DNA of 64,000 bases, from NCBI GenBank assembly GCA_002699145.1, contig PABK01000035.1:248001-312000 (forward strand). The letters are read 5' to 3'. The notes beneath the pieces were generated by a model. That model saw nothing but the letters and a program-made list of their open reading frames with translations. It ran no database searches and was not told the DNA's origin. The first letter of the stretch is position 1; each line of letters begins with the position of its first letter. This DNA comes from Halioglobus sp. (lineage in GTDB: Bacteria > Pseudomonadota > Gammaproteobacteria > Pseudomonadales > Halieaceae). The position numbers and the translations under genes were made by a program. Below are positions 1-64,000 of this stretch, one piece after another.

Positions 1-432
1 CGGCAGCAGCGGCCTGGCCAGGCGCGCCAGGGCCATGAACGGCGCCAGCAGGGCGCCGCGCGACAACAGCTGGCGCAGGGCCCAGCGCAGCGACCGTGCG
101 GCGCCTCCACGCGGCGCCTCGCGCTCCACCAGGCCGCGCCCGATATCCAGCAGCTCGCCGTAGCGCATGCCGGAAGGGCAGCTCGTCTCGCAGTTGCGGC
201 AGGTCAGGCAGCGGTCCAGGTGGGTGCGCGTGGTCGCGCCGGCCGTGCCGCTCTCCAGCAGCTGCTTGATGAGGTAGATGCGTCCGCGCGGGCTGTCGCG
301 CTCGTCGCGGGTGTCCAGGTAGGTGGGGCAAGTCTCCAGGCAGAAACCGCAGTGCACGCAGGCGCTGGTGAGGTCGCTGGCCAGTATGCCCTCGGGGGTG
401 CCGGCGAAGCGCTGGTGCAGCTCGACGTACAC
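1..432 (-). CDS. glcF: glycolate oxidase iron-sulfur subunit GlcF (partial, N-terminal 144 codons)
   Basis: This is the electron-transfer subunit of membrane-associated glycolate dehydrogenase, which oxidises glycolate to glyoxylate. The visible part carries two ferredoxin-type 4Fe-4S motifs, CVHCGFCLETCPT near residue 25 and CLTCRNCETSCPSG near residue 80, with the GlcF-typical SPRGRIYLIKQ between them. The start is taken as the GTG three bases after the stop of the upstream glcDE gene, in the same frame, so translation is probably coupled. The gene runs off the left edge of the window, so its C-terminal CCG domains cannot be judged. Identification is secure. Confidence 0.93.
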   Translation of the reverse strand, partial: MYVELHQRFAGTPEGILASDLTSACVHCGFCLETCPTYLDTRDERDSPRGRIYLIKQLLESGTAGATTRTHLDRCLTCRNCETSCPSGMRYGELLDIGRGLVEREAPRGGAARSLRWALRQLLSRGALLAPFMALARLARPLLP

Positions 433-435
433 GGC

Positions 436-2994
436 CTAGTCCTCCAGCCAGCCGTACAGGCGGCCGGGATTGAGCACGCCGCGCGGGTCGAAGGCGCGCT
501 TCAGCGCGCGCTGCAGGCGGCGCACCCCCGCTGCCGGCGCGCTGAGCACCTCGCCGGCGCGGTCGCCGCCGCGCAGCAGGCAGGCGTGGCCGCCGCCGCG
601 ACGGGCGCTGTCGTGCATGGCCGCGGCCTCCCTTTCCCCCGGGAACCAGCGCTGGGCGCCGCCCCAGTCGATAACCGCGGGCGCGTGTTCCAGCGCGGCC
701 GTGGCGCCCACACCGAGGCGCCACAGGGGGCCCTCGCCGCACAGTTGCGGCAGGGTCAGGTCGCGCAGCCGCGCCCAGCGGTCGTCGTTATTCTCCAGAG
801 CCTCTCCGCCCCAGGCGCGCCGCGCCGCCTGCACCGCGCTGTCGGCGCCGGACAGGCGCAGCAGCAGGCGCCCGTCGAACCAGCAGGCGCCGTCCAGTGG
901 GGCGGGTTCGCAGGCGCGGCGCTGCATCGTCGCCAGCGCCTGCGCCGCGTCCATTTCGTAGGCCAGCGTCAGGCGTTGCTGCGCCAGCGGCATCACCTTC
1001 AGGCTGAGGTCGGTGATCACGCCCAGGGTACCCATTGCCCCGGCCTGCAGCCTGGACACGTCGTAGCCGGCGACGTTTTTCATTACCCGGCCGCCAAAGC
1101 GCAGGACCTCGCCACGGCCATTGATCAGACCCAGGCCGAGCACGGCGTCGCGCAGGGAACCGCTCCAGGGCCGCGCCGGGCCGGACAGGTTGCAGGCGAG
1201 GCTGCCGCCGATGGTGGCGCGCCCGGCGCTGCGCGGCGGGTCGCAGGCCAGCCCCTGGCCCTCCGCGGCGAGCACGTCGATCACCTCCTGCACCGGGGTG
1301 GCGGCGCGTACCGTGATGACCATCTCGCCCGGCGCGTAGTCGATCACGCCGCGGTGGGCCGAGACATCCAGTGGCGCCGCGTCGCAGCGCCGTCCCAGCA
1401 GGTCGCGCTTGCTGTCGCCGGCGCGGATGTACAGGCAGCGGCCCTCGTCGTGGGCAGCGGCCACGCGGGCCGCGAGCTCCGCGACGGCGTCCTCCACGGC
1501 GCGTGGCGGCGGCGCGACAGGCGCAGCGCCGGGCTGTTCGTGGCGGTGCCGCGCGGGCAGGGCGCGGTACTCCTGGCAGCGTTTGAGAATCGGGATGCCC
1601 TTGCCCGGGTTGAGGTTCAGGCGCGGATCGAAGGCCGCCTTGATCTCCTCGAACTGGCGCAGTTCGCGCTCGCCGAACTGGCCGGGCATGCTGCGCAGTT
1701 TCTCCACGCCCACGCCGTGTTCGCCGGTGATGCAGCCGCCCACGCGCACCGACAGTTCCAGGATGCGCGCGCCGAAGGCCTCGGCGCGCTGCACCTGCTG
1801 CGGGTCGCCGGCGTCGAACAGGATCAGCGGGTGCAGGTTGCCGTCGCCGGCGTGAAAGACGTTGGCCACGCGCAGCCCGAACTCCGCGGACAGGCGCGCG
1901 ATGTCCTCCAGCACGTCGGCCACGCGCCCGCGCGGGATGGTGCCGTCCATGCAGTAGTAGTCCGGCGCCAGCCGGCCCACCGCCGGGAACGCCGACTTGC
2001 GCCCGCGCCACAGCAACTGACGCTCCTGCTCGTCGCCGGACACGCGCAGGCTGGACGCGCCCTGTTCGCGCAGCAGCGCGGCCAGTTGCGCACCGTGTTG
2101 CTCTACCTCCTGCGCCGTGCCGTCGACCTCGCACAGCAGGATGGCCGCGGCGTCCCTGGGGTAGCCGGCCGCGCAGTAATCCTCCGCCGCCTGGATGGCC
2201 AGGCTGTCCATCATCTCCAGCCCCGCCGGCACGATGCCGGCGGCGATGATCGCGCCCACGGCCTCGCCGGCGGCGCGCACACTGTCGAAACCGGCCAGCA
2301 GCACCTGCGCGCAGGGCGGGCTGGGCAGCAGCCGCACGCTGACCTCGGTGACCACGCCGAGCAGCCCCTCGGAGCCGGTGACCAGCGCCATCAGGTCGCA
2401 GCCCGGGCTGTCCAGGGCGGCGCCGCCCAGGCGCACTTCCTCGCCCTCGACGGTGAGCAGCGTTACCCCCAGCACGTTGTGCACCGTGAGCCCGTACTTC
2501 AAACAGTGCACGCCGCCGGAGTTGGACGCGACGTTGCCGCCGATGCTGCAGGCCACCTGGGAGGAGGGGTCCGGGGCGTAGTACAGGCCGTGGGGTGCGG
2601 CCGCCGCGCTGATCGCGAGATTGCTCACACCCGGCTGCACGCGGGCGCTGCGCGCCAGCGGGTCGACTTCCAGCACGCGGTCCAGCCCGGCCAGGTTCAG
2701 CAGTACGCCCTCCGGGTGCGGCATGGAGCCCGCGCAGAGGCCGGTGCCCGCGCCGCGCGCCACCACCGGCAGGTCCAGTTCGTGGCACACCCGCAGTACG
2801 CTGCGCACCTGCGCCGCGTCGCGCGGCAGCGCCACCGCCAGCGGCAGGTCGCGGTAGATGGTCAGCGCGTCGCACTCGTAGGGGCGCAGCCCCTCCGCCT
2901 CGTGGATGACACGCTCCGCGCCCAGTTCGCGGCGCAGCCGCGCCACCACGGCGGCCGCCGCGCCCGGCTCGGGCCGTTGCGCCGTGTCGTTCAC
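436..2994 (-). CDS. glcDE: glycolate oxidase, GlcD-GlcE fusion (FAD-binding)
   Basis: One uninterrupted reading frame of 852 codons covers what are normally two proteins. Residues about 1-490 match GlcD: FAD-binding PCMH domain with GAGTGLCAGS and GGNVASNSGG, then the FAD-oxidase C-terminal domain with HAGDGNLHP and GEHGVG. Residues about 510-852 match GlcE: PPRSAGRATIGG, VMKNVAGYDVSRL and a C-terminal DPRGVLNPGRLYG. The lengths add up to an ordinary GlcD plus an ordinary GlcE, joined by a short Pro/Ala-rich linker where the glcD stop should be. The GTG start overlaps the yjbQ stop (GTGA). It oxidises glycolate and passes electrons to GlcF. The fusion could be real or a sequence error removing the stop. 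Confidence 0.9.
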   Translation of the reverse strand: MNDTAQRPEPGAAAAVVARLRRELGAERVIHEAEGLRPYECDALTIYRDLPLAVALPRDAAQVRSVLRVCHELDLPVVARGAGTGLCAGSMPHPEGVLLNLAGLDRVLEVDPLARSARVQPGVSNLAISAAAAPHGLYYAPDPSSQVACSIGGNVASNSGGVHCLKYGLTVHNVLGVTLLTVEGEEVRLGGAALDSPGCDLMALVTGSEGLLGVVTEVSVRLLPSPPCAQVLLAGFDSVRAAGEAVGAIIAAGIVPAGLEMMDSLAIQAAEDYCAAGYPRDAAAILLCEVDGTAQEVEQHGAQLAALLREQGASSLRVSGDEQERQLLWRGRKSAFPAVGRLAPDYYCMDGTIPRGRVADVLEDIARLSAEFGLRVANVFHAGDGNLHPLILFDAGDPQQVQRAEAFGARILELSVRVGGCITGEHGVGVEKLRSMPGQFGERELRQFEEIKAAFDPRLNLNPGKGIPILKRCQEYRALPARHRHEQPGAAPVAPPPRAVEDAVAELAARVAAAHDEGRCLYIRAGDSKRDLLGRRCDAAPLDVSAHRGVIDYAPGEMVITVRAATPVQEVIDVLAAEGQGLACDPPRSAGRATIGGSLACNLSGPARPWSGSLRDAVLGLGLINGRGEVLRFGGRVMKNVAGYDVSRLQAGAMGTLGVITDLSLKVMPLAQQRLTLAYEMDAAQALATMQRRACEPAPLDGACWFDGRLLLRLSGADSAVQAARRAWGGEALENNDDRWARLRDLTLPQLCGEGPLWRLGVGATAALEHAPAVIDWGGAQRWFPGEREAAAMHDSARRGGGHACLLRGGDRAGEVLSAPAAGVRRLQRALKRAFDPRGVLNPGRLYGWLED

Positions 2995-3392
2995 AGGTGG
3001 ACCACGACCTGGCGCCGGCCCGGGTGGCGCCGGTGTTCCCACAGGTAGATGCCCTGCCAGGTGCCCAGCAACAGGGCGCCGTCGCGGAAGGGGATGCTCA
3101 GTTGCGTCGCCGTCAGGGCCGATTTGATGTGCGAGGGCATGTCGTCGGGACCCTCCAGGGTGTGCGTGTACAGCGGGTCGTTCTCCGGCACCAGCCGGTT
3201 GAGCCATGCTTCCAGGTCGACGCGCGCGCTGTCATCGTAGTTCTCCTGGATCAGCAGACTGGCCGAGGTGTGGCGGATGAACAGGGTGCACAGGCCCTCG
3301 TCGCGCCCTGCGCCGGCCACCACCGGGGCGACGCGGTCGGTTATGGGATACAGGCCCTGTCCGCGCACGGCGATGGACAGTTCTTCGATCAC
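2991..3392 (-). CDS. yjbQ: YjbQ / UPF0047 family protein
   Basis: A 133-residue protein of the YjbQ (UPF0047) family, small trimeric enzymes reported to have weak thiamine-phosphate synthase activity but of unsettled physiological role. The family signatures HTSASLLIQEN (about residues 41-51) and LGTWQGIYLWEHR (about 111-123) are both present, and the length is normal. The start is a GTG with GGAG six bases upstream. It overlaps the next gene, glcDE, by four bases, so it is probably the first gene of the glycolate oxidase operon. The functional link to glycolate is not obvious. Confidence 0.88.
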   Translation of the reverse strand: MIEELSIAVRGQGLYPITDRVAPVVAGAGRDEGLCTLFIRHTSASLLIQENYDDSARVDLEAWLNRLVPENDPLYTHTLEGPDDMPSHIKSALTATQLSIPFRDGALLLGTWQGIYLWEHRRHPGRRQVVVHL

Positions 3393-3544
3393 GTTTGCTC
3401 CGGCTGGTGATGTCGCGGGGGTGATGTGGTTGATATTCTATCCCAGCCGCCCCTAAAACCCACGCGCGGCGCGAAACCGGCTGCAGTCGCCCCGGGAAGT
3501 GTGGCATAACACCAGCCCACTCAAGCGAACCGACGGGGATAGTA

Positions 3545-4420
3545 ATGAAAGATTTTGCAGGCAAGGTGGCGGTAGTGACGGGCGGAGCCAGCGGTATCGG
3601 GCGCTCGCTGGTCAAGGAATTGCTGGCGGCTGGCGCGAAGGTGGTGATCGCCGACGTCGAGCAGGGCGCCCTGGACAAGGTGGTCGCGGAATTCGACGGC
3701 GCGGGGCAGGTCAGCGGCGTGGTCACGGACGTGTCCGACCCCGCTTCGGTGCATGCGCTGGCCGACGCGGTGTACGACGCCCACGGCGTCTGTCACCTGC
3801 TGTTCAACAACGCCGGCGTCGCCGCGCCTTCGGCCAACGTGTGGGAGACCACGGTCAATGACTGGAAGTGGGTGCACGGCGTCAACGTGCACGGCGTCAT
3901 CCACGGCATCCAGGCCTTCGTGCCGCGCATGATCGCCGGCGGCGAGGAAGGGCACGTGATCAATACCTCCTCCGGCGACGGCGGTATCTCGCCGCTGCCG
4001 TACCAGTCCGTCTACGCCTCCAGCAAGGCCGCGGTGTCCACCATCAGCGAGTGCCTGGCGGCGCAGCTGCAGAGCGAGGGCACCCAACTGGGCGCCTCGG
4101 TGTTCTACCCCTCCGGCGGCCTGCTGGATACCGGCATCTGGACCACCGATCGCAACCGTCCCCAGGACCTGGCGCGGGAAAAACCCTACGACCCGGTGCC
4201 CACCGTGGAGGACTTCAAGGTCGCCGCCGAGGCCGCCGGCATGCAGCTCGAATTCCAGGACCTGGACGAACTGGCGCGCTTCTGCCTGCAGGGCATTCTC
4301 GACAAGCGCTTTGTCATCATGATCCGAGTGGAAGAGGCCGAGGCGACCCTGCAGGAGCGCGCCGCGCGCATCGGCCGCGCCGAACTGCCCATCGACCAGG
4401 CGGAAATCCCGCAGCTTTAA
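3545..4420 (+). CDS. SDR family NAD(P)-dependent oxidoreductase
   Basis: A 291-residue classical short-chain dehydrogenase. The cofactor motif TGGASGIG is at residues 12-19, NNAG near 88, the catalytic serine in NTSSGDGG near 140, and the catalytic pair in YASSK near 157-161. The C-terminal 60 residues extend beyond the minimal SDR fold, as in several lipid or sterol dehydrogenases of hydrocarbon-degrading marine bacteria. It stands alone in the plus direction, divergent from the yjbQ operon. The substrate cannot be read from the sequence; a secondary alcohol or ketone is likely. Confidence 0.88.
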   Translation: MKDFAGKVAVVTGGASGIGRSLVKELLAAGAKVVIADVEQGALDKVVAEFDGAGQVSGVVTDVSDPASVHALADAVYDAHGVCHLLFNNAGVAAPSANVWETTVNDWKWVHGVNVHGVIHGIQAFVPRMIAGGEEGHVINTSSGDGGISPLPYQSVYASSKAAVSTISECLAAQLQSEGTQLGASVFYPSGGLLDTGIWTTDRNRPQDLAREKPYDPVPTVEDFKVAAEAAGMQLEFQDLDELARFCLQGILDKRFVIMIRVEEAEATLQERAARIGRAELPIDQAEIPQL

Positions 4421-4504
4421 GGTTGTCGGCGCGGCAGGGCTGCCATATCCCGGCGCCTGCGGCACAATGCGCGGCGCCGATCCGGCGCTTACGGGAGAGA
4501 CGCG

Positions 4505-4966
4505 ATGAGTGACAGTGTCACGGTGTGGGTCGATGCAGACGCCTGCCCGCGGGCGATACGCGATATCCTCTGCCGCGCGGCGATACGCGTGGAGGTGCCG
4601 CTGGTGTTTGTCGCCAACCACGCGCTGTCCCTGCCGCCATCCCCGCACGTGCGCATGCTGCAGGTGCCCGCCGGCTTCGACGTGGCGGACAACCATATCG
4701 CGCAGCAGGTCGGCGCGAACGACCTGGTGGTCACCTCGGACATCCCGCTGGCAGCGGAGGTGATCGACAAGGGGGCGAAGGTCATCACCGCGCGCGGCGA
4801 GGCCTATACCCCGGAAAATATTCGCCAGCGCCTGAACATGCGCGATTTCATGGACACCATGCGCTCAAGCAGTATCGATCCGGGCGGCGGCCCGCCCGCG
4901 CTGGGGCCGCGCGACAAGCAGGCCTTCGCCAACGCCCTGGACCGCTACCTGGCGCGCTACGCCTGA
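4505..4966 (+). CDS. yaiI: YaiI/YqxD family protein (UPF0178)
   Basis: A 153-residue conserved protein of the YaiI/YqxD family, a NYN/PIN-related fold of unknown function. Family hallmarks seen are VDADACP at residues 8-14, ANH near 38, TSDIPLA near 78 and a C-terminal [11 protein letters not shown] segment. The ATG is preceded by GGGAGAG at good spacing. It is followed immediately by a convergent P450 gene with only four bases between the stops, so no room exists for a separate terminator. Confidence 0.9.
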
Positions 4967-4970
4967 CGCA

Positions 4971-6251
4971 CTAGCGCGGGTGCAGGCGCACCGGCAGGCT
5001 GGTATAGCCGTGTACGAATGACGACACGGTGCGCTGCGGCTCATCCACCACCTCGATACGCTCGTAACGCCGCAGGATTTCCTCCCACAGGGTGCGCAGT
5101 TGCAATTCCGCGAGGCGATTGCCCATGCAGCGGTGGATGCCGAAACCGAAGGACAGGTGCTTGCGGACGTCGGGCCGCCGGATGCGGAAGGCGTCGGGCT
5201 CGGCGGTGAAGCGCTCGTCGCGGTTGCCCGAGACGTACCACATGATCACCTTGTCCCCGGCGCGGATGCGCTGGCCGCCCAGTTCCGCGTCGCGGGTGGC
5301 CATGCGCCGCATGTGCGCCAGCGGCGTCTGCCAGCGGATGGTCTCGGAGACCATGGCGTCGATGAGCGTCGGGTCGGCGCGCAGTTGCGCCATTTCACGC
5401 GGGTTGTCGTGCAGGCACAAGACACTGGCGCTCATGGTGCTGCGCGTGGTGTCGTTGCCGCCGACGATCAGCAGGATCAGGTTGCCCAGGTACTCCATGG
5501 GCGGCATGTCGCGGGTCGCCGCGCCGTGGGCGAGCATGGAGACGAGATCGTTGGCGGGCGGCTGCTGCACCCGTTCGTTCCACAGCCCGGTGAAGAATTC
5601 CAGGCATTCCAGCATGGCCGCCTGGCGCTCCTCCTCGCTGTCGATCAGGCCCATGCCGGGAATGGCCGTGGCGATGTCCGACCAGCGCGTGAGCCGGCGC
5701 CGCTCCTCGAAGGGGAAATCGAACAGGGTCGCGAGCATGCGCGTGGTCAGTTCGATCGACACGCGCTCCACCCAGTCGAAGGTCTCGTCCAGCGGCAACC
5801 CGTCGAGCACATCGATGGTGCGCTCGCGGATGATGGGCGCGAAGCGGCGCAGGTTTTCCGCGCCGGTGACCGGGCTGACCACCGCGCGCTGCTCGTCGTG
5901 CTTGGGCCGGTCCATGGCGATGAACATGGGCAGGGGAAAGGTGTCCTGGGTGTCGCGGATGGTGATCGCCGGCTCCGAGGAGTAAATCTCGTGGGAGGTG
6001 TCCACGGTCATGATGTCCGCGTAACGCGTCACCGACCAGTAGGGGCCGAAGAAGCTGTCCGCGCAGTAATGCACCGGGGCCTCGTCGCGCAGGCGGCGGA
6101 ACCAGCGGTGGTGCGCGTCGTGGGCGAAGAGAAAGGGGTTGGCGACGTCGATGCTCTCCAGGGGCAGGGCGTACGGGTCCTGGAACACCTGCTCCTCGGC
6201 GTAGGCGAGGGTCGAGCGCAGTTCGCTGGCGGTGGGATTTTCGCCGGTCAT
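4971..6251 (-). CDS. cytochrome P450
   Basis: A 426-residue soluble bacterial P450. The I-helix oxygen-activation segment GGNDTTRS, the K-helix ExxR within SETIRWQTP, and the heme-ligand loop FGFGIHRCMG with Cys375 are all intact. The sequence resembles proteobacterial P450s of the CYP124/CYP125/CYP142-related group that hydroxylate terpenoid or sterol side chains; this is a family-level impression. It needs a ferredoxin and reductase, neither of which is encoded nearby. It is divergent from a crotonase gene with about 120 bases between the starts, suggesting joint use in oxidation of a branched or cyclic lipid. Confidence 0.92.
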   Translation of the reverse strand: MTGENPTASELRSTLAYAEEQVFQDPYALPLESIDVANPFLFAHDAHHRWFRRLRDEAPVHYCADSFFGPYWSVTRYADIMTVDTSHEIYSSEPAITIRDTQDTFPLPMFIAMDRPKHDEQRAVVSPVTGAENLRRFAPIIRERTIDVLDGLPLDETFDWVERVSIELTTRMLATLFDFPFEERRRLTRWSDIATAIPGMGLIDSEEERQAAMLECLEFFTGLWNERVQQPPANDLVSMLAHGAATRDMPPMEYLGNLILLIVGGNDTTRSTMSASVLCLHDNPREMAQLRADPTLIDAMVSETIRWQTPLAHMRRMATRDAELGGQRIRAGDKVIMWYVSGNRDERFTAEPDAFRIRRPDVRKHLSFGFGIHRCMGNRLAELQLRTLWEEILRRYERIEVVDEPQRTVSSFVHGYTSLPVRLHPR

Positions 6252-6370
6252 TGCGCCAGTCTAGGCCAGGTCGCCGCGAAACACCAAGTCGCCGTGGCGC
6301 GCGCCGGCGGTGTCCGCCCGCGCAGTTGCGCTATCATGCGGGGCTTTCCCCGGCGCGCGAGGCAGCGATC

Positions 6371-7258
6371 ATGACATTCCAGGACATCTGTTACGACACC
6401 AGCGGACGTGTGGCCACCATTACCCTGAACAGGCCCGCGCGCCTCAACGCGATTTCCCTGGCGATGCCGGGTGAGATAGCCGCGGCGGTGGACCTGGCCA
6501 ACCGCGACGACGCGGTGCACGTCATCGTGCTGACCGGGCAGGGCAGGGCGTTCTGCAGCGGCTACGACCTCGTCGACTTCGCCGAAAGCGGCGGCGAGCA
6601 GCCCGGCTCGCAACTCGGCGCCGAGGGCAGCGGCCCCTGGGATCCGATGGCCGATTACTACGGCATGAAGCAGAACACCGAGCATTTCATGTCCCTGTGG
6701 CGCAGTTACAAGCCGACCATCGCGCGCATCCACGGCCCCGCCGTGGCCGGTGGCAGCGATATCGCCCTGTGCTGCGACCTGGCGGTGATGGCGCAAGACG
6801 CGGTGATCGGTTACCCGCCGGCGCGCGTCTGGGGCTGCCCGACCACGGCCATGTGGGTCTACCGGCTGGGCGCCGAGCGCGCCAAGCGTATGTTGCTCAC
6901 CGGCGACCTGGTCAGCGGGCGCGAGGCCGCCGATATGGGCCTGGTGCTGGAGTCGGTGCCGGCGGAGCAGCTCGATGAGCGGGTTGATGCGCTGGCCGCG
7001 CGCATGGCCGGCGTGCCCAAGAACCAGCTCATGATGCAGAAACTGATGATCAACCAGGCCTTCCACAACATGGGACTGGAAAACACGCAGATGTTCGCCA
7101 CCCTGTTCGACGGCATCACGCGACACAGCCCCGAGGGCGTCTGGTTCAAGCAGCGCGCCGAGGCCGTCGGCTTCAAGCAGGCGGTGGCCGAGCGCGATTC
7201 CGGTGAACCCATCGCCGCCGACGCCAGCCGTCCCCTGTCACCCTACACCGACTCCTGA
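6371..7258 (+). CDS. enoyl-CoA hydratase/isomerase (crotonase) family protein
   Basis: A 295-residue crotonase-superfamily enzyme acting on an acyl-CoA, most likely hydration or isomerisation of a double bond in a beta-oxidation-like pathway. The N-terminal ITLNRPARLNAI, the oxyanion-hole region FCSGYDL and HGPAVAGGSDIALCCDLAV, and the helical C terminus are present. The second catalytic position carries PPARVWGCP rather than the usual glutamate-containing PEV segment, so simple hydratase activity is uncertain. The ATG at 6371 fits the family start better than upstream codons. It is divergent from the P450 at 4971-6251. Confidence 0.87.
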   Translation: MTFQDICYDTSGRVATITLNRPARLNAISLAMPGEIAAAVDLANRDDAVHVIVLTGQGRAFCSGYDLVDFAESGGEQPGSQLGAEGSGPWDPMADYYGMKQNTEHFMSLWRSYKPTIARIHGPAVAGGSDIALCCDLAVMAQDAVIGYPPARVWGCPTTAMWVYRLGAERAKRMLLTGDLVSGREAADMGLVLESVPAEQLDERVDALAARMAGVPKNQLMMQKLMINQAFHNMGLENTQMFATLFDGITRHSPEGVWFKQRAEAVGFKQAVAERDSGEPIAADASRPLSPYTDS

Positions 7259-7377
7259 ATGACCGTGCCGCGTGGCGGTGGATGCAATCGCGCCGCGAAT
7301 CGCCGACAATCGGCTGGCGCAGTTGGCACGGGGCGGGGCACGGCGCGACAATAACGAGACAGCCCGGGAGCCAGGGG

Positions 7378-8817
7378 ATGGAGATTCGCAGCAAGGTGAT
7401 GTCCGCATTGCGCTGGAGTGCGGCGGCGCGGCTGTTCGGGCAACTGTTTTCCTGGGTGATCACCATTGCCGTCATCCGCCTGCTGTCCCCCGAGGACTAC
7501 GGGCTGATGGCCATGGGCACCGTGCTGGTGGCCTTCCTGTTCGGCCTCAACACGCTGGGCCTGGACGCGGTGCTGGTGCAGCAAAAAGCACTGGGCGAGC
7601 ACACCCGCCGCCAGGTGTTCGGCGTCGTCATCCTGGCCAATGTCGGGTTCTTCCTGTTGCTGTACTGCGGCGCCGGCCACGCCGCGCGCTTCTACGGCCA
7701 CCCGGAACTGGCGCCAGTGCTGCAGGTGCTGTCGCTGCAGTTCCCGCTGCTCATTTTCGAGACGCTGCCGCTGTCACAACTCGAGCGCGATATCGACTTT
7801 GCCCGTCGCTCCGTGGTGGACTTCGTCACCCTGGTCGTCGGCAGCCTGACCACCTTGCTGCTGGCGCTGCTCGACTACGGGGTGTGGGCGCTGGTGTGGG
7901 GTATGGTGGCCAATACCGCGTCGCGGGTGCTGGGCCTGAACCTGATCAGTCGCGCGCTGGTCTGGCCCAGCTTCTCCTTCCGCGGCATGGGGCGCCACCT
8001 GCGCTTCGGCAGTTTCGTCTCCACGGATCGCGGGCTGTGGTTCGTGTTCAGCGAATCGGACAAGTTCATCGGCGGCAAGCTGCTCGGTGGCCAGGCCCTG
8101 GGCTACTACGCCGTGGCCAGCCAGCTGGCCTCGCTGCCCATCCAGAAGGTGTCCGGCATCCTCAATGCCATCGCCTTCCCGGCCTTTTCCCAGGCCCATG
8201 CGCAGACCGGCCACGACAAGGTGCGTGACTACCTGCTGACCGCGACGCGCCTGCTGGCCATCGCCGCGTTCCCGGTGTTCCTGGGCATCGCGGCGACCGC
8301 GGAGTCGATTATCGCGGTGCTGCTCGGGGACAAGTGGCTGCCCGCCGCGCCGCTGCTGCAGGTGCTCGCCCTGGTGATGCCCTTCCGCCTGCTCGGCAAT
8401 GTGTTCCCGCCCCTGCTGTGGGGCGTCGGTAGCCCAGCCATCAGCGCCAGTAACTACCTGCTGGCGGCGCTGCTGATGCCGCTGGCCTTCGTCATCGGCG
8501 CCGGTTGGGGTGTTCTCGGACTCGCCTGCGCCTGGCTGGCGATGTACCCGCTGGTGTTCCTGGTCACCGCCCGGCGCGCCTGCCGCCGGGTGGGCGTCGA
8601 CGCCGTGGGTTTCGCGCGCCAGTTGTGGCGACCCCTGCTCGCGGCGGGGGTGATGTACGCCGCGGTGCGCCTGTCTACTCCCTGGCTGCCCGGGAACAGC
8701 GCGGACTGGGGTCACCTTGGCCTGCAGGTCGTGCTCGGCGTCGCCAGCTACGGCGCAGTCATGCTGCTGCTGGACCGCGCTTCCCTGGCCGAAACCCTGC
8801 GCCTGCTGCGCGCCTGA
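7378..8817 (+). CDS. lipopolysaccharide/exopolysaccharide flippase, MOP superfamily (WzxC-like)
   Basis: A 479-residue polytopic inner-membrane protein with about 12-14 hydrophobic segments and the N-terminal pattern of WzxC-type polysaccharide transporters (RLFGQLFSWVITIAVIRLL, then LSPEDYGLMA). Members move lipid-linked oligosaccharides across the inner membrane. No glycosyltransferases or other capsule genes are adjacent, so it is an orphan copy here. The start is set at the ATG of MEIRSKV because an in-frame upstream extension has no membrane or family character. Confidence 0.85.
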   Translation: MEIRSKVMSALRWSAAARLFGQLFSWVITIAVIRLLSPEDYGLMAMGTVLVAFLFGLNTLGLDAVLVQQKALGEHTRRQVFGVVILANVGFFLLLYCGAGHAARFYGHPELAPVLQVLSLQFPLLIFETLPLSQLERDIDFARRSVVDFVTLVVGSLTTLLLALLDYGVWALVWGMVANTASRVLGLNLISRALVWPSFSFRGMGRHLRFGSFVSTDRGLWFVFSESDKFIGGKLLGGQALGYYAVASQLASLPIQKVSGILNAIAFPAFSQAHAQTGHDKVRDYLLTATRLLAIAAFPVFLGIAATAESIIAVLLGDKWLPAAPLLQVLALVMPFRLLGNVFPPLLWGVGSPAISASNYLLAALLMPLAFVIGAGWGVLGLACAWLAMYPLVFLVTARRACRRVGVDAVGFARQLWRPLLAAGVMYAAVRLSTPWLPGNSADWGHLGLQVVLGVASYGAVMLLLDRASLAETLRLLRA

Positions 8818-8853
8818 GCCGCGTGACCTGGAAAGACAGGGGAAAAAACGGGT

Positions 8854-8882
8854 TTGCACACTAATAGCTATTAGTCTATAGT
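8854..8882 (+). promoter_or_regulatory. sigma70-type promoter of the P450 gene with operator in the spacer
   Basis: TTGCAC (8854-8859) and TATAGT (8877-8882) are separated by exactly 17 bases. The spacer is almost entirely the palindrome ACTAATAGCTATTAGT. The P450 start codon follows 32 bases downstream of the -10 element. Occupation of the palindrome by a dimeric repressor would block RNA polymerase directly. Confidence 0.72.
8860..8875. promoter_or_regulatory. 16-bp perfect palindrome, candidate MarR-family operator
   Basis: ACTAATAGCTATTAGT is a perfect inverted repeat of two 8-base arms. It shares the 9-mer CTATTAGTC with the palindrome at 12419-12433 in front of the tandem-MarR gene. 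MarR proteins usually bind AT-rich palindromes of about this length between or over promoter elements. Assignment to that regulator is inference. Confidence 0.68.
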
Positions 8883-8914
8883 CGTCCGGTAAACCCTGAT
8901 ATGAGGCGATAACA

Positions 8915-10180
8915 ATGAGCCAGTGCCCCTTTGCCAATTTTCCGAACCTGATCGACCCGGAAACCTACGTCAACGGTATGCCCTACGAGACCCTGCGCGC
9001 GATCCGCGAGTCCGGGCCCGTGCACTGGATGGACGGTTCCTACGAGGGCGTGCCCTACTGGCTGGTGACCGGGCGCGACGAGATCGATTTTGTCTCCAAG
9101 AATCCCAAAATCTTCTCCAGCGAGGCCAGGACCGCCCTGTCCGAGGAGTGGGACGAGGAACTGCTGCCCTTGCAGCGGCAGATGATCATCAACATGGACC
9201 CGCCGCGGCAGCTCAAGTACCGCAAGATCGTGCGCGCCGCCTTCACGCCCGCGGCGGTGGGCTCCTACGAGGAGCGTTTCCGCCAGCATGCGAAAAATAT
9301 CGTCGACCGCGTGGCCGCGCGCGGCGAGTGCGAGTTCGTCGAGGAGGTGGCCGCGGAACTGCCGCTGCTGGCGATCCTCGAACTGTGCGGCGTGCCGCCG
9401 GAGGATCGCAAGGACTTCTTCGACTGGACCAACACCATGATGTTCAACCAGGACCCGGAAATGGCCGAGGACGAGAACGCCGCCCAGGTGGCCTCGGCGA
9501 ATGTCCTGGGCTATGCCGCCAGCCTGGCCGAGAAGTACAGGACCGACCCCAAGGACAATATTCTCGGCGCCCTGGTGAAAGGGCACGGCGGTGTCGACGG
9601 CCTCACCGAGGAGGAGTTCACCTGGTTCTTCCTGCTGCTGATCGTCGCCGGCAACGAGTCCACCCGCACCATCACCAGCCACGGCATGCGCCTGTTGATG
9701 GAAAACCCGGACCAGTTGCAGTACCTGGTGGACAACCCGGACAAGATCGCCGGCGCCACCGAGGAGATGATCCGCTACAACACCGCGTTCATCGTCATGC
9801 GCCGCCAGGTAATGGAGGACGTCGAGGTGGGCGGTGTGCAGATGAAGAAGGGCGACAAGCTGATCATGCACTACCACACGGTGAACCACGACGAGAAGAT
9901 TTTCGGCGAGGACGCCATGCAGTTCGACGTGCGCCGCCCGGAGCGTATGCCCAATATGTACAACGAGCATCGCGCCTTCGGTGTCGGGCAGCACTTCTGC
10001 CTGGGGACCCACCTGGCGCGGCTGGAAGTGCAGATCATGTTCGAGGAGATCATCCCGCGCCTGCGCAACCCGAAACTGGCGGAGGAGGTACGCTATACGC
10101 GCTCCAACCTGGTCAACGGCATCAAGAGCATGCGCATCACCTTCGACCCGGAGGTGAAGAAGGAAAGCGCGGCGGCCTGA
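8915..10180 (+). CDS. cytochrome P450
   Basis: A 421-residue soluble P450 with the I-helix motif AGNESTRT near residue 247, the K-helix EEMIRYNTAF near 285 and the heme loop FGVGQHFCLG with Cys362. The N terminus (SQCPFANFPNLIDPETYVNGMP) is typical of bacterial P450s that take hydrophobic alicyclic substrates. It is the only gene behind the operator-containing promoter at 8854-8882 and ends convergently to the hydroxylase operon read from the opposite side. No redox partner is encoded in the window. It probably performs the initial or an early hydroxylation in the pathway encoded from 10.2 to 17.1 kb. Confidence 0.93.
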   Translation: MSQCPFANFPNLIDPETYVNGMPYETLRAIRESGPVHWMDGSYEGVPYWLVTGRDEIDFVSKNPKIFSSEARTALSEEWDEELLPLQRQMIINMDPPRQLKYRKIVRAAFTPAAVGSYEERFRQHAKNIVDRVAARGECEFVEEVAAELPLLAILELCGVPPEDRKDFFDWTNTMMFNQDPEMAEDENAAQVASANVLGYAASLAEKYRTDPKDNILGALVKGHGGVDGLTEEEFTWFFLLLIVAGNESTRTITSHGMRLLMENPDQLQYLVDNPDKIAGATEEMIRYNTAFIVMRRQVMEDVEVGGVQMKKGDKLIMHYHTVNHDEKIFGEDAMQFDVRRPERMPNMYNEHRAFGVGQHFCLGTHLARLEVQIMFEEIIPRLRNPKLAEEVRYTRSNLVNGIKSMRITFDPEVKKESAAA

Positions 10181-10215
10181 GCCGACCGTTGAACTGAACG
10201 GGGCGGGCGAGCCGC

Positions 10216-10599
10216 TCAGGTCTCGCCGGTCCCGTCCTGCGCGGCCTCGGCGATCGCTTCCTCCATCGGGCCGAGCATGCTCGCCGCCCGGGGGTAGCCG
10301 CAGTACTGGGCGATAAACAGGTGCAGCTCGCGCACCTGGTCGGCGCTCAGTTCGCCGTTCTTGAGCGCGGCCTTGGTCTGGATCTTGAACGTCATGGCCT
10401 CGCCCTGGGCCGCGATCATGCCCAGCAACAGGATGCGCTTGTCGCGCATCGAGGTGGCGTCGCGGTTCCACTGGTCGGCGAATACCTGCGACAGCATGAC
10501 ATCGCTGAACAGGTAGCCTTCCGGCGGCACGACGACATCACCCGCATACACTTTCTTGATGGTTGCCTCGCCGAGTTCGCGACGTGCTTTGTCGTCCAT
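10216..10599 (-). CDS. carboxymuconolactone decarboxylase (CMD/AhpD-like) family protein
   Basis: A 127-residue small helical protein of the CMD/AhpD superfamily. The N-terminal ARRELGEATIKKVYAGD and the central helices KRILLLGMIAAQGEAM are family-like. The C-terminal helix has FIAQYCGYPRAASML, as in gamma-carboxymuconolactone decarboxylases. The CxxC pair of AhpD peroxidase members is absent, so a decarboxylase, lactone-acting or isomerase-like role is more likely than peroxidase. The ATG has AGGAG seven bases upstream. It is the third gene of the marR-hydroxylase-CMD operon on the minus strand. Confidence 0.85.
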   Translation of the reverse strand: MDDKARRELGEATIKKVYAGDVVVPPEGYLFSDVMLSQVFADQWNRDATSMRDKRILLLGMIAAQGEAMTFKIQTKAALKNGELSADQVRELHLFIAQYCGYPRAASMLGPMEEAIAEAAQDGTGET

Positions 10600-10614
10600 G
10601 GTCAATCTCCTGAG

Positions 10615-11343
10615 TTAGTCCAGCGTGCCGAAGAGCTTGTCGTAGAGCAGGGTGATCGTCGCGTAATTGCCCTTGTGCATGTTCTCGTGGTGAACGTGAT
10701 GCTTGGCGACGATCCAGTTGACGGTCTTGAACGGAAAGCGCGGCACGTCGAAGTACACGTGGTTGATCTGGTTCAACTGAAAATAGATGACGAAGGTGAG
10801 TACGATTGTTGCCAGGTGGAACGGCCCCATGAAAGCGGACAGCACGACGACGGTCAGCATGTAGCCGCCCAGCCCGACGAAAGTTTCCAGCGGGTGTACG
10901 TAGTGCGCGTCGAGATAACTGGGATTGCGCGCCTGGTGGTGCACCGCGTGGACCTTGCGCATGGCGCCGTTGCCGTGAAACCAGAAGCGGTGCGCGCAGT
11001 AGTAGAAAAAGTCGTAGACCATCAGGATGACAAAGACATCCAGCGGGATGCGCCACCAGGGCTGTGCCTCGAAGGTGACACAGAACGGCAGCAACAGCAG
11101 GAAGAACACGATATTCAGGTACTTGCCCACCTGCTGGCTGGAGCGAATCATGGGTGGGTACTTGTCTTTCTTCCAGCGTTTCTTGTCCTCCTCCTTGTTG
11201 CGGCGGCGCATCTCGGCCAGCTCTGGATGCATGAACAGCAACTTCTTGCCGGCGATGGTGATGCCGGCGATCAGCGCCAGCGCCGCGAGGGAGCCGAGAA
11301 AGTTGTAGTGCGCCCAGATCGTGTCTAGCCATTCATTCCACAT
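10615..11343 (-). CDS. sterol desaturase / fatty acid hydroxylase family membrane protein
   Basis: A 242-residue integral membrane di-iron oxygenase. Three histidine boxes supply the iron ligands: HRFWFH near residue 118, HAVHH near 132 and HHVHHENMH near 214, with hydrophobic segments around them. Members hydroxylate or desaturate sterols, carotenoids or fatty acyl chains using O2. The start codon lies inside the end of the marR gene (11-base overlap), so the two are translationally coupled. A membrane hydroxylase together with soluble P450s and dehydrogenases suggests a hydrophobic ring or long-chain substrate. Confidence 0.88.
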   Translation of the reverse strand: MWNEWLDTIWAHYNFLGSLAALALIAGITIAGKKLLFMHPELAEMRRRNKEEDKKRWKKDKYPPMIRSSQQVGKYLNIVFFLLLLPFCVTFEAQPWWRIPLDVFVILMVYDFFYYCAHRFWFHGNGAMRKVHAVHHQARNPSYLDAHYVHPLETFVGLGGYMLTVVVLSAFMGPFHLATIVLTFVIYFQLNQINHVYFDVPRFPFKTVNWIVAKHHVHHENMHKGNYATITLLYDKLFGTLD

Positions 11344-12397
11344 GGTTTGCTACCTCAGAGTGTGTCGCAGGTTGTAACAGCAGCCGCCCAAGGGCCTGGC
11401 TGGATTCCTCGCCCAGTCGCTGCCGCAGTTGTGCCGCGAGACGGTGAATGTCTTCTTCGCCGTCGGCAAACACGTCCTGTTCCAGTTGCAGGCCCTGGTA
11501 CAGGGTGCGCAGTGTCGCGGCCAGTTGCCGCATCGCTGGCGCGCCGACCAGCGCCGCGAATTCCCCCTCCAGTTCCTCCACGCTGGCCACCGAATCGGCG
11601 ATGAGCTGCTCCCCCCGGGGAGTGAACAGCAGCCGCAGTTGTCGCGCGTCCGACGGGTCCGCCTCGCGCCGCAGGTAACCGAGCTGCTGCAATTCCGTGG
11701 CGATGGCGCTGATGGCCTGTTTGCTCACGTCGTTGAGCGCGGCCATCTGCTGGATACGCCCGCCGCCAGGGCCCATCAGCGTGAGGACCTGGGCGAAGGA
11801 GAGTTTCAGCCCGGGGTGGCCCCGGGCCGCGGTCAGCTGCATGAGACGCTGCGCAATATAGTCGGCGCTGCGCGGCAACAGGCCGCCGAGACCCCCGTAG
11901 GCGACCTGCGCGCGCCCCAGTGCGCCCATGCCCAGGGACAGTTCGCCGTAAATCCGGCCCAGTGTTCGCGCCGCCCTGGCGACATCGTCCGCGCCGGCTA
12001 TCTGCCCGAACTGGCGATCCAGGTCGCGCACCACGCGCACGCCGTCGGCCCGCAGTTGTCGGCCGCGGGCGGTCAGGGCCAGGAGGCGGGCGCGGCCGTC
12101 ACTGGGGTCGCTTACACGGCCGATGTAGCCCGCCGCCTCGATCTGGTTCACCGCCTGGTTGCAGGCCTGCCGCGAGATGTGCAGCGTAGCGGCCAGTTCC
12201 GACAGGCGCAGGCCCTCGTCGCCGACCAGGGTGATGTAGGGGGCAAACCCCAGGCGCAGGTCGCGGTGGCCGCACTGCGCCTGCAAGGTATGCATCATGC
12301 GCGTCTGCAGATAGCGCGAGACACCGATCAGGTGCCGCGAGAAATTGTCGCGGTAGCGCTCCCAGGGTTTGCGGATTGGTCCGGCGGCTGCGGTCAT
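11333..12397 (-). CDS. tandem MarR-domain transcriptional regulator (two MarR units in one chain)
   Basis: A 354-residue protein made of two successive MarR winged-helix units, where ordinary MarR proteins have one of about 150. Unit 1 (about residues 20-155) contains LSELAATLHISRQACNQAVNQIE and a wing with SDPSDGRARLL. Unit 2 (about 175-305) contains IQQMAALNDVSKQAISAIATELQ and a wing with ADPSDARQLRLL. The two are clearly paralogous but diverged. A single chain could act as an internal pseudo-dimer. Start is the ATG at 12397; its promoter overlaps a 15-bp palindrome, implying autoregulation. It leads an operon with the hydroxylase and CMD genes and is divergent from the HIBADH operon. Confidence 0.88.
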   Translation of the reverse strand: MTAAAGPIRKPWERYRDNFSRHLIGVSRYLQTRMMHTLQAQCGHRDLRLGFAPYITLVGDEGLRLSELAATLHISRQACNQAVNQIEAAGYIGRVSDPSDGRARLLALTARGRQLRADGVRVVRDLDRQFGQIAGADDVARAARTLGRIYGELSLGMGALGRAQVAYGGLGGLLPRSADYIAQRLMQLTAARGHPGLKLSFAQVLTLMGPGGGRIQQMAALNDVSKQAISAIATELQQLGYLRREADPSDARQLRLLFTPRGEQLIADSVASVEELEGEFAALVGAPAMRQLAATLRTLYQGLQLEQDVFADGEEDIHRLAAQLRQRLGEESSQALGRLLLQPATHSEVANHVE

Positions 12398-12404
12398 GGG
12401 CGAA

Positions 12405-12433
12405 ATAGTAAATGCAGATTGACTAATAGTCAA
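12405..12433 (-). promoter_or_regulatory. sigma70-type promoter of the tandem-MarR operon
   Basis: On the minus strand, TTGACT (12433-12428) and TACTAT (12410-12405) are separated by 17 bases and lie just before the marR start at 12397. The -35 element is one arm of the palindrome at 12419-12433, so binding there would shut the promoter. The distance from -10 to ATG is very short, so the transcript would be nearly leaderless. Confidence 0.6.
12419..12433. promoter_or_regulatory. 15-bp palindrome, candidate operator of the tandem-MarR regulator
   Basis: TTGACTAATAGTCAA is a perfect inverted repeat of two 7-base arms around a central A. It covers the -35 of the marR promoter and lies six bases upstream of the -35 of the divergent HIBADH promoter. 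It shares the 9-mer CTATTAGTC (minus strand) with the palindrome inside the P450 promoter at 8860-8875. Confidence 0.7.
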
Positions 12434-12439
12434 TATGGC

Positions 12440-12468
12440 TTGACACATATTCCGGGGGCGCCTAGACT
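12440..12468 (+). promoter_or_regulatory. sigma70-type promoter of the HIBADH-ALDH-SDR-SDR-NTF2 operon
   Basis: TTGACA (12440-12445), a 17-base spacer, then TAGACT (12463-12468). The first gene begins at 12529 with a GGGGAG ribosome-binding site. The adjacent palindrome at 12419-12433 is placed where it could affect both divergent promoters. Confidence 0.6.
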
Positions 12469-12528
12469 GCCGAAAAAATCGCATCCATGCGTCGCGCTGC
12501 TGGCGGCGCAATGACACGGGGAGCCTGC

Positions 12529-13416
12529 ATGGGCGGCAAGACAAACGTTGGATTCATCGGCCTCGGCGACATCGGCAGTCACATGGGCAGGCACCTGGTG
12601 TGCGAGGCCTTCGAGGCGCACGTTTTCGACCTGGTGCCGGCGGCCGTAGAGGCCGCGGTGGAGGCGGGGGCGGTCGCCTCACCCTCGATCGCGGACATGG
12701 CTGGCAACTGCAGCTATATCGGCGTCTGTGTCAACAACGCACCGCAGGTGGAGAGCGTGTTGTACGGTGACGGCGGGCTGTTCGCCAACGCCGCGCCCGG
12801 CACCTGTATCGCGGTGCACAGCACCGTGACCCAGGCGCAATTGCTGCGCTGGGCCGGGGACGCCGCACAGCGTGACCTGCGCCTGCTGGACGCGCCCATG
12901 ACCGGTGGTGCTGCGCGTTCGCAGGAAGGTACGCTGTGCTACATGGTGGGAGGCAGTGAAGAGGACCTGGCGGCCGTCACGCCCATGCTGCAGACCTCGG
13001 CGGAGAAAATCGTACACGCCGGCCCGGTCGGCGCGGGCATCGCGCTGAAGCTGTGCAACAACTTCATGCAGTACACTGAATTCACGATCCTCGCCGAGGC
13101 GGCGCGCCTGGCGCAGGCCTGCGGCCTGTCGCTGGACGTGATCAAGGCGGTGGGCGAGTCCAACGGGGTGGTCAACCCCCAGTCCTACCAGTTCGTCAGC
13201 GGTCGCAACGCTCTCGCCCCGTCCTGTAGCGACGAGCAGATGGAGGAGTTCATGGGCTGGGCGGCGAAGCTGGCGGTGAAGGACCTTGACGCCTGCCTGG
13301 AAACCGCGGCGGAAAAAGGCGTGGTGCTGCCCACCGCGGAACACATCCGCGCCCGTATCGAAAACGTATTTCTCGCCCGGGACGAATCCCGTCCGGCGGC
13401 GGCAGGACAAGGATGA
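12529..13416 (+). CDS. 3-hydroxyisobutyrate dehydrogenase-family NAD(P)-dependent oxidoreductase
   Basis: A 295-residue beta-hydroxyacid dehydrogenase. The Rossmann motif GFIGLGDIGSHMG is at the N terminus, the substrate-binding DAPMTGGAARSQEG near residue 125, and the catalytic-lysine segment GAGIALKLCNNFM near 175. Members reversibly oxidise beta-hydroxyacids or related aldehydes and alcohols. The ATG at 12529 is chosen because GGGGAG precedes it at proper spacing and the Rossmann motif follows directly. It is the first gene of a five-gene operon and precedes the ALDH gene by four bases. Confidence 0.88.
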   Translation: MGGKTNVGFIGLGDIGSHMGRHLVCEAFEAHVFDLVPAAVEAAVEAGAVASPSIADMAGNCSYIGVCVNNAPQVESVLYGDGGLFANAAPGTCIAVHSTVTQAQLLRWAGDAAQRDLRLLDAPMTGGAARSQEGTLCYMVGGSEEDLAAVTPMLQTSAEKIVHAGPVGAGIALKLCNNFMQYTEFTILAEAARLAQACGLSLDVIKAVGESNGVVNPQSYQFVSGRNALAPSCSDEQMEEFMGWAAKLAVKDLDACLETAAEKGVVLPTAEHIRARIENVFLARDESRPAAAGQG

Positions 13417-13420
13417 GCGT

Positions 13421-14881
13421 ATGAACCCGGAAGCCAGGCTGTTTATCGACGGCGAACTGCTGCCCGCCGCCTCGGGAAAAACCTACCCGAACATCAACCC
13501 CGCCACGGAAGAGGTCATGGGCGAGGTCGCGGACGCCGGCGCCGGCGACATGGAGCGCGCCATCGCCGCCGCGCGCCGCGCCTTCGACACCAGCGACTGG
13601 GCGAGCAACCACGCGCTGCGTCACACCTGCCTGCAGCAGCTCTACGACGCCCTGCGCGAGGTGGAAGAAGAGTTCAAACAACAGATTGCCGCCGAGACGG
13701 GCGCGCCGCTGGGGATCTGCGGCGACATGGGGCCACAGTGCTCCGTGCCTATCGGTTTCATGCAGTACACCCTGGAGCAGTTGCCGCAATTCCAGTGGCG
13801 CCGCGACGCGGGGGTGTCCGAACTGATGGGCATTCCCAGTCGCCGCCTGGTGGAGAAAGAGCCGATTGGCGTGGTCGGCTGTATCACCCCGTGGAATGTG
13901 CCGTTGCAGATCAACCTGGCCAAGTGCGTGCCCGCCCTGGCGGCCGGTTGCAGCGTGGTGCTCAAGGCGGCGCCGGATACGCCCTGGTCGGCGACGATGC
14001 TCGGCCGGCTGGTGGCGGAGAAGACCGACATGCCCGCCGGTGTGTTCAACGTGATCACCGCCGCGGACCCGGTGGAGACCGGCGAACAGTTGGTGACCGA
14101 CCCGCGTGTCGACATGATCTCGTTCACCGGCTCCACCGCGGTGGGCAAGCACATCATGGCCCGGGCGGCGGGCACGGTGAAAAAAGTATTCCTGGAGTTG
14201 GGCGGCAAGTCGGCCAATATCCTGCTCGACGACGCGGACCTGAACGCCGCGCTGCTCAGTTGCCTGGGCGTGTGTTTCCACGCCGGCCAGGGCTGCGCCA
14301 TCCTCACCCGCCTGCTGGTGCCGAAATCGCGCCAGGCGGAGGTGGAGGAACTGCTGCCGACCTTCTTTGGTTTCATCGAGTACGGCGACCCGTCCTCCGG
14401 GCAGATCATGGGGGCGCTGATCAATGCGAAGCAGCGCGAGCGGGTGCTGGGCTATATCGAGAAGGGCAAGGCCGAGGGCGCGCGCCTGCTCATGGGCGGC
14501 GGCACGCCAGCCCACCTGGACAGGGGCTACTACGTGGAGCCGACGGTGTTCACCGATGTGAGCAATGACATGACCATTGCGCGCGAGGAAATCTTCGGCC
14601 CCGTGCTGGTGGTCATTCCCTACGAGGACGAGGAAGACGCCATCCGTATCGCCAACGATTCCGAGTACGGTCTATCTGGCGGCGTCTGGTCGGCGGACCA
14701 GGAGCGTGCGCTGGCCGTGGCGCGGCGCCTGCGCACCGGCACCGTACAGGTCAACGGCGGCGTCTACTACGGCGCCGACGCGCCCTTCGGCGGCTACAAA
14801 CAGAGCGGCATCGGGCGCGAGATGGGGCCCGAGGGTTTCGAGGAGTACCTGGAAACCAAGACCATCGCGATTGCCGTATGA
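13421..14881 (+). CDS. NAD(P)-dependent aldehyde dehydrogenase
   Basis: A 486-residue ALDH-superfamily enzyme oxidising an aldehyde to the acid. It shows the catalytic glutamate in LELGGKS, the nucleophile Cys292 in GQGCA, the cofactor segment FTGSTAVGKHIM and the C-terminal YGGYKQSG-like segment (FGGYKQSGIGREMG). Length is standard. Its stop overlaps the start of the next SDR gene (ATGA), so the operon is tightly coupled. Together with the upstream dehydrogenase and downstream SDRs it would oxidise an alcohol generated by the P450 or membrane hydroxylase to an acid; that pathway order is inference. Confidence 0.93.
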   Translation: MNPEARLFIDGELLPAASGKTYPNINPATEEVMGEVADAGAGDMERAIAAARRAFDTSDWASNHALRHTCLQQLYDALREVEEEFKQQIAAETGAPLGICGDMGPQCSVPIGFMQYTLEQLPQFQWRRDAGVSELMGIPSRRLVEKEPIGVVGCITPWNVPLQINLAKCVPALAAGCSVVLKAAPDTPWSATMLGRLVAEKTDMPAGVFNVITAADPVETGEQLVTDPRVDMISFTGSTAVGKHIMARAAGTVKKVFLELGGKSANILLDDADLNAALLSCLGVCFHAGQGCAILTRLLVPKSRQAEVEELLPTFFGFIEYGDPSSGQIMGALINAKQRERVLGYIEKGKAEGARLLMGGGTPAHLDRGYYVEPTVFTDVSNDMTIAREEIFGPVLVVIPYEDEEDAIRIANDSEYGLSGGVWSADQERALAVARRLRTGTVQVNGGVYYGADAPFGGYKQSGIGREMGPEGFEEYLETKTIAIAV

Positions 14882-15663
14882 GCCGGGACCTGGCGGGCGG
14901 CGTCTACATCGTCACCGGCGGCTCCCAGGGTTTTGGCCTGGCCATCGCCCGGGAACTGGTCGAGCACGGTGCGCGGGTTGGCCTGCTCAGTCGCAGCCGC
15001 GACAGGCTAGACGCCGCGGTGGCCGATCTCGGCGCGCAGCACGCCTTCGGCGTGGCGACGGACGTCGCCTCGCGCGCGGCGGTCGACAAGGCCTTCGCGG
15101 CAGTGAGCGAGCACTTCGGCCGCCTCGACGGCCTGGTGAACAACGCCGGTATGGCGCGTCCCGACCGCATCGAGCAACTAGTGGAGGCGGAGGTCCAGGC
15201 CCAGGTCAACACCAACTTCCTGGGCACCGTGTTCTGCTGCCAGGCGGCGATTCCCCTGTTGCGCGGCGGCGACAATCCGCGCATCGTCAACATATCCTCG
15301 GCCTCCGCCTGGCACTACGACGAAATCGTGCACCTGTCGATCTACGCCGCGACCAAGGCCGCGGTGGAGCGCTTCAGCCGCGACCTGCGCGAGGAACTGC
15401 AGGCCGACCGCATCGGTGTCACCTGCGTTCGTCCCGGCGGCGCGGTGACCGATTTCGCCAGCGAGTGGGCGAGGGAGAAATTCGAAGCCGCCATGCAGGG
15501 CTGGCAGGCTACCGGCAGCCACCTGGACATGGGCATGGAGGCGGCCCACGTGGCGGCGTCGGTACGCTACGCCCTGGCGCAGCCGCCCGGTGTGGCGGTG
15601 GACCTGCTGGAAATCAGGCCCAATATCCCGGTGGCCAAGGCCGACCTCTACGGCAAGCAGTGA
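14878..15663 (+). CDS. SDR family oxidoreductase
   Basis: A 261-residue classical SDR with TGGSQGFG near residue 13, NNAG near 87, the catalytic Ser in NISSASA near 139 and YAATK near 154-158. The insertion HYDEIVHLS between the catalytic Ser and Tyr is a little unusual. The start overlaps the ALDH stop by four bases. Probably a NAD(P)-dependent alcohol or hydroxyacyl dehydrogenase of the same pathway; the substrate is not evident. Confidence 0.9.
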   Translation: MSRDLAGGVYIVTGGSQGFGLAIARELVEHGARVGLLSRSRDRLDAAVADLGAQHAFGVATDVASRAAVDKAFAAVSEHFGRLDGLVNNAGMARPDRIEQLVEAEVQAQVNTNFLGTVFCCQAAIPLLRGGDNPRIVNISSASAWHYDEIVHLSIYAATKAAVERFSRDLREELQADRIGVTCVRPGGAVTDFASEWAREKFEAAMQGWQATGSHLDMGMEAAHVAASVRYALAQPPGVAVDLLEIRPNIPVAKADLYGKQ

Positions 15664-15675
15664 CAGGAGAAAAAA

Positions 15676-16500
15676 ATGAATGACATCCTTGGATACCAGG
15701 GCCAGAACGTCGTCATCACCGGCGCGGCCTCGGGCATGGGGCGCGCCGCCGCGCAATTGCTCGTCGACCTGGGCGCGCAGGTCTACGCGCTGGATATTGC
15801 CGAGGTGACGGTGCCCGTGGCGCGGGCGCTCAAGGTGGACATGAAGGACGCGGCCAGCCTGGATGCGGCGATCGCCCAGTTGCCCGCAGACATCTACGCG
15901 TTGTTCAACTGCGCCGGGGTGCCCAGCCCGCCGTTTGGCCGCGACGACACCGTGCTGATCAACTTCTCCGGACTGCGCTATCTCACCGAGTCGCTGGAGT
16001 CGCGCATCACCGAGGGCGGCGCCATCGCGTCCATCGCCTCCACCGCGGGCATGGGTTGGCGAGGGGCGCTGGACGGCGTGCGCCGCTTCCTGGCCCTGGA
16101 CAAGGGCCTGGACAGCGCGCGCCAGTGGCTACAGGACAACAGCGAGACCGTGTTCGACGGCTACAGCTTCTCCAAGCAATGCATCATCGTGTATACCATG
16201 AGCCGCGCCGCGGAGCTGGCCGCGCGCGGTATCCGCATCAACTGCATCGCCCCCTCGCCGACGGAAAGCGGCTTCATGGTCGCTCTCAAGGGCGAGGGCC
16301 AGATCCCGGACGAGGCGGTGGAGCTGTTCCTGCCGCCCAACGGCCGCTACGCGACGGGCGCGGACATGGGGCAGCCGCTGGTGCTGCTCAACAGCAAGCT
16401 CGCCGGTTTCGTCAGCGGGCTGAACATCCCCGTGGACTTCGGCTACACGGCCCAGGTATTGATGGGCCAGCGCGATGACCTGATGGGGATTGGCGCCTGA
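15676..16500 (+). CDS. SDR family oxidoreductase, 3-alpha-HSD / coniferyl-alcohol-dehydrogenase-like
   Basis: A 274-residue SDR with TGAASGMG near residue 15, NCAG near 78, SIASTAGMG near 117 and the catalytic YSFSK near 160-164. The shortened segment between cofactor half and active site, and the long insertion between SIASTAG and YSFSK, are typical of the 3-alpha-hydroxysteroid dehydrogenase/carbonyl reductase subgroup known from Comamonas. That points to a cyclic or aromatic hydroxyl or ketone substrate. GACAGGAG precedes the ATG and 12 bases separate it from the previous SDR. Confidence 0.87.
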   Translation: MNDILGYQGQNVVITGAASGMGRAAAQLLVDLGAQVYALDIAEVTVPVARALKVDMKDAASLDAAIAQLPADIYALFNCAGVPSPPFGRDDTVLINFSGLRYLTESLESRITEGGAIASIASTAGMGWRGALDGVRRFLALDKGLDSARQWLQDNSETVFDGYSFSKQCIIVYTMSRAAELAARGIRINCIAPSPTESGFMVALKGEGQIPDEAVELFLPPNGRYATGADMGQPLVLLNSKLAGFVSGLNIPVDFGYTAQVLMGQRDDLMGIGA

Positions 16501-16586
16501 CAGGAATAGGTTCCCCGCGTGGCGCGGCGAGTCGTCAGCGCCGCCAGCCGGGACCCGTTGTGATGGCTAGTGAACAGGAGTCGACC

Positions 16587-17114
16587 ATGCCCGGACTGAG
16601 CGAGGGGGCGCTGCGCGCCACCGCCGAGAAACTGATTGCCGCCCATGAACAGGCCTCCGCGAGCGGCGAGTGGACCTTCTTCGTCGACGAGATCTACGCG
16701 CGCGACTGTATTTACACCTGCCAGTACGCCGGCGTGATGGAGGTGACTGCCAACGGCATCGACGAGATCAAGGCCACCCACTACGGGCGCGATATGGCCG
16801 TGGGTTGGGAGGGCTGGACCTTTCCCTACCTGGGGGTCTACACCGGCAATGACAACCAGCTGATCACCCACTGGCTGAACCGCGGCCCGGGCAGGCGCGC
16901 GGACGGTTCGCACTTCGAAACGCCGGGCGTTTCGTTTATCACTCTGGATGACCAGGCGAGAATCTGCCGCCAGCTCGATATGTTCGACCTTGCTCACCAG
17001 ATGAAACTGTGTGACGAACTGGAGGACGCCGGGTTGTTGTCGCTGCAGCTCAAGCAGCAGTGGGTCCTGCCGATGAAGGGCAAACTGCAGGCCCAGCTGG
17101 CCCGCAACCCCTGA
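16587..17114 (+). CDS. nuclear transport factor 2 / SnoaL-like family protein
   Basis: A 175-residue single-domain protein of the NTF2/SnoaL alpha+beta cone fold, judged from the FFVDEIYARDCIYTCQY helix-strand start and the paired strands around THWLNRGPGRRADGSHFETPGVSFI. Such proteins include ketosteroid isomerases, epoxide hydrolases and dehydratases acting on ring compounds, but many are uncharacterised. The ATG at 16587 is preferred over codons at 16560/16563 because AACAGGAG lies six bases upstream. It closes the operon that starts at 12529. Confidence 0.75.
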   Translation: MPGLSEGALRATAEKLIAAHEQASASGEWTFFVDEIYARDCIYTCQYAGVMEVTANGIDEIKATHYGRDMAVGWEGWTFPYLGVYTGNDNQLITHWLNRGPGRRADGSHFETPGVSFITLDDQARICRQLDMFDLAHQMKLCDELEDAGLLSLQLKQQWVLPMKGKLQAQLARNP

Positions 17115-17274
17115 GACATCGCGTTCCGCCGACGCTTGCCGCACGTTGCGGCGCGCAAACGTAAACCACCGTCTGGGCGGACCCTCCCTATATAGGGGGG
17201 TTGCGGCGCCGCCGCCCTGTCTATACTTCTGGAGTCCCGGGTCGATGAGCCCAGCGCGGGCCGAGGGGGAACCG

Positions 17275-18678
17275 ATGAAGTTGGCCACAGGCAGGCGTTT
17301 GTTGGGTTTGCTGGGGTTGTTCTGCTTCACTCCCGCGGTGACCATCGCGGCCACCTGTCCAGCGGCCCGCACCCTGCAGCTTGACCTGCCAAGGTCGGAG
17401 CAGCAGGACATTGTCGTCATCGAGCTGACCGAGGATATCCTCGCGGATATCTGGCGCCCCGATAGTGCAGGCTTTGAATCCCTGCCGCTGGACCCTCCTG
17501 CGCGCTACCACAGAGGAGGCATTCCCAAGCTCGACCTGTGCATACGGGCCTCGCGCGAGCCCGGCCTGACGCGTCTGGGCGTGTTTGTGACCGGCGACAA
17601 TGTGGCCGGAGCCGATATTGCCGACGGTGGCGCGCGCAATACTCCGCTGCTTGCGGTCGGGGTGGATGGCAGGCAGATGACGCGCATTGACGTCAATCGC
17701 CTCGAGTACCGGGAGTTGATTTCCCTGGACGAAGCCAACCCGCTGAGGCGGCAGTTACGCATGCTACTCATCGATGCGCTGGACACGGGTATCGACAACC
17801 CTGACCTGGCCCGCGAGGAGTACGACCGTCGCCTGAATCGCTATCTCGACAGGATGCTCAGGCCGATTTACGTGACCGCCACGCTGGAGCGTGTCGGCGA
17901 CGAGTGCGCCATGTCGGCCACGGTAAGCGGGGACGTCGACGGCCATTTTTTTGGCACTACCGCATTTTTCAACGCGCGGCGTACGGCGGTTGCCCAGGGA
18001 GCGATGGCGGGCACCATGGCGGACGAGGGCATGCACCAGGAGCTGCAGGGGCTGTTCGGCATGATCGGGGGACTCGCGGCCTCGCTGGAGCAGCAAGGTA
18101 TCGATACGGGCATGAGCGCAGAGGACAAGGCCCGGTTCGGGCTGGATGAAGATGGCAACCCATTGCCGCAATACCAGGGCGAAAACGCGGCGCCGACACC
18201 GGCGCAGCTCGAGCTGGCGCAGGGCCTGGAGGAAACCCTGCGCCCGCCCCCGGGCGAGGAGGGCGATAATTTCGGCCTCAGCCTCAGCGACTACAAGGTG
18301 GACGCCGGACCCTTGCCGGCGAGCGCCATGGCCAACGCCTTCACCCTGACCCTGTCCGGTGCGCTGGCCGAGGAGTTCGGCAACGACGGGCAGGCGTACC
18401 GCGGCGGCGATATCCAGGTGGGCGTGAGTGAGCTGAGCATGACCGCCGGCGTCGCGTCTCACAGCGGGGTGATCAGGTTCTACCAGGACGAACAGGGCAG
18501 CTTCGAGTTGGCGATCGTGCCGCTGCACGCCGACCTGGTCGCCGGCACGCTCCGCGCGGACATGGCCACCAGGGGCGCCTATACGCTGCCCGGGGTGGCC
18601 GACAAGCCGCGCGAGCTCAAGGCGAGCGTCAGGGCCAATTTCGTGGCCAGGCGCGGATTCAAGTCCTGCATGCGCTGA
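17275..18678 (+). CDS. hypothetical secreted protein
   Basis: A 467-residue protein of no family that I recognise. Residues 1-25 form a signal peptide (basic MKLATGRR, hydrophobic LLGLLGLFCFTPAVTI, cleavage near AAT). The middle region contains a Gly/Ala/Met-rich stretch (QGAMAGTMADEG) and a Pro/Glu-rich linker around residue 320. Four cysteines are present, in TCPAAR, DLCIRA, DECAMS and the last residues SCMR, and could form two disulfides outside the cytoplasm. The upstream 160 bases hold the palindrome CCCTATATAGGG (17186-17197) and a poor promoter candidate. Confidence 0.7.
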   Translation: MKLATGRRLLGLLGLFCFTPAVTIAATCPAARTLQLDLPRSEQQDIVVIELTEDILADIWRPDSAGFESLPLDPPARYHRGGIPKLDLCIRASREPGLTRLGVFVTGDNVAGADIADGGARNTPLLAVGVDGRQMTRIDVNRLEYRELISLDEANPLRRQLRMLLIDALDTGIDNPDLAREEYDRRLNRYLDRMLRPIYVTATLERVGDECAMSATVSGDVDGHFFGTTAFFNARRTAVAQGAMAGTMADEGMHQELQGLFGMIGGLAASLEQQGIDTGMSAEDKARFGLDEDGNPLPQYQGENAAPTPAQLELAQGLEETLRPPPGEEGDNFGLSLSDYKVDAGPLPASAMANAFTLTLSGALAEEFGNDGQAYRGGDIQVGVSELSMTAGVASHSGVIRFYQDEQGSFELAIVPLHADLVAGTLRADMATRGAYTLPGVADKPRELKASVRANFVARRGFKSCMR

Positions 18679-18876
18679 CAGTATCCGGGCCGCCTGACCA
18701 GCCCCACTGTGCCTCTCATAGGACTGCGGCGCAGGACGGGTGCCCAGCACGGTGGCCCGCTGCCGGCAGTATAGACAGCCGGGGAGGCAAAACCCTGCGC
18801 GAGGGTCTAGACTGGTAAGACCATGGGTGTGGGCCACAGGTCACGGGTTTGCCTGGCGCCTGGTCGGGAGATGCCA

Positions 18877-19329
18877 GTGAGAGGACAATCCAGCGGTTAC
18901 CCAGCCGGAGATCAACGTGACAGCGCGCAGCAAGCGGACGTCGCCGCCAGGCGCTTCCTCGTCGCCGCGCTGTTGCTGTTTGTCGCCAAGGGCGATGGCA
19001 ACATCTCCGATGTGGAGAGCGCACGCATGATCGACCTGCTGGCGTCACGCCTGAAGATCAGTTACGCCGAGTCCCTGGACAGCCTGACACGCGTGCTCAA
19101 TGCGTTGCAGGACGATGGCGACATCGCGCGACGATTGCGCGACACCGCGATCAAATTGACATCGCGGCAGAAGCGCGAGGTGTTCGCCATGATGCTGGAC
19201 GTGGCCGCGGCCGACGAGGTGCGTGACGAGGGTGAGACCGAGGCCATCGACATGGCCAGCCGGATTCTCGGCATGTCACCGGGTGAGATCAGCGCGGCCA
19301 CGCGCGACTTCGCGCAAGCGGCGGGTTGA
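18877..19329 (+). CDS. TerB family tellurite resistance-like protein
   Basis: A 150-residue helical protein with the TerB/DjlA-N fold: two repeated acidic loops, AKGDGNISDVES and AADEVRDEGETEA, each followed by a helix, which in TerB proteins bind metal. The first start with a well-spaced Shine-Dalgarno (GGGAG, six bases) is GTG at 18877; ATG at 18871 is an alternative. No other ter gene is nearby, so a role in tellurite resistance should not be assumed; such solitary members are common and uncharacterised. Confidence 0.78.
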   Translation: MRGQSSGYPAGDQRDSAQQADVAARRFLVAALLLFVAKGDGNISDVESARMIDLLASRLKISYAESLDSLTRVLNALQDDGDIARRLRDTAIKLTSRQKREVFAMMLDVAAADEVRDEGETEAIDMASRILGMSPGEISAATRDFAQAAG

Positions 19330-19376
19330 GCTTCGGCGGGGCAGAGCTGCCACCCCCTTGGCGTAACGCGGCGCTT

Positions 19377-20159
19377 TCAGTCGCTACCGCCGCCCCGCAG
19401 CAGGCGCTGCACGTGGACCGCGGGTATGGCGTAGGTGATTCCCGAGGGATTGCTGAGCAGGGTTTCCGCGCTTTCCTTCACCAGTACGCTGTTGATCACG
19501 CCAATCACCCGCCCTGAGTCCTGCGCGTACACCGGGCTGCCGCTGTTGCCCGGGTAGGCGGTGGCGTCCAGCTGGAAGACGTCGAAGGGGTTGCGCAGCC
19601 GGTGCATCTGGGCCGGGTCGATAGTCCGGGCGTTTTCGGCCGGCCGCGCCACCGGCGCGATGGCCGCGACGATACCCCGGTGCGTCACCGGGTAGAGGCC
19701 CAGCACCATACCGATGGGGAAGCCGGTGAAGGCGATTTCCTGTCCTTCGCGCACCCTGGAGGAGTCGCCGATCTCTAGCGCCGGCAGGGTCTTGCCCTGG
19801 ATTTCCAGCAGGGCCAGGTCGTGCTCGATGTCGCTGCGCACGACCCGGGCGGGGTGCACGGTTGCGGCGGCGCCGCGGCCGGCGAAGATGGCGAGCATCT
19901 GGTTGTGCTCGGTGTCCAGCCCGGTGGGTATCACGTGGGCGTTGGTGACCACCTGGCGGCCGTTGCCCACCACGAAGCCGGTGCCGAGGTAGCTCACGGT
20001 CTTTCCCCCGGGGTTCGGCTGGCGCGGCGGGTAGGCGGTGCCGACCCCGACGATGCCGGGCCGCACCCGGTCTATGACCTCTGGCAGACCGGCGCTCCAG
20101 GCCGCCGTGGACAGCGGCAGGGCGAGCAGACTGGCGATGAACAGGGTGCGCGTCGTCAT
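19377..20159 (-). CDS. trypsin-like (S1C/DegP-type) serine protease, periplasmic
   Basis: A 260-residue exported protease. Residues 1-23 are a signal peptide ending in TAAWSA. The catalytic triad is visible as His in TNAHVIP (near 73), Asp in EHDLALLE (near 109) and Ser in GNSGSPVY (near 210). No PDZ domain follows, so it is a minimal chymotrypsin-fold protease rather than DegP/DegS. It is divergent from uup with about 150 bases between the starts. Function is probably envelope protein quality control or a specific processing event. Confidence 0.85.
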   Translation of the reverse strand: MTTRTLFIASLLALPLSTAAWSAGLPEVIDRVRPGIVGVGTAYPPRQPNPGGKTVSYLGTGFVVGNGRQVVTNAHVIPTGLDTEHNQMLAIFAGRGAAATVHPARVVRSDIEHDLALLEIQGKTLPALEIGDSSRVREGQEIAFTGFPIGMVLGLYPVTHRGIVAAIAPVARPAENARTIDPAQMHRLRNPFDVFQLDATAYPGNSGSPVYAQDSGRVIGVINSVLVKESAETLLSNPSGITYAIPAVHVQRLLRGGGSD

Positions 20160-20310
20160 GCCGACATTCCACCGATTATTGCACTGTGCAGGGACGGGAT
20201 TGTGTAGCATATCGCCGTGAAAGAATACACAGCGAAACGCTCGCGCCCGGGAAAGAGTCCCGGCCGAATCTCGCGTACAATTGCCACCCCTTCGCAAGCG
20301 GCGCCTTTTT

Positions 20311-22188
20311 ATGCCCCTGTTGACACTCGACCAGGTCAGCCTCCAGTACGGTACCCACACCCTCCTCGACAGGGCGGATGTCAAGGTGCGGGCGGGGGAG
20401 CGTATCGGGCTGCTGGGCCGCAACGGCGCCGGCAAGACCACGCTGATGAAAATGATCCTCGGCGAGGTCGTCCCCGACAGTGGCGAGCGCCGCCTGCGCG
20501 ACGGTGTACGCATCGCCTACCTGGACCAGTCCCTGCCCGCGGCGGACGAGCGCGACGTCTATGATGTCGTCGCCGGCGGCCTGGCCGATGTCGGCGAACT
20601 GCTGGCGCGCTATCACCACTGTATCGTCGAGGGCGACATGGACGCGATGGCGCGGGTGCAGGCGGAACTGGAGGCCAAGGACGGCTGGCTGCTCGCGCAG
20701 AAAGTCGAGTCGGTCATCTCCCAGTTGCAGTTGCCGGAAAACGCTACCATGGCCAGCCTGTCCGGGGGCTGGCGGCGGCGCGTGGCGCTGGGTGCGGCGC
20801 TGGTGAGCGAACCCGATATCCTGTTGCTGGACGAGCCGACCAACCACCTGGATATTCCCGCCATCGAGTGGCTGGAGAAGCAACTGCAGGCGTATGCCGG
20901 CGCCATCGTCTTCGTCACCCACGACCGCGCCTTCCTGCAGGGCCTGGCAAACACTATCGTCGAGCTGGACCGGGGCCACCTGCGCGCGCGGGCCGGCAGT
21001 TACCGCGATTTTCTCAGCTACCGCGAGCAGCAACTGGCCGCCGAGGAAAAGGAGAACGCGCTGTTCGACAAGCGCCTGTCGGAAGAGGAGAAGTGGATTC
21101 GCCAGGGCATCAAGGCCAGGCGCACGCGCAATGAAGGCCGCGTGCGGGCGCTGCAGGCCATGCGGCGGGAGCGCAGCGAGCGACGGGAAAAGACCGGCAG
21201 GGCGAGTTTCCGCCTGGAGGCGGCGGACCGTTCCGGTAAACTGGTGGTCGAGCTGGACAATATTACCCAGCGCTTCGGCGACAAGGTGGTCATCCGCCAG
21301 TTCTCCACCCTGGTGCGGCGCGGCGACCGCATCGGCATCGTCGGCCCCAACGGCGCGGGCAAGTCCACCCTGATAAAAATCCTGGTGGGCGAGCTGGCGC
21401 CCTCGGAGGGCAGCGTGACGCTGGGCACGCGCCTGGAGGTCGCCTACCTCGACCAGCTGCGCGCCCACCTCGATCCGGAAAAGAACCTCATCGACAATGT
21501 CTGCGGCGGCCAGGAATTCATTGAGATCAACGGCCAGCGGCGGCACGCCATCAGCTACCTGGGCGACTTCCTGTTCACCCCGGAACGCGTGCGCACGCCG
21601 GTAAAGGCGCTGTCCGGGGGAGAGCAAGGCCGCGCGGTGCTCGCCCGGCTTTTTAGCAAGCCGGCCAACCTGCTGGTGCTCGACGAGCCCACCAACGACC
21701 TGGACGTGGAAACCCTGGAACTGCTGGAGGACCTGTTGCTGCAGTTCAAGGGCACCGTGCTGCTGGTCAGCCACGACCGCGAGTTCATGGACAATGTCGT
21801 TACCAGCATCATGGTGATGCGGGGGGACGGCGGCGTCGACGAGTTCGTCGGCGGCTACAGCAACTGGGTAGAGCACGGCGGCTCCTTGCTGGCCCTGGAT
21901 GAGCCCGCACGGACGGCACCGGTCGCCAGCCAGGAGAAAGCCGCCCCGCGCCAGCCCGCCGGCGGCAAGCTGTCCTACAAGGACAGGCGTGAACTGGAGG
22001 CGCTGCCCGACGCCATCGACGCACTGGAGAAGCGCCGCGCGGCGCTGGAAGAGGAGATTGCCGACCCCGGCTTCTACCAGCAGGACCACCAGACCACCCG
22101 CGGGCGATTGGAGGAACTGGCGGCGCTGGGCGAGGAACTTGAGGCGTCCTACGAACGCTGGCAGGCGCTGATGGAGCTGGCCAACTAG
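20311..22188 (+). CDS. uup: ABC-F ATPase Uup
   Basis: A 625-residue ABC-F protein with two nucleotide-binding domains and no membrane part. NBD1 has Walker A GRNGAGKTT, signature LSGGWRRR and Walker B LLLDEPTNHLD. NBD2 has GPNGAGKST, LSGGEQGR and LVLDEPTNDLD. The C-terminal 80 residues are a charged coiled coil (LEKRRAALEEEIADPGFYQ), the Uup hallmark, which in E. coli binds DNA. Uup-type ABC-Fs act on the ribosome and influence precise excision of transposons. A low-GC accessory block begins immediately after its stop codon. Confidence 0.93.
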   Translation: MPLLTLDQVSLQYGTHTLLDRADVKVRAGERIGLLGRNGAGKTTLMKMILGEVVPDSGERRLRDGVRIAYLDQSLPAADERDVYDVVAGGLADVGELLARYHHCIVEGDMDAMARVQAELEAKDGWLLAQKVESVISQLQLPENATMASLSGGWRRRVALGAALVSEPDILLLDEPTNHLDIPAIEWLEKQLQAYAGAIVFVTHDRAFLQGLANTIVELDRGHLRARAGSYRDFLSYREQQLAAEEKENALFDKRLSEEEKWIRQGIKARRTRNEGRVRALQAMRRERSERREKTGRASFRLEAADRSGKLVVELDNITQRFGDKVVIRQFSTLVRRGDRIGIVGPNGAGKSTLIKILVGELAPSEGSVTLGTRLEVAYLDQLRAHLDPEKNLIDNVCGGQEFIEINGQRRHAISYLGDFLFTPERVRTPVKALSGGEQGRAVLARLFSKPANLLVLDEPTNDLDVETLELLEDLLLQFKGTVLLVSHDREFMDNVVTSIMVMRGDGGVDEFVGGYSNWVEHGGSLLALDEPARTAPVASQEKAAPRQPAGGKLSYKDRRELEALPDAIDALEKRRAALEEEIADPGFYQQDHQTTRGRLEELAALGEELEASYERWQALMELAN

Positions 22189-22215
22189 GGGTCAGGTCTT
22201 ACATTTTACATTCGG
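22189..22215. repeat. 27-bp direct repeat, left copy, flanking the accessory block
   Basis: The sequence starting GGGTCAGGTCTTACATTTTA directly abuts the uup stop codon and recurs at 24882-24908 with one mismatch in 27 bases (the first 23 are identical). A shorter related GGGTCAG lies at 22215-22221. Sequences of this type (GGGTCAGGTCTT followed by T-rich bases) are often seen beside transposase-related insertions in proteobacteria. Confidence 0.85.
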
Positions 22216-22274
22216 GGTCAGCGCTTTACCGTGACACAGAATTCTGTTTACCCCATTTTCCACGGCGCAACCTG

Positions 22275-22652
22275 CTAACCGGATTCAGACACATACTTTA
22301 GGGCTGCTGCCGCCAACAGAAACACGATCCCCACGACGTCCATGAACAACACTTTGCCCAGAGCCGCGTTGTAACCACCCGTGGAGAACACCAGCATTGC
22401 AAAGCCAACCATGCTCACGCCGCCCATTATCATCGCTGCCCATTGGTAGAGTGGCGAGAACGCCGAGTACAGTATGAAAGCCCCGAGGATGCCAAAAAGT
22501 AATGCTCTATGGCGCATGAGAATTGCGAGGTCATTACCGGCCAGTGTAATGGAATAAGCAGATTCCAATCTCTGAGCAGAGATAGCGCCTAGTACCGGGG
22601 CAAAATTTACCAGCCCAACGACAAGCAGGCAGAACGTAATCATCTTTCCCAT
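22275..22652 (-). CDS. small four-helix membrane protein of unknown function
   Basis: A 125-residue protein with four predicted transmembrane helices: residues about 5-24, 48-66, 70-88 and 98-118. The loop MRHRALLFG between helices 1 and 2 is the most conserved-looking part. I recall similar proteins being labelled phosphopantetheine adenylyltransferase in databases, but nothing here resembles that nucleotidyltransferase fold (no HxGH), so the label would be wrong. It is the distal gene of a run of minus-strand genes in the accessory block. Confidence 0.75.
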   Translation of the reverse strand: MGKMITFCLLVVGLVNFAPVLGAISAQRLESAYSITLAGNDLAILMRHRALLFGILGAFILYSAFSPLYQWAAMIMGGVSMVGFAMLVFSTGGYNAALGKVLFMDVVGIVFLLAAAALKYVSESG

Positions 22653-22756
22653 GGTGCGATTCCTGGTAGGCTGATTAATGCTTCAGGGCAGGGCGCCGGT
22701 TGCGGCGTCCCGACGCGAAGCGCTCCTGCTGCATTGACTTGCTATGGGTGTCGAAA

Positions 22757-23224
22757 TCACGAATTCTCATCCTCGACAATCTGGTTGACCACCTTCACGA
22801 AGTCGTCCTCGAATTCACGGCTGAACTCTTTCCAATACCATGCTCCGCCAGGAGAGTTGAGGATTCTTGCAACTACATATTTCTGGCTCTCCCACCGGTC
22901 TTGAGAAAGGTCGGCATATCTGGATTGGGAGTAGAAATTCCAAAGTGCCCACATCATGTTGGCAACCAGATTTCTGTATCTATACCTTTGAACCTCATCA
23001 AGATTCTCGGGATTTTCGTTACCCAAAAGAAATAATTCAGTCAGTTCCTCACTATTGAACATGTCACTTCTTATCAAGGACGCTGCCTGAATGCTGGAGT
23101 CCAGCGCGGCTGCCCGAACAGCTCGAGTATTCTGGCGAATCTGGATCGCCAGGTATACGAGCGTTGCAAATACTGCTAAAGCGCCAATTATTTCGCCTAT
23201 TGCTCCAGCCGCTTCCCAATTCAT
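22757..23224 (-). CDS. hypothetical protein with N-terminal membrane helix
   Basis: A 155-residue protein. Residues about 8-28 (IGEIIGALAVFATLVYLAIQI) form one transmembrane helix, followed by a soluble, helix-rich, charged domain with several tryptophans (MMWALWNFY, GAWYWKEF). The pattern, one N-terminal helix followed by RQNTRAVRAAA, recurs in many uncharacterised marine proteobacterial proteins. It resembles no enzyme family I know. Codon use is less GC-biased than in the flanking chromosome. Confidence 0.72.
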   Translation of the reverse strand: MNWEAAGAIGEIIGALAVFATLVYLAIQIRQNTRAVRAAALDSSIQAASLIRSDMFNSEELTELFLLGNENPENLDEVQRYRYRNLVANMMWALWNFYSQSRYADLSQDRWESQKYVVARILNSPGGAWYWKEFSREFEDDFVKVVNQIVEDENS

Positions 23225-23275
23225 GCACTACTCCAACCTGGACCCTTGACGTCGCCTGCACAAGTGCGGCCGTTG

Positions 23276-23689
23276 TTATGAACTTTTGCTTTTGCGAACT
23301 TGCGAATATGCATATAGTAGATACCCAATGCACGCGAGGAATGTAGCGGGTAGAGCAACCATCCCTAGCCGAGTACCGTAGTTAACGAACGAATTCTCCA
23401 ATGCAACCCTGGCACCCTGTGTTTCTAGTTCTCCCGTTCTGCTCAGTGCGCCCAGGTCCTCGAACAGGCCATACGCGATATCTACGTTATACATGAGCAG
23501 CATAAATACCCAAGCAGAATAGATGACGTAGAGAGCAAGGACGGTGATCAATAAAATTGCTCTTAGTTTGTCCGCTGCAAAATAGGCGATCATAATGACG
23601 CCGAAAGATACGCTCGCCCACCACTGAACAATCGTCCAGTATCTATCATAAATACTGAATAGATGTTCTAGAATTTCGGCTTCGCTCAT
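23276..23689 (-). CDS. hypothetical membrane protein
   Basis: A 137-residue protein with three predicted transmembrane segments: about residues 22-38, 43-65 and 107-127. A hydrophilic loop lies between the second and third. The ATG at 23689 (MSEAEILEHL) is preferred over an upstream in-frame codon because the added residues have no membrane or family character. No recognised family. It has the same orientation as its neighbours in the accessory block and a similarly low GC content. Confidence 0.65.
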   Translation of the reverse strand: MSEAEILEHLFSIYDRYWTIVQWWASVSFGVIMIAYFAADKLRAILLITVLALYVIYSAWVFMLLMYNVDIAYGLFEDLGALSRTGELETQGARVALENSFVNYGTRLGMVALPATFLACIGYLLYAYSQVRKSKSS

Positions 23690-24088
23690 GATCGGCTCAC
23701 GCCAGCGCCGTATCACAGGTACATAAGAAGAACCTGCCTGAATAACACCCATTGGTCACAGGTATCTTTTGATACTGGAGTAGTCCCATATAAATCAACC
23801 TCCTGTCGATTCACTTGGCGCATATATCCGTAGATTGGGCGCCATTGGGGCGCAAAAATCGAGGTACCCGTTGCATCTGCATTGTCGTCCGAAGCGGACA
23901 TCTATCGAATAGTAGCAGTTACTGCCAAATGCACCACCTGGTGCACCAGCGCCTGTTTGGTGCCAGGGGCAAACTCTCGGCTCAACAATCTCGAATCAGG
24001 AGCTCGGTAGATTGCACCCCGTTGTTCATCGGTCATCGGTGGCATAGGTTTCGAAAAATCCACTACGCCGCGGCTCTCTGTATCAGTA
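23690..24088. other. 399-bp intergenic region with a degenerate repeat unit and palindrome
   Basis: No convincing gene. It contains the palindrome CTGGTGCACCAG (23938-23949) and, just before it, a 24-base segment (23909-23932) that matches 20 of 24 bases at 24771-24794 on the other side of the next gene. Nested inverted repeats in this stretch could fold into an imperfect hairpin. Function unknown. Confidence 0.5.
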
Positions 24089-24667
24089 TTAAGAAATGGT
24101 GGGCCTGACCATGCCGTGACGGCGTAAAGGACGAGTTCTGGTCGCGAAGACTAAAAAGAGGGCGACCAGGGCAATTCCGAGTAACTGCATGCTGTCGGCA
24201 ATGGGCACGCTTATTGGTTCGGAAAAAATGGGTGACCGATAGATAGAAACAGGAGCGCCGCCCGGGTGAGTAAATATCGCGTTCGCGTTGTTCCCGGACC
24301 CGTTCAGGAGCAACAACCCTTTGGCAATGGCGCCTGCGCAGGCCTCATCAATTCCAAAGCATAAAATATTGTCGGAGAGATAGTCTCCCTGGGCGTCAAC
24401 AATAAATTCCCTGGATGTATCGGCGTTTGAATTTGATGAATCAAAATTCAACCCGCCAAAATCAGGGTCGTGAAAGAGCCAATCGACCAGGTAGGGAACA
24501 ATGTTGCCACCGTATTCGGGATTTTCGAATATCAGGTATCCATAAGCATCGGGGGCGCCGGGCTGGAAAGCTGGCATTGTAACTTCGTAGCGAACCAGGC
24601 CGGCGAACGCTCTGCTTGTGACGAAGAAAACCAGGACGATCACAGCAGCTATACGAAAAGTGTTCAT
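24089..24667 (-). CDS. exported protein with C-terminal sorting-like tail
   Basis: A 192-residue protein. Residues 1-23 form a signal peptide ending SRAFA. The mature part is acidic and Gly/Asn-rich with two cysteines (LCFGIDEACAG). Its C-terminal tail has a short VPIADS segment, a hydrophobic helix (LLGIALVALFLVFA) and a basic cluster (RTRPLRRHG). That tripartite tail is the layout of PEP-CTERM/IPTL-CTERM-like surface-sorting signals, but the exact PEP motif is absent. Function unknown. Confidence 0.7.
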   Translation of the reverse strand: MNTFRIAAVIVLVFFVTSRAFAGLVRYEVTMPAFQPGAPDAYGYLIFENPEYGGNIVPYLVDWLFHDPDFGGLNFDSSNSNADTSREFIVDAQGDYLSDNILCFGIDEACAGAIAKGLLLLNGSGNNANAIFTHPGGAPVSIYRSPIFSEPISVPIADSMQLLGIALVALFLVFATRTRPLRRHGMVRPTIS

Positions 24668-25039
24668 GGCTCAGTACTCTTTTTATATTTACCAGCGAGT
24701 ATTGTGATGGATTGACGAACGTGTGGCCTGCCGGTTCGCGTGTTGACTTGCAATCGGGCGGGGCACGGAAATATTAGCATTTATCGCCAAATGCTCAACG
24801 TGATGCGTTGGCGACCGCCATGAATCAGGCGTCTGGCCCGCGGCGGCCCTCATAATGACGACAAGGTACGGGGCAAACCAAGGGTCAGGTCTTACATTTT
24901 ACATCCGGAAACAGCCCGGGGATGGGAGCATCAGCGTCTCTGGGCCCGGAAACCGGCCGTTATAAGATTTCAGCCTGAAATTTCCCCCGATCCGCTTCAT
25001 ACCAGAAGCCGAAGCATGTTTCCCAGTTCAGGGTCGTAG
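24668..25039. other. 372-bp intergenic region with repeat copies
   Basis: No gene seen. It holds the degenerate 24-base unit 24771-24794 (20 of 24 identical to 23909-23932), followed by a CGCCAA/TTGGCG hairpin, and the right 27-bp direct repeat at 24882-24908. The remainder is unremarkable. Confidence 0.5.
24882..24908. repeat. 27-bp direct repeat, right copy
   Basis: Same orientation and 26 of 27 bases identical to 22189-22215. Together the copies frame about 2.7 kb with four minus-strand genes. This could be a target duplication, a recombination scar, or the ends of a small mobile cassette. Confidence 0.85.
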
Positions 25040-25723
25040 CTAACACCCAGGCGGAAGTCCTTCGCAAGCCACACCTCTCCCGGGTTCAACAAGGCTGGGT
25101 TCTTGACCCGGATTTGCAACCAGGGGGCAATTATCTTCCGAGTCAGGTATGCCGTCTTCATCGGTATCTACGGGTACATCTCTATACAACAACAGATCGA
25201 TATGCGGTGGCACGACAAAACCCCAGAAATCCAGTTGCGCTGCATCACCCCACGCTTCCTGCTGGAATACAACGCCGTCATCACGGATGCCTACACTGCC
25301 AAGTGGGTATATTCCAGTGTCGGAGATAAATGCAAATGTATCATCATTGTAGCCCGGCGGTTGGCCGCTTTGACTGTTATCGCCAAAGTTACCGTCGCTC
25401 CACCCGATTGCAGTACCACATTCGCCTTCGAAACCAGGGCCGTTACAGGAAGTTACTCCTCCCAGGAAGCTATCGATAAAGGCTTCCGCTACTGTGCGAT
25501 CTGCAATTGACCAATCTTCGTAAATGCCTCCGGGAGCTACCGCGGCCAAGGTGTCCGAGTATGTTAAATGCACCTGGTCAAAACGCAGGTATTCCCTTCC
25601 GCTAACGGAGTCCGTAATTACGGAGCCTCCACTGTCAGAAGACAGGTTGCCGTGAACGAAAATTTCCGCATGTGCGCCAGCGGCGGCGAGTAGACAAAGT
25701 AGAGCGGGGCCAACTCTTATCAT
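25040..25723 (-). CDS. secreted protein with thrombospondin type 3-like calcium motif
   Basis: A 227-residue exported protein. Residues 1-19 form a signal peptide ending AGAHA. The body resembles PEP-CTERM-type extracellular proteins, with a short DSVSGREYLRFDQV motif and WSIADRTVAEAF. The C-terminal part carries DTDEDGIPDSEDNCPLVANP, a canonical thrombospondin type 3 / calcium-binding repeat. No cell-attachment tail is visible. GAGGA lies seven bases before the ATG. It lies outside the two direct repeats but shares the low GC of the block. Function unknown; probably surface-exposed or released. Confidence 0.72.
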   Translation of the reverse strand: MIRVGPALLCLLAAAGAHAEIFVHGNLSSDSGGSVITDSVSGREYLRFDQVHLTYSDTLAAVAPGGIYEDWSIADRTVAEAFIDSFLGGVTSCNGPGFEGECGTAIGWSDGNFGDNSQSGQPPGYNDDTFAFISDTGIYPLGSVGIRDDGVVFQQEAWGDAAQLDFWGFVVPPHIDLLLYRDVPVDTDEDGIPDSEDNCPLVANPGQEPSLVEPGRGVACEGLPPGC

Positions 25724-25995
25724 GATTCGATCCTCGATGATTCGCAGTATCGTTCAGAAAAGTATCTGGCCAGGGCGGAGCAACTGGGCCAGATTCAGCT
25801 GTACAGCGTGCATCCAAAGCTGTTCATTACACTTCTTGGGCTTTCTCTGCACGCACACCAAAAGCATAGTGCAAAATCCAGATAATGACCGCTTCGAATC
25901 GCAAGCGTACTGCACCCCATTGCTTCCTGGGTGGAATGTTCCCGCCGCCTTGGCGGAGGCGAGTGCCTGAAAAGAATGGGAACACAAGAGGTTAC
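25724..25995. other. intergenic stretch between accessory block and tRNA-Arg
   Basis: No gene with recognisable features. It directly abuts the 3' end of the tRNA, the usual position of an integration junction, but no integrase gene and no second copy of the tRNA 3' end were seen in the window. Confidence 0.4.
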
Positions 25996-26072
25996 TGGCC
26001 CGCCCTCCAGGATTCGAACCTGGGGCCTTCCCCTTAGGAGGGGGACGCTCTATCCAGCTGAGCTAAGGGCGG
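25996..26072 (-). tRNA. tRNA-Arg (anticodon CCT)
   Basis: A complete cloverleaf of 77 bases including an encoded CCA. The acceptor stem CCGCCCT pairs with AGGGCGG and the discriminator is G. The D-arm is GCTC/GAGC. The anticodon arm TCCCC/GGGGA holds loop CTCCTAA with anticodon CCT, reading AGG. The T-arm CCAGG/CCTGG has loop TTCGAAT. Its 3' end faces the low-GC accessory block. Confidence 0.95.
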
Positions 26073-26111
26073 GTAACCGGGGGCAGAGTTGATACCTGCC
26101 ACGCCAAACCA

Positions 26112-26139
26112 GCGCGGCGCAAATTATTCCGCGCCGCGC
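26112..26139 (-). terminator. GC-rich hairpin downstream of the monooxygenase gene
   Basis: GCGCGGCGC (26112-26120) and GCGCCGCGC (26131-26139) form a perfect 9-bp stem with a 10-base AT-rich loop, 17 bases past the stop of the gene at 26156. No clear U-tract follows, so it is a probable rather than certain intrinsic terminator. Confidence 0.55.
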
Positions 26140-26155
26140 CGCATAAGGCAAGCCG

Positions 26156-27664
26156 CTATTGCACCAACTCGTACTCCTCGAACACCGGGTTGTGCATTTC
26201 GCGCAGGTAGCGCGCGGGAAACCAGGGGTAGAGGTTGGGTTTGCCGCTGGCGTCGAAATACCAGCTGTCGCAGCCGCCGGTCATCCACACCGTGTCCCTG
26301 ATCGCCTCGCCCATCTCGGCGTTGTAGCGCTCGCAGGCGTCCTGGCGTGCGGCGATGGCGGCGAGGCCGTCGCGTTTCATGCGCTCCAGCATGGCGATGA
26401 TGTAATCCACCTGGTGCTCGGAGATAGTGATCAGCGACAGATTGCCCACCGGGCCGGTGGGGCCCTCGATCATCCAGAAGTTGGGGAAAGCCGGTACCGC
26501 CACGGCGCGGTGGGCGCGCGGGGCGCCGTTCCAGGTGGCGGCCAGGTCGACGCCGTTCTCACCGGTGACGCGCGTGGGCAGGATGAAGGCGGTGGGATCG
26601 AAGCCGGTGGCCAGCACCAGCACGTCCAGTTCGTGCAGCGCGCCGTCCGCGGTGCGCACGCCCGCCGGCTCCACGCCGGCGATGTGCTCCGTCACCAGGT
26701 GCGCGTGGGGGCTGGCCAGCGCGGGGTAGAAGTCGCTGCAGAAAATCAGCCGTTTGCAGGCCGCCTGGTAGTCCGGGGTCAGCTTCGCGCGCAGTTCAGG
26801 GTCGGCGATGTGTTGTTCCAGGTTGCGCCGGCAGCCCCAGCTCACCAGGCGCTGCATGGGCTTGTTGCCGACCGTCGCCGCGCTAAAGATATGCATCATC
26901 AGCCGGAAATAGTAGTGGTAGGCGAATCTCTGTAGCAGCGGGAAACGTCCCAGCAGACGGTTCCAGGCGGGCGAGTATTTTTTCTGCGGCAGCCCCGCCA
27001 TCCACTGCGGGGTGCGCTGGAAAACGCGCATTTCGCCGACCTCGGGCGTGATTGCGCCGACGATTTGGCAGGCGGTGGAGCCGGTGCCGATCACCCCCAC
27101 GCGTTTACCGGCGATGTCCACCGAGTGATCCCAGCGCGCGCTGTGGAAGCAGTCGCCGGTGAAGCTTTGCAGCCCGGCGATGTCCGGGTAGGCGGGGCGG
27201 TGCAGGATGCCGGTAGCGGAGATCACCACGTCGTACCAGGCGCTCTCGCCGTCGCCGCTGGTCAGGCGCCACTGCGGCCCCACGTAGTGCAGGTCGGTGA
27301 CCGGGCAGTTGAACTTCACGTGTTCGTTGACGCCAAACTCCCGCGCTACCTGTTCCAGGTAGGCCTGCACCTCGGCCCCGTAGGGGTAGCGGTGCGTCCA
27401 GTCGGCGCGCAGGGCGAAACTGAAGCAGTACCAGCGCGAGGGGATGTCGCAGGACAGGCCGGGATAGGTGTTCTCGCGCCAGGTGCCGCCGACGCGGTCG
27501 GCCTTCTCGTACACCGTGATATCGCTGTAGCCGGCGCGCCGCAGCTTGACCACGGCGGCGATCCCGGACATGCCGGCGCCGACGACGGCGATGCGTGGCT
27601 GCCGCCCAGCCTGCGCCCAGGGTTGTTGTAGCTCCCGTGCCGTCGGGTCTTGAGCTTGGCTCAT
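26156..27664 (-). CDS. flavin-containing (Baeyer-Villiger-type) monooxygenase
   Basis: A 502-residue FAD/NADPH monooxygenase. It has the FAD Rossmann motif VVGAGMSGI near residue 27, the Baeyer-Villiger fingerprint FTGDCFHSARWDH (pattern FxGxxxHxxxW) near 167, and the NADPH Rossmann motif VIGTGSTA near 188. The expected reaction is insertion of oxygen next to a ketone, turning a cyclic ketone into a lactone or a linear one into an ester. The ATG at 27664 has GGGAGG at five bases. It is monocistronic, ends in a hairpin, and would suit ring opening of products made by SDRs elsewhere in the window. Confidence 0.92.
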   Translation of the reverse strand: MSQAQDPTARELQQPWAQAGRQPRIAVVGAGMSGIAAVVKLRRAGYSDITVYEKADRVGGTWRENTYPGLSCDIPSRWYCFSFALRADWTHRYPYGAEVQAYLEQVAREFGVNEHVKFNCPVTDLHYVGPQWRLTSGDGESAWYDVVISATGILHRPAYPDIAGLQSFTGDCFHSARWDHSVDIAGKRVGVIGTGSTACQIVGAITPEVGEMRVFQRTPQWMAGLPQKKYSPAWNRLLGRFPLLQRFAYHYYFRLMMHIFSAATVGNKPMQRLVSWGCRRNLEQHIADPELRAKLTPDYQAACKRLIFCSDFYPALASPHAHLVTEHIAGVEPAGVRTADGALHELDVLVLATGFDPTAFILPTRVTGENGVDLAATWNGAPRAHRAVAVPAFPNFWMIEGPTGPVGNLSLITISEHQVDYIIAMLERMKRDGLAAIAARQDACERYNAEMGEAIRDTVWMTGGCDSWYFDASGKPNLYPWFPARYLREMHNPVFEEYELVQ

Positions 27665-27790
27665 CGCGGCCTCCCGGTCCTGGCTTGATCGGCTCAAAAG
27701 TGCCCTGATTATAGTCGCGTGGCTGCTCTGGCCGATACCGGCGGCGTGAATTGATCCACGTCAAGCATTGGCTCGCCGAATTCCTGCCAG

Positions 27791-27818
27791 CTTGAAAACA
27801 GCGCTTTTGGCCCTATAT
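27791..27818 (+). promoter_or_regulatory. heat-shock (sigma32-type) promoter of hsp20
   Basis: CTTGAAA (27791-27797) and CCCTATAT (27811-27818) are separated by 13 bases, close to the sigma32 consensus CTTGAAA-N11-16-CCCCATnT. It lies 43 bases before the Hsp20 start codon. Confidence 0.75.
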
Positions 27819-27861
27819 ACAAGGGTAGACATGAACCGGACACGTAATGAGGAGGTGCCGT

Positions 27862-28284
27862 ATGTCTTTAATACCGCGTAGCAACCTGTTCGACATCGAT
27901 CGGTTTTTCAACGATTCCTGGCCGCAGATGTCGCGCTCGGATACGTCGACGTTTTTCGCTCCCCGCGTGGATATCGCGGAGAAGGATGGCCACTACGAAA
28001 TCACGGCCGAGTTACCCGGCGTATCGAAGGAGGACATCCACGTGCACGTGCGCGATGGCATCCTCACCCTGGAGGCGGAAACCACCCAGGAAGACAAGGA
28101 GGAAGAGAAGGGCAAGCTGATCCGCCAGGAGCGGCGCTACGGCAAGTTCATGCGCAGCTTCAACCTGGGCCCGGATGTGCAGGAGTCCGATATCAAGGCC
28201 TCCTTCAAGGACGGCGTACTGACGCTGGAAGCGCCCAAGGCGGTGGAGAAAGCCCCCGAGCGCCGGCGCATCGACGTCAGCTAA
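27862..28284 (+). CDS. small heat-shock protein Hsp20 (IbpA-like)
   Basis: A 140-residue alpha-crystallin-domain chaperone that holds unfolded proteins in a refoldable state. The domain spans about residues 35-130, with YEITAELPGVSKEDIHVHV and the C-terminal DGVLTLEAPK (consensus GVLTLxxPK). The N-terminal arm NLFDIDRFFNDSW is typical of class A proteobacterial Hsp20. The ATG at 27862 follows GAGGAGGT at five bases. Transcription is probably by sigma32. Its stop codon overlaps the stop of the convergent TetR gene. Confidence 0.93.
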   Translation: MSLIPRSNLFDIDRFFNDSWPQMSRSDTSTFFAPRVDIAEKDGHYEITAELPGVSKEDIHVHVRDGILTLEAETTQEDKEEEKGKLIRQERRYGKFMRSFNLGPDVQESDIKASFKDGVLTLEAPKAVEKAPERRRIDVS

Positions 28285-28928
28285 CTGACCAGCATGGCGC
28301 GCACGACCCGGTGCAGCAGGCGCTTTTGCCGCGCGATGTTGTCCGGGTCCTGCAGGTCGCCCTGGGCGAGGATCGAAAAGGCCCGCTGCGACAGGAAATA
28401 GCCTGTCGTCAGGTTGAACATGGCGATGACGTTGATCGCCAGGGTCTCCCGGTCCTGCGCCTGGGCGTTGGGCGTCACGGCGGGTTCCAGGCCCTCCAGG
28501 CTGCGCATACCCTGCTGGAACAGTGTTTCCAGCCACTGGGTGACCAACTGATTGCCCACCGACTCCCTGTCGCCCTGCAGCGCCTGCTGGAACAGGGCGG
28601 CCATCTGCGGGTGGCGCAGCAGCAGGTCGGTCATTACCGAGGGCAGGTCGGTGTAGTCGCGCAGGCGCGAGGCGCTCTCTATCTGGCCGGCCATCGCCTC
28701 CGCCATGGGGTTGAGGGCGCGGTGCAGCACCGCCTCGTACAGCGCCTGCTTGCCGGCGAAATGGTTGTAAAGCCCGGGCTCCTTGATGCCCGCGCCGCGC
28801 GCGATCTGCCGCAGGCTGGTGCCCTCGTAGCCCTGGCGGGCGAACAGGTCCTCGGCGACGTCGAGGATACGCCCGGCCGTGCGTTCCCCCTTGCTCTGCC
28901 TGCGCGGCGACTCGCCTTCCGCAGTCAT
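28281..28928 (-). CDS. TetR/AcrR family transcriptional regulator
   Basis: A 215-residue regulator. The N-terminal helix-turn-helix (residues about 12-60: ILDVAEDLFARQGYEGTSLRQIARGAGIKEPGLYNHFAGKQ) is a textbook TetR DNA-binding domain, here written only to show the helix order. The C-terminal ligand domain is not assignable. The ATG at 28928 is used; a GTG at 28937 is possible. It is divergent from the Rieske oxygenase pair with about 115 bases between starts, so that operon is the most probable target. Confidence 0.9.
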   Translation of the reverse strand: MTAEGESPRRQSKGERTAGRILDVAEDLFARQGYEGTSLRQIARGAGIKEPGLYNHFAGKQALYEAVLHRALNPMAEAMAGQIESASRLRDYTDLPSVMTDLLLRHPQMAALFQQALQGDRESVGNQLVTQWLETLFQQGMRSLEGLEPAVTPNAQAQDRETLAINVIAMFNLTTGYFLSQRAFSILAQGDLQDPDNIARQKRLLHRVVRAMLVS

Positions 28929-29000
28929 TATTATCACCCGATTGTTAAAAATTATTCAGAAACTAGCACAGGGGCCTCGATTTTACGACGCGAACTCTCC

Positions 29001-29006
29001 TATACT
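29001..29006 (+). promoter_or_regulatory. -10 element (TATACT) of the Rieske oxygenase operon, probable
   Basis: TATACT lies 38 bases before the GTG start of the oxygenase alpha gene in the intergenic region shared with tetR. No good -35 is at 17 bases (TCGATT at 18 is the nearest), consistent with an activated or repressed promoter. No clear TetR palindrome was recognised. Confidence 0.4.
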
Positions 29007-29044
29007 GGCGATAAATGAACGATCGATAATATTTGGGGGCCGCC

Positions 29045-30331
29045 GTGCAATTCTCCGTACGCGATCTGGTGAACGAGGACGCCACCCGTATCAGCCGGCG
29101 TTGCTGGTCCGATCCCCGGGTCTATGAGCTGGAAAAGCGCGGAATCTTTGGCCGCAGCTGGCTGTTCCTGGGCCACGAATCGCAGATTCCGCGTGCCGGG
29201 GACTTTGTCCAGGCCTATATGTGCGAGACCCCGGTGATCCTGGCCCGGGGCGAGGACGGCGCGATCCATGCCAGCGTCAACAGCTGCACCCACCGCGGAC
29301 TGCCGGTATGCCGCGCGGATCACGGCAACACGAAGCGCTTTGTCTGCCCCTACCACAGCTGGTCCTACCGCGTGGACGGCAGCCTGGCGACCATCCCGCA
29401 GGAAAACACGCTGCGCAACAAACCGGACAAATCCGCGCTGGGCCTGCAGCGCGTGCCCAGGGTGGAGAGCTGGCGCGGCATGATCTTCGGCAGTTTCGAC
29501 CCGGACATCGTCGCGCTTGAAGACTACCTCGGCGACATGCGTTTCTACCTGGACGCGTTTTTCCAGCGCTTCCCCGAGGGCGTCGAGTTCCTCGGTGCGC
29601 CGCACCGCTGGGTGATCGACGCCAACTGGAAACTGCCGGTGGAGAACCAGCTCGGCGACGTCAACCACGGCCCCTTCCTGCACGCGGCGCTGATCTCGCG
29701 CGAGATCCAGGAGCGTATCGAGGAACTGGGCCACAGCGTGGTGACGGCCCCGGGGCACGGCGCGACCTTTCGCCTGATGCCCGAGGACACACCCTGGCAA
29801 GAGGTGGCCTGGGGCATGGAGGGCCTGGGCGGCCAGCTGGGCGGGCAGGAGGTGCAGGACTGGCTGCGCGAGGTGCAGGCGCGGGCGGCGCAGCGCGTCG
29901 GCCCGCTGCGCGCGCGCATGAAGGGGCTGACCTACGGGATCTATCCCAACCTGTCCTTCCTGTGGTCCAACACCGCGTTCAAGGTGTCGCACCCGCGCGG
30001 ACCGGGCCGGGTGGAGTACTGGTCCTGGGCGGTGGTGCCGGCGGGTGCGCCCGATACCGTGAAGCGCGCGCTGCGCACCAACTACAGTTCCTTCTTCGGC
30101 CCCGGCGGCATCATCGAGCAGGAGGACTCCGAGGCCTGGTCGCAGCAGTACCGCGGGGCCAGTATCGATTTCACCGATGACCACGCCCTGTACTACGGCC
30201 TGGGCCTGGGCGAGGAGGCGCCGCACCCCGAGTTGCCCGGGCTGGTCAGCGTGACGGCGAACGAATTCTACGCGCGCAACTTTTTTGCCCGCTGGCGCGA
30301 CGAGCTGCAGGCGGTGGAGGAGGGGGCATGA
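29045..30331 (+). CDS. aromatic ring-hydroxylating dioxygenase, Rieske alpha subunit
   Basis: A 428-residue oxygenase subunit. The Rieske [2Fe-2S] ligands are Cys81, His83, Cys101 and His104 (CTH...CPYH). The mononuclear iron site follows the D-x2-H-x4-H pattern in GDVNHGPFLH (His208, His213). It would dihydroxylate or hydroxylate an aromatic or cyclic substrate with electrons from a reductase not encoded nearby. GTG at 29045 follows a GGGGG ribosome-binding site. Its stop overlaps the beta-subunit start (ATGA). Confidence 0.92.
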   Translation: MQFSVRDLVNEDATRISRRCWSDPRVYELEKRGIFGRSWLFLGHESQIPRAGDFVQAYMCETPVILARGEDGAIHASVNSCTHRGLPVCRADHGNTKRFVCPYHSWSYRVDGSLATIPQENTLRNKPDKSALGLQRVPRVESWRGMIFGSFDPDIVALEDYLGDMRFYLDAFFQRFPEGVEFLGAPHRWVIDANWKLPVENQLGDVNHGPFLHAALISREIQERIEELGHSVVTAPGHGATFRLMPEDTPWQEVAWGMEGLGGQLGGQEVQDWLREVQARAAQRVGPLRARMKGLTYGIYPNLSFLWSNTAFKVSHPRGPGRVEYWSWAVVPAGAPDTVKRALRTNYSSFFGPGGIIEQEDSEAWSQQYRGASIDFTDDHALYYGLGLGEEAPHPELPGLVSVTANEFYARNFFARWRDELQAVEEGA

Positions 30332-30888
30332 GCGAGCTGTCCGTGCAGACCACACCGCAGGAGCAGCGCGAACTGGAGCGCTTCTATTTTCACGAGGCGC
30401 GCCTGCTGGACAACCGGCAGTTCCAGCAGTGGCTGGCGCTGCTCAGCGAGGACGTGGCCTACATCGTGCCCTCGCGGGTGAACACCCAGGTGGACAACCG
30501 GCAGCGCGGGCGCGAGGAGATGCTCAGCGTGGAGCGCGAACTGGAGGGCGCCGACAGTATGGGCGCGCCGCTGCGCGAGGAGAACCTGTTCCACCTGGCG
30601 CTGCGCGTGGAGCGCGCCTACAAGATGAACGCCTGGGCGGACAACCCGCCGGCGCGCACGCGGCGCATCATCGGCAATATAGAGCTGTTGCAGCGCGATG
30701 CGCAGCAGTGGCGCGTGCTGAACAATTTTCACCTGTACTACGCCCGGCCCGGCAGCGCCAATTGTCTCTATAGCGGGCAGCGTCGCGACACGCTGTCGCG
30801 GGACGACGGCGGGTTTCGCCTGTGCCGCCGCGAGGTAATTCTCGACTACGCCGATATCGACAAGCCCACCGTCGGCCTGTTGTTCTGA
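30328..30888 (+). CDS. aromatic ring-hydroxylating dioxygenase, beta subunit
   Basis: A 186-residue small subunit of the alpha3beta3 type, with an NTF2-like cone fold. Family features include the N-terminal FYFHEARLLDNRQFQQWLALLSEDVAYIVP, shown for the order of helix and strand, then RRIIGNIEL and NNFHLYYARPG. It has a structural role supporting the alpha subunit. It is translationally coupled to alpha by a four-base overlap; ferredoxin and reductase genes do not follow. Confidence 0.9.
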   Translation: MSELSVQTTPQEQRELERFYFHEARLLDNRQFQQWLALLSEDVAYIVPSRVNTQVDNRQRGREEMLSVERELEGADSMGAPLREENLFHLALRVERAYKMNAWADNPPARTRRIIGNIELLQRDAQQWRVLNNFHLYYARPGSANCLYSGQRRDTLSRDDGGFRLCRREVILDYADIDKPTVGLLF

Positions 30889-31014
30889 GCCGGGCGCTGC
30901 AGATTTTCCCGGCGGTGGGCGCGGAACTATTGCTTTCTGCGGCCGCTCATATCACCCTGTGAAGGTGCCGCGGCCCGGGGTCGCGGCGGACGTGTTGGCA
31001 GAGGTGGCGTTGCG

Positions 31015-32961
31015 GTGTTGGGGCAGGGCAGGCGAATCATCACCGGGTTGCTGTTGCTGTGCGTGGCAATGCCCGGCAGCGCAACGGCAGCCGCGGCCAG
31101 CGTGTCGCCGGCGCCCCCCCTGGAGGCGGCGCGCCGCGACTACGGCGAGGCCGTGCAGGCGCTGGAGCGCCGTCGCTGGGACGATTTCAGCCAGTTGCGT
31201 TCCTCCCTGGACGCCTATCCGCTGGCCATCTACCTCGACTATTACGAACTCACCCGCCAGGCGCACAAGGTGCGCGCGCCGCGCGCGCAGCGTTTCCTCG
31301 AACGCAGCGACGACACACCGCTGCCGAATCGCTTCCTCGCCGTGTACCTGCGCGAGGCGGGCAAGCGCCGGCGCTGGGACGATTTCCTCGCGGTCATGCC
31401 CGACGAACCCAACAGCGTGGTGCTCAAGTGTTACTACTTCAGGGCGCTGCTGGCGCGCGGCGAGCGCGACGCGGCCTGGGAAGGGGCGGGGCGCCTGTGG
31501 GTGCACGGCAAGTCGCGGCCGGAAGAGTGCGACCCGCTGTTCGACGCCTGGCAGGCCTCCGGCGAGCTCAGCGACGACATCGTCTGGGCGCGCCTGCTCG
31601 AGGCCTTCGACGAGCGCCAGCGCTCGCTCATGCGCTACGTGGCTAGCAAGGGCAGCGAGCAACTGCAGCCCTGGTCCGAGCGCCTGCTCAAGGTCTACGC
31701 CAGCCCCGTGGCGCTGGGGCGTCTGAGCCTGCCCGCCAGCGAATCGCGCTCGGCGGACGTGGCTGCCCACGGCCTGGCGCACCTGTCGCGCTACAACCCG
31801 CAGGAGGCGCTGCTGCTGTGGCGCGATTTCAGCCAGCGCCTGGCGTTCAGTCCCGCCCAGGTGCGCGAGGTGGAGTACGCCATCGCGCTGCGCAGCCTGT
31901 TCGCCGAGACCGACGCGCACCGCGACTGGTTGCACGGCGCGCTGCAGCGCCTGGCGGACGACAAGCTCACCGGGATACGCCTGCGCTGGGCGCTGGCGGA
32001 GCAGGACTGGAGCGCCCTGGAGCGCACCCTGCCGCTGCTCTCCGCGGAGCAGCAGGAGGCAGGCGTGTGGCGCTACTGGCGCGCCGTCGCGCTGCAACGG
32101 CGCGGTGAGACGGAGCAGGCCCAGGCACTACTGCAGGCCCTGGCGCAGGAGCGCGGCTACTACAGCTTTCTCGCCGCCGATCGCCTGGGGCTCGCCTACG
32201 CCTTCAACCACACCCCGCTCGCGCCACTGCCACCGGCCACGCTGCAGGGACTGCCGGCGCTGCAGCGCATCGAGGAACTGCATTTTCACGACGAGGATGT
32301 GCTCGCGCATTCCGAGTGGTACAAGGTGCTGCAGGACACCGAGGATCCGCAGGAGCAGCGCAAGCTGGCGCGCCTGGCGGCGGACCAGGGCTGGTACCGC
32401 ATGGCCATCGACGCGGCGACCCGGGCCAAAGCCTGGGACGCCCTGGATATTCGCTTTCCGATACCCTACCGCAGCGTGTTCGACGCCCAGGCCAGCGCGC
32501 AACAGGTCGCCAGTACGGAGCTGCTGGCCATCGCGCGGCGCGAGAGCGCCTTCTTCCCGCGTGCGCAATCCCCGGTGGGGGCGCGCGGCCTGATGCAGGT
32601 CATGCCCGCCACCGGGCGACAGGTCGCCTCCAGCATCGGCGCGCGGCACAGCGGCGCGGACCTGTACGACGTGGAGCAGAACGTGTTGCTGGGCAGCACC
32701 TACTACCGCCAGTTGCTGGACCGTTACGGCGGCAACCGGGTGTTCGCGCTCACCGCCTACAACGCCGGCCCGCACCGCGTGGACCGCTGGCGCAACGGCG
32801 CCGGCGACAGCGTGTCGGTGGAGCTGTGGATCGAGACCATTCCCTACCGCGAGACGCGCAACTACGTGCAGGCCGTGTTGGCCTACAATGTGGTTTTCGC
32901 ACACCTGATGGGCGAGCAGGCCGCGCTGCTCACCCCGCTGGAGCGGCAGGCGGCCTACTGA
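31015..32961 (+). CDS. slt: soluble lytic murein transglycosylase (Slt70-like)
   Basis: A 648-residue periplasmic enzyme cleaving the MurNAc-GlcNAc bond of peptidoglycan with formation of 1,6-anhydromuropeptides. A signal peptide (LLLLCVAMPGSATA) is followed by a long alpha-helical superhelix with many short repeats. The C-terminal SLT domain has the catalytic Glu510 in ARRESAF, then GLMQVMPATG and AYNAGPHRV. A GTG start at 31015 gives the complete signal peptide. It is followed after 22 bases by the ArsS gene. Confidence 0.9.
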   Translation: MLGQGRRIITGLLLLCVAMPGSATAAAASVSPAPPLEAARRDYGEAVQALERRRWDDFSQLRSSLDAYPLAIYLDYYELTRQAHKVRAPRAQRFLERSDDTPLPNRFLAVYLREAGKRRRWDDFLAVMPDEPNSVVLKCYYFRALLARGERDAAWEGAGRLWVHGKSRPEECDPLFDAWQASGELSDDIVWARLLEAFDERQRSLMRYVASKGSEQLQPWSERLLKVYASPVALGRLSLPASESRSADVAAHGLAHLSRYNPQEALLLWRDFSQRLAFSPAQVREVEYAIALRSLFAETDAHRDWLHGALQRLADDKLTGIRLRWALAEQDWSALERTLPLLSAEQQEAGVWRYWRAVALQRRGETEQAQALLQALAQERGYYSFLAADRLGLAYAFNHTPLAPLPPATLQGLPALQRIEELHFHDEDVLAHSEWYKVLQDTEDPQEQRKLARLAADQGWYRMAIDAATRAKAWDALDIRFPIPYRSVFDAQASAQQVASTELLAIARRESAFFPRAQSPVGARGLMQVMPATGRQVASSIGARHSGADLYDVEQNVLLGSTYYRQLLDRYGGNRVFALTAYNAGPHRVDRWRNGAGDSVSVELWIETIPYRETRNYVQAVLAYNVVFAHLMGEQAALLTPLERQAAY

Positions 32962-32983
32962 GGCCGCCCGCCCGTTGGAGCCC

Positions 32984-33943
32984 ATGCAAGATACCCGGCC
33001 ACTGCTGCTGCACAGCGACTTTCCCCCGGTGCGACGCCGCGGCGCGCCCAGCACCCTGCAGGTGAACCTGGGCTACCTGTGCAACCTCAGCTGCGTGCAC
33101 TGCCACGTGAACGCCGGACCGCAGCGCCGCGAGCAGATGCAACGGGAGACGGTCGAACAGGTGCTGGCAGTCTTGCGCGGCGGCCAGATCGAGACCCTGG
33201 ACCTCACCGGCGGCGCGCCGGAGCTGAACGAACATTTTCGCTACCTGGTACGCGAGGCTCGCGCCCTGGAAGTGCGCGTCATCGACCGCTGCAACCTGAC
33301 GGTGTTGTTCGAGCCGGGGCAGGAGGACCTGGCCGGCTTTCTCGCCGAACAGGGCGTGGAGGTGACCGCCTCGCTGCCGTGTTATCTCGAGGAAAACGTA
33401 CGCGCGCAGCGCGGCAGCGGCGTCTACGCCACCAGCATACGCGCCCTGCGCCTGCTCAACGAGTTCGGTTACGGGGATACGCTGCCGCTCAACCTTGTGT
33501 ACAACCCGGTCGGCCCGGTGCTGCCGCCGGCCCAGGCGCAACTGGAGGCGGACTACCGGCGCGAACTGCACGCGCGCTTCGGCGTGCGCTTCAGCCGGCT
33601 GCTGACCCTCACCAACATGCCGATCAGCCGCTTCGGCGCCGTGTTGCTCGCCCAGGGCCAGTACACCCGGTACATGGGCCTGCTGCGCGACAGTTTCAGC
33701 GCCGCCAATCTCGACACCTTGATGTGCCGTGAGCTGCTCAGTGTCGACTGGCGCGGCTACCTTTACGACTGTGACTTCAACCAGATGCTGGACATCCCGC
33801 TGCTGGCCTCGGACCGGCGCGTGCACCTGCGCGACCTGCTCGCGGGCCACCGTGTGGCCGGCCGCGCGGTGGCGACCGCGGAGCACTGTTACGGTTGCAC
33901 CGCGGGCCAGGGCAGCAGTTGCGGCGGCGCGCTGGACAGCTGA
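32984..33943 (+). CDS. arsS: arsenosugar biosynthesis radical SAM protein ArsS
   Basis: A 319-residue radical SAM enzyme. The cluster motif CNLSCVHC supplies Cys33, Cys37 and Cys40, and the C-terminal domain ends with the family-specific CYGCTAGQGSSCGG. The ArsS family is proposed to act in oxo-arsenosugar formation after arsenic methylation; no arsM or ars operon is present in the window. The next two genes are both of the glycosyltransferase families usually found with arsS, which supports the assignment. The stop overlaps the next start (TGATG). Confidence 0.9.
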   Translation: MQDTRPLLLHSDFPPVRRRGAPSTLQVNLGYLCNLSCVHCHVNAGPQRREQMQRETVEQVLAVLRGGQIETLDLTGGAPELNEHFRYLVREARALEVRVIDRCNLTVLFEPGQEDLAGFLAEQGVEVTASLPCYLEENVRAQRGSGVYATSIRALRLLNEFGYGDTLPLNLVYNPVGPVLPPAQAQLEADYRRELHARFGVRFSRLLTLTNMPISRFGAVLLAQGQYTRYMGLLRDSFSAANLDTLMCRELLSVDWRGYLYDCDFNQMLDIPLLASDRRVHLRDLLAGHRVAGRAVATAEHCYGCTAGQGSSCGGALDS

Positions 33944-34629
33944 TGGCGCCGCAGGTCAGCTTCATCATTCCCGCCCTGAACGAGGCCGCGGGCATCGCGC
34001 CCCTGCTGGAGGACCTGCGGCGGCGTTACCCCGGCTGGGAAACCGTGGTGGTGGACGGCGGCAGCGGCGACGACACGGTGCGGCGCGCCATGCCGCGCTG
34101 CGACCAGCTGTTGCTTGCGCCGCCGGGGCGGGCGCGGCAGATGAACCTCGGCGCCGCTGTCGCGCGTGGCGACTACCTGTGTTTCCTGCACGCCGACAGC
34201 CGGCCGGGCGTCGCGGCGGCGCAGCTGGCGAGTTACCTGCGCCGTGAACCCGACTGGGGCTTCTGCCAGCTGCGCCTGGACGGTACGCGCCGGGTGTACC
34301 GCGTCATCGAGTGGTGCATCAACTGGCGTTCGCGGCTGACCGCCATTGGCACCGGCGACCAGATGTTGTTCCTGCGCCGCGAGGTGTTCGAGCGCAGCGG
34401 CGGTTTCGACCGGCTGCCGCTGATGGAGGACGTCGCCTACTGCAAGCGCCTGCGCCGCCTGGGGCCGCCACTGGTGCTGCCCGAGCCGGTTACCACCTCC
34501 AGCCGGCGCTGGGAGGAGGGCGGTGTGGCGCGCACGGTACTGCGTATGTGGTGCCTGCGGCTGGCCTACTGGCTGGGCGTGTCCCCGGCGCGCCTGGCGC
34601 GGCACTATACCCGGCGCGCCGCGGCGTGA
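33943..34629 (+). CDS. TIGR04283-type arsenosugar-cluster glycosyltransferase (GT2)
   Basis: A 228-residue GT2-family enzyme. The N-terminal FIIPALNEAAGI, the nucleotide-sugar aspartate in VVDGGSGDDT and the metal-binding FLHADSRP (DxD-like) are visible. The segment GTGDQMLFLRREVFERSGGFDRLPLMED is characteristic of the small glycosyltransferases that accompany arsS. It overlaps both its neighbours by a few bases, forming a strict three-gene unit. Confidence 0.87.
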   Translation: MAPQVSFIIPALNEAAGIAPLLEDLRRRYPGWETVVVDGGSGDDTVRRAMPRCDQLLLAPPGRARQMNLGAAVARGDYLCFLHADSRPGVAAAQLASYLRREPDWGFCQLRLDGTRRVYRVIEWCINWRSRLTAIGTGDQMLFLRREVFERSGGFDRLPLMEDVAYCKRLRRLGPPLVLPEPVTTSSRRWEEGGVARTVLRMWCLRLAYWLGVSPARLARHYTRRAAA

Positions 34630-35246
34630 GCGAAGCACTGCTGCTGCAGCAGTTTGCGCGCGAACCGGTGCCCGGACGGGTGAAGACGCGCATGCAGCCC
34701 CACCTGAGCGCGCAACAGGCCTGTGAACTGCACCGGGAACTGGTCTTGTGGACCTGCACACAACTGGTGGAGGCGGCGCTGGGCCCGGTGGAGATATGTG
34801 TCGCCGGCGACCCGGCCGATGCGCTGTTCGCGCGCTGCCGCGAGCGCGGGGCGACGGCGGTGGTGGCGCAACAGGGGGCGGACCTGGGTGCGCGCATGCT
34901 GCACGCGTTGCAGCGCGGCCTGCGCGGCCATCGCAAGGTGCTGTTGGTGGGCAGCGACTGCCCGGCCATCAGCCCCGCCTACCTCGCCCTGGCCAGCGCC
35001 GCGCTGGAGTGCGCGCCGGTGGTGCTGGGGCCGGCCCACGACGGCGGTTACGTGCTGATCGGCGTCACCCGCGTGGAACCGGGTATTTTCACTGATGTGT
35101 CCTGGGGCGGGGCGGAGGTCTACGCTCGCACCGGGCGCAACCTGCGCGCGCTGGGACTGGACTGGGAGGCGCTGCCGCCGCTACAGGATATCGACAGGCC
35201 GCAGGACCTGCCGGCCTGGGAGGCGCTGCGCCGCTGCGCGCTGTAA
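34626..35246 (+). CDS. TIGR04282-type arsenosugar-cluster glycosyltransferase (GTA/nucleotidyltransferase-like)
   Basis: A 206-residue protein of the DUF2064 / TIGR04282 family. It shows FAREPVPGRVKTRM at the N terminus (the PGxVKTR signature), then VGSDCPAISPAYL and GPAHDGGYVLIG, as in cofactor-F420 guanylyltransferase-like folds. The GTG start overlaps the previous stop (GTGA) and is the only sensible start for the PGxVKTR domain. Together with arsS and the GT2 gene it forms a probable pathway for an arseno- or related modified sugar. Confidence 0.88.
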   Translation: MSEALLLQQFAREPVPGRVKTRMQPHLSAQQACELHRELVLWTCTQLVEAALGPVEICVAGDPADALFARCRERGATAVVAQQGADLGARMLHALQRGLRGHRKVLLVGSDCPAISPAYLALASAALECAPVVLGPAHDGGYVLIGVTRVEPGIFTDVSWGGAEVYARTGRNLRALGLDWEALPPLQDIDRPQDLPAWEALRRCAL

Positions 35247-35260
35247 GCCGCGGCCGCGCC

Positions 35261-35644
35261 TCAGGCGCTGGCGCGGACCTCGGGCTCGTCCACACTGCCG
35301 CCGGCGCGCTGGTGCAGCAGCCAGGCGATCGCCGTGCAGTAGCTGAGATTGGTCTGCAGCTCGCTGTCCGGGTCGGTGAGAAAGGCGCGCTGGCTGGCCA
35401 GCCCGCGCACCCGGCTGGCCAGTTCGGGGTTGAACGCCAGGTAGCGATCCCACAGGTCGCGGTGCTGGGCCGCGGTGATGTGGAACAGGCCCAGGCCGTC
35501 ATTGCGGGCTGCGAACAGCCCCAGTTCAGGCGCGTTGACGGCGGCGTTGAGCAGGAATGATTCGGTCGCTGGTGTCCACGCCCCCATGTACTCCAGCGTT
35601 GGCTTGATAACCTGGTCTCTCAGGTGTTCTGCGGTCACGTACAT
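35261..35644 (-). CDS. hypothetical protein
   Basis: A 127-residue soluble protein that I do not recognise. It is predicted helical with several conserved-looking aromatic segments (PTLEYMGAWTPATESFLLNAA, LGLFHITAAQHRDLWDRYLAF, SYCTAIAWLL). The spacing resembles small structural proteins seen in phages and marine bacteria, but no phage gene is nearby. AGGAAG precedes the ATG at 35644. It is convergent with the arsenosugar cluster and has a long AT-rich upstream region. Confidence 0.7.
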   Translation of the reverse strand: MYVTAEHLRDQVIKPTLEYMGAWTPATESFLLNAAVNAPELGLFAARNDGLGLFHITAAQHRDLWDRYLAFNPELASRVRGLASQRAFLTDPDSELQTNLSYCTAIAWLLHQRAGGSVDEPEVRASA

Positions 35645-35966
35645 AACCCACTTCCTCGCAGGGATGACTAATCCGTCAGATACTGCAGCGTTGCTGTTAT
35701 TCGGTGCGGTTATCGTTGACCGTGTTCGGAGAAGAGACCCGATTCGCGGCATTTCCGCACTCACGCCCCATGTTTTAACACAGAAAAAAATTAAATCCAA
35801 TAAAAATAAGGGGTTGAGGAAGTTATTTTACAAACTTTTTGCAAATGGGAGCTAACTTCGATTTTGGACGTGCCGCGACACGGATTATTCCTTGAAGAAA
35901 ACCAGTAGCCAGGTGGCCAAACGGCGGCATACTGCCCCTAAAATCCGCTAACTTTGCGTTTGCTGC
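35645..35966. other. 322-bp AT-rich intergenic region
   Basis: No gene seen. The part from about 35776 to 35850 is strikingly A/T-rich for this chromosome and lies upstream of the gene starting at 35644. It may hold its promoter or a nucleoid-protein binding region. Confidence 0.5.
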
Positions 35967-36344
35967 CTAGCCGCCGGCGAGTTTGACCCGGTAACCCTTT
36001 TTCTCCAGCTCCTCCTGCAGCACGGCGCGGCAGTCGCCCTGGATTTCGATGTCGGCGCCCTTCACCGCGCCGCCGACGCCGCATTTCTTCTTCAGTTCAC
36101 GCGCCAGGGATTTCAGCGCCTGGCCGTCCAGGGGCAGGCCCTGCACCACGGTCACCGCCTTGCCGCCGCGCCCTTTGGTCTGGCGCTGCACGCGCACGAT
36201 GCCGTCGCCGCTCGCCGCGGGGCGGTCGGCGCCGCACACGCAGGCGTTGCCGGGTCGCTGGCACTGCGGACAGAGGCGGCCGCCGTCGGTGGAGTAGACC
36301 AGGCGGGACTGGCCGGTAGCGGGATTGTGGCGGCGTTTGCTCAT
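35967..36344 (-). CDS. yciH: translation initiation factor-like protein YciH (SUI1/eIF1 family)
   Basis: A 125-residue bacterial homologue of eIF1/SUI1. The N-terminal part has a zinc-finger-like CPQCQRPGNACVCG. The SUI1 domain has RQTKGRGGKAVTVVQGLP, then KKKCGVGGAVKG and EIQGD. E. coli YciH contributes to fidelity of start-codon and initiator tRNA selection. ATG at 36344 matches the MSKRRHNP family start. It is divergent from slyX with about 95 bases between starts. Confidence 0.92.
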   Translation of the reverse strand: MSKRRHNPATGQSRLVYSTDGGRLCPQCQRPGNACVCGADRPAASGDGIVRVQRQTKGRGGKAVTVVQGLPLDGQALKSLARELKKKCGVGGAVKGADIEIQGDCRAVLQEELEKKGYRVKLAGG

Positions 36345-36439
36345 GGCGATAGCTGCGATGCTGGCGTGCAAGTGACAGGGCACGCGCAGTATAGTAGGCC
36401 GCGGTGTGACGGGAAACAGCGAACGGGGATGGCGGCGCC

Positions 36440-36673
36440 ATGGCGGGGAACGGAGACAATCTACAGGCGCAGGTGGAAGAGTTGCAGAGCCAGCTCGCCT
36501 TCCAGGAGGACGCCCTGTCCGCACTCGATGCCGCGCTAGCCGCGCAGCAGCAGGAGGTGCTGCTGCTGCGGCGCCAGGTGGAGTTGCTGCTGGAGCGCCA
36601 CCGCGCCCTGGAGGCGCGTTACGACAGCCCCGACGCCGCCGCGCCGGCGCAGGAAAAACCCCCACACTACTGA
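36440..36673 (+). CDS. slyX: SlyX family protein
   Basis: A 77-residue all-helical protein: a coiled coil of QVEELQSQLAFQEDAL followed by LDAALAAQQQEVLLLRRQVELL, and the short C-terminal PPHY that closes SlyX proteins. Function unknown; in Enterobacteria the gene lies beside slyD. Length and ending are normal for the family. Confidence 0.88.
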   Translation: MAGNGDNLQAQVEELQSQLAFQEDALSALDAALAAQQQEVLLLRRQVELLLERHRALEARYDSPDAAAPAQEKPPHY

Positions 36674-36757
36674 GTCGGGCGCTTTCCAGCCGCCCCGCCA
36701 GCCGGTTAGAATCCGGTCCTTTCCTCAGCAGTGGCCGCCACGGCCGGGAGCATCGTC

Positions 36758-37993
36758 ATGTCAGAAAGCGCCGCCAAGGACACCCCGGAACAGGCGCAGT
36801 TCCGCGAGCATTGCCGGCAGTGGCTGGCCGACAACCACCCGGGCGAACCGCCGGTGCGACTGCCGCAGTCGCCGCTGGAGATCATGACCACTGAGCAGCT
36901 GGATTACCTGCAGGCCTGGCAGAAAGCGGCTTACGATGCCGGGCTGGTCGGCTGCGACTACCCCGAGGAGGTCGGCGGCGGCGGGCGCAACGACTGCCAG
37001 CGCGTCGCCAACGCGGAAATGATCCGCGCGCGCACGCCGTTCCTGCCCAATGTCATCGGCCTGGGCATGGCCGCGCCGACCGTGTTCTACCACGGCCAGG
37101 AGGCGCTCAAGCAGCGCCTGTTGCCGCGCCTGTTTTCCGGCGAGGATATCTGGTGCCAGGGCTTCAGCGAGCCCGGCGCGGGCTCGGACCTGGCCAGCGT
37201 GCAGACTTTCGCCGAGAAAAAGGGCGACAAGTGGGTGATCAACGGGCACAAGGTGTGGACCTCCCTGGCGCATTTCGCCGAGTGGATGATCCTGCTGCTG
37301 CGCACCGACAAGTCGCACAAATACGACGGCCTGTCCTATTTCGTCGTGCCGATCCGCTCGGCGCTGGGCAAGGGCGTGACCGTGCGGCCGCTGATTAAGA
37401 TTACCGGTGAGACCGGCTTCAACGAGGTGATCTTCGAGGACCTGGAGGTCGACGACAGTTTCCGCCTGGACGAACTGGGCAAGGGCTGGCAGGTCGCCAT
37501 GACCACCCTGGCCCACGAGCGCGGCGCCGGCGAGAAGGTGACGCCGCGCTCCGGCGGCATGAAGAGCCGCTCGACGCACTCCAGCACCAGCAGCAGCCTG
37601 ATCGAACTGGCGCGCCAGTGCCAGCGCGACGGGCGGCCCGCCAGCGAGGACGCCCTGCTGCGCGATCGCATCATCCGCCAGGTGATTCGCGAGGAGGGGC
37701 TGGCGCAGAACCAGCGTCGCGCGCGGGTGGCGGCCCTGCAGGATCATCCCGCGCGTCTGCCCCTGCAGAACAAGCTGCTGTCCAGCGAGATTGCCCAGGA
37801 CACGGGCGCTATCGCCATGGAGGTGGCGGGCGCCAGCGCCTCCCTGTACCTCGGTGACGACAACGCCCCGGCGGGCGGGCAGTGGCCCATGGCGTACATG
37901 AACTCCTACGGCATGACGATAGCGGCGGGCACCAGCGAGGTGCAGCGCAACATTCTCGGCGAGCGCGTGCTCGGCCTGGCCAAATCGAAATAA
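36758..37993 (+). CDS. acyl-CoA dehydrogenase family protein
   Basis: A 411-residue FAD-dependent acyl-CoA dehydrogenase introducing a trans-2 double bond into an acyl-CoA. The FAD-contact segments WCQGFSEPGAGSDLAS and KVWTSLAHFAEWM, and the C-terminal AGTSEVQRNILGERVLGL, are canonical. It is immediately followed by a second ACAD gene. Such adjacent unequal pairs often form alpha2beta2 enzymes for steroid or branched side chains, as in mycobacterial FadE26-FadE27. Confidence 0.92.
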   Translation: MSESAAKDTPEQAQFREHCRQWLADNHPGEPPVRLPQSPLEIMTTEQLDYLQAWQKAAYDAGLVGCDYPEEVGGGGRNDCQRVANAEMIRARTPFLPNVIGLGMAAPTVFYHGQEALKQRLLPRLFSGEDIWCQGFSEPGAGSDLASVQTFAEKKGDKWVINGHKVWTSLAHFAEWMILLLRTDKSHKYDGLSYFVVPIRSALGKGVTVRPLIKITGETGFNEVIFEDLEVDDSFRLDELGKGWQVAMTTLAHERGAGEKVTPRSGGMKSRSTHSSTSSSLIELARQCQRDGRPASEDALLRDRIIRQVIREEGLAQNQRRARVAALQDHPARLPLQNKLLSSEIAQDTGAIAMEVAGASASLYLGDDNAPAGGQWPMAYMNSYGMTIAAGTSEVQRNILGERVLGLAKSK

Positions 37994-38015
37994 ATCCTTG
38001 CGACGGGGTATGGAC

Positions 38016-39143
38016 ATGTCACAGCCGGACAATTTTGGATTCACCGAGGAAGCGGCCCTGCTCAAGGAGTCCGCGCGCAAATTTCTCGCCGACAACTTTC
38101 CCACGGAGAAACTGCACGCCCTGGTGGCGGACGATCCCGACCCGGAGCGTATGCCCGGCGCGCACTGGGACCGCGAGCTGTGGCAGCAGATGGTGGAACT
38201 GGGCTGGACCTGCCTGGCGGTGCCCGAGGCGGCCGGCGGCGTCGGCATGCCCGTGGTGGCGGTGGCGGGGCTGGTCGAGGAGGTCGGCCGGGCGGCCTTT
38301 CCCTGCCCGCTGCTGGCCACGCTCAACGCCACCTACGCGCTGGCGGCCTGCGGCAGCGGCGGCGAGGCGGCCCTGGCGGAGATCGCCGGCGGAACCTCGG
38401 CCAGTCTCGCGGTCACCGGCCAGGACGGTAGCTGGAGCGTCGGCGACAGCGCGGTGAAATGCGCGGATGGCCGGCTCATCGGCAGCGCCTGGTTCGTGCA
38501 GGACGCGCGCAAGGTCGAGCGCCTGCTAGTCAGCGCGCAGGACGAGGACGGCCTTGGCCTGTACTGGGTCGCCGTCGACGCGGAGGGCGTGGACCTGCGG
38601 CCGGACGCCATCGTCGACCTCACTCGCGACCAGGCCCACGTGGTCTTCGACAACGCACCGGCGCAGCGCGTGAGCGGCGATGCGGCGGCGGCCCTGGGCG
38701 CGGCGATGCCGGCGATCTGGTCCCTGCTGGCGGCGGATATCGCCGGCGCCGCCGAGTGGCAGCTGCAAACCACCGTGGAGTACGTCGGTACCCGGCAGCA
38801 GTTCGAGCGTCCGCTGGGTTTCTTCCAGGCGGTAAAACACCCGCTGGTGGACGTCATGGTGCAGATCGACCAGACCCGCTCGCTGCTCTACAACGCCGCC
38901 TGCGCCTGCGACACGGAGCCGGCCGCGGCGGCGCGCTACGCGCACATGGCCAAGGCCTCGGCCAGTGAGACCGCGGCCTTCGCCTCGGGGCGCTCGGTGC
39001 AGTTGCACGGCGGTATCGGTTTCACCTGGGAGTGCTTCGTGCACCTGTATTTCAAACGCCAGAAACACAGCCAGATGTTGTGGGGTGACGCCGCCTGGCA
39101 CCGCGCCAGGCTGGCGGACATGCTGATCGGCACCGCCGCCTGA
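38016..39143 (+). CDS. acyl-CoA dehydrogenase family protein (second subunit)
   Basis: A 375-residue ACAD with shorter and less conserved FAD region. The C-terminal VQLHGGIGFTWECFVHLYFKR is characteristic, including the HGGxGxT that binds FAD from the partner chain. The first half lacks the usual WCxxxxEPxAGSD segment found in its neighbour, having TSASLAVTGQDGSW instead, as in the non-catalytic subunits of heteromeric ACADs. ATG at 38016 follows GGGG at seven bases. It probably forms a complex with the product of the preceding gene, 22 bases upstream. Confidence 0.9.
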   Translation: MSQPDNFGFTEEAALLKESARKFLADNFPTEKLHALVADDPDPERMPGAHWDRELWQQMVELGWTCLAVPEAAGGVGMPVVAVAGLVEEVGRAAFPCPLLATLNATYALAACGSGGEAALAEIAGGTSASLAVTGQDGSWSVGDSAVKCADGRLIGSAWFVQDARKVERLLVSAQDEDGLGLYWVAVDAEGVDLRPDAIVDLTRDQAHVVFDNAPAQRVSGDAAAALGAAMPAIWSLLAADIAGAAEWQLQTTVEYVGTRQQFERPLGFFQAVKHPLVDVMVQIDQTRSLLYNAACACDTEPAAAARYAHMAKASASETAAFASGRSVQLHGGIGFTWECFVHLYFKRQKHSQMLWGDAAWHRARLADMLIGTAA

Positions 39144-39159
39144 CGCCGGCGGTCGGCGC

Positions 39160-40869
39160 GTGAACTGGAAAACGCCGCTCGCGGTCCTGCTCGCCCTGTG
39201 CGTCGGGCTGGCGGTGCTGCTGAGAATTGCCACGCGCCAACCGGCGCCGCCTGACCACCAGGTATTCATCAACGGCGACGTCCTCACCATGGACGCCGAC
39301 AACCGCGTGCTGCAGGCCCTGTCAGTGCGCGGCGAACTGATCGAGGCGGTGGGCAGCGACGAGCAGATCATGGCGCTGGTCGAGGACGATACCCTGGTGA
39401 CCGACCTGCGCGGTCGCGCGCTGCTGCCGGGGTTTGTCGACGCCCACGGGCACTTTCCCGGTAGCGGCATGGCGGAGATCGCCGCCGACCTGAACAGCCC
39501 GCCCATCGGCGACAAGCGCGACATGGCGCAGTTGCTGGCGGCGCTGCGCGAGCGCGCCGCAATGACGCCGCCGGGGGAGTGGGTCAGTGGCTTCGGTTAC
39601 GACGACACCTTGCTGGCCGAAGGGCGCCACCCGACCCGCGCCGAACTCGATGCGATTTCCACCGAGCATCCCGTTGCGGCCATGCATATCTCCGGCCACA
39701 TGCTGGTGGCCAACAGCGTCGCCCTGCAGCTGGCCGGCATCGACGCCGACACGCCGGACCCGGTAGGCGGGGTGATCGGCCGGCGGCCGGGCTCGCGCGA
39801 GCCCAACGGCCTGCTGGAGGAGACCGCGCGCATGGGCGTGGTGCTGCTGATGCAGGACATGAATATCGGCAGCGCCTACCGCATGTTCAAGAGCGCCGCG
39901 CGCGAGTACGCGCAACGCGGCGTCACCACCGCCCAGTCCGGTGGCACCACGCCGGGGCTGGCCAGGGCCCTGTCGCTGGCCAGCCGACTGGGTATCGTGC
40001 CGCAGCGCCTGGTGTTGTTTCCCTTCGAGGAGGAGTTTGGCCAGGCCCTGTACAACGGCGACTACGATCCCGGCGACTACGCCAATGCACGCGTCACCAT
40101 GGGCGCGGTGAAGATCGTCGCCGACGGCAGCATCCAGGGCTTTACCGGTTACCTGGCGCAGCCCTACCACACCCCCTACCAGGGCGACGCGCAGTACCGC
40201 GGCTACCCCGCGGTGCCGCGCGAGGCGCTGTTCGAGAAGGTCGCCGCGCTGCACCGCGCCGGCTACCAGCTGGCCATACACGGCAACGGCGACGCGTCTA
40301 TCGAGGATATCCTCGACGCCTTCGAGGCGGCCCAGGCCGCGCACCCGGTGGACGACCCGCGCCTGATACTGATCCACGCGCAGATGGCGCGCGAGGAGCA
40401 GGTGGCGCGCATGGCGAGGCTGGGGGTGACACCGAGTTTCTTTACCGCGCACACCTGGTACTGGGGCGACCGCCACCGCGAACTCTTTATCGGCCCGCAG
40501 CGCGCGGCGCAGATCAGCCCGCACGGTTGGGCGCTGCGCCACGGCGTGCGTTTCAGCTCTCACCTGGACACGCCGGTGGTGCCGATGCAGCCGCTGCAGG
40601 CGGTGTGGAGCCAGGTGTACCGCCAGACCATCGGCGGCGATGTGCTCGGGCCGCAGCAGCGCATCGACGTCATGCAGGCCCTGCGCGCGGTGACCATTGA
40701 CGCCGCCTGGCAGTCCTTCCTGGAGGATTCACGCGGTTCGCTGGAGCCGGGCAAGCTCGCCGACCTCGTGGTATTGTCCGGCAACCCGCTGGATGATCCG
40801 GCCAGGCTGCGCGATTTGCGCGTGGACCGTACCGTTATCGGCGGCGCGACGATCTACCAGCGTCACTAG
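39160..40869 (+). CDS. membrane-anchored amidohydrolase family protein (YtcJ-like)
   Basis: A 569-residue metal-dependent hydrolase. An N-terminal helix (residues about 5-23) probably anchors it in the membrane. The amidohydrolase signatures are FVDAHGHFP near residue 94, further His in MHISGHM, AIHGNGD and SSHLDTP, and SLEPGKLADLVVLSGNP near 530. The GTG start comes 16 bases after the ACAD pair. Substrate unknown; members hydrolyse amides or esters of aromatic and aliphatic compounds. Confidence 0.88.
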   Translation: MNWKTPLAVLLALCVGLAVLLRIATRQPAPPDHQVFINGDVLTMDADNRVLQALSVRGELIEAVGSDEQIMALVEDDTLVTDLRGRALLPGFVDAHGHFPGSGMAEIAADLNSPPIGDKRDMAQLLAALRERAAMTPPGEWVSGFGYDDTLLAEGRHPTRAELDAISTEHPVAAMHISGHMLVANSVALQLAGIDADTPDPVGGVIGRRPGSREPNGLLEETARMGVVLLMQDMNIGSAYRMFKSAAREYAQRGVTTAQSGGTTPGLARALSLASRLGIVPQRLVLFPFEEEFGQALYNGDYDPGDYANARVTMGAVKIVADGSIQGFTGYLAQPYHTPYQGDAQYRGYPAVPREALFEKVAALHRAGYQLAIHGNGDASIEDILDAFEAAQAAHPVDDPRLILIHAQMAREEQVARMARLGVTPSFFTAHTWYWGDRHRELFIGPQRAAQISPHGWALRHGVRFSSHLDTPVVPMQPLQAVWSQVYRQTIGGDVLGPQQRIDVMQALRAVTIDAAWQSFLEDSRGSLEPGKLADLVVLSGNPLDDPARLRDLRVDRTVIGGATIYQRH

Positions 40870-40920
40870 CCGGACGCTTCCCCGAACAGGGCACAGCGCG
40901 GGCTGATTTGTGCCAGAGCG

Positions 40921-40949
40921 TTTACACACAAAGGTCATTGCTATATAAA
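40921..40949 (+). promoter_or_regulatory. sigma70 promoter upstream of the RecB-like/disordered protein gene
   Basis: TTTACA (40921-40926), 17-base spacer, TATAAA (40944-40949). This is the best-scoring vegetative promoter I noticed in the window and lies 75 bases before the ATG at 41024, indicating that the gene is expressed independently of the ACAD operon. Confidence 0.78.
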
Positions 40950-41023
40950 TATGCAAACGGCCTAAGTGCTTACGCGACTTTCGCTGTTTTCAGGCAGTTT
41001 ATGGGGCAAACAGGCTGGAAACT

Positions 41024-42871
41024 ATGTATCGCTACAGTGTCGATAATGCCGTAACCTACACTCCCGCAGACCTCATTCTCTTCAGGCATTCACCCTTCGC
41101 CGCGTGGATGGAGCGCCTGACCCTGGAAAACCCCGATCACGGCATCCCGTCGGATGTGCACGGCGAGGCGCCGCGCGATGACACGCGCCCCCAGGACGAC
41201 ATCGTCAACACGCTGCGTGCCGAGGGCCGCGACGTGGTGTTGGTGGACTGGGACCAGGAAGAGCCGCGACGGCGCGCCGACACCCTCGACGCCATGCGTG
41301 CCGGCGCCGACTTCGTGGTCAACGGCCTGCTCGCCCTGGGGACGCTGTGCGGCAGCGCGAACATGCTGATGCGCACGCCCGGCTATTCCGACCTGGGCGA
41401 TTTCCTCTACATTCCCTGCGATACCCAGGGCAGGGCGGACCTGGATTCGGCGTTCCGGCTGAGTTTTCTCGCCGACCTGCTGCACAGCCTGCAGGGGCAG
41501 TTGCCGCCGCAGTTGTTGCAGATACGCGGCGATGCCGACGTGGTGCCCCTGCAGACCGAGGATCATATCTATTACTACCTGGCGGTGAAGCGTCGCTTCA
41601 TGGCCGCCATGAACAATTTCCGCAAGCACCGCATGCCCGACCCGGCGGAGTCCTCGCACTTCGGGCGCTGGTCCGAATGCGCCAGCGAGGTGCTGCGCCA
41701 GCGCGCCCAGAGCGCCGAGTCGCGCCTGGAGGAGAAACTGGTCGAGGCCAGCGATGTGGATAGCGGGGAGCAGGAGGAACTGCAGGCCGCCGAGGGTACG
41801 CTCGTGGAGCAGGCCGTCGGCGCCGCCGGCGGCGGTGGCGGGGTCGTCACCCAGGTCAATGCGCGCTCGTCCACCGCCCCGGCCACGCTGGCGGAGCAGG
41901 CGCGACAACTCTCGCCCGGTGCTTTCAACCCCCGTCCCGGGCCGGGCAGAACGCCCAACCTGGCGCGCTTCCCGACGCTGAAGCCGTTGCGTGATGCGCC
42001 CGCCGGCGGCAGCGGCGCCGACGACGCACTGCAAAACCTCGCGTTCATCGGCAGCAGCCAGCCCGCGCCCCTGTACGACGCCGGTGACACGCTGGTCGAT
42101 GAGAGTGAGGGTGAGGGTGAGGGTGAAAGCGAGGGCGAGCTGCAGGATGACGGCACGGCGGCTGCCACCAGGGCGCCCGATACCGCGCCGGGCGCCGCCG
42201 CAGCGCCTGCTCCCGATGACGAAGCTCCGGCGAGCGACGCCGGCGCTGGTGTGGCCGCGGCGGCGCAGCACGCGTCCGCGAGCCCGGCCGCAGAGGACTC
42301 CGGCGACGCGCCGCCGGCCCCGCCGGCAAGCCCGGTGCTGGAGACCGCCGGGGCGGCAGCGGAAAACGCACCGGCGACGGTGACCGATATCGGCGCCGCC
42401 GGGCGTGCGGGCGAAGCGTCCGCGGCGCGGACCGTGCAGGAACCGCGGCAGAAACAGGAGACGCAGCAGCACGAGGAGGCGGTGCCGACGGTGCCGCCCG
42501 GCCCGTTGCCGGACATCGCCGCGGCGCCGCCGCCGAACCTGCGCGAGCAGTCACTGCCCGAGCCGGTCATCGAGGGCTACGAGGTGGAGGTCATAGACCT
42601 CGAGTCGCTGGAACTGGAGCCGCGCGAGCCGCTGCTGATGCCCACGGAAGACGGGCCATCGCCGTCCGCGGAGCGCTCCAGCGCGCAGTCCCGGGGCCGG
42701 CGCGACCCGGACGCCGCCGCGTCAGTCGTGGACCTGGACAGCGCGCCCCTGCCGTCGCTGTCGCGGGACAGGGACGATGACCGGGATGACGCCGGGTCAG
42801 GCACCCGCGGGCGGCCGCGCAGCTTTAGCGACAGCCTGATCACCAACGAGGATTACGACGGCATCGATTGA
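41024..42871 (+). CDS. degenerate RecB/Cas4-like (TM0106-type) domain fused to long disordered acidic tail
   Basis: A 615-residue protein with two unlike halves. Residues 1-230 follow the order of TM0106-family RecB-like nucleases: TYTPADLILFRHSPF, TLDAMRAGADFVVNGLL, GSANMLMR, IPCDTQGRADL, RLSFLADLL, YYYLAVKRRFMAAMNNF. The residues that make those enzymes nucleases are changed: the usual GxxDFL aspartate is Asn113, the DTK lysine is Gln135, and the C-terminal iron-sulfur cysteines are reduced to one (Cys219). Residues 230-615 are low-complexity, Ala/Pro/Asp/Glu-rich, with an EGEGEGESEGE run and few hydrophobic positions, so predicted disordered. Function unknown; domain assignment is by visual pattern. 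It has its own strong promoter. Confidence 0.72.
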   Translation: MYRYSVDNAVTYTPADLILFRHSPFAAWMERLTLENPDHGIPSDVHGEAPRDDTRPQDDIVNTLRAEGRDVVLVDWDQEEPRRRADTLDAMRAGADFVVNGLLALGTLCGSANMLMRTPGYSDLGDFLYIPCDTQGRADLDSAFRLSFLADLLHSLQGQLPPQLLQIRGDADVVPLQTEDHIYYYLAVKRRFMAAMNNFRKHRMPDPAESSHFGRWSECASEVLRQRAQSAESRLEEKLVEASDVDSGEQEELQAAEGTLVEQAVGAAGGGGGVVTQVNARSSTAPATLAEQARQLSPGAFNPRPGPGRTPNLARFPTLKPLRDAPAGGSGADDALQNLAFIGSSQPAPLYDAGDTLVDESEGEGEGESEGELQDDGTAAATRAPDTAPGAAAAPAPDDEAPASDAGAGVAAAAQHASASPAAEDSGDAPPAPPASPVLETAGAAAENAPATVTDIGAAGRAGEASAARTVQEPRQKQETQQHEEAVPTVPPGPLPDIAAAPPPNLREQSLPEPVIEGYEVEVIDLESLELEPREPLLMPTEDGPSPSAERSSAQSRGRRDPDAAASVVDLDSAPLPSLSRDRDDDRDDAGSGTRGRPRSFSDSLITNEDYDGID

Positions 42872-42880
42872 GCGCCGTCG

Positions 42881-44032
42881 TCAGCGCATCGGCCGGAACC
42901 CCGCGCGCAGTTCCTGCACGAACAGTTCCGGTTGCTCCAGCGCGGCGAAGTGGCCGCCGCGGTCGAGTTCGTTCCAGTACACCAGGTTGGTGAAGCGTTT
43001 CTCCGCCCAGCGCTTGCTGCAGCGAAAGATTTCCCGCGGAAAGATGGAACAGCTCACCGGCATGCCGATCGGTTCCATGGAGGGGTTGTCGAAACTTTCC
43101 CAGTACAGGCGCGCGGAACTGGCGCCGGCGTTGTTCAACCAGTAGAACATGGCGTTGTCCAGCAACTCGTCCTTGCTCAGCACGTTTTCCGGGTGCTTTT
43201 GTCCGCCGCGTTCACAGTCGGTCCAGAAGTAGAATTTTTCCACCACCCAGGCCATCTGTCCGACCGGGGAATCCGCCAGGGCATAGCCCAGCGTCTGCGG
43301 CCGGGTGGACTGCTGCTTTGAGTAGCCCGAGCCCTTGTCCCCGTAGGCGCCCATGTCCTCCAGCGCTTTCAATTCCGCCTCGGTCAGATCATTCATCGTC
43401 GCCTCGTCCGGGGCCACGATCGGCATGGTGATATGGATGCCCGCGCAGTGCCCGGTCTCGGTCATGCCCATGCTCTGGGTGATCAGGCTGCCCCAGTCGC
43501 CGCCCTGGGCCACGTAGCGGTCGTAGCCCAGGCGCGCCATCAGCGTGCCCCACATACGCCCGATCTTCTCTACCGAGGTGCCTGTCGAATCCGGTTTGCC
43601 GGAGAAGCCGTAGCCGGGAAGGCAGGGCGCCACCACATGGAAGGCGTCGGCGGCGTCGCCGCCGTGACTGGTCGGGTCGGCCAGTGCGTCGATCACCTTG
43701 TGGAACTCGATCACGGAGCCGGGCCAGCCGTGGGACATCACCAGCGGCAGGGCCTCCTCGTGGGGGCTGCGCACGTGAATGAAATGGATATCCACGCCGT
43801 CGATGCTGGTGGTGAACTGTGGCCAGCCGTTGAGCTTGCTCTCGCAGCGACGCCAGTCGTACTCCTCGCGCCAGTAGCTGGCCAGTTCCCGCGTATACGC
43901 CAGGGGAATGCCCTGGTCCCAGCCCGTGCAGGTTTCCGCCTCGGGCCAGCGGGCGTGCTCCAGCCGGCGCTGCAGGTCGTCCAGTTCGGCCTGGGGTACG
44001 GCTACCTTGAAAGGGATGATGTCTTCGCTCAC
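42881..44032 (-). CDS. epoxide hydrolase (EHN/alpha-beta hydrolase)
   Basis: A 383-residue enzyme with the N-terminal EHN domain (FKVAVPQAELDDLQRRLEHARWP, shown for the domain start) and an alpha/beta-hydrolase core. The oxyanion hole is HGWPGS near residue 101, the nucleophile Asp lies in GGDWGS near 178, and the acid/base His in DRGGHFAALEQP near 361. It opens epoxides to diols. It is convergent with the RecB-like gene (10 bases between stops). It would suit detoxification or use of epoxides made by the P450s. Confidence 0.92.
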   Translation of the reverse strand: MSEDIIPFKVAVPQAELDDLQRRLEHARWPEAETCTGWDQGIPLAYTRELASYWREEYDWRRCESKLNGWPQFTTSIDGVDIHFIHVRSPHEEALPLVMSHGWPGSVIEFHKVIDALADPTSHGGDAADAFHVVAPCLPGYGFSGKPDSTGTSVEKIGRMWGTLMARLGYDRYVAQGGDWGSLITQSMGMTETGHCAGIHITMPIVAPDEATMNDLTEAELKALEDMGAYGDKGSGYSKQQSTRPQTLGYALADSPVGQMAWVVEKFYFWTDCERGGQKHPENVLSKDELLDNAMFYWLNNAGASSARLYWESFDNPSMEPIGMPVSCSIFPREIFRCSKRWAEKRFTNLVYWNELDRGGHFAALEQPELFVQELRAGFRPMR

Positions 44033-44233
44033 GGCGGGTCTCCAGTTTGGCGCGAGGGCCTAAAGTAGCCAGCCGCAACAGTGGATGCAAGCGCCAATCG
44101 GCGCGCCCGGGCGGGGGGCTGGCAACCTGTGCCAGAACAGCTATGCTAGAACCCATTGATTCGTTGCCGGCCGCGCCGTGGTGCGTGGCCCTTCGCGCGC
44201 TGCGCCACAGTCACAGGAAGTCACGCCCAGACG

Positions 44234-44869
44234 ATGTCCGGCAAGTTATCCGCAGTGCTGCGTTACCTGGAACATTTCTGCTACCTGGCCGGTGTCTTGC
44301 TGGCCGGGTTTTTCTTCGTGCAGCTCGCCCAGGGCGAGATCGAGCGCCGCGACGGCATCCAGGCTTTCACCCTTGACCTGTCAGGGACTGAACATCCCGA
44401 TACCAGCCTGTGGTCCCCGGGTCGCATCGAGGACTACCGCAGCAGCCTGGACGCCGCGTTGCCGGACATCCTCGGCGTGCTGGAAATCGACGCGCTGGAG
44501 CTGAAAGTGCCGGTTTACGCCGACAGTTCCGAACAGGTCATGGACCGCGGCGCGGGCATCATCGAGGGTATGGCCTACCCGCACGAGCCGGGCAATATCG
44601 GCATCTCGGGCCATCGCGACGGCTATTTCCGCGTGCTCAAGGATATCCGCGTGGGGGATGTCATCACCCTGCAGACCCTGGAGGGCGCCAAGCGCTTTAC
44701 CGTCGACGCCATCCGTATCGTCGACAAGGCCGATACTTCCGTTTTACAGGACACGCGGGAACAGACGGTAACGCTTGTCACCTGTTACCCGTTTTACTAT
44801 GTCGGGCCTGCTCCCAGGCGCTTCGTCGTGACGGCGCGGCTCGCTAGCAACTATGTCAATCGTGATTAG
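44234..44869 (+). CDS. class D-like sortase
   Basis: A 211-residue sortase, a cysteine transpeptidase attaching proteins to an envelope acceptor. A membrane helix spans residues about 17-33. Catalytic His127 is in ISGHRDG, Cys184 in LVTCYPF, and Arg195/196 in PAPRRFV, the full sortase triad. The ATG at 44234 places the helix correctly at the N terminus. Proteobacterial sortases usually sit beside one dedicated substrate, and here a gene 11 bases downstream has a matching sorting signal. Confidence 0.9.
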   Translation: MSGKLSAVLRYLEHFCYLAGVLLAGFFFVQLAQGEIERRDGIQAFTLDLSGTEHPDTSLWSPGRIEDYRSSLDAALPDILGVLEIDALELKVPVYADSSEQVMDRGAGIIEGMAYPHEPGNIGISGHRDGYFRVLKDIRVGDVITLQTLEGAKRFTVDAIRIVDKADTSVLQDTREQTVTLVTCYPFYYVGPAPRRFVVTARLASNYVNRD

Positions 44870-44880
44870 GAGGAAATGAC

Positions 44881-45444
44881 ATGCTCAAGAAGATGATACT
44901 GGCAGGCGGCGTGGGCCTGGCCCTGTCGCTGGGGGTCGCCACGGCCCAGGAGGGCAGGGTGGAGAGCGCGGTCACCTGTGCAGACCTCGACTGGTCGGCC
45001 CAGGTGCTCGCCGCGAACCCGGACATCGCACAGGCATGCCGCGCGGTGTACGAGAAAGACGGCAAGCTGTACGCCCAGGCCAGGGTCGAGGTGGTGCGTG
45101 TGCGCGGCAACACCATGACGTTTCGCACCTTGCTCACCGACGGCAGCAAGGGTGACAGCCGCAGTGTTACCCTGGACAGTGATTGGCGCGCCACCATCGG
45201 CGGTCGACGCTACCGCGCCAGTGACCTGATGCGCGGCCAGGAGTTGAACGTCTACCTGCCGGAGGATCGCTTCGCCCTGCATATCCAGGACGAGGAGCGC
45301 CCCGATGAGATCGTCGTACTGGTGATCGAGCAGGCGACCGTGATGCCCAGTACCGCCAGCCCGCTGTTCCTGACCGGTCTGGCCGGCGGCGCGCTGCTGG
45401 CACTGGGGGGCGTCGTGGGCGCCCTGCGTCGACGCCCAGGCTGA
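44881..45444 (+). CDS. sortase substrate with MPSTAS sorting signal
   Basis: A 187-residue exported protein. Signal peptide residues 1-22 (MLKKMILAGG, then GLALSLGVATA). The mature domain has two cysteines (TCADL, QACRA) and no recognised family. The tail is a tripartite sorting signal: MPSTAS at residues 155-160 (variant of LPxTA), a hydrophobic helix LFLTGLAGGALLALGGVVGA, and RRRPG. AGGAGG precedes the ATG. It is the likely sole partner of the upstream sortase; a strong hairpin follows the gene. Confidence 0.87.
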   Translation: MLKKMILAGGVGLALSLGVATAQEGRVESAVTCADLDWSAQVLAANPDIAQACRAVYEKDGKLYAQARVEVVRVRGNTMTFRTLLTDGSKGDSRSVTLDSDWRATIGGRRYRASDLMRGQELNVYLPEDRFALHIQDEERPDEIVVLVIEQATVMPSTASPLFLTGLAGGALLALGGVVGALRRRPG

Positions 45445-45452
45445 CAGGGGGA

Positions 45453-45486
45453 GGCAGCGCCCCCGCGAGCGGCCGGGGGCGCTGCC
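45453..45486 (+). terminator. 13-bp perfect stem, terminator-like hairpin after the sortase operon
   Basis: GGCAGCGCCCCCG (45453-45465) pairs with CGGGGGCGCTGCC (45474-45486) around an 8-base loop, beginning nine bases after the stop. The U-tract is weak, so termination efficiency is uncertain, but the stem is the strongest seen in the window. Confidence 0.65.
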
Positions 45487-45568
45487 GCCAGCTCTTCCGC
45501 CGGCGTAAGCGTGACGGTGCGAGTGTCGGGGGAGCGCCGCGCTGTGTTCGGCGCGGGAGCCTGCGGTG

Positions 45569-45907
45569 TCAGTCGTCGATCCAGACCTTGCGCAGTGGCT
45601 CGCCGAAATCATCGTAGATGATCTTGCGCCGCGGTTGCCGCGGCTGGCGGCTGCCCTTGCGTGAGGGTTTGCGTTTGCCGCGCTGCTCGCGTCGCGCCTC
45701 GATGGCCGCGACCACCTCAGGGACCAGTGTGCGCGTGGCGCGCGGCTCTATGAACAGACGGCGATTGAGAAACAGGGGAGGGTCGCCGGGGTCCTTGCCG
45801 GAGATGCCCTGGGGAATCTCCTCGACCTCGCCACCGCGCTGCAGGAAGCGCTCGGTCTCCTGTTGCAGTTCGTCCCGTAGATCAGCCTTGGATACGCTCT
45901 TTTTCAC
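45569..45907 (-). CDS. small basic protein with SutA-like RNAP-binding motif
   Basis: A 112-residue protein. Residues 18-34 read ETERFLQRGGEVEEIPQ, the FLxRGGxVxEI motif found in Pseudomonas SutA and small relatives that bind RNA polymerase. The C-terminal half is very basic and low complexity (RREQRGKRKPSRKGSRQPRQ), ending in acidic IDD. The N-terminal acidic tail of true SutA is missing, so the same role cannot be assumed. It is divergent in organisation from the metallopeptidase genes and probably monocistronic. Confidence 0.62.
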   Translation of the reverse strand: MKKSVSKADLRDELQQETERFLQRGGEVEEIPQGISGKDPGDPPLFLNRRLFIEPRATRTLVPEVVAAIEARREQRGKRKPSRKGSRQPRQPRRKIIYDDFGEPLRKVWIDD

Positions 45908-45963
45908 TGTCCTGGCCGCCGCGGTGCGTCCAAACCATCAAGTATAGCGATGTCATTGCGAAT

Positions 45964-46911
45964 TTACAGTGTGCCGGGGTTGGCAATTTGTCGCCTCAGT
46001 GCCGCGCCCGGGCCTGTCGCGGCCAGTGCGGTGCCGCCGGGCGTGACGCTCACGCCGAGGCTGGCGAACAGGTCGGTGTAATCCGGCATGGCGCCGCTTT
46101 GGCGCATCTTCTCGTACAGCGGCGTGAACAGGTACACCTGGTTCAGCCGGTCCAGCCGCTCGACGATCTGCTGCACCGACAGTCGCTGCTCGCCGCAGCA
46201 TTCATTGAGTTTTTGCAGCGCCCTGTCCAGCGTCAGGGCGCCGCCTGACTGGCGACGCAGCCGTGTATCGACTTTCAGGAAGTACCAGGCGCCGCTCCAG
46301 TACACGCGCATGAAACCACCCTGTTTGCGCATGTTGCTGCTGACTTCCTCCAGTGGCTGGCCGTCGAAGGCGGCATCGGCGCGACCGCGCTCGAAGCCCT
46401 CGTAGAGGTTTTGCCACAGCCTGGCGTCGTCGATGACGCCACTGCGCACCTGTAGCAGGTTCTGGTAGTAGGTGGCCAGGCCCTCGCTGAACCAGGTGTC
46501 GCCCCAGCCGCGGTAGGGAAGCAGCAGGTGGGCCAGTTCATGATAGCCGGTCCAGGCGGATTTCAACTGGTCCAGGCTGGCCTGGGGCGCCACGTAGAAC
46601 TCCACGCGGTCGCGTTCCTCGCGGTGGACCTGGGCCCAGGGTATCGGGTCGGTACCGGAGGCTGAGAGCGGCGACACCGACACCACCCACTTTTTCCTCG
46701 GCCAGCGACCGAAGACCTGTTCCAGGGCGCCGGCGCTGAACACGATCCACTCGCGCACATCGCGCCGCGCGGAGCGGCTGAACTCCGGGCTGATGCGCAG
46801 TTCCAGGCGGCTGCCGTTGCTCCACAGGGTCTCGGTATCCGTCGCGGGCGCGGCAGGGAAACTGGCGCAGGCCAAAAGCAGCAGGCAGGCGCGGCAGAGC
46901 CAGCGGCGCAT
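45964..46911 (-). CDS. exported zinc metallopeptidase-like protein (gluzincin HExxH)
   Basis: A 315-residue protein with a signal peptide (CLLLLACASFPAAPA). YHELAHLLLP provides an HExxH zinc site near residue 123 and WFSEGLATYY a downstream glutamate, the arrangement of the M1/M61-like gluzincin clan. The surrounding domain is short compared with M1 peptidases. Function is likely periplasmic or outer-membrane peptidase; substrate unknown. It follows the MBL gene by three bases in one transcript. Confidence 0.75.
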   Translation of the reverse strand: MRRWLCRACLLLLACASFPAAPATDTETLWSNGSRLELRISPEFSRSARRDVREWIVFSAGALEQVFGRWPRKKWVVSVSPLSASGTDPIPWAQVHREERDRVEFYVAPQASLDQLKSAWTGYHELAHLLLPYRGWGDTWFSEGLATYYQNLLQVRSGVIDDARLWQNLYEGFERGRADAAFDGQPLEEVSSNMRKQGGFMRVYWSGAWYFLKVDTRLRRQSGGALTLDRALQKLNECCGEQRLSVQQIVERLDRLNQVYLFTPLYEKMRQSGAMPDYTDLFASLGVSVTPGGTALAATGPGAALRRQIANPGTL

Positions 46912-46914
46912 GGG

Positions 46915-47895
<981 letters not shown>

Positions 47896-48050
47896 CACCT
47901 TGTGGCTCCCTGTCGTCCAGCACACCATGGTACCCCGAAACCTGACCTGCTGCAGGGCCGGCCCGGGCGGGTGGGGGCGGGCGAAACCCGGTTTGCCTCG
48001 CTTCCTCGGCTTCTGGTTTAATGCTCCACTTCGCTCGCTGGACGTTGCCT

Positions 48051-48794
48051 ATGAACGCCATTCGATCGGCGTTGGTTTTCGCCTGGATCGTACTGTCGGT
48101 AATCCCCGTCGGAATCGCACTGCTGCTGTTCTCCCTGGTTCTGGACGACAAGAAACTGTGGTGGTGGTTCGCGGTGCCCTGGCTCAAGGGGGTGATCGTG
48201 GCCGCGCGCCTCGTGGGCGGGGTGCAGTATCGGCTGCACGGCGAGGAGAGGCTGCCCGCGGCTGAGGATATGCGCCGGGTGATCCTGTGTCCCAAACACC
48301 AGTCGACCTGGGAAACCTTTTATTTTCCCAGCATGACCTCCCACCCGCTGGCCTACGTGTTCAAGCAGGAACTGTTGCGCATCCCGATTTTCGGCTGGTG
48401 CATGGCGCGTCTCAACATGATTCATATCGATCGCTCCAGGCGCTCCGAGGCCTGGGCCAGGGTGGCTGATCAGGGCCGTGTGCTCATGGACGGCGGCAAG
48501 TGGGTGATCATGTTTCCCGAGGGAACGCGCACCGAGCGCGGCGCCCAGGGCGTGTACAAGAGCGGGGCGACCCGGCTGGCGGCGGCGACGGATGCCTGCG
48601 TCATTCCCATCGCCGTCACCTCGGGGCGCTGCTGGCCACGGCGGTCCTTTTCCTTTCGTCCGGGCGTGATCGACGTCTCTATCGGCGAACCGATACCGGC
48701 CCAGGGGCGTCAGCCGGACGAATTGATGGCGCAAGTGGAGCGCTGGATCGAGGCGGAAATGCGGCGCCTGGATCCCGACGCCTACCCCGACTGA
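48051..48794 (+). CDS. 1-acylglycerol-3-phosphate acyltransferase-like protein (PlsC family)
   Basis: A 247-residue membrane acyltransferase. It has an N-terminal hydrophobic helix, the catalytic block PKHQSTWET (H-x4-E rather than the usual H-x4-D, as in a proteobacterial subgroup) near residue 82, the glycerol-phosphate site FPEGTRTERG near 155, and VIPIAV near 190. It transfers an acyl chain from acyl-ACP or acyl-CoA to lysophospholipid. The ATG at 48051 is chosen; an in-frame ATG at 48021 would add ten residues. Confidence 0.87.
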   Translation: MNAIRSALVFAWIVLSVIPVGIALLLFSLVLDDKKLWWWFAVPWLKGVIVAARLVGGVQYRLHGEERLPAAEDMRRVILCPKHQSTWETFYFPSMTSHPLAYVFKQELLRIPIFGWCMARLNMIHIDRSRRSEAWARVADQGRVLMDGGKWVIMFPEGTRTERGAQGVYKSGATRLAAATDACVIPIAVTSGRCWPRRSFSFRPGVIDVSIGEPIPAQGRQPDELMAQVERWIEAEMRRLDPDAYPD

Positions 48795-48863
48795 AGCACG
48801 CCGGGCGCGCGCCCGGCGAAGCGCATTGACGACAACGACATTTGACACAACAGGAGTACCCTT

Positions 48864-50048
48864 ATGACCGATGCCTACATTGTTGCCGCGCAGCGCAGCG
48901 CCGGCGGGCGCAAGAATGGCCGCCTGTCGAAGATACATCCCATTGACCTCGGCGCCATGGTGGTCGATGCACTGGTCGAGAAGAGCGGCGTCGCCATCGA
49001 GGAGATCGACGACCTGATTTTCGGCTGCGTGTCGCAGGTCGGCGCACAGTCCAGCAACATCGCCCGCAACGTCTGCCTGGCCTCGGTGCTGGGCGAGGCG
49101 GTGCCCGGTACTACCGTGGACCGGCAGTGCGGTTCGGGGCAGCAGGCGCTGCATTTCGCCGCCCAGGCGGTGCTCTCCGGCACCCAGGACGTGGTCATTG
49201 CCGGCGGCGTGGAAAGCATGAGCCAGGTGCCGATCGGCGCCAATATTGTCGACGGCTACAAGGCCGATCACGGGCTTCCCTACGGCAGCCGTATCACCGA
49301 ACGCTACCCCGGGGTGCAGTTCAACCAGTTCGCCGGCGCGGAGATGCTGGCGAAGAAATACGAGCTGACCAGCGAGGAACTCAACCAGTTTGCCCTGGAC
49401 AGTCACCTCAAGGCGAAGCAGGCGGTGGAAGAGGGGCGCTTTGCCGACGAGATCGTACCGATCGAGGTGGAACTGGAGGACGGCAGCCGCGAAATGCATG
49501 TGCAGGACGAGGGCATCCGCATGGACGCCACGCTGGACGCCATCGCCGGCCTGCAGCCATTGCAGGAGGACGGCGTGCTCACCGCCGCCAACGCCTCGCA
49601 GATCTGCGACGGCGCCGCCGCGGTCATGGTCGTCAACGGGCAGACCTGCAAGCGCCTGGGGCTCAAGCCACTGGCGCGTATCGTCGCGCTCAGCGTGGTC
49701 GGCTCGGACCCGGTGATCATGCTCGAGGGCCCGATCCCGGCCACGCGCAAGGTGCTGGAGAACGCCGGCCTGGGCCTGGACGATATCGACCTGTTCGAGG
49801 TGAACGAGGCCTTCGGCTCCGTGCCCCTGGCCTGGGCCAAAGCCCTGGGAGCAGACCTGGGCAAGCTCAATGTCAACGGCGGCGCCCAGGCGCTGGGCCA
49901 CCCCCTGGGCGGCACCGGCGCCAAGCTCATGGCCACCCTGGTGCACGAGTTGCACCGCAGCGACAAGCGCTACGGCCTGCTGGCGATCTGTGAGGGCGGC
50001 GGCACCGCCAACGGCACCATCGTCGAGCGCGTCGACGCGGTCGTCTAG
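48864..50048 (+). CDS. thiolase family protein (acetyl-CoA C-acyltransferase)
   Basis: A 394-residue thiolase. The nucleophile cysteine is in DRQCGSGQQA near residue 92, followed by NEAFG, GGAQALGHPLGGTGA and the second cysteine in CEGGGTANGT near 380. It cleaves 3-ketoacyl-CoA in beta-oxidation. The sequence resembles the FadA5/FadA6 subgroup used for sterol side chains, an impression that would need a phylogeny. The stop overlaps by four bases the stop of the convergent alcohol dehydrogenase gene. Confidence 0.93.
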   Translation: MTDAYIVAAQRSAGGRKNGRLSKIHPIDLGAMVVDALVEKSGVAIEEIDDLIFGCVSQVGAQSSNIARNVCLASVLGEAVPGTTVDRQCGSGQQALHFAAQAVLSGTQDVVIAGGVESMSQVPIGANIVDGYKADHGLPYGSRITERYPGVQFNQFAGAEMLAKKYELTSEELNQFALDSHLKAKQAVEEGRFADEIVPIEVELEDGSREMHVQDEGIRMDATLDAIAGLQPLQEDGVLTAANASQICDGAAAVMVVNGQTCKRLGLKPLARIVALSVVGSDPVIMLEGPIPATRKVLENAGLGLDDIDLFEVNEAFGSVPLAWAKALGADLGKLNVNGGAQALGHPLGGTGAKLMATLVHELHRSDKRYGLLAICEGGGTANGTIVERVDAVV

Positions 50049-51028
50049 GGCAGCACCACGGCGGCCCCCTCGAAGCGCCCGTTGCGCAGGTCTTCCAGGG
50101 CCTCGTTGGCGCGCTCCAGCGGGTAGCGGTGTACCGTGGTTTGCACCGGGATCGACGCCGCCAGGGGCAGGAATTCCTCGCCGTCCTGGCGCGTCAGGTT
50201 GGCCACGCTCAGCACCTCGCGTTCTCCCCAGAGAATGCTGTAGGGGAACGCGGGGATCTCACTCATGTGGATGCCCGCGCACACGACCCGCGCCCCCTTG
50301 CACACCGCGCGCAGCGCCGCGGGCACCAGCTCTCCCACCGGGGCGAAGATGATCGCGCCGTCCAGTTCGGCCGGCGTCGGTTGTCCGGCGTCGCCGGCCC
50401 AGACGGCGCCGAGGTCACGAGCAAACTGTTGCGCCCTGCTGTCACCCTCGCGGGTGAAGGCGTACACCTCGCTGCCCTCATGCAGCGCCACCTGCGCGAT
50501 GATGTGGGCGGCGGCGCCAAAGCCGTACAGGCCGATGCGCCGGGCGCCGCGCACCAGCCGGTAGGAGCGGAAGCCGATAAGACCGGCGCAGAGCAGGGGG
50601 GCGGCCTGTTCGTCACTGTATTGCGCGGGTATCGGGAAGCAGTAGCGCGCGTCGGCGACGGTGTACTCGGCGAAGCCGCCGTTGATCTGGTAGCCGGTGT
50701 AGCGCGCCTCGTCGCAGAGGTTTTCCCGCGCCTGCGCGCAGTAGCGGCAGTGTCCGCAGCTACTGCCCAGCCAGGGCACGCCGACGCGTTCACCGGGGGT
50801 GAAGCGGCTGTCGCCGGCGCCGGCCGAGACCACCTCCGCGACGATCTGGTGCCCCGGCACCAGGGGCAGGCGAGGGTCGGTCAGGTCGCCGTCGAGCACG
50901 TGCAGGTCCGTGCGGCAGATACCACAGGCGCGCACCTTCAGCAGCAACTGGCCCGCGCCGGGCTGCGGGCGGGGAATGTCGCGGCATTCGAGGATACCGC
51001 CGGGTTTTTCCAGCACCATGGCGCGCAT
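50045..51028 (-). CDS. zinc-dependent alcohol dehydrogenase (MDR family)
   Basis: A 327-residue medium-chain dehydrogenase. The catalytic zinc ligands are in CGICRTDLH and GHQIVAE. The structural zinc site is CGHCRYCAQARENLC. The cofactor motif GLYGFGAAAH near residue 165 replaces the usual GxGxxG slightly. It oxidises or reduces a primary or secondary alcohol. It sits tail-to-tail with the thiolase, and starts about 360 bases from the divergent-looking OmpA gene, which is on the same strand upstream. Confidence 0.9.
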   Translation of the reverse strand: MRAMVLEKPGGILECRDIPRPQPGAGQLLLKVRACGICRTDLHVLDGDLTDPRLPLVPGHQIVAEVVSAGAGDSRFTPGERVGVPWLGSSCGHCRYCAQARENLCDEARYTGYQINGGFAEYTVADARYCFPIPAQYSDEQAAPLLCAGLIGFRSYRLVRGARRIGLYGFGAAAHIIAQVALHEGSEVYAFTREGDSRAQQFARDLGAVWAGDAGQPTPAELDGAIIFAPVGELVPAALRAVCKGARVVCAGIHMSEIPAFPYSILWGEREVLSVANLTRQDGEEFLPLAASIPVQTTVHRYPLERANEALEDLRNGRFEGAAVVLP

Positions 51029-51086
51029 GATTTACTCCCGCTCAGGTCTGGCCCGGCCTGACGCTGTGCGCCGCGCCGGCTGCGTT

Positions 51087-51728
51087 TCAGCCGGCCGACG
51101 GCAGGATATGCAGTTCCACGCGCCGGTTGCGGGCGCGGCCCTCGGCCGTGCCGTTGTCGGCGATCGGCTGGTCGAAGCCCAGCCCTTCAACATACATGCG
51201 CGACTGCGCCACCCCCTGGGTGACCAGGTAGTCGGCGACGCTGCGCGCACGTTTTCCCGACAATTCCAGATTATAGGCGCGGCTGCCGGTATTGTCCGTA
51301 TGCCCGCTCACGCGCATGGTGGTCTCGTGGTACTGGGCCAGCACCAGTCCCACGGAATTCAGCACCGGGTAGAAGTTGCCGCGCAGGTTGTAGGAGTCGG
51401 TCTGGAAGGTGATGTTGCCGGGCATGATCAGGCGGATGTTATTGCCCTCGCGCACTACCTGCACGCCGGTGCCCTGCAACTGCTCGCGCAGCTTCGCTTC
51501 CTGCACGTCCATGTAGGCGCCGACCCCGGCGCCGACGATGCCGCAGGCGGCCGCCGAGCGCAGCGCTTTCTCGCGGGAGTCCAGCGCCCCGAGAATACCG
51601 CACAACGCCGCCGCGCCGCCGCCGTATTTGGCGGCCTTGCTCGCCTGCTGTTCCCCGGTGTAGGGGTTGGTGGTACAGGCGACCAGGGAGAGGGAAAAGA
51701 GAAAAAAGAACAGTCTTGCTAGGGGCAT
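51087..51728 (-). CDS. OmpA family lipoprotein (YiaD-like)
   Basis: A 213-residue outer-membrane lipoprotein. The signal MPLARLFFFLFSLSLVAC ends in a lipobox LVAC. A glycine-zipper-like segment follows (GIVGAGVGAYMD). The C-terminal OmpA domain binds peptidoglycan, with VSGHTDNTGS, NLELSGKRARSVADYL, and GRARNRRVEL. ATG at 51728 has GGAG six bases upstream. The protein tethers outer membrane to cell wall. Confidence 0.92.
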   Translation of the reverse strand: MPLARLFFFLFSLSLVACTTNPYTGEQQASKAAKYGGGAAALCGILGALDSREKALRSAAACGIVGAGVGAYMDVQEAKLREQLQGTGVQVVREGNNIRLIMPGNITFQTDSYNLRGNFYPVLNSVGLVLAQYHETTMRVSGHTDNTGSRAYNLELSGKRARSVADYLVTQGVAQSRMYVEGLGFDQPIADNGTAEGRARNRRVELHILPSAG

Positions 51729-51880
51729 GGGGTACTCCACTTGCCGGGGTTGTGAGGAAAAGATCGGCGCTTAGTTCGCCTTGGACCGCCGGGACGTCGC
51801 GGGGTTCGCATCGCGCTGGTCCGCCGGGGATGAATTCTGTACATTATCGCCAGGTTTCAGTCCCACAGGATGTTGGATTC

Positions 51881-52450
51881 ATGGCGCAGCATACTATCAT
51901 CAACGGCATCGATTACGGACCCCTGGCGCCGCTGGTCGGCACCTGGTGTGGCGACTCCGGGATGGATATCGCACCTGAACCCGGCGGTGACGAGCACAAT
52001 CCCTACTACGAGACCATCACCTTCGAGGCGACCGGCAGTGTCACCAACGCCGAGTCACAACAACTGGCGATCCTGCGCTACCACCAGCTGGTGACGCGCA
52101 AGTCGAACGACGAGGTTTTTCACGACCAGGTGGGGTTCTGGTTGTGGGACGCGGCCGGCGGCACCGTCACCGAGACCTTCACCATTCCCCGCGGTGTCGC
52201 GGTGGTCGCCACCGGCAGCGCCGCGCCTGTGGCGCAGGGCGAGGAGGTCGTACTGAGCGTCGCGGCCGACGCCGACGCCGGTATCGCGCAGTCCCCGTTC
52301 ATGCAGGAACAGGCGCGCACTACTGGCTTCACGCATACGTTGACAGTGCGCGGCGACAAGCTGACCTACCAGCAGACCACGCTGCTGGACATCTACGGCA
52401 GGCGCGGTTATGCGCACAGCGATGAAAACGCGTTGAGCAGGGTCGAATAG
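51881..52450 (+). CDS. heme-binding beta-barrel-like (DUF1794 / FABP-like) protein
   Basis: A 189-residue protein resembling the nitrobindin/THAP4-like beta-barrel family. Evidence: the starting PLAPLVGTWCGDSGMDIAPEP, then repeated short strands such as ETITFEATG, DQVGFWLWDAAGGTVTETFTIPRGVAV and THTLTVRGDKLTYQQTTLLDIYG. Such barrels bind heme or fatty acyl groups; the heme ligand is not evident. The start at 51881 has ACAGGA ten bases before it. The stop overlaps the next gene start by one base (TAGTG). Confidence 0.72.
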   Translation: MAQHTIINGIDYGPLAPLVGTWCGDSGMDIAPEPGGDEHNPYYETITFEATGSVTNAESQQLAILRYHQLVTRKSNDEVFHDQVGFWLWDAAGGTVTETFTIPRGVAVVATGSAAPVAQGEEVVLSVAADADAGIAQSPFMQEQARTTGFTHTLTVRGDKLTYQQTTLLDIYGRRGYAHSDENALSRVE

Positions 52451-53451
52451 TGGACCCGCTGACCCAGGGTGTGCTCGGGGCGTCCCTGCCCCAGGCCAGC
52501 AGCTCCGCGCGGTACGCTGCCAGCGCCGGGATACTGGGGTTCTTTGCCGGCATGGCGGCCGACCTGGACGTGCTCATTCGCTCCAGCACCGACCCGCTGC
52601 TGTTCCTGGAGTACCACCGGCAGTTCACCCACTCGCTGGTCTTCATTCCCGTCGGCGGGCTCATTGTCGCCCTGGTACTGCACTGGCTGGTCGGGCGCCG
52701 GCGCGACCTCAGGTTCGGCCAGACCTGGCTGTTCTGTACCCTAGGCTATGCGACCCATGCATTGCTGGATGCCTGCACCACCTACGGCACCATGCTGTTC
52801 TGGCCATTCAGCGATGTGCGCGTCGCCTGGAATACCATTTCCATTATCGACCCGCTATTCACCCTGCCATTGCTTTGCGGAGTGCTCCTGGCGGCGCGGC
52901 TGCGCCAGCCGCGCTACGCCCGCCTGGCCCTGGTCTGGGCCTGTGTCTACATGGCCGCGGGCCTGTGGCAGCGCGAGCGGGCCGAGGACCTGGGGCGCGA
53001 GCTGGCCGCGGCGCGCGGGCATACCGCGCTGCGCCTGGAGGCGAAGCCAAGCTTTGCCAACATCATGGTGTGGAAGGTGGTGTACGAGACGCGCGACCAG
53101 TTTTACGTGGACGCGGTGCGCACCTGGCCGACCACGCGCGTCTTCGAGGGCGATGTCGTGCCCAAGCTCGACATCGATCGCGATATGCCCTGGCTGGACC
53201 GCACATCGCAGCAGGCGCGGGATATCGAGCGTTTCAGCTGGTTCAGCAACGGCTATGTCGCGCGCGACCCGTTGTATCGCAACCGCGTCATCGACATCCG
53301 CTACTCGATGGTGCCCAACGAGGTGCAGCCACTGTGGAGCCTGGAACTGCGACCGGGTGCGGCGCGCGCGGCGCACGCGGTGTACCAGGTGCACCGGGAC
53401 GCGGGTGCGGACAGTGCGGCCCGTGTCTGGGCCATGCTCACGGGCAGCTGA
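52450..53451 (+). CDS. metal-dependent hydrolase, YdjM/DUF457-like membrane protein
   Basis: A 333-residue integral membrane protein of the DUF457 (LexA-binding, inner-membrane-associated putative hydrolase) family. It has MDPLTQGVLGAS with a GTG start, ADLDVLIRSSTDP near residue 38, FTHSLVF near 60, and four to five membrane segments. The C-terminal half is soluble. The conserved Asp/His arrangement suggests a metal site but no substrate is known. It is coupled to the preceding gene by overlap. Confidence 0.85.
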   Translation: MDPLTQGVLGASLPQASSSARYAASAGILGFFAGMAADLDVLIRSSTDPLLFLEYHRQFTHSLVFIPVGGLIVALVLHWLVGRRRDLRFGQTWLFCTLGYATHALLDACTTYGTMLFWPFSDVRVAWNTISIIDPLFTLPLLCGVLLAARLRQPRYARLALVWACVYMAAGLWQRERAEDLGRELAAARGHTALRLEAKPSFANIMVWKVVYETRDQFYVDAVRTWPTTRVFEGDVVPKLDIDRDMPWLDRTSQQARDIERFSWFSNGYVARDPLYRNRVIDIRYSMVPNEVQPLWSLELRPGAARAAHAVYQVHRDAGADSAARVWAMLTGS

Positions 53452-53457
53452 GGCCGT

Positions 53458-54636
53458 TCAGGCGGCCAGGCTGTCGCGCACCGCGTCCAGCGCGGCGCCG
53501 GTGCGAATACCCGCACCCTGTTTTTCCAGCACCGCCTCCAGGGCATTGAGGCAGCGCAGCACGTTGCGTTCGCTGCTGGCGTAGCCCATCAGGCCGATGC
53601 GCCAGGTTTTGCCCGCCAGTGCGCCGAGGCCGGCGCCGATTTCCAGGTCGAAGTCCTGCAGCAGCGCCGTGCGCACCGCGGCGTCGTCGACCCCCTCGGG
53701 AATGCAGACAGAATTGAGTTGCGGCAGCCGGTACTCCGGCGCGACGGCCATGCTCAGGCCCATCGCCTCCAGGCCGGCAACCAGCGCGCGGTGGTTGCGC
53801 AGGTGGCGCGCCCAGGCGGCCTCCAATCCTTCCTCCTGCAGCATCACCAGCGACTCGTGCAGCGCGTAGAGGTCGTTGACCGGCGCCGTGTGGTGGTAGG
53901 CGCGCTTGGCGCTGCCGCCCCAGTAGCCCATCACCAGCTGCATATCCAGGAACCAGCTCTGTACCTTGTGCGCCCTGTTCTCGATGCGCTCGACCGCGCG
54001 TGGGCTGAACGTCACCGGCGAAATGCCGGGTATACAGGAGAGGCATTTCTGCGTGCCCGAGTACACCGCGTCGGCGCCCCAGTCATCCACGCTGACCTCG
54101 ATGCCGCCCAGTGAGGTGACCGCGTCGACGATCGACAGCGCGCCGTGTTCGGTGGCCAGCGCGCACAGCGCGGCGGCGTCCGAGCGCACGCCGGTGGAGG
54201 TCTCGGCGTGCACGAACGCCAGTATCGACGCCTGCGGGTGGCGGGCGAACGCCTCGCGCACCTTGTCCACGCTGACCGGGCTGCCCCAGTCGTCTTCGAC
54301 CATCACCGCGTTGCCACCGCAGCGCTCGACGTTCTCCTTCATGCGTCCGCCGAAGACGCCGTTCTGGCACACGATCACCGTATCGCCGGGGCAGATCAGG
54401 TTGACGAAGCAGGCCTCCATGCCCGCCGAACCGGGTGCGGATACCGGCAGCGTCAGTTCGTTCTGCGTGCGCATGGCGAACTGCAACAGCTCCTTGATCT
54501 CGTCCATGAGTTTTACGAACAGCGGGTCCAGGTGGCCGATGGTGGGGCGCGCCAGGGCGCCGAGCACGCGCGGCGATACATCGGAAGGGCCGGGGCCCAT
54601 GAGGGTGCGCTGGGGCGGGTAGAAGCTCTGGGTCAT
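53458..54636 (-). CDS. alanine/serine-glyoxylate aminotransferase family protein
   Basis: A 392-residue class-V PLP aminotransferase. The N terminus LMGPGPSDVSPRVL binds substrate phosphate, GSAGMEACFVNL lies near residue 70, and SGTQKCLSC carries the PLP lysine near residue 200. It transfers an amino group between alanine or serine and glyoxylate, so it could consume the glyoxylate produced by the glycolate oxidase at the left end of this window. ATG at 54636 matches the family start MTQSFYPP. It ends seven bases after the convergent hydrolase gene. Confidence 0.9.
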   Translation of the reverse strand: MTQSFYPPQRTLMGPGPSDVSPRVLGALARPTIGHLDPLFVKLMDEIKELLQFAMRTQNELTLPVSAPGSAGMEACFVNLICPGDTVIVCQNGVFGGRMKENVERCGGNAVMVEDDWGSPVSVDKVREAFARHPQASILAFVHAETSTGVRSDAAALCALATEHGALSIVDAVTSLGGIEVSVDDWGADAVYSGTQKCLSCIPGISPVTFSPRAVERIENRAHKVQSWFLDMQLVMGYWGGSAKRAYHHTAPVNDLYALHESLVMLQEEGLEAAWARHLRNHRALVAGLEAMGLSMAVAPEYRLPQLNSVCIPEGVDDAAVRTALLQDFDLEIGAGLGALAGKTWRIGLMGYASSERNVLRCLNALEAVLEKQGAGIRTGAALDAVRDSLAA

Positions 54637-54771
54637 GGCGGGGTCGCTCCGGGAAACTCGGGGAGGCGCAACGTTAGCAGATTTTCCCGGCGGGGATAAC
54701 AGCGCCGCGCTTATAGCCCCCATTCCCGCCTGAAATGGGTGCGGCCGCCGGGCTGTGGCCCCGCGCCCGTG

Positions 54772-55113
54772 CTAGCTGTGCTCGCGCGGCGTGGGCGTGA
54801 ACATCACCAGCAGGGTCATGTCCTCCTCGATTTCGAAGAAGGAATGCTCGATGGAGGCGCTGACGTACAGCAGCGAGCCGGGGCCGACAGCGCGCTCGGT
54901 GTCGCCCAGGCGCATGCGCGCCCTGCCCGCCAGAACGAAGTAGACCTCGTCCTCGTCGTGGGGCGCCTGCATGTCCGTGCTGCCGGCGGCGAGGTGGTAC
55001 AGGCCACAGTTGAGCGAGGGGACATTGAGAAATTCCAGGTACTCCACACCCTTACCGGTGAGTTTTCCCTTCACTTCTTGCAGGTCGAAGACCTGCCAGG
55101 CGTTCTCGCTCAT
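54772..55113 (-). CDS. cupin domain-containing protein
   Basis: A 113-residue single cupin beta-barrel. Motif 1 is around QAPHDEDEVYFVLAGRARM (metal-binding HDxDE-type near residue 52), motif 2 around GSLLYVSASIEHSFFEI near 83. Such small cupins bind a metal and act as dioxygenase, isomerase or sensor; no specific family is apparent. The upstream sequence separates it from ppdK by about 110 bases. Confidence 0.82.
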   Translation of the reverse strand: MSENAWQVFDLQEVKGKLTGKGVEYLEFLNVPSLNCGLYHLAAGSTDMQAPHDEDEVYFVLAGRARMRLGDTERAVGPGSLLYVSASIEHSFFEIEEDMTLLVMFTPTPREHS

Positions 55114-55219
55114 ATACCGGGTCCCTGTCGTGCTTGCTGCGATGGGGGTTATTCTACGGCGAATTTCGCGTCGATAGTATCCCGCTCTGCGTGCCGGTAT
55201 TGCCCGGACTTGATCCGCA

Positions 55220-57826
<2,607 letters not shown>

Positions 57827-57970
57827 GCTCGCTCCGCTGTCGGTGAAAATTGCTGAGGCGCGAGTATAGCCTGTGCCCGGGCGTACAGGGAGGGGGTGCC
57901 AGGCGGATTTGCGCGGCGCTGCGCAACTGGCCTGGCGTGCGCCGGGGGGCGCGTGGCGGGTTGCTCGCCT

Positions 57971-58855
57971 TCAGCGCGCGGCGAGCAGTGCCTGCAGGCG
58001 TTCGACTTCGGCGATCTCGGCAGTGGCCGGGACCATGAACAACTCCTCACAGCCCGCCGCCTCGGCGTTGTCCAGGGCCTCGAGAATGGCGTCGGGACTG
58101 CTGCGGTGAACGCTCTCGGCCATCATGGTGGCGATCTCGTTGCCGGCGATGGCCAGGTATTCGTAGACATAATCGTAGAGCTTGCGCTGCCCGTCCTCGG
58201 CCAGGGTGTACCAGAAACCGCCCATGCGATAGGGCGCCTGTTCACGCCCGGCCCGTTCCCAGGCGGCGTCCATCATGGCGAAGGTGTTGGCCAGTTCCTG
58301 CTGCTCGCCGTTGCCGGACCAGGCGTAGAGGCCGTCCGCCCACTGTGCGCAGCGCTCGATGCTCTTCGGCCCCATGGCGCCGGCCAGCAGCATCGGGCCC
58401 TGGGGATCGGGCAGGGCCGGCCCGATCGCGCCGCCGCCCTCGACGATCTCCTCGCCGCGCCAAACCTGGCGCATCTCCCGGACCTGGCGGTCCATGCGCC
58501 CGTAGCGCCCCTGGAAAGCGGCGCCCAGCGCCTGGTAGTCCTTGACGCGACCGCCGTAGCCCAGCGCCACCTTGTTCACCCGCCCTCCGGAGAGGATGTC
58601 CAGGGTGGCGATTTCCTTGGCGACGCGGGCGGCGCTGTGCATGGGCAGGACGTACAGCGTGGGGGTGATCTCCAGGCGTTGCGTGGCGGTCGCCGCAGCC
58701 GCCAGCACGATGCGCATGTCGAAGGTGGGCCCATGCACCCGTTCGCCGCAGGATACGGCGTGGAAGGGGCCGTCCTCCACGGCGCGGAACCATTCGAGGT
58801 AGTCGTCCCGGCCCAGGCCGGCTTTCATGTAGGGGAGGCAGATACCGATTTTCAT
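57971..58855 (-). CDS. LLM class flavin-dependent oxidoreductase
   Basis: A 294-residue luciferase-like monooxygenase of the F420/FMN type, a TIM barrel with the N-terminal MKIGICLPYMKAGLGRDDYLEWFRAVED order, ITPTLYVLPMHSAARVAKEIATLD near residue 75, and SGGRVNKVALGYG. It hydroxylates or dehydrogenates with reduced flavin or F420. ATG at 58855 matches the family start. Monocistronic, on the strand opposite to rlmKL. Confidence 0.88.
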   Translation of the reverse strand: MKIGICLPYMKAGLGRDDYLEWFRAVEDGPFHAVSCGERVHGPTFDMRIVLAAAATATQRLEITPTLYVLPMHSAARVAKEIATLDILSGGRVNKVALGYGGRVKDYQALGAAFQGRYGRMDRQVREMRQVWRGEEIVEGGGAIGPALPDPQGPMLLAGAMGPKSIERCAQWADGLYAWSGNGEQQELANTFAMMDAAWERAGREQAPYRMGGFWYTLAEDGQRKLYDYVYEYLAIAGNEIATMMAESVHRSSPDAILEALDNAEAAGCEELFMVPATAEIAEVERLQALLAAR

Positions 58856-59046
58856 GGGCGCACCTGTGTACGGTGATGGACGGATTGGGGGCATATACTA
58901 CCCGACCGCGGCAGCGGCGGATGTACAGAAAACTGAACCATCCGCCACCCGGCACCGGCACGCGGCGACCGCGCGCGGATTGCCGCTGCTGGCAGGGGCG
59001 CCTGCTGCGCGGCGGCCGGGGGCGCAAAGTCTGCTATGCTTCGCCC

Positions 59047-59799
59047 ATGGCAGGCAGAGACGATGACAATGCCGGGGAGTCCTTTTTCGACTCCCTGTTC
59101 AAGCTGACCGGGCAGGTTGCCGAGGGCACTTTCGACCTGGCGCGCAACACGGCAACCATGACCGCCATGTTCGGCGAGAACTGGTTGCGCAGCGCGTTGC
59201 TGAACAAACTCGAACCCGAACGACTGGAAGCCATGGCCGAGGCCGGCCGCTTCCTGCGCGACGCGCGTGAAACGGCTGGCATGTCCATCAAGGAACTGTC
59301 CGAGATGCTCGGCCTGGCCGATCGCAGCGTACTCGAGGAAATCGAGAGCGGGCAGACGCTGATGCCGCTGGAACTGATGTTGCGCAGCGCGGCCCTGCTG
59401 GCGCGCCACGATCCGATACCCTTCCTGATCAAGTTCATGCGCACCTATAACCCGGCGCTGGAGAAGACGCTGGAGCAGTGGGGTGTGATGGCGCTGCCGC
59501 GGCAGTTCGAGCGCGAGCGCCGCTTTGTCAATATCGTGCGCCAGCACGACAAGTTGCGCACGCTCAGCGACGACGAGTACGAGCGCTTCATCCAGTACAT
59601 GGACAGTTCCTGCAACCTGGTGCTGGATGTGATGTTGCGCGAGAAGGAAGCCAACGCGGGCGGCAGCAGCGCGGGGGACAAGACGCCGGTGAAGAAAGCC
59701 GCGAGCAGGAAAAGCCCCGCGAAAAAGAAAGCGGCGACGAAAAAGGCGCCGGCGAAAAAGTCCGCGGCCGCCCGCAGCAAACCGCGCAAGACCTCCTGA
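59047..59799 (+). CDS. HTH (XRE-like) protein with histone H1-like lysine-rich tail
   Basis: A 250-residue protein of three parts. Residues about 60-105 resemble an XRE helix-turn-helix (LRDARETAGMSIKELSEMLGL, ADRSVLEEIESGQ). The middle part 105-205 is helical. Residues 210-250 are a lysine/alanine/proline-rich tail with repeated KKA and AKK steps, as in histone H1-like DNA-compacting proteins (AlgP, HctB). The start MAGRDDDNAGES at 59047 has no strong ribosome-binding site. It probably binds DNA non-specifically through the tail and specifically through the HTH. Confidence 0.82.
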   Translation: MAGRDDDNAGESFFDSLFKLTGQVAEGTFDLARNTATMTAMFGENWLRSALLNKLEPERLEAMAEAGRFLRDARETAGMSIKELSEMLGLADRSVLEEIESGQTLMPLELMLRSAALLARHDPIPFLIKFMRTYNPALEKTLEQWGVMALPRQFERERRFVNIVRQHDKLRTLSDDEYERFIQYMDSSCNLVLDVMLREKEANAGGSSAGDKTPVKKAASRKSPAKKKAATKKAPAKKSAAARSKPRKTS

Positions 59800-59872
59800 G
59801 GTCGCCGCAGAGACACAAGGTCCCCATGATCGCACACAGTTTTGCCGGGCGTGTTGACGCCCGCCGCCCGGC

Positions 59873-62086
59873 GTGAACAGCGCCGCGCCGTCCTGGTTCG
59901 CGACCTGCCCGAAAGGCGTCGAGTCGCTGCTGGCGGCGGAACTGGCAGCCCTCGGCGCCGGGTCCACACGCGAGAGCGTCGCCGGCGTGAGCTTCAGCGG
60001 GGCGCCGGTGGTGGCGTTTCGCGCCTGCCTGTGGTCGCGCCTGGCCAACCGCGTGCTCTGGCCCCTGGCGACGGTGGACGCGAGTGATGCGGACAGCCTG
60101 TACCGCGCGCTGCGCGAGATGCCCTGGGCTGACTGGTTTGCGCCCGGCCGCAGCATCGCGGTGGATTTCAGCGGCACCAACCGGGCTATTCGCAATACCC
60201 AGTTCGGCGCGCAGCGCGTCAAGGACGCCATCGTGGACTGGTTCCGCGCCCACGGCGGGGTGCGGCCGGCGGTGGACCGCCGCGCGGCGGAGGTGCGCAT
60301 CAACCTGCGCCTGGTCAGGCAGCGCGCCAGCGTGTCGCTGGACCTGGCGGGTCACAGCCTGCACCAGCGCGGCTATCGCCGCCGCACCGGCGCGGCGCCG
60401 CTCAAGGAAAATCTCGCCGCCGCCATCCTGTTGCGCGCCGACTGGCCCGGCATGGCGGCCCGCGGCGGCGCCCTTATCGACCCCATGTGCGGCTCGGGGA
60501 CGCTGCTCATCGAAGGCGCGATGATGGCCGCCGATATCGCGCCGGGCCTGGCCAGGGGGCGCTTTGCGTTCGAGCACCTGTCGCTCTGCGACGCCGCCCA
60601 GTGGCAGGCGCTGCTGGTGGACGCGCGGGGGAGGGCGGAGCGGGGCCTGGCGGCCAGCCTGCCGGAGATCCGCGGTTACGACAGCGACGCGAAAGTGATT
60701 CACCGCGCGATGGAGAACATCGAGCGCGCGGGCCTGAAAAAAGTCGTGCGCGTGAGCCGCAAGCCCCTGGCTGAACTGAGCCGGCCCACTCACCGTCCCA
60801 TCGACACGGGGCTGCTGGTCACCAACCCGCCCTACGGTGAGCGCATGGGCGAGCGCGAGCAACTGCACGGGCTGTACCGTGAACTGGGCGAGAAAATGTC
60901 CGGCGAGTTTCCCGGCTGGCGGGCGGCGGTCTTCACCTCGGACATCGAACTGGGCAGGGCGACGGGCCTGCGCAGCCATAAACGCTACGCTCTGTTCAAC
61001 GGCGCCATCGCCAGTCACCTGCTGCTGTTCGACCTGCGCAACAACACGCTGCGCGAGCCCGCGCCGCAGCCGGCGACCGACGGGGACGCTGCGGTCGGCG
61101 CGGACGAGGCGCTCAGCGAGGGCGCCGCGATGTTCGCCAATCGCCTGCGCAAGAATCGCCGGCGCCTGTCCTCCTGGCTGAAAAAAGCGGGTATCGAGTG
61201 CTACCGCCTGTACGACGCGGACATGCCCGAGTACGCGGTCGCGGTGGATATCTACGCCGATCAGGCCCACGTGGCCGAGTACAGGGCGCCGGCGTCGGTG
61301 TCCGCAGACGCCGCGGCCCGGCGCCTGCAGGAAGTGCGCGCGGCGCTGCCCGCGGCACTGGACATCGACGAGCGGCACATCGCCTGGAAGGTGCGCAGCC
61401 GTCAGCGCGGCGCACAGCAGTACACGCGGCAGGACCAGCGCGGGGAAACCCTGGTGGTGCGCGAGGGAGCGGCGCGCCTGCGCGTCAACCTGCACGACTA
61501 CCTCGATACCGGACTGTTCCTGGACCACCGTCCGCTGCGCCTGCGCATTGCACGCGAGGCGCGCGGCGCGGATTTTCTCAACCTGTTCGCCTACACCGGC
61601 AGTGCCACCGTACACGCCGCCCTGGGTGGCGCCCGCTCGACCACCAGCGTGGATGTCTCCAACACCTATACCAACTGGCTGGCGGACAACCTGGCGCTGA
61701 ACGACCTGTCACAGGAGGCGCACCGTGTGGTGCGCGCGGACTGCCTGGCCTGGCTGCAGCGGGCGCGGGACAGCTATGACCTGGTGCTGCTGGATCCGCC
61801 GTCGTTCTCCAATTCCAAGTCGCGACAGGATGACTTCGACGTGCAACGCGATCACCCGGCCCTGGTGCGCGCCGCCATGGCGCGGCTGCGGCCGGGCGGG
61901 GTGCTGTATTTTTCCAACAACCGTCGCGGTTTTCGCCTGGACCCGCAACTGGCGCAGGAATTCCACTGCCAGGACATCAGTGCGCAGACCATCGACCGCG
62001 ATTTCGAACGCAATCGCAAGGTGCACCAGTGTTGGTGCATCCGCCACGCCGCGCCGCAGGCGGGCGAAAAAGCCCCTGAAATATGA
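59873..62086 (+). CDS. rlmKL: 23S rRNA methyltransferase RlmKL
   Basis: A 737-residue bifunctional enzyme that makes m2G2445 and m7G2069 in 23S rRNA. The N-terminal THUMP-containing RlmL half ends with its NPPY motif (LLVTNPPYGERMG near residue 315) and cofactor site DPMCGSGT near 203. The RlmK half has NLFAYTGSATVHAAL near 565 and LLDPPSFSNSK near 640. GTG start at 59873. Length agrees with the family. The following 330 bases are intergenic and unusual. Confidence 0.95.
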   Translation: MNSAAPSWFATCPKGVESLLAAELAALGAGSTRESVAGVSFSGAPVVAFRACLWSRLANRVLWPLATVDASDADSLYRALREMPWADWFAPGRSIAVDFSGTNRAIRNTQFGAQRVKDAIVDWFRAHGGVRPAVDRRAAEVRINLRLVRQRASVSLDLAGHSLHQRGYRRRTGAAPLKENLAAAILLRADWPGMAARGGALIDPMCGSGTLLIEGAMMAADIAPGLARGRFAFEHLSLCDAAQWQALLVDARGRAERGLAASLPEIRGYDSDAKVIHRAMENIERAGLKKVVRVSRKPLAELSRPTHRPIDTGLLVTNPPYGERMGEREQLHGLYRELGEKMSGEFPGWRAAVFTSDIELGRATGLRSHKRYALFNGAIASHLLLFDLRNNTLREPAPQPATDGDAAVGADEALSEGAAMFANRLRKNRRRLSSWLKKAGIECYRLYDADMPEYAVAVDIYADQAHVAEYRAPASVSADAAARRLQEVRAALPAALDIDERHIAWKVRSRQRGAQQYTRQDQRGETLVVREGAARLRVNLHDYLDTGLFLDHRPLRLRIAREARGADFLNLFAYTGSATVHAALGGARSTTSVDVSNTYTNWLADNLALNDLSQEAHRVVRADCLAWLQRARDSYDLVLLDPPSFSNSKSRQDDFDVQRDHPALVRAAMARLRPGGVLYFSNNRRGFRLDPQLAQEFHCQDISAQTIDRDFERNRKVHQCWCIRHAAPQAGEKAPEI

Positions 62087-62420
62087 CGCCGATGTGACGG
62101 CACCCGTTCCTGACAATTGGGAAACTAGCGATGAAACAAGGCGTTGGGCGTTAGTGCCTGCCAACTCCGACGCGGAAACTCTATCCACATAGCGCGCTGC
62201 ACCCCTTTATTTACAGACTTTTATGCATGGGGGGTGTGTAAAACACTGGAAAAAAACTCTAAGTCATTGATTTAGGCTTACAAACACAGGTAGCGCATAC
62301 CCGCGGCAGGTCGCCTGTTGCGGCGTGGAGGTGGGGATATCCCGACCCTGGCGACGCGCTATCCCCATAGTTATCCACAGGCCGGGCTGTGCATACCACT
62401 GTGTATACGACTGTGTATAA
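62087..62420. promoter_or_regulatory. 334-bp intergenic region with DnaA-box-like array at 12-bp spacing
   Basis: No gene seen. An AT-rich part (about 62205-62285) is followed by a perfect DnaA box TTATCCACA (62371-62379) and three head-to-tail units TGTGCATAC (62388), TGTGTATAC (62400) and TGTGTATAA (62412). Their starts are exactly 12 bases apart and each resembles the opposite-strand DnaA box TGTGGATAA. CTATCCACA (62181-62189) is one mismatch from the box. It may bind DnaA for titration, regulation or initiation. Confidence 0.55.
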
Positions 62421-63446
62421 CTACGCCGGATCGGCGAGTTTCAGCAGTTGTTTACCGGTATTGGCGCCGCTGAACAGGCGTTGCAGGGTGGCCGGAATGT
62501 TGTCGAACCCCTCCTGTACATCCTCGCGCCAGGCGATCTCACCGTCCATGACCCAGCCGGTGAGGGCGTCGATGGCCTCGGCCGAGCGCTGCAGGTAGTC
62601 GAGCACGATAAAGCCCTGCATGCGCAGTCGCCGGGTGGTCAGCAGCATGAGGTTGCGCGGCCCGGGCCGCGGCTGCTCGTCGTTGTAGCCGGAGATGGCG
62701 CCACACAGGGCGATGCGGCCGAAATCGTTCATGTGGTTCAGGGCGGCTTCCAGCGTGTCGCCACCGACGTTGTCAAAAAACACGTCCACGCCCTGCGGAC
62801 ACACCAGCGCGAGGCGCCGGTTCAGGTCCTCGCTCTTGTAGTCGATGACCTGGTGCAGTTTGCAGGCGTCGCGCAGCCAGTTGCACTTCTCCTCGCCGCC
62901 GGCGATGCCCACCACCTGGCAGCCCTTGATACGCGCGATCTGTGCCGCCACCGAGCCGGTGGCGCCGGCGGCTCCGGATACCAGCACCGTCTCTCCCGGT
63001 TGTGGCTGGCCCACGTCGAGCAGGCCGAAATAGGCGGTCAGGCTGGTGCTGCCGAATACGCTCAGCGCGAGGTTCGGCGGTGTGCCCTCGGGCAGGGCCG
63101 CGGGGGGGACCAGTCCGGCCGGGTCGCCGATACTGTACTCCTGCCAGCCGGTGAGGCCCTGGGTCAGCGTGCCGACCGGCAGCGCCGGATTCTCCGAGCG
63201 CACCACCTGGGAGACGCCGCTGGCGCGCATGGGTTCGCCGATGGCCACCGGTGGCAGGTAGCTGGGCACGTCCATCAGCCAGCCGCGCATGGCCGGATCG
63301 AAACTCAGCACCAGGGTTTTCTGCAGCACCTGTCCCGCCGCCAGGTCGGGTTCGGGCAGCGCCGACTCCACCTGTTCGAAATGTTCCGGCCCCACCATGC
63401 CCACCGGGCGCTCCCGCAGCAGCCACTGCCGGTTGATCGTATCCAT
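62421..63446 (-). CDS. NADP-dependent oxidoreductase (curcumin/alkenal reductase family)
   Basis: A 341-residue medium-chain reductase lacking zinc sites. NADPH-binding AAGATGSVAAQIA lies near residue 155, GIAGGEEKCNWL near 178, and FDNVGGDTLEAALNHMNDFGRIALCG near 240. It reduces alpha,beta-unsaturated ketones or aldehydes, as in E. coli CurA and 15-oxoprostaglandin reductases. ATG at 63446 matches the family start. It is divergent from the flavodoxin-like gene. Confidence 0.9.
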   Translation of the reverse strand: MDTINRQWLLRERPVGMVGPEHFEQVESALPEPDLAAGQVLQKTLVLSFDPAMRGWLMDVPSYLPPVAIGEPMRASGVSQVVRSENPALPVGTLTQGLTGWQEYSIGDPAGLVPPAALPEGTPPNLALSVFGSTSLTAYFGLLDVGQPQPGETVLVSGAAGATGSVAAQIARIKGCQVVGIAGGEEKCNWLRDACKLHQVIDYKSEDLNRRLALVCPQGVDVFFDNVGGDTLEAALNHMNDFGRIALCGAISGYNDEQPRPGPRNLMLLTTRRLRMQGFIVLDYLQRSAEAIDALTGWVMDGEIAWREDVQEGFDNIPATLQRLFSGANTGKQLLKLADPA

Positions 63447-63589
63447 TGTCGTATCCCGTCGCGTTGTCAGCGCCGCGCCATCGCGGCGGCCCGCTATTAC
63501 AGCACCCGCGCCGCGCCGTGCCAAGCGCCCCATGACAGCGCGCCGCGCCTGTGTTCCAATCGGCCTGCGCAAGGAGTACGGCAGTAGCG

Positions 63590-64000
63590 ATGAAGTCCCT
63601 GTTGATCGTTTATCACAGCCAGAGCGGCACCTGCGCGCGGCTGGCCATGGCGGCCCGGGAGGGCGCCGTGGCGGAGGAGGGTGTGCAGGTGCAGGTGCTG
63701 CGCGCCTGGGACGCCGGTACCCGCGATCTTGTCGCCGCCGACGGCGTGGTGCTGGTGGCGGCGGAGAATTCCGGCGCCCTGTGTGGCGCCATGAAGGATT
63801 TTCTCGACCGTACTTTCTACCCGGCGATCGAGCACGGCGTGGTCATCCCCTACGCGCTGCTGGTCAGCGCAGGCAACGACGGGCGCAATGCGGTCCGCCA
63901 GGCGCAGCGCATCCTGTCCGGTTACCCGCTGGTGGCGGCGGCCGAGCCGCTGATCCTGCGCGGGGAGTTCAGCCAGGACCACGGCGCCGCCGCGCGTGAA
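63590..64000 (+). CDS. flavodoxin-like NAD(P)H-dependent oxidoreductase (partial)
   Basis: The first 137 codons of a flavodoxin-fold protein. The N-terminal LLIVYHSQSGTCARLA carries the FMN phosphate loop (SxTGxT-like as SQSGTC), followed by AWDAGTRDLVAADGVVLVAAENSGALCGAMKDFLDR. The C terminus lies beyond the window. It resembles WrbA/NADPH-dependent FMN reductase-type proteins; whether it could serve the P450s here as electron donor is unknown. Confidence 0.82.
   Translation, partial: MKSLLIVYHSQSGTCARLAMAAREGAVAEEGVQVQVLRAWDAGTRDLVAADGVVLVAAENSGALCGAMKDFLDRTFYPAIEHGVVIPYALLVSAGNDGRNAVRQAQRILSGYPLVAAAEPLILRGEFSQDHGAAARE

What the first reader, a model, noticed from the sequence alone, without database searches (positions are those of the whole stretch)
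8854..12468. Shared palindromes tie a P450 promoter to a tandem-MarR control region
The P450 promoter has its 17-bp spacer filled by a perfect 16-bp palindrome (ACTAATAGCTATTAGT). A 15-bp palindrome (TTGACTAATAGTCAA) with the same CTATTAGTC core overlaps the -35 of the marR promoter and lies just upstream of the -35 of the divergent HIBADH promoter. Three transcription units read in both directions would therefore answer to one regulator. The geometry is directly visible; the regulator assignment is inference.
Basis: partly seen in the sequence, partly recalled or inferred. Interest (0 to 1): 0.72.

Follow-up and report, generated by a model that had tools for sequence, protein, structure and literature searches.

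The report
Two separate operators, not one
Two look-alike DNA palindromes in a marine bacterium are best read as landing sites for two different gene switches: a double MarR protein controlling its own gene and probably its neighbour, and a TetR protein that appears to control cytochrome P450 genes together with an electron-supply complex.

Summary
The palindromes and promoter geometry are real, and both sites are conserved in relatives. The proposed link is not supported: they look like two different operators.

Site 1 (12408-12444, marR/HIBADH region): in 30 of 30 fetched orthologs of the 354-aa tandem MarR, half-sites GTCAA, TTGAC and TTTAC are invariant with fixed spacing. A third half-site between the last two is GTCAA in 22 of 30. 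The array covers the marR -35, touches its -10 and contains the HIBADH -35.

Site 2 (8860-8875, ACTAAT-N4-ATTAGT, P450 promoter) recurs in 27 of 29 P450 ortholog promoters and in 46 of 59 promoters of an unlinked TetR gene beside rpsT. In 18 congeners, 43 of 44 exact sites lie upstream of tetR, an aldehyde dehydrogenase, rnfA or a P450. The extended site is found in 12 of 22 genomes with only the TetR and 1 of 8 with only the tandem MarR. Each motif scores far lower with the other's matrix.

The shared 9-mer is best read as coincidence. The new result is a predicted TetR regulon coupling CYP125-like P450s, an aldehyde dehydrogenase and the Rnf complex. No binding was tested.

The parts
8860..8875 (.). 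TetR-type operator ACTAAT-N4-ATTAGT (perfect 16-bp palindrome) in the P450 promoter
   Evidence: Sequence. At most 1 mismatch in 27 of 29 P450 ortholog promoters. Same palindrome upstream of tetR (G000:C58), rnfA (C27) and an ALDH (C22); these four are the only exact sites in the genome.
8854..8882 (+). P450 core promoter: TTGCAC (8854-8859), 17-bp spacer, TATAGT (8877-8882)
   Evidence: Sequence; consensus match only, no start site mapped.
8915..10180 (+). CYP125-like cytochrome P450, 421 aa
   Evidence: Pfam p450 4.1e-23; nearest solved sequences are CYP125 entries, best 2.1e-98.
11333..12397 (-). Tandem MarR regulator, 354 aa, an internal duplication; possibly leaderless mRNA
   Evidence: Two MarR stretches in Pfam; halves 38.6% identical over 127 aa, E 5e-24, hhalign probability 99.8. 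Matches at E<=1e-25 in 45 of 145 genomes.
12408..12444 (-). MarR operator array of four half-sites on the marR strand: GTCAA (12444-12440), TTGAC (12433-12429), GTCAA (12423-12419), TTTAC (12412-12408); spacings 6, 5, 6
   Evidence: Half-sites 1, 2 and 4 invariant with fixed spacing in 30 of 30 orthologs; half-site 3 GTCAA in 22, GACAA 5, other 3. Of 12 further loci not among those 30, 8 match GTCAA-N6-TTGAC-N16-NTTAC.
12418..12434 (.). 17-bp odd palindrome ATTGACTAATAGTCAAT, the middle dyad of the array
12405..12433 (-). marR promoter: -35 TTGACT (12433-12428), -10 TACTAT (12410-12405); start codon 7 nt downstream
   Evidence: Sequence; TTTAC invariant in 30 orthologs; an ATG follows the -10 by 6-8 nt in 28 of 30.
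12440..12468 (+). Divergent HIBADH promoter: -35 TTGACA (12440-12445, its first five bases are half-site 1), -10 TAGACT (12463-12468)
   Evidence: Sequence; reverse complement GTCAA invariant in 30 of 30 orthologs.
12529..13416 (+). HIBADH-family dehydrogenase, probable start at 12529 (GGGGAG upstream)
   Evidence: Pfam NAD_binding_2 7.2e-36; detected near MarR in 18 of 20 contexts.
13421..17114 (+). Genes downstream of HIBADH: ALDH (13421-14881), SDR (14878-15663), SDR (15676-16500), SnoaL-like (16560-17114)
   Evidence: Pfam (SnoaL_2 below its curated cut-off); several detected near MarR in most of 20 contexts, some cut by contig ends.
10216..11343 (-). Genes co-directional with marR: FA_hydroxylase-type membrane protein (10615-11343), CMD-family protein (10216-10599)
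   Evidence: Pfam; FA_hydroxylase gene beside MarR in 20 of 20 contexts, CMD in 18 of 20 (not in the stretch held of L074, L084).

Best explanation
The window holds two conserved but separate operators. (1) The tandem MarR, an internal duplication of a MarR domain, binds the four-half-site array in its divergent promoter with HIBADH. Binding would cover its own -35, touch its -10 and cover the HIBADH -35, so it represses itself (with the downstream FA_hydroxylase and CMD genes) and the HIBADH-ALDH-SDR genes until a ligand releases it. (2) The P450 palindrome is an operator of an unlinked TetR-family repressor encoded divergently from rpsT (G000:C58:9436-10026). That repressor controls its own gene, CYP125-like and other P450s, an aldehyde dehydrogenase and the rnf operon. 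Shown: sequence, conservation, spacing, site inventory, co-occurrence. Inferred: protein-DNA binding, repression rather than activation, the ligands, and that Rnf supplies electrons to P450s.
For: MarR array: half-sites 1, 2, 4 in 30 of 30 orthologs at fixed spacing, half-site 3 exact in 22; 8 of 12 further loci; one place in the genome; synteny. TetR site: 27 of 29 P450 promoters at most 1 mismatch, shuffles mean 0.05, max 1; 46 of 59 tetR promoters, shuffles mean 0.09, max 2; 43 of 44 exact sites in 18 congeners upstream of tetR (12), ALDH (14), rnfA (12) or P450 (5), against 15 places for the reversed control (with 21, 30, 35, 36, 45). Separation: cross-scores 30.0 against 4.2 and 31.3 against 10.2 bits; extended site in 33 of 37 genomes with both regulators, 12 of 22 with TetR only, 1 of 8 with tandem MarR only, 5 of 78 with neither; P450 site kept in 8 of 8 loci without tandem MarR, and not found upstream of the P450 of G135, which has tandem MarR but no TetR hit.
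Against: No binding or expression data. The marR palindrome holds one intact TetR half-site (TATTAGT) and ranks 3rd-4th in the window for the TetR-type matrices; the P450 site ranks 7th for the MarR 15-mer matrix. One base of the P450 site and the centre of the MarR site agree in class (A/T or G/C) in 16 of 19 genomes (naive p 0.0095), though 11 of the 12 genomes with the variant P450 base form one clade. Six motif-positive genomes have no TetR at E<=1e-60 and G068 keeps the P450 site with only a distant TetR hit. 13 of 59 tetR promoters lack the site. The motif is commoner with both regulators (33 of 37) than with TetR alone (12 of 22). Co-occurrence tests ignore phylogeny. Four of 12 further MarR loci lack the array, and half-site 3 varies in 8 of 30.
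Confidence: 0.8

Rival explanations
1. One reading: the tandem MarR binds both palindromes through the shared CTATTAGTC core and controls three transcription units.
For: The 9-mer is in both sites. In a subset of relatives P450 and MarR stay neighbours. One base within the 9-mer agrees in class in 16 of 19 genomes. The extended P450-type motif also co-occurs with tandem MarR over 145 genomes ([[34,17],[11,83]]).
Against: Conserved MarR letters are TTGAC/GTCAA with a variable centre. P450 palindrome scores 4.2 against 30.0 bits. Site kept in 8 of 8 P450 loci without tandem MarR; found in 1 of 8 genomes with tandem MarR but no TetR. The base agreement is mostly one clade. The palindrome recurs at unlinked tetR, rnfA and ALDH promoters.
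Confidence: 0.06
2. The P450 palindrome belongs to a regulator other than the rpsT-linked TetR, and that TetR gene is itself one of its targets.
For: Six motif-positive genomes, and the P450 locus of G068, lack a clear TetR ortholog. A shared site does not by itself identify the binder.
Against: tetR is the only regulator gene I recognised next to the 44 exact sites in 18 congeners (and the calls cited there). Its site abuts or overlaps a TATACT-like -10 in most orthologs. Of the six motif-positive genomes without TetR, five have only sites with 1-2 mismatches.
Confidence: 0.13
3. The MarR array is only promoter sequence (TTGAC boxes of two divergent promoters) with no operator role.
For: Half-sites 1 and 2 are -35 boxes and half-site 4 overlaps a -10. 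Half-site 3, the one without a promoter role, is the least conserved (22 of 30 exact).
Against: Half-site 3 lies in the -35/-10 spacer, where sequence is usually free, yet keeps 1.0-2.0 bits per column at fixed spacing.
Confidence: 0.08

Closest known systems
Bm3R1 / FatR, TetR-family repressors of CYP102 P450s in Bacillus (PMC3814354, passages seen)
   Same: TetR-family repressor, palindromic operator, a P450 target, autoregulation (fatR-cyp102A3 operon).
   Different: FatR bound a single genomic site by ChIP-on-chip, its palindrome lying between start site and Shine-Dalgarno; here the TetR is unlinked, with four kinds of predicted target and CYP125-like P450s. Ligand unknown.
Single-domain MarR-family repressors such as HcaR, CouR, HpaR (names; mechanism recalled)
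   Same: Winged-helix MarR domains; palindrome over a divergent promoter; control of a catabolic cluster inferred.
   Different: Two MarR domains in one chain; four regularly spaced half-sites instead of one dyad.
Mce3R, a fused double TetR (PDB 9b7y, 406 aa, two matched stretches; mechanism recalled)
   Same: Regulator made of two fused copies of a domain that normally dimerises.
   Different: TetR fold, not MarR; other bacteria and targets. An analogy only.

Membership tests
MarR family (tandem form) | MarR winged-helix domain(s) | tested here: met
   PF12802 3.7e-20 and PF01047 6.4e-13, two stretches each; internal repeat 38.6% over 127 aa.
MarR family (tandem form) | Dimer binding a palindrome in or near its own promoter | tested here: inconclusive
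   Conserved dyad array in its own promoter; binding and oligomeric state not testable here.
MarR family (tandem form) | Ligand-released repression | not testable with these tools
   No expression or ligand data.
TetR family (rpsT-linked regulator) | TetR_N DNA-binding domain | tested here: met
   PF00440 3.6e-18 on the own-genome copy.
TetR family (rpsT-linked regulator) | Palindrome in its own promoter | tested here: met
   Own copy exact; 46 of 59 ortholog promoters at most 1 mismatch, 13 lack it. Sequence only, not binding.
Bm3R1/FatR fatty-acid-displaced regulators | Encoded beside its P450 | tested here: not met
   TetR is on contig C58 beside rpsT; the window P450 is on C51.
Bm3R1/FatR fatty-acid-displaced regulators | Release by fatty acids | not testable with these tools
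   No ligand data.
CYP125 P450s | Closest solved sequence relatives are CYP125 enzymes | tested here: met
   CYP125MRCA 2.1e-98, CYP125 6.3e-78; activity not tested.

The most novel reading that the evidence does not exclude
A single TetR regulon in Halieaceae couples several P450 subfamilies (CYP125-like and, in other genera, CYP51/CYP120-like) with the Rnf complex and an aldehyde dehydrogenase, because Rnf makes the reduced ferredoxin on which these P450s run; and the neighbouring tandem MarR is a covalent pseudo-dimer that reads a four-half-site array so that two chains silence two divergent promoters at once.
Probability: 0.3. Interest if true: 0.68.

Novelty: new variant of a known kind. 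Interest (0 to 1): 0.47.

Why it matters
It corrects a tempting look-alike inference: two palindromes sharing nine letters most likely belong to different regulators. It also yields two testable predictions in a marine family: an internally duplicated MarR with a regularly spaced four-half-site operator, and a TetR regulon tying P450s to Rnf. For many bacterial P450s the electron source is unknown (recalled), so co-regulation with Rnf would give a candidate redox partner to test.

Tried and rejected
Rejected: a genome-wide regulon of the CTATTAGTC core. GACTAATAGTC with at most 1 mismatch gave 7 strand matches at 5 places (reversed control 33 and 27): marR; C17 and C45, identical stretches upstream of a P450 paralog; C27 by rnfA; C23 without an assigned role.

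Rejected: other targets of the tandem MarR in the genome. TTGACTANTAGTCAA with at most 2 mismatches and the longer array with at most 3 each found only the marR site.

Weak lead not pursued: a 1-mismatch TetR-type site near fdxA on duplicated contigs C18/C46. At that tolerance the control pattern was commoner than the motif (16 against 7). None of the 44 exact sites in the genus was assigned to fdxA.

Paper searches for tandem or fused MarR, a Halieaceae TetR/P450 system, a TetR/rnfA/P450 regulon, Rnf with P450 and the two operator strings showed nothing on these systems. Searches returned 0 papers and one unrelated paper; I saw only the top 15 of 50,213, 12 of 799, 10 of 425 and 10 of 11. Most subscription papers are not in the library.

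The first scan of genome contigs with one protein found no relative; the alignment query gave 39 loci. Alignment A1 used 22 of 30 orthologs: L029-L032, reported with a stop inside, were left out, and L019, L022, L024, L025 were left out without a sequence reason. A2 used the window protein and 37 of 39 loci (L211, L233 left out for a stop inside the reported match). In one search two of 30 tetR loci were mis-anchored (23 of 30 exact); corrected.
Full report
What is in the sequence. The marR palindrome is odd-centred and runs to 17 bp (12418-12434). Palindromes as such are common here: 7 even and 9 odd perfect ones with 8-bp arms in 64 kb. The case therefore rests on conservation.

The MarR site. 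The 354-aa regulator is an internal duplication: its halves are 38.6% identical over 127 aa (E 5e-24) and align with hhalign probability 99.8. Pfam finds two MarR stretches. Matches at E<=1e-25 occur in 45 of 145 searched genomes, and the best 30 loci were fetched. All 30 match TTGAC-N16-NTTAC upstream of the gene and were aligned on it. In this alignment half-sites GTCAA, TTGAC and TTTAC (1, 2, 4) are identical in 30 of 30 at fixed spacing. Half-site 3 is GTCAA in 22, GACAA in 5, and ATCAA, GGCAA and AGTAA in one each, 1.0-2.0 bits per column against about 0.1-1.2 in the spacers. Half-site 3 lies in the -35/-10 spacer, so promoter function alone does not explain it. A second scan gave 39 loci, but 27 are contigs already among the 30; of the 12 new ones, 8 match GTCAA-N6-TTGAC-N16-NTTAC and L239, L240, L241 and L248 do not. 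Record titles include Halioglobus, Haliea, Parahaliea and Pseudohalioglobus, so family f1 is taken to be Halieaceae (inferred). In this genome only the marR site was found. An ATG follows the -10 by 6-8 nt in 28 of 30, which suggests a leaderless mRNA. In 20 contexts the FA_hydroxylase neighbour is found in 20, CMD in 18 and the divergent HIBADH gene in 18.

The P450 site. Of 30 P450 loci, 29 have upstream sequence, and 27 of these carry ACTAAY-N4-RKTAGT with at most 1 mismatch (21 exact); shuffles gave a mean of 0.05 and a maximum of 1. The misses are L061 (G135) and L062 (G006; another G006 copy, L136, has an exact extended site). The window P450 is CYP125-like. A longer version of the motif, at most 2 mismatches, occurs in 51 of 145 genomes. 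Many of the sites read in context lie shortly upstream of P450 genes, including a P450 of about 453 aa only 23% identical to a P450 paralog of this genome and closest to CYP51 and CYP120.

The likely regulator. One of those sites lies 16 bp upstream of a TetR-family gene divergent from rpsT (L128); a second genome (G085) shows the same. The ortholog in this genome is G000:C58:9436-10026, a TetR_N protein. Of 59 orthologs at E<=1e-60, 46 have the palindrome in the promoter with at most 1 mismatch (38 exact), against a mean of 0.09 in shuffles; 13 do not. This genome has exactly four exact ACTAAYNNNNRTTAGT places: the window P450, tetR, rnfA and an aldehyde dehydrogenase (Pfam). At up to 1 mismatch the reversed control is commoner than the pattern (16 against 7), so weaker sites are not counted. 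In 18 congeners there are 44 exact places against 15 for the reversed control: tetR 12, aldehyde dehydrogenase 14, rnfA 12, P450 5, and one upstream of a cytochrome oxidase subunit II gene. Of the 44, 31 were read, four are the own-genome sites, three were read (the aldehyde dehydrogenase and TetR ones by eye) and six were assigned from coordinates beside hits. rnfA sites also occur in two other genera (L107, L124).

Are the two sites one? Matrices built without the window give the marR palindrome 30.0 bits and the P450 palindrome 4.2 bits for MarR; the TetR-promoter matrix gives the P450 palindrome 31.3 and the marR palindrome 10.2 bits, which comes from one intact half-site. Eight of 8 P450 loci from genomes without tandem MarR at E<=1e-25 keep the palindrome (G003, G041, G057, G062, G068, G078, G085, G088; several are incomplete drafts). 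The P450 promoter of G135, which has tandem MarR but no TetR hit at E<=1e-20, lacks it. The extended motif is found in 33 of 37 genomes with both regulators, 12 of 22 with TetR only, 1 of 8 with tandem MarR only and 5 of 78 with neither. As tables over 145 genomes: TetR [[45,6],[14,80]], tandem MarR [[34,17],[11,83]]; in the family outside the genus [[25,2],[13,32]] and [[15,12],[7,38]]. These tests ignore phylogeny.

Against this reading. In 19 genomes with both sites, one base of the P450 site and the centre of the MarR site are both A/T or both G/C in 16 (Fisher p 0.0095). On a MarR protein tree, 11 of the 12 genomes with the variant P450 base form one clade, so this may be one or two events. 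It leaves some room for a shared binder. Six motif-positive genomes have no TetR at E<=1e-60: G017 with an exact extended site, and five with 1-2 mismatches. G068 keeps the P450 site with only a distant TetR hit.

Mechanism. Shown: the sites, their conservation, spacing and adjacent genes. Inferred: that MarR represses itself and the HIBADH genes, that TetR represses P450s, aldehyde dehydrogenase, Rnf and itself, and that Rnf feeds electrons to the P450s. TetR repressors of P450s are known in Bacillus (PMC3814354, passages seen), there with one genomic target for FatR. No paper on a tandem MarR or on this regulon was seen in the searches, of which four showed only the top of longer lists.

Noticed in passing
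G000:C17 and G000:C45 (L003, L005); G000:C18 and C46 (L174, L175): Contig pairs carry identical or near-identical stretches (3011 of 3011 bases for L003/L005), so the assembly holds duplicated contigs or a true duplication.
   Followed up: partly
window 12397-12410: The marR start codon lies 7 nt after the -10, and 6-8 nt in 28 of 30 orthologs: possibly a leaderless mRNA.
   Followed up: partly
window 10216-15663: ALDH matches TIGR04284 aldehy_Rv0768 below its cut-off (678 of 775 bits); with SDR, HIBADH and CMD neighbours it recalls the Rv0768-Rv0771 gene order of Mycobacterium (recalled, not tested).
   Followed up: no
L240: A contig titled Klebsiella pneumoniae (MAG) carries a tandem MarR 49% identical to this one; possibly a mislabelled bin.
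   Followed up: no
G013:C36 (L200): An exact TetR-type site lies about 67 bp upstream of a cytochrome c oxidase subunit II gene, the only one of 44 sites outside the four target types.
   Followed up: no
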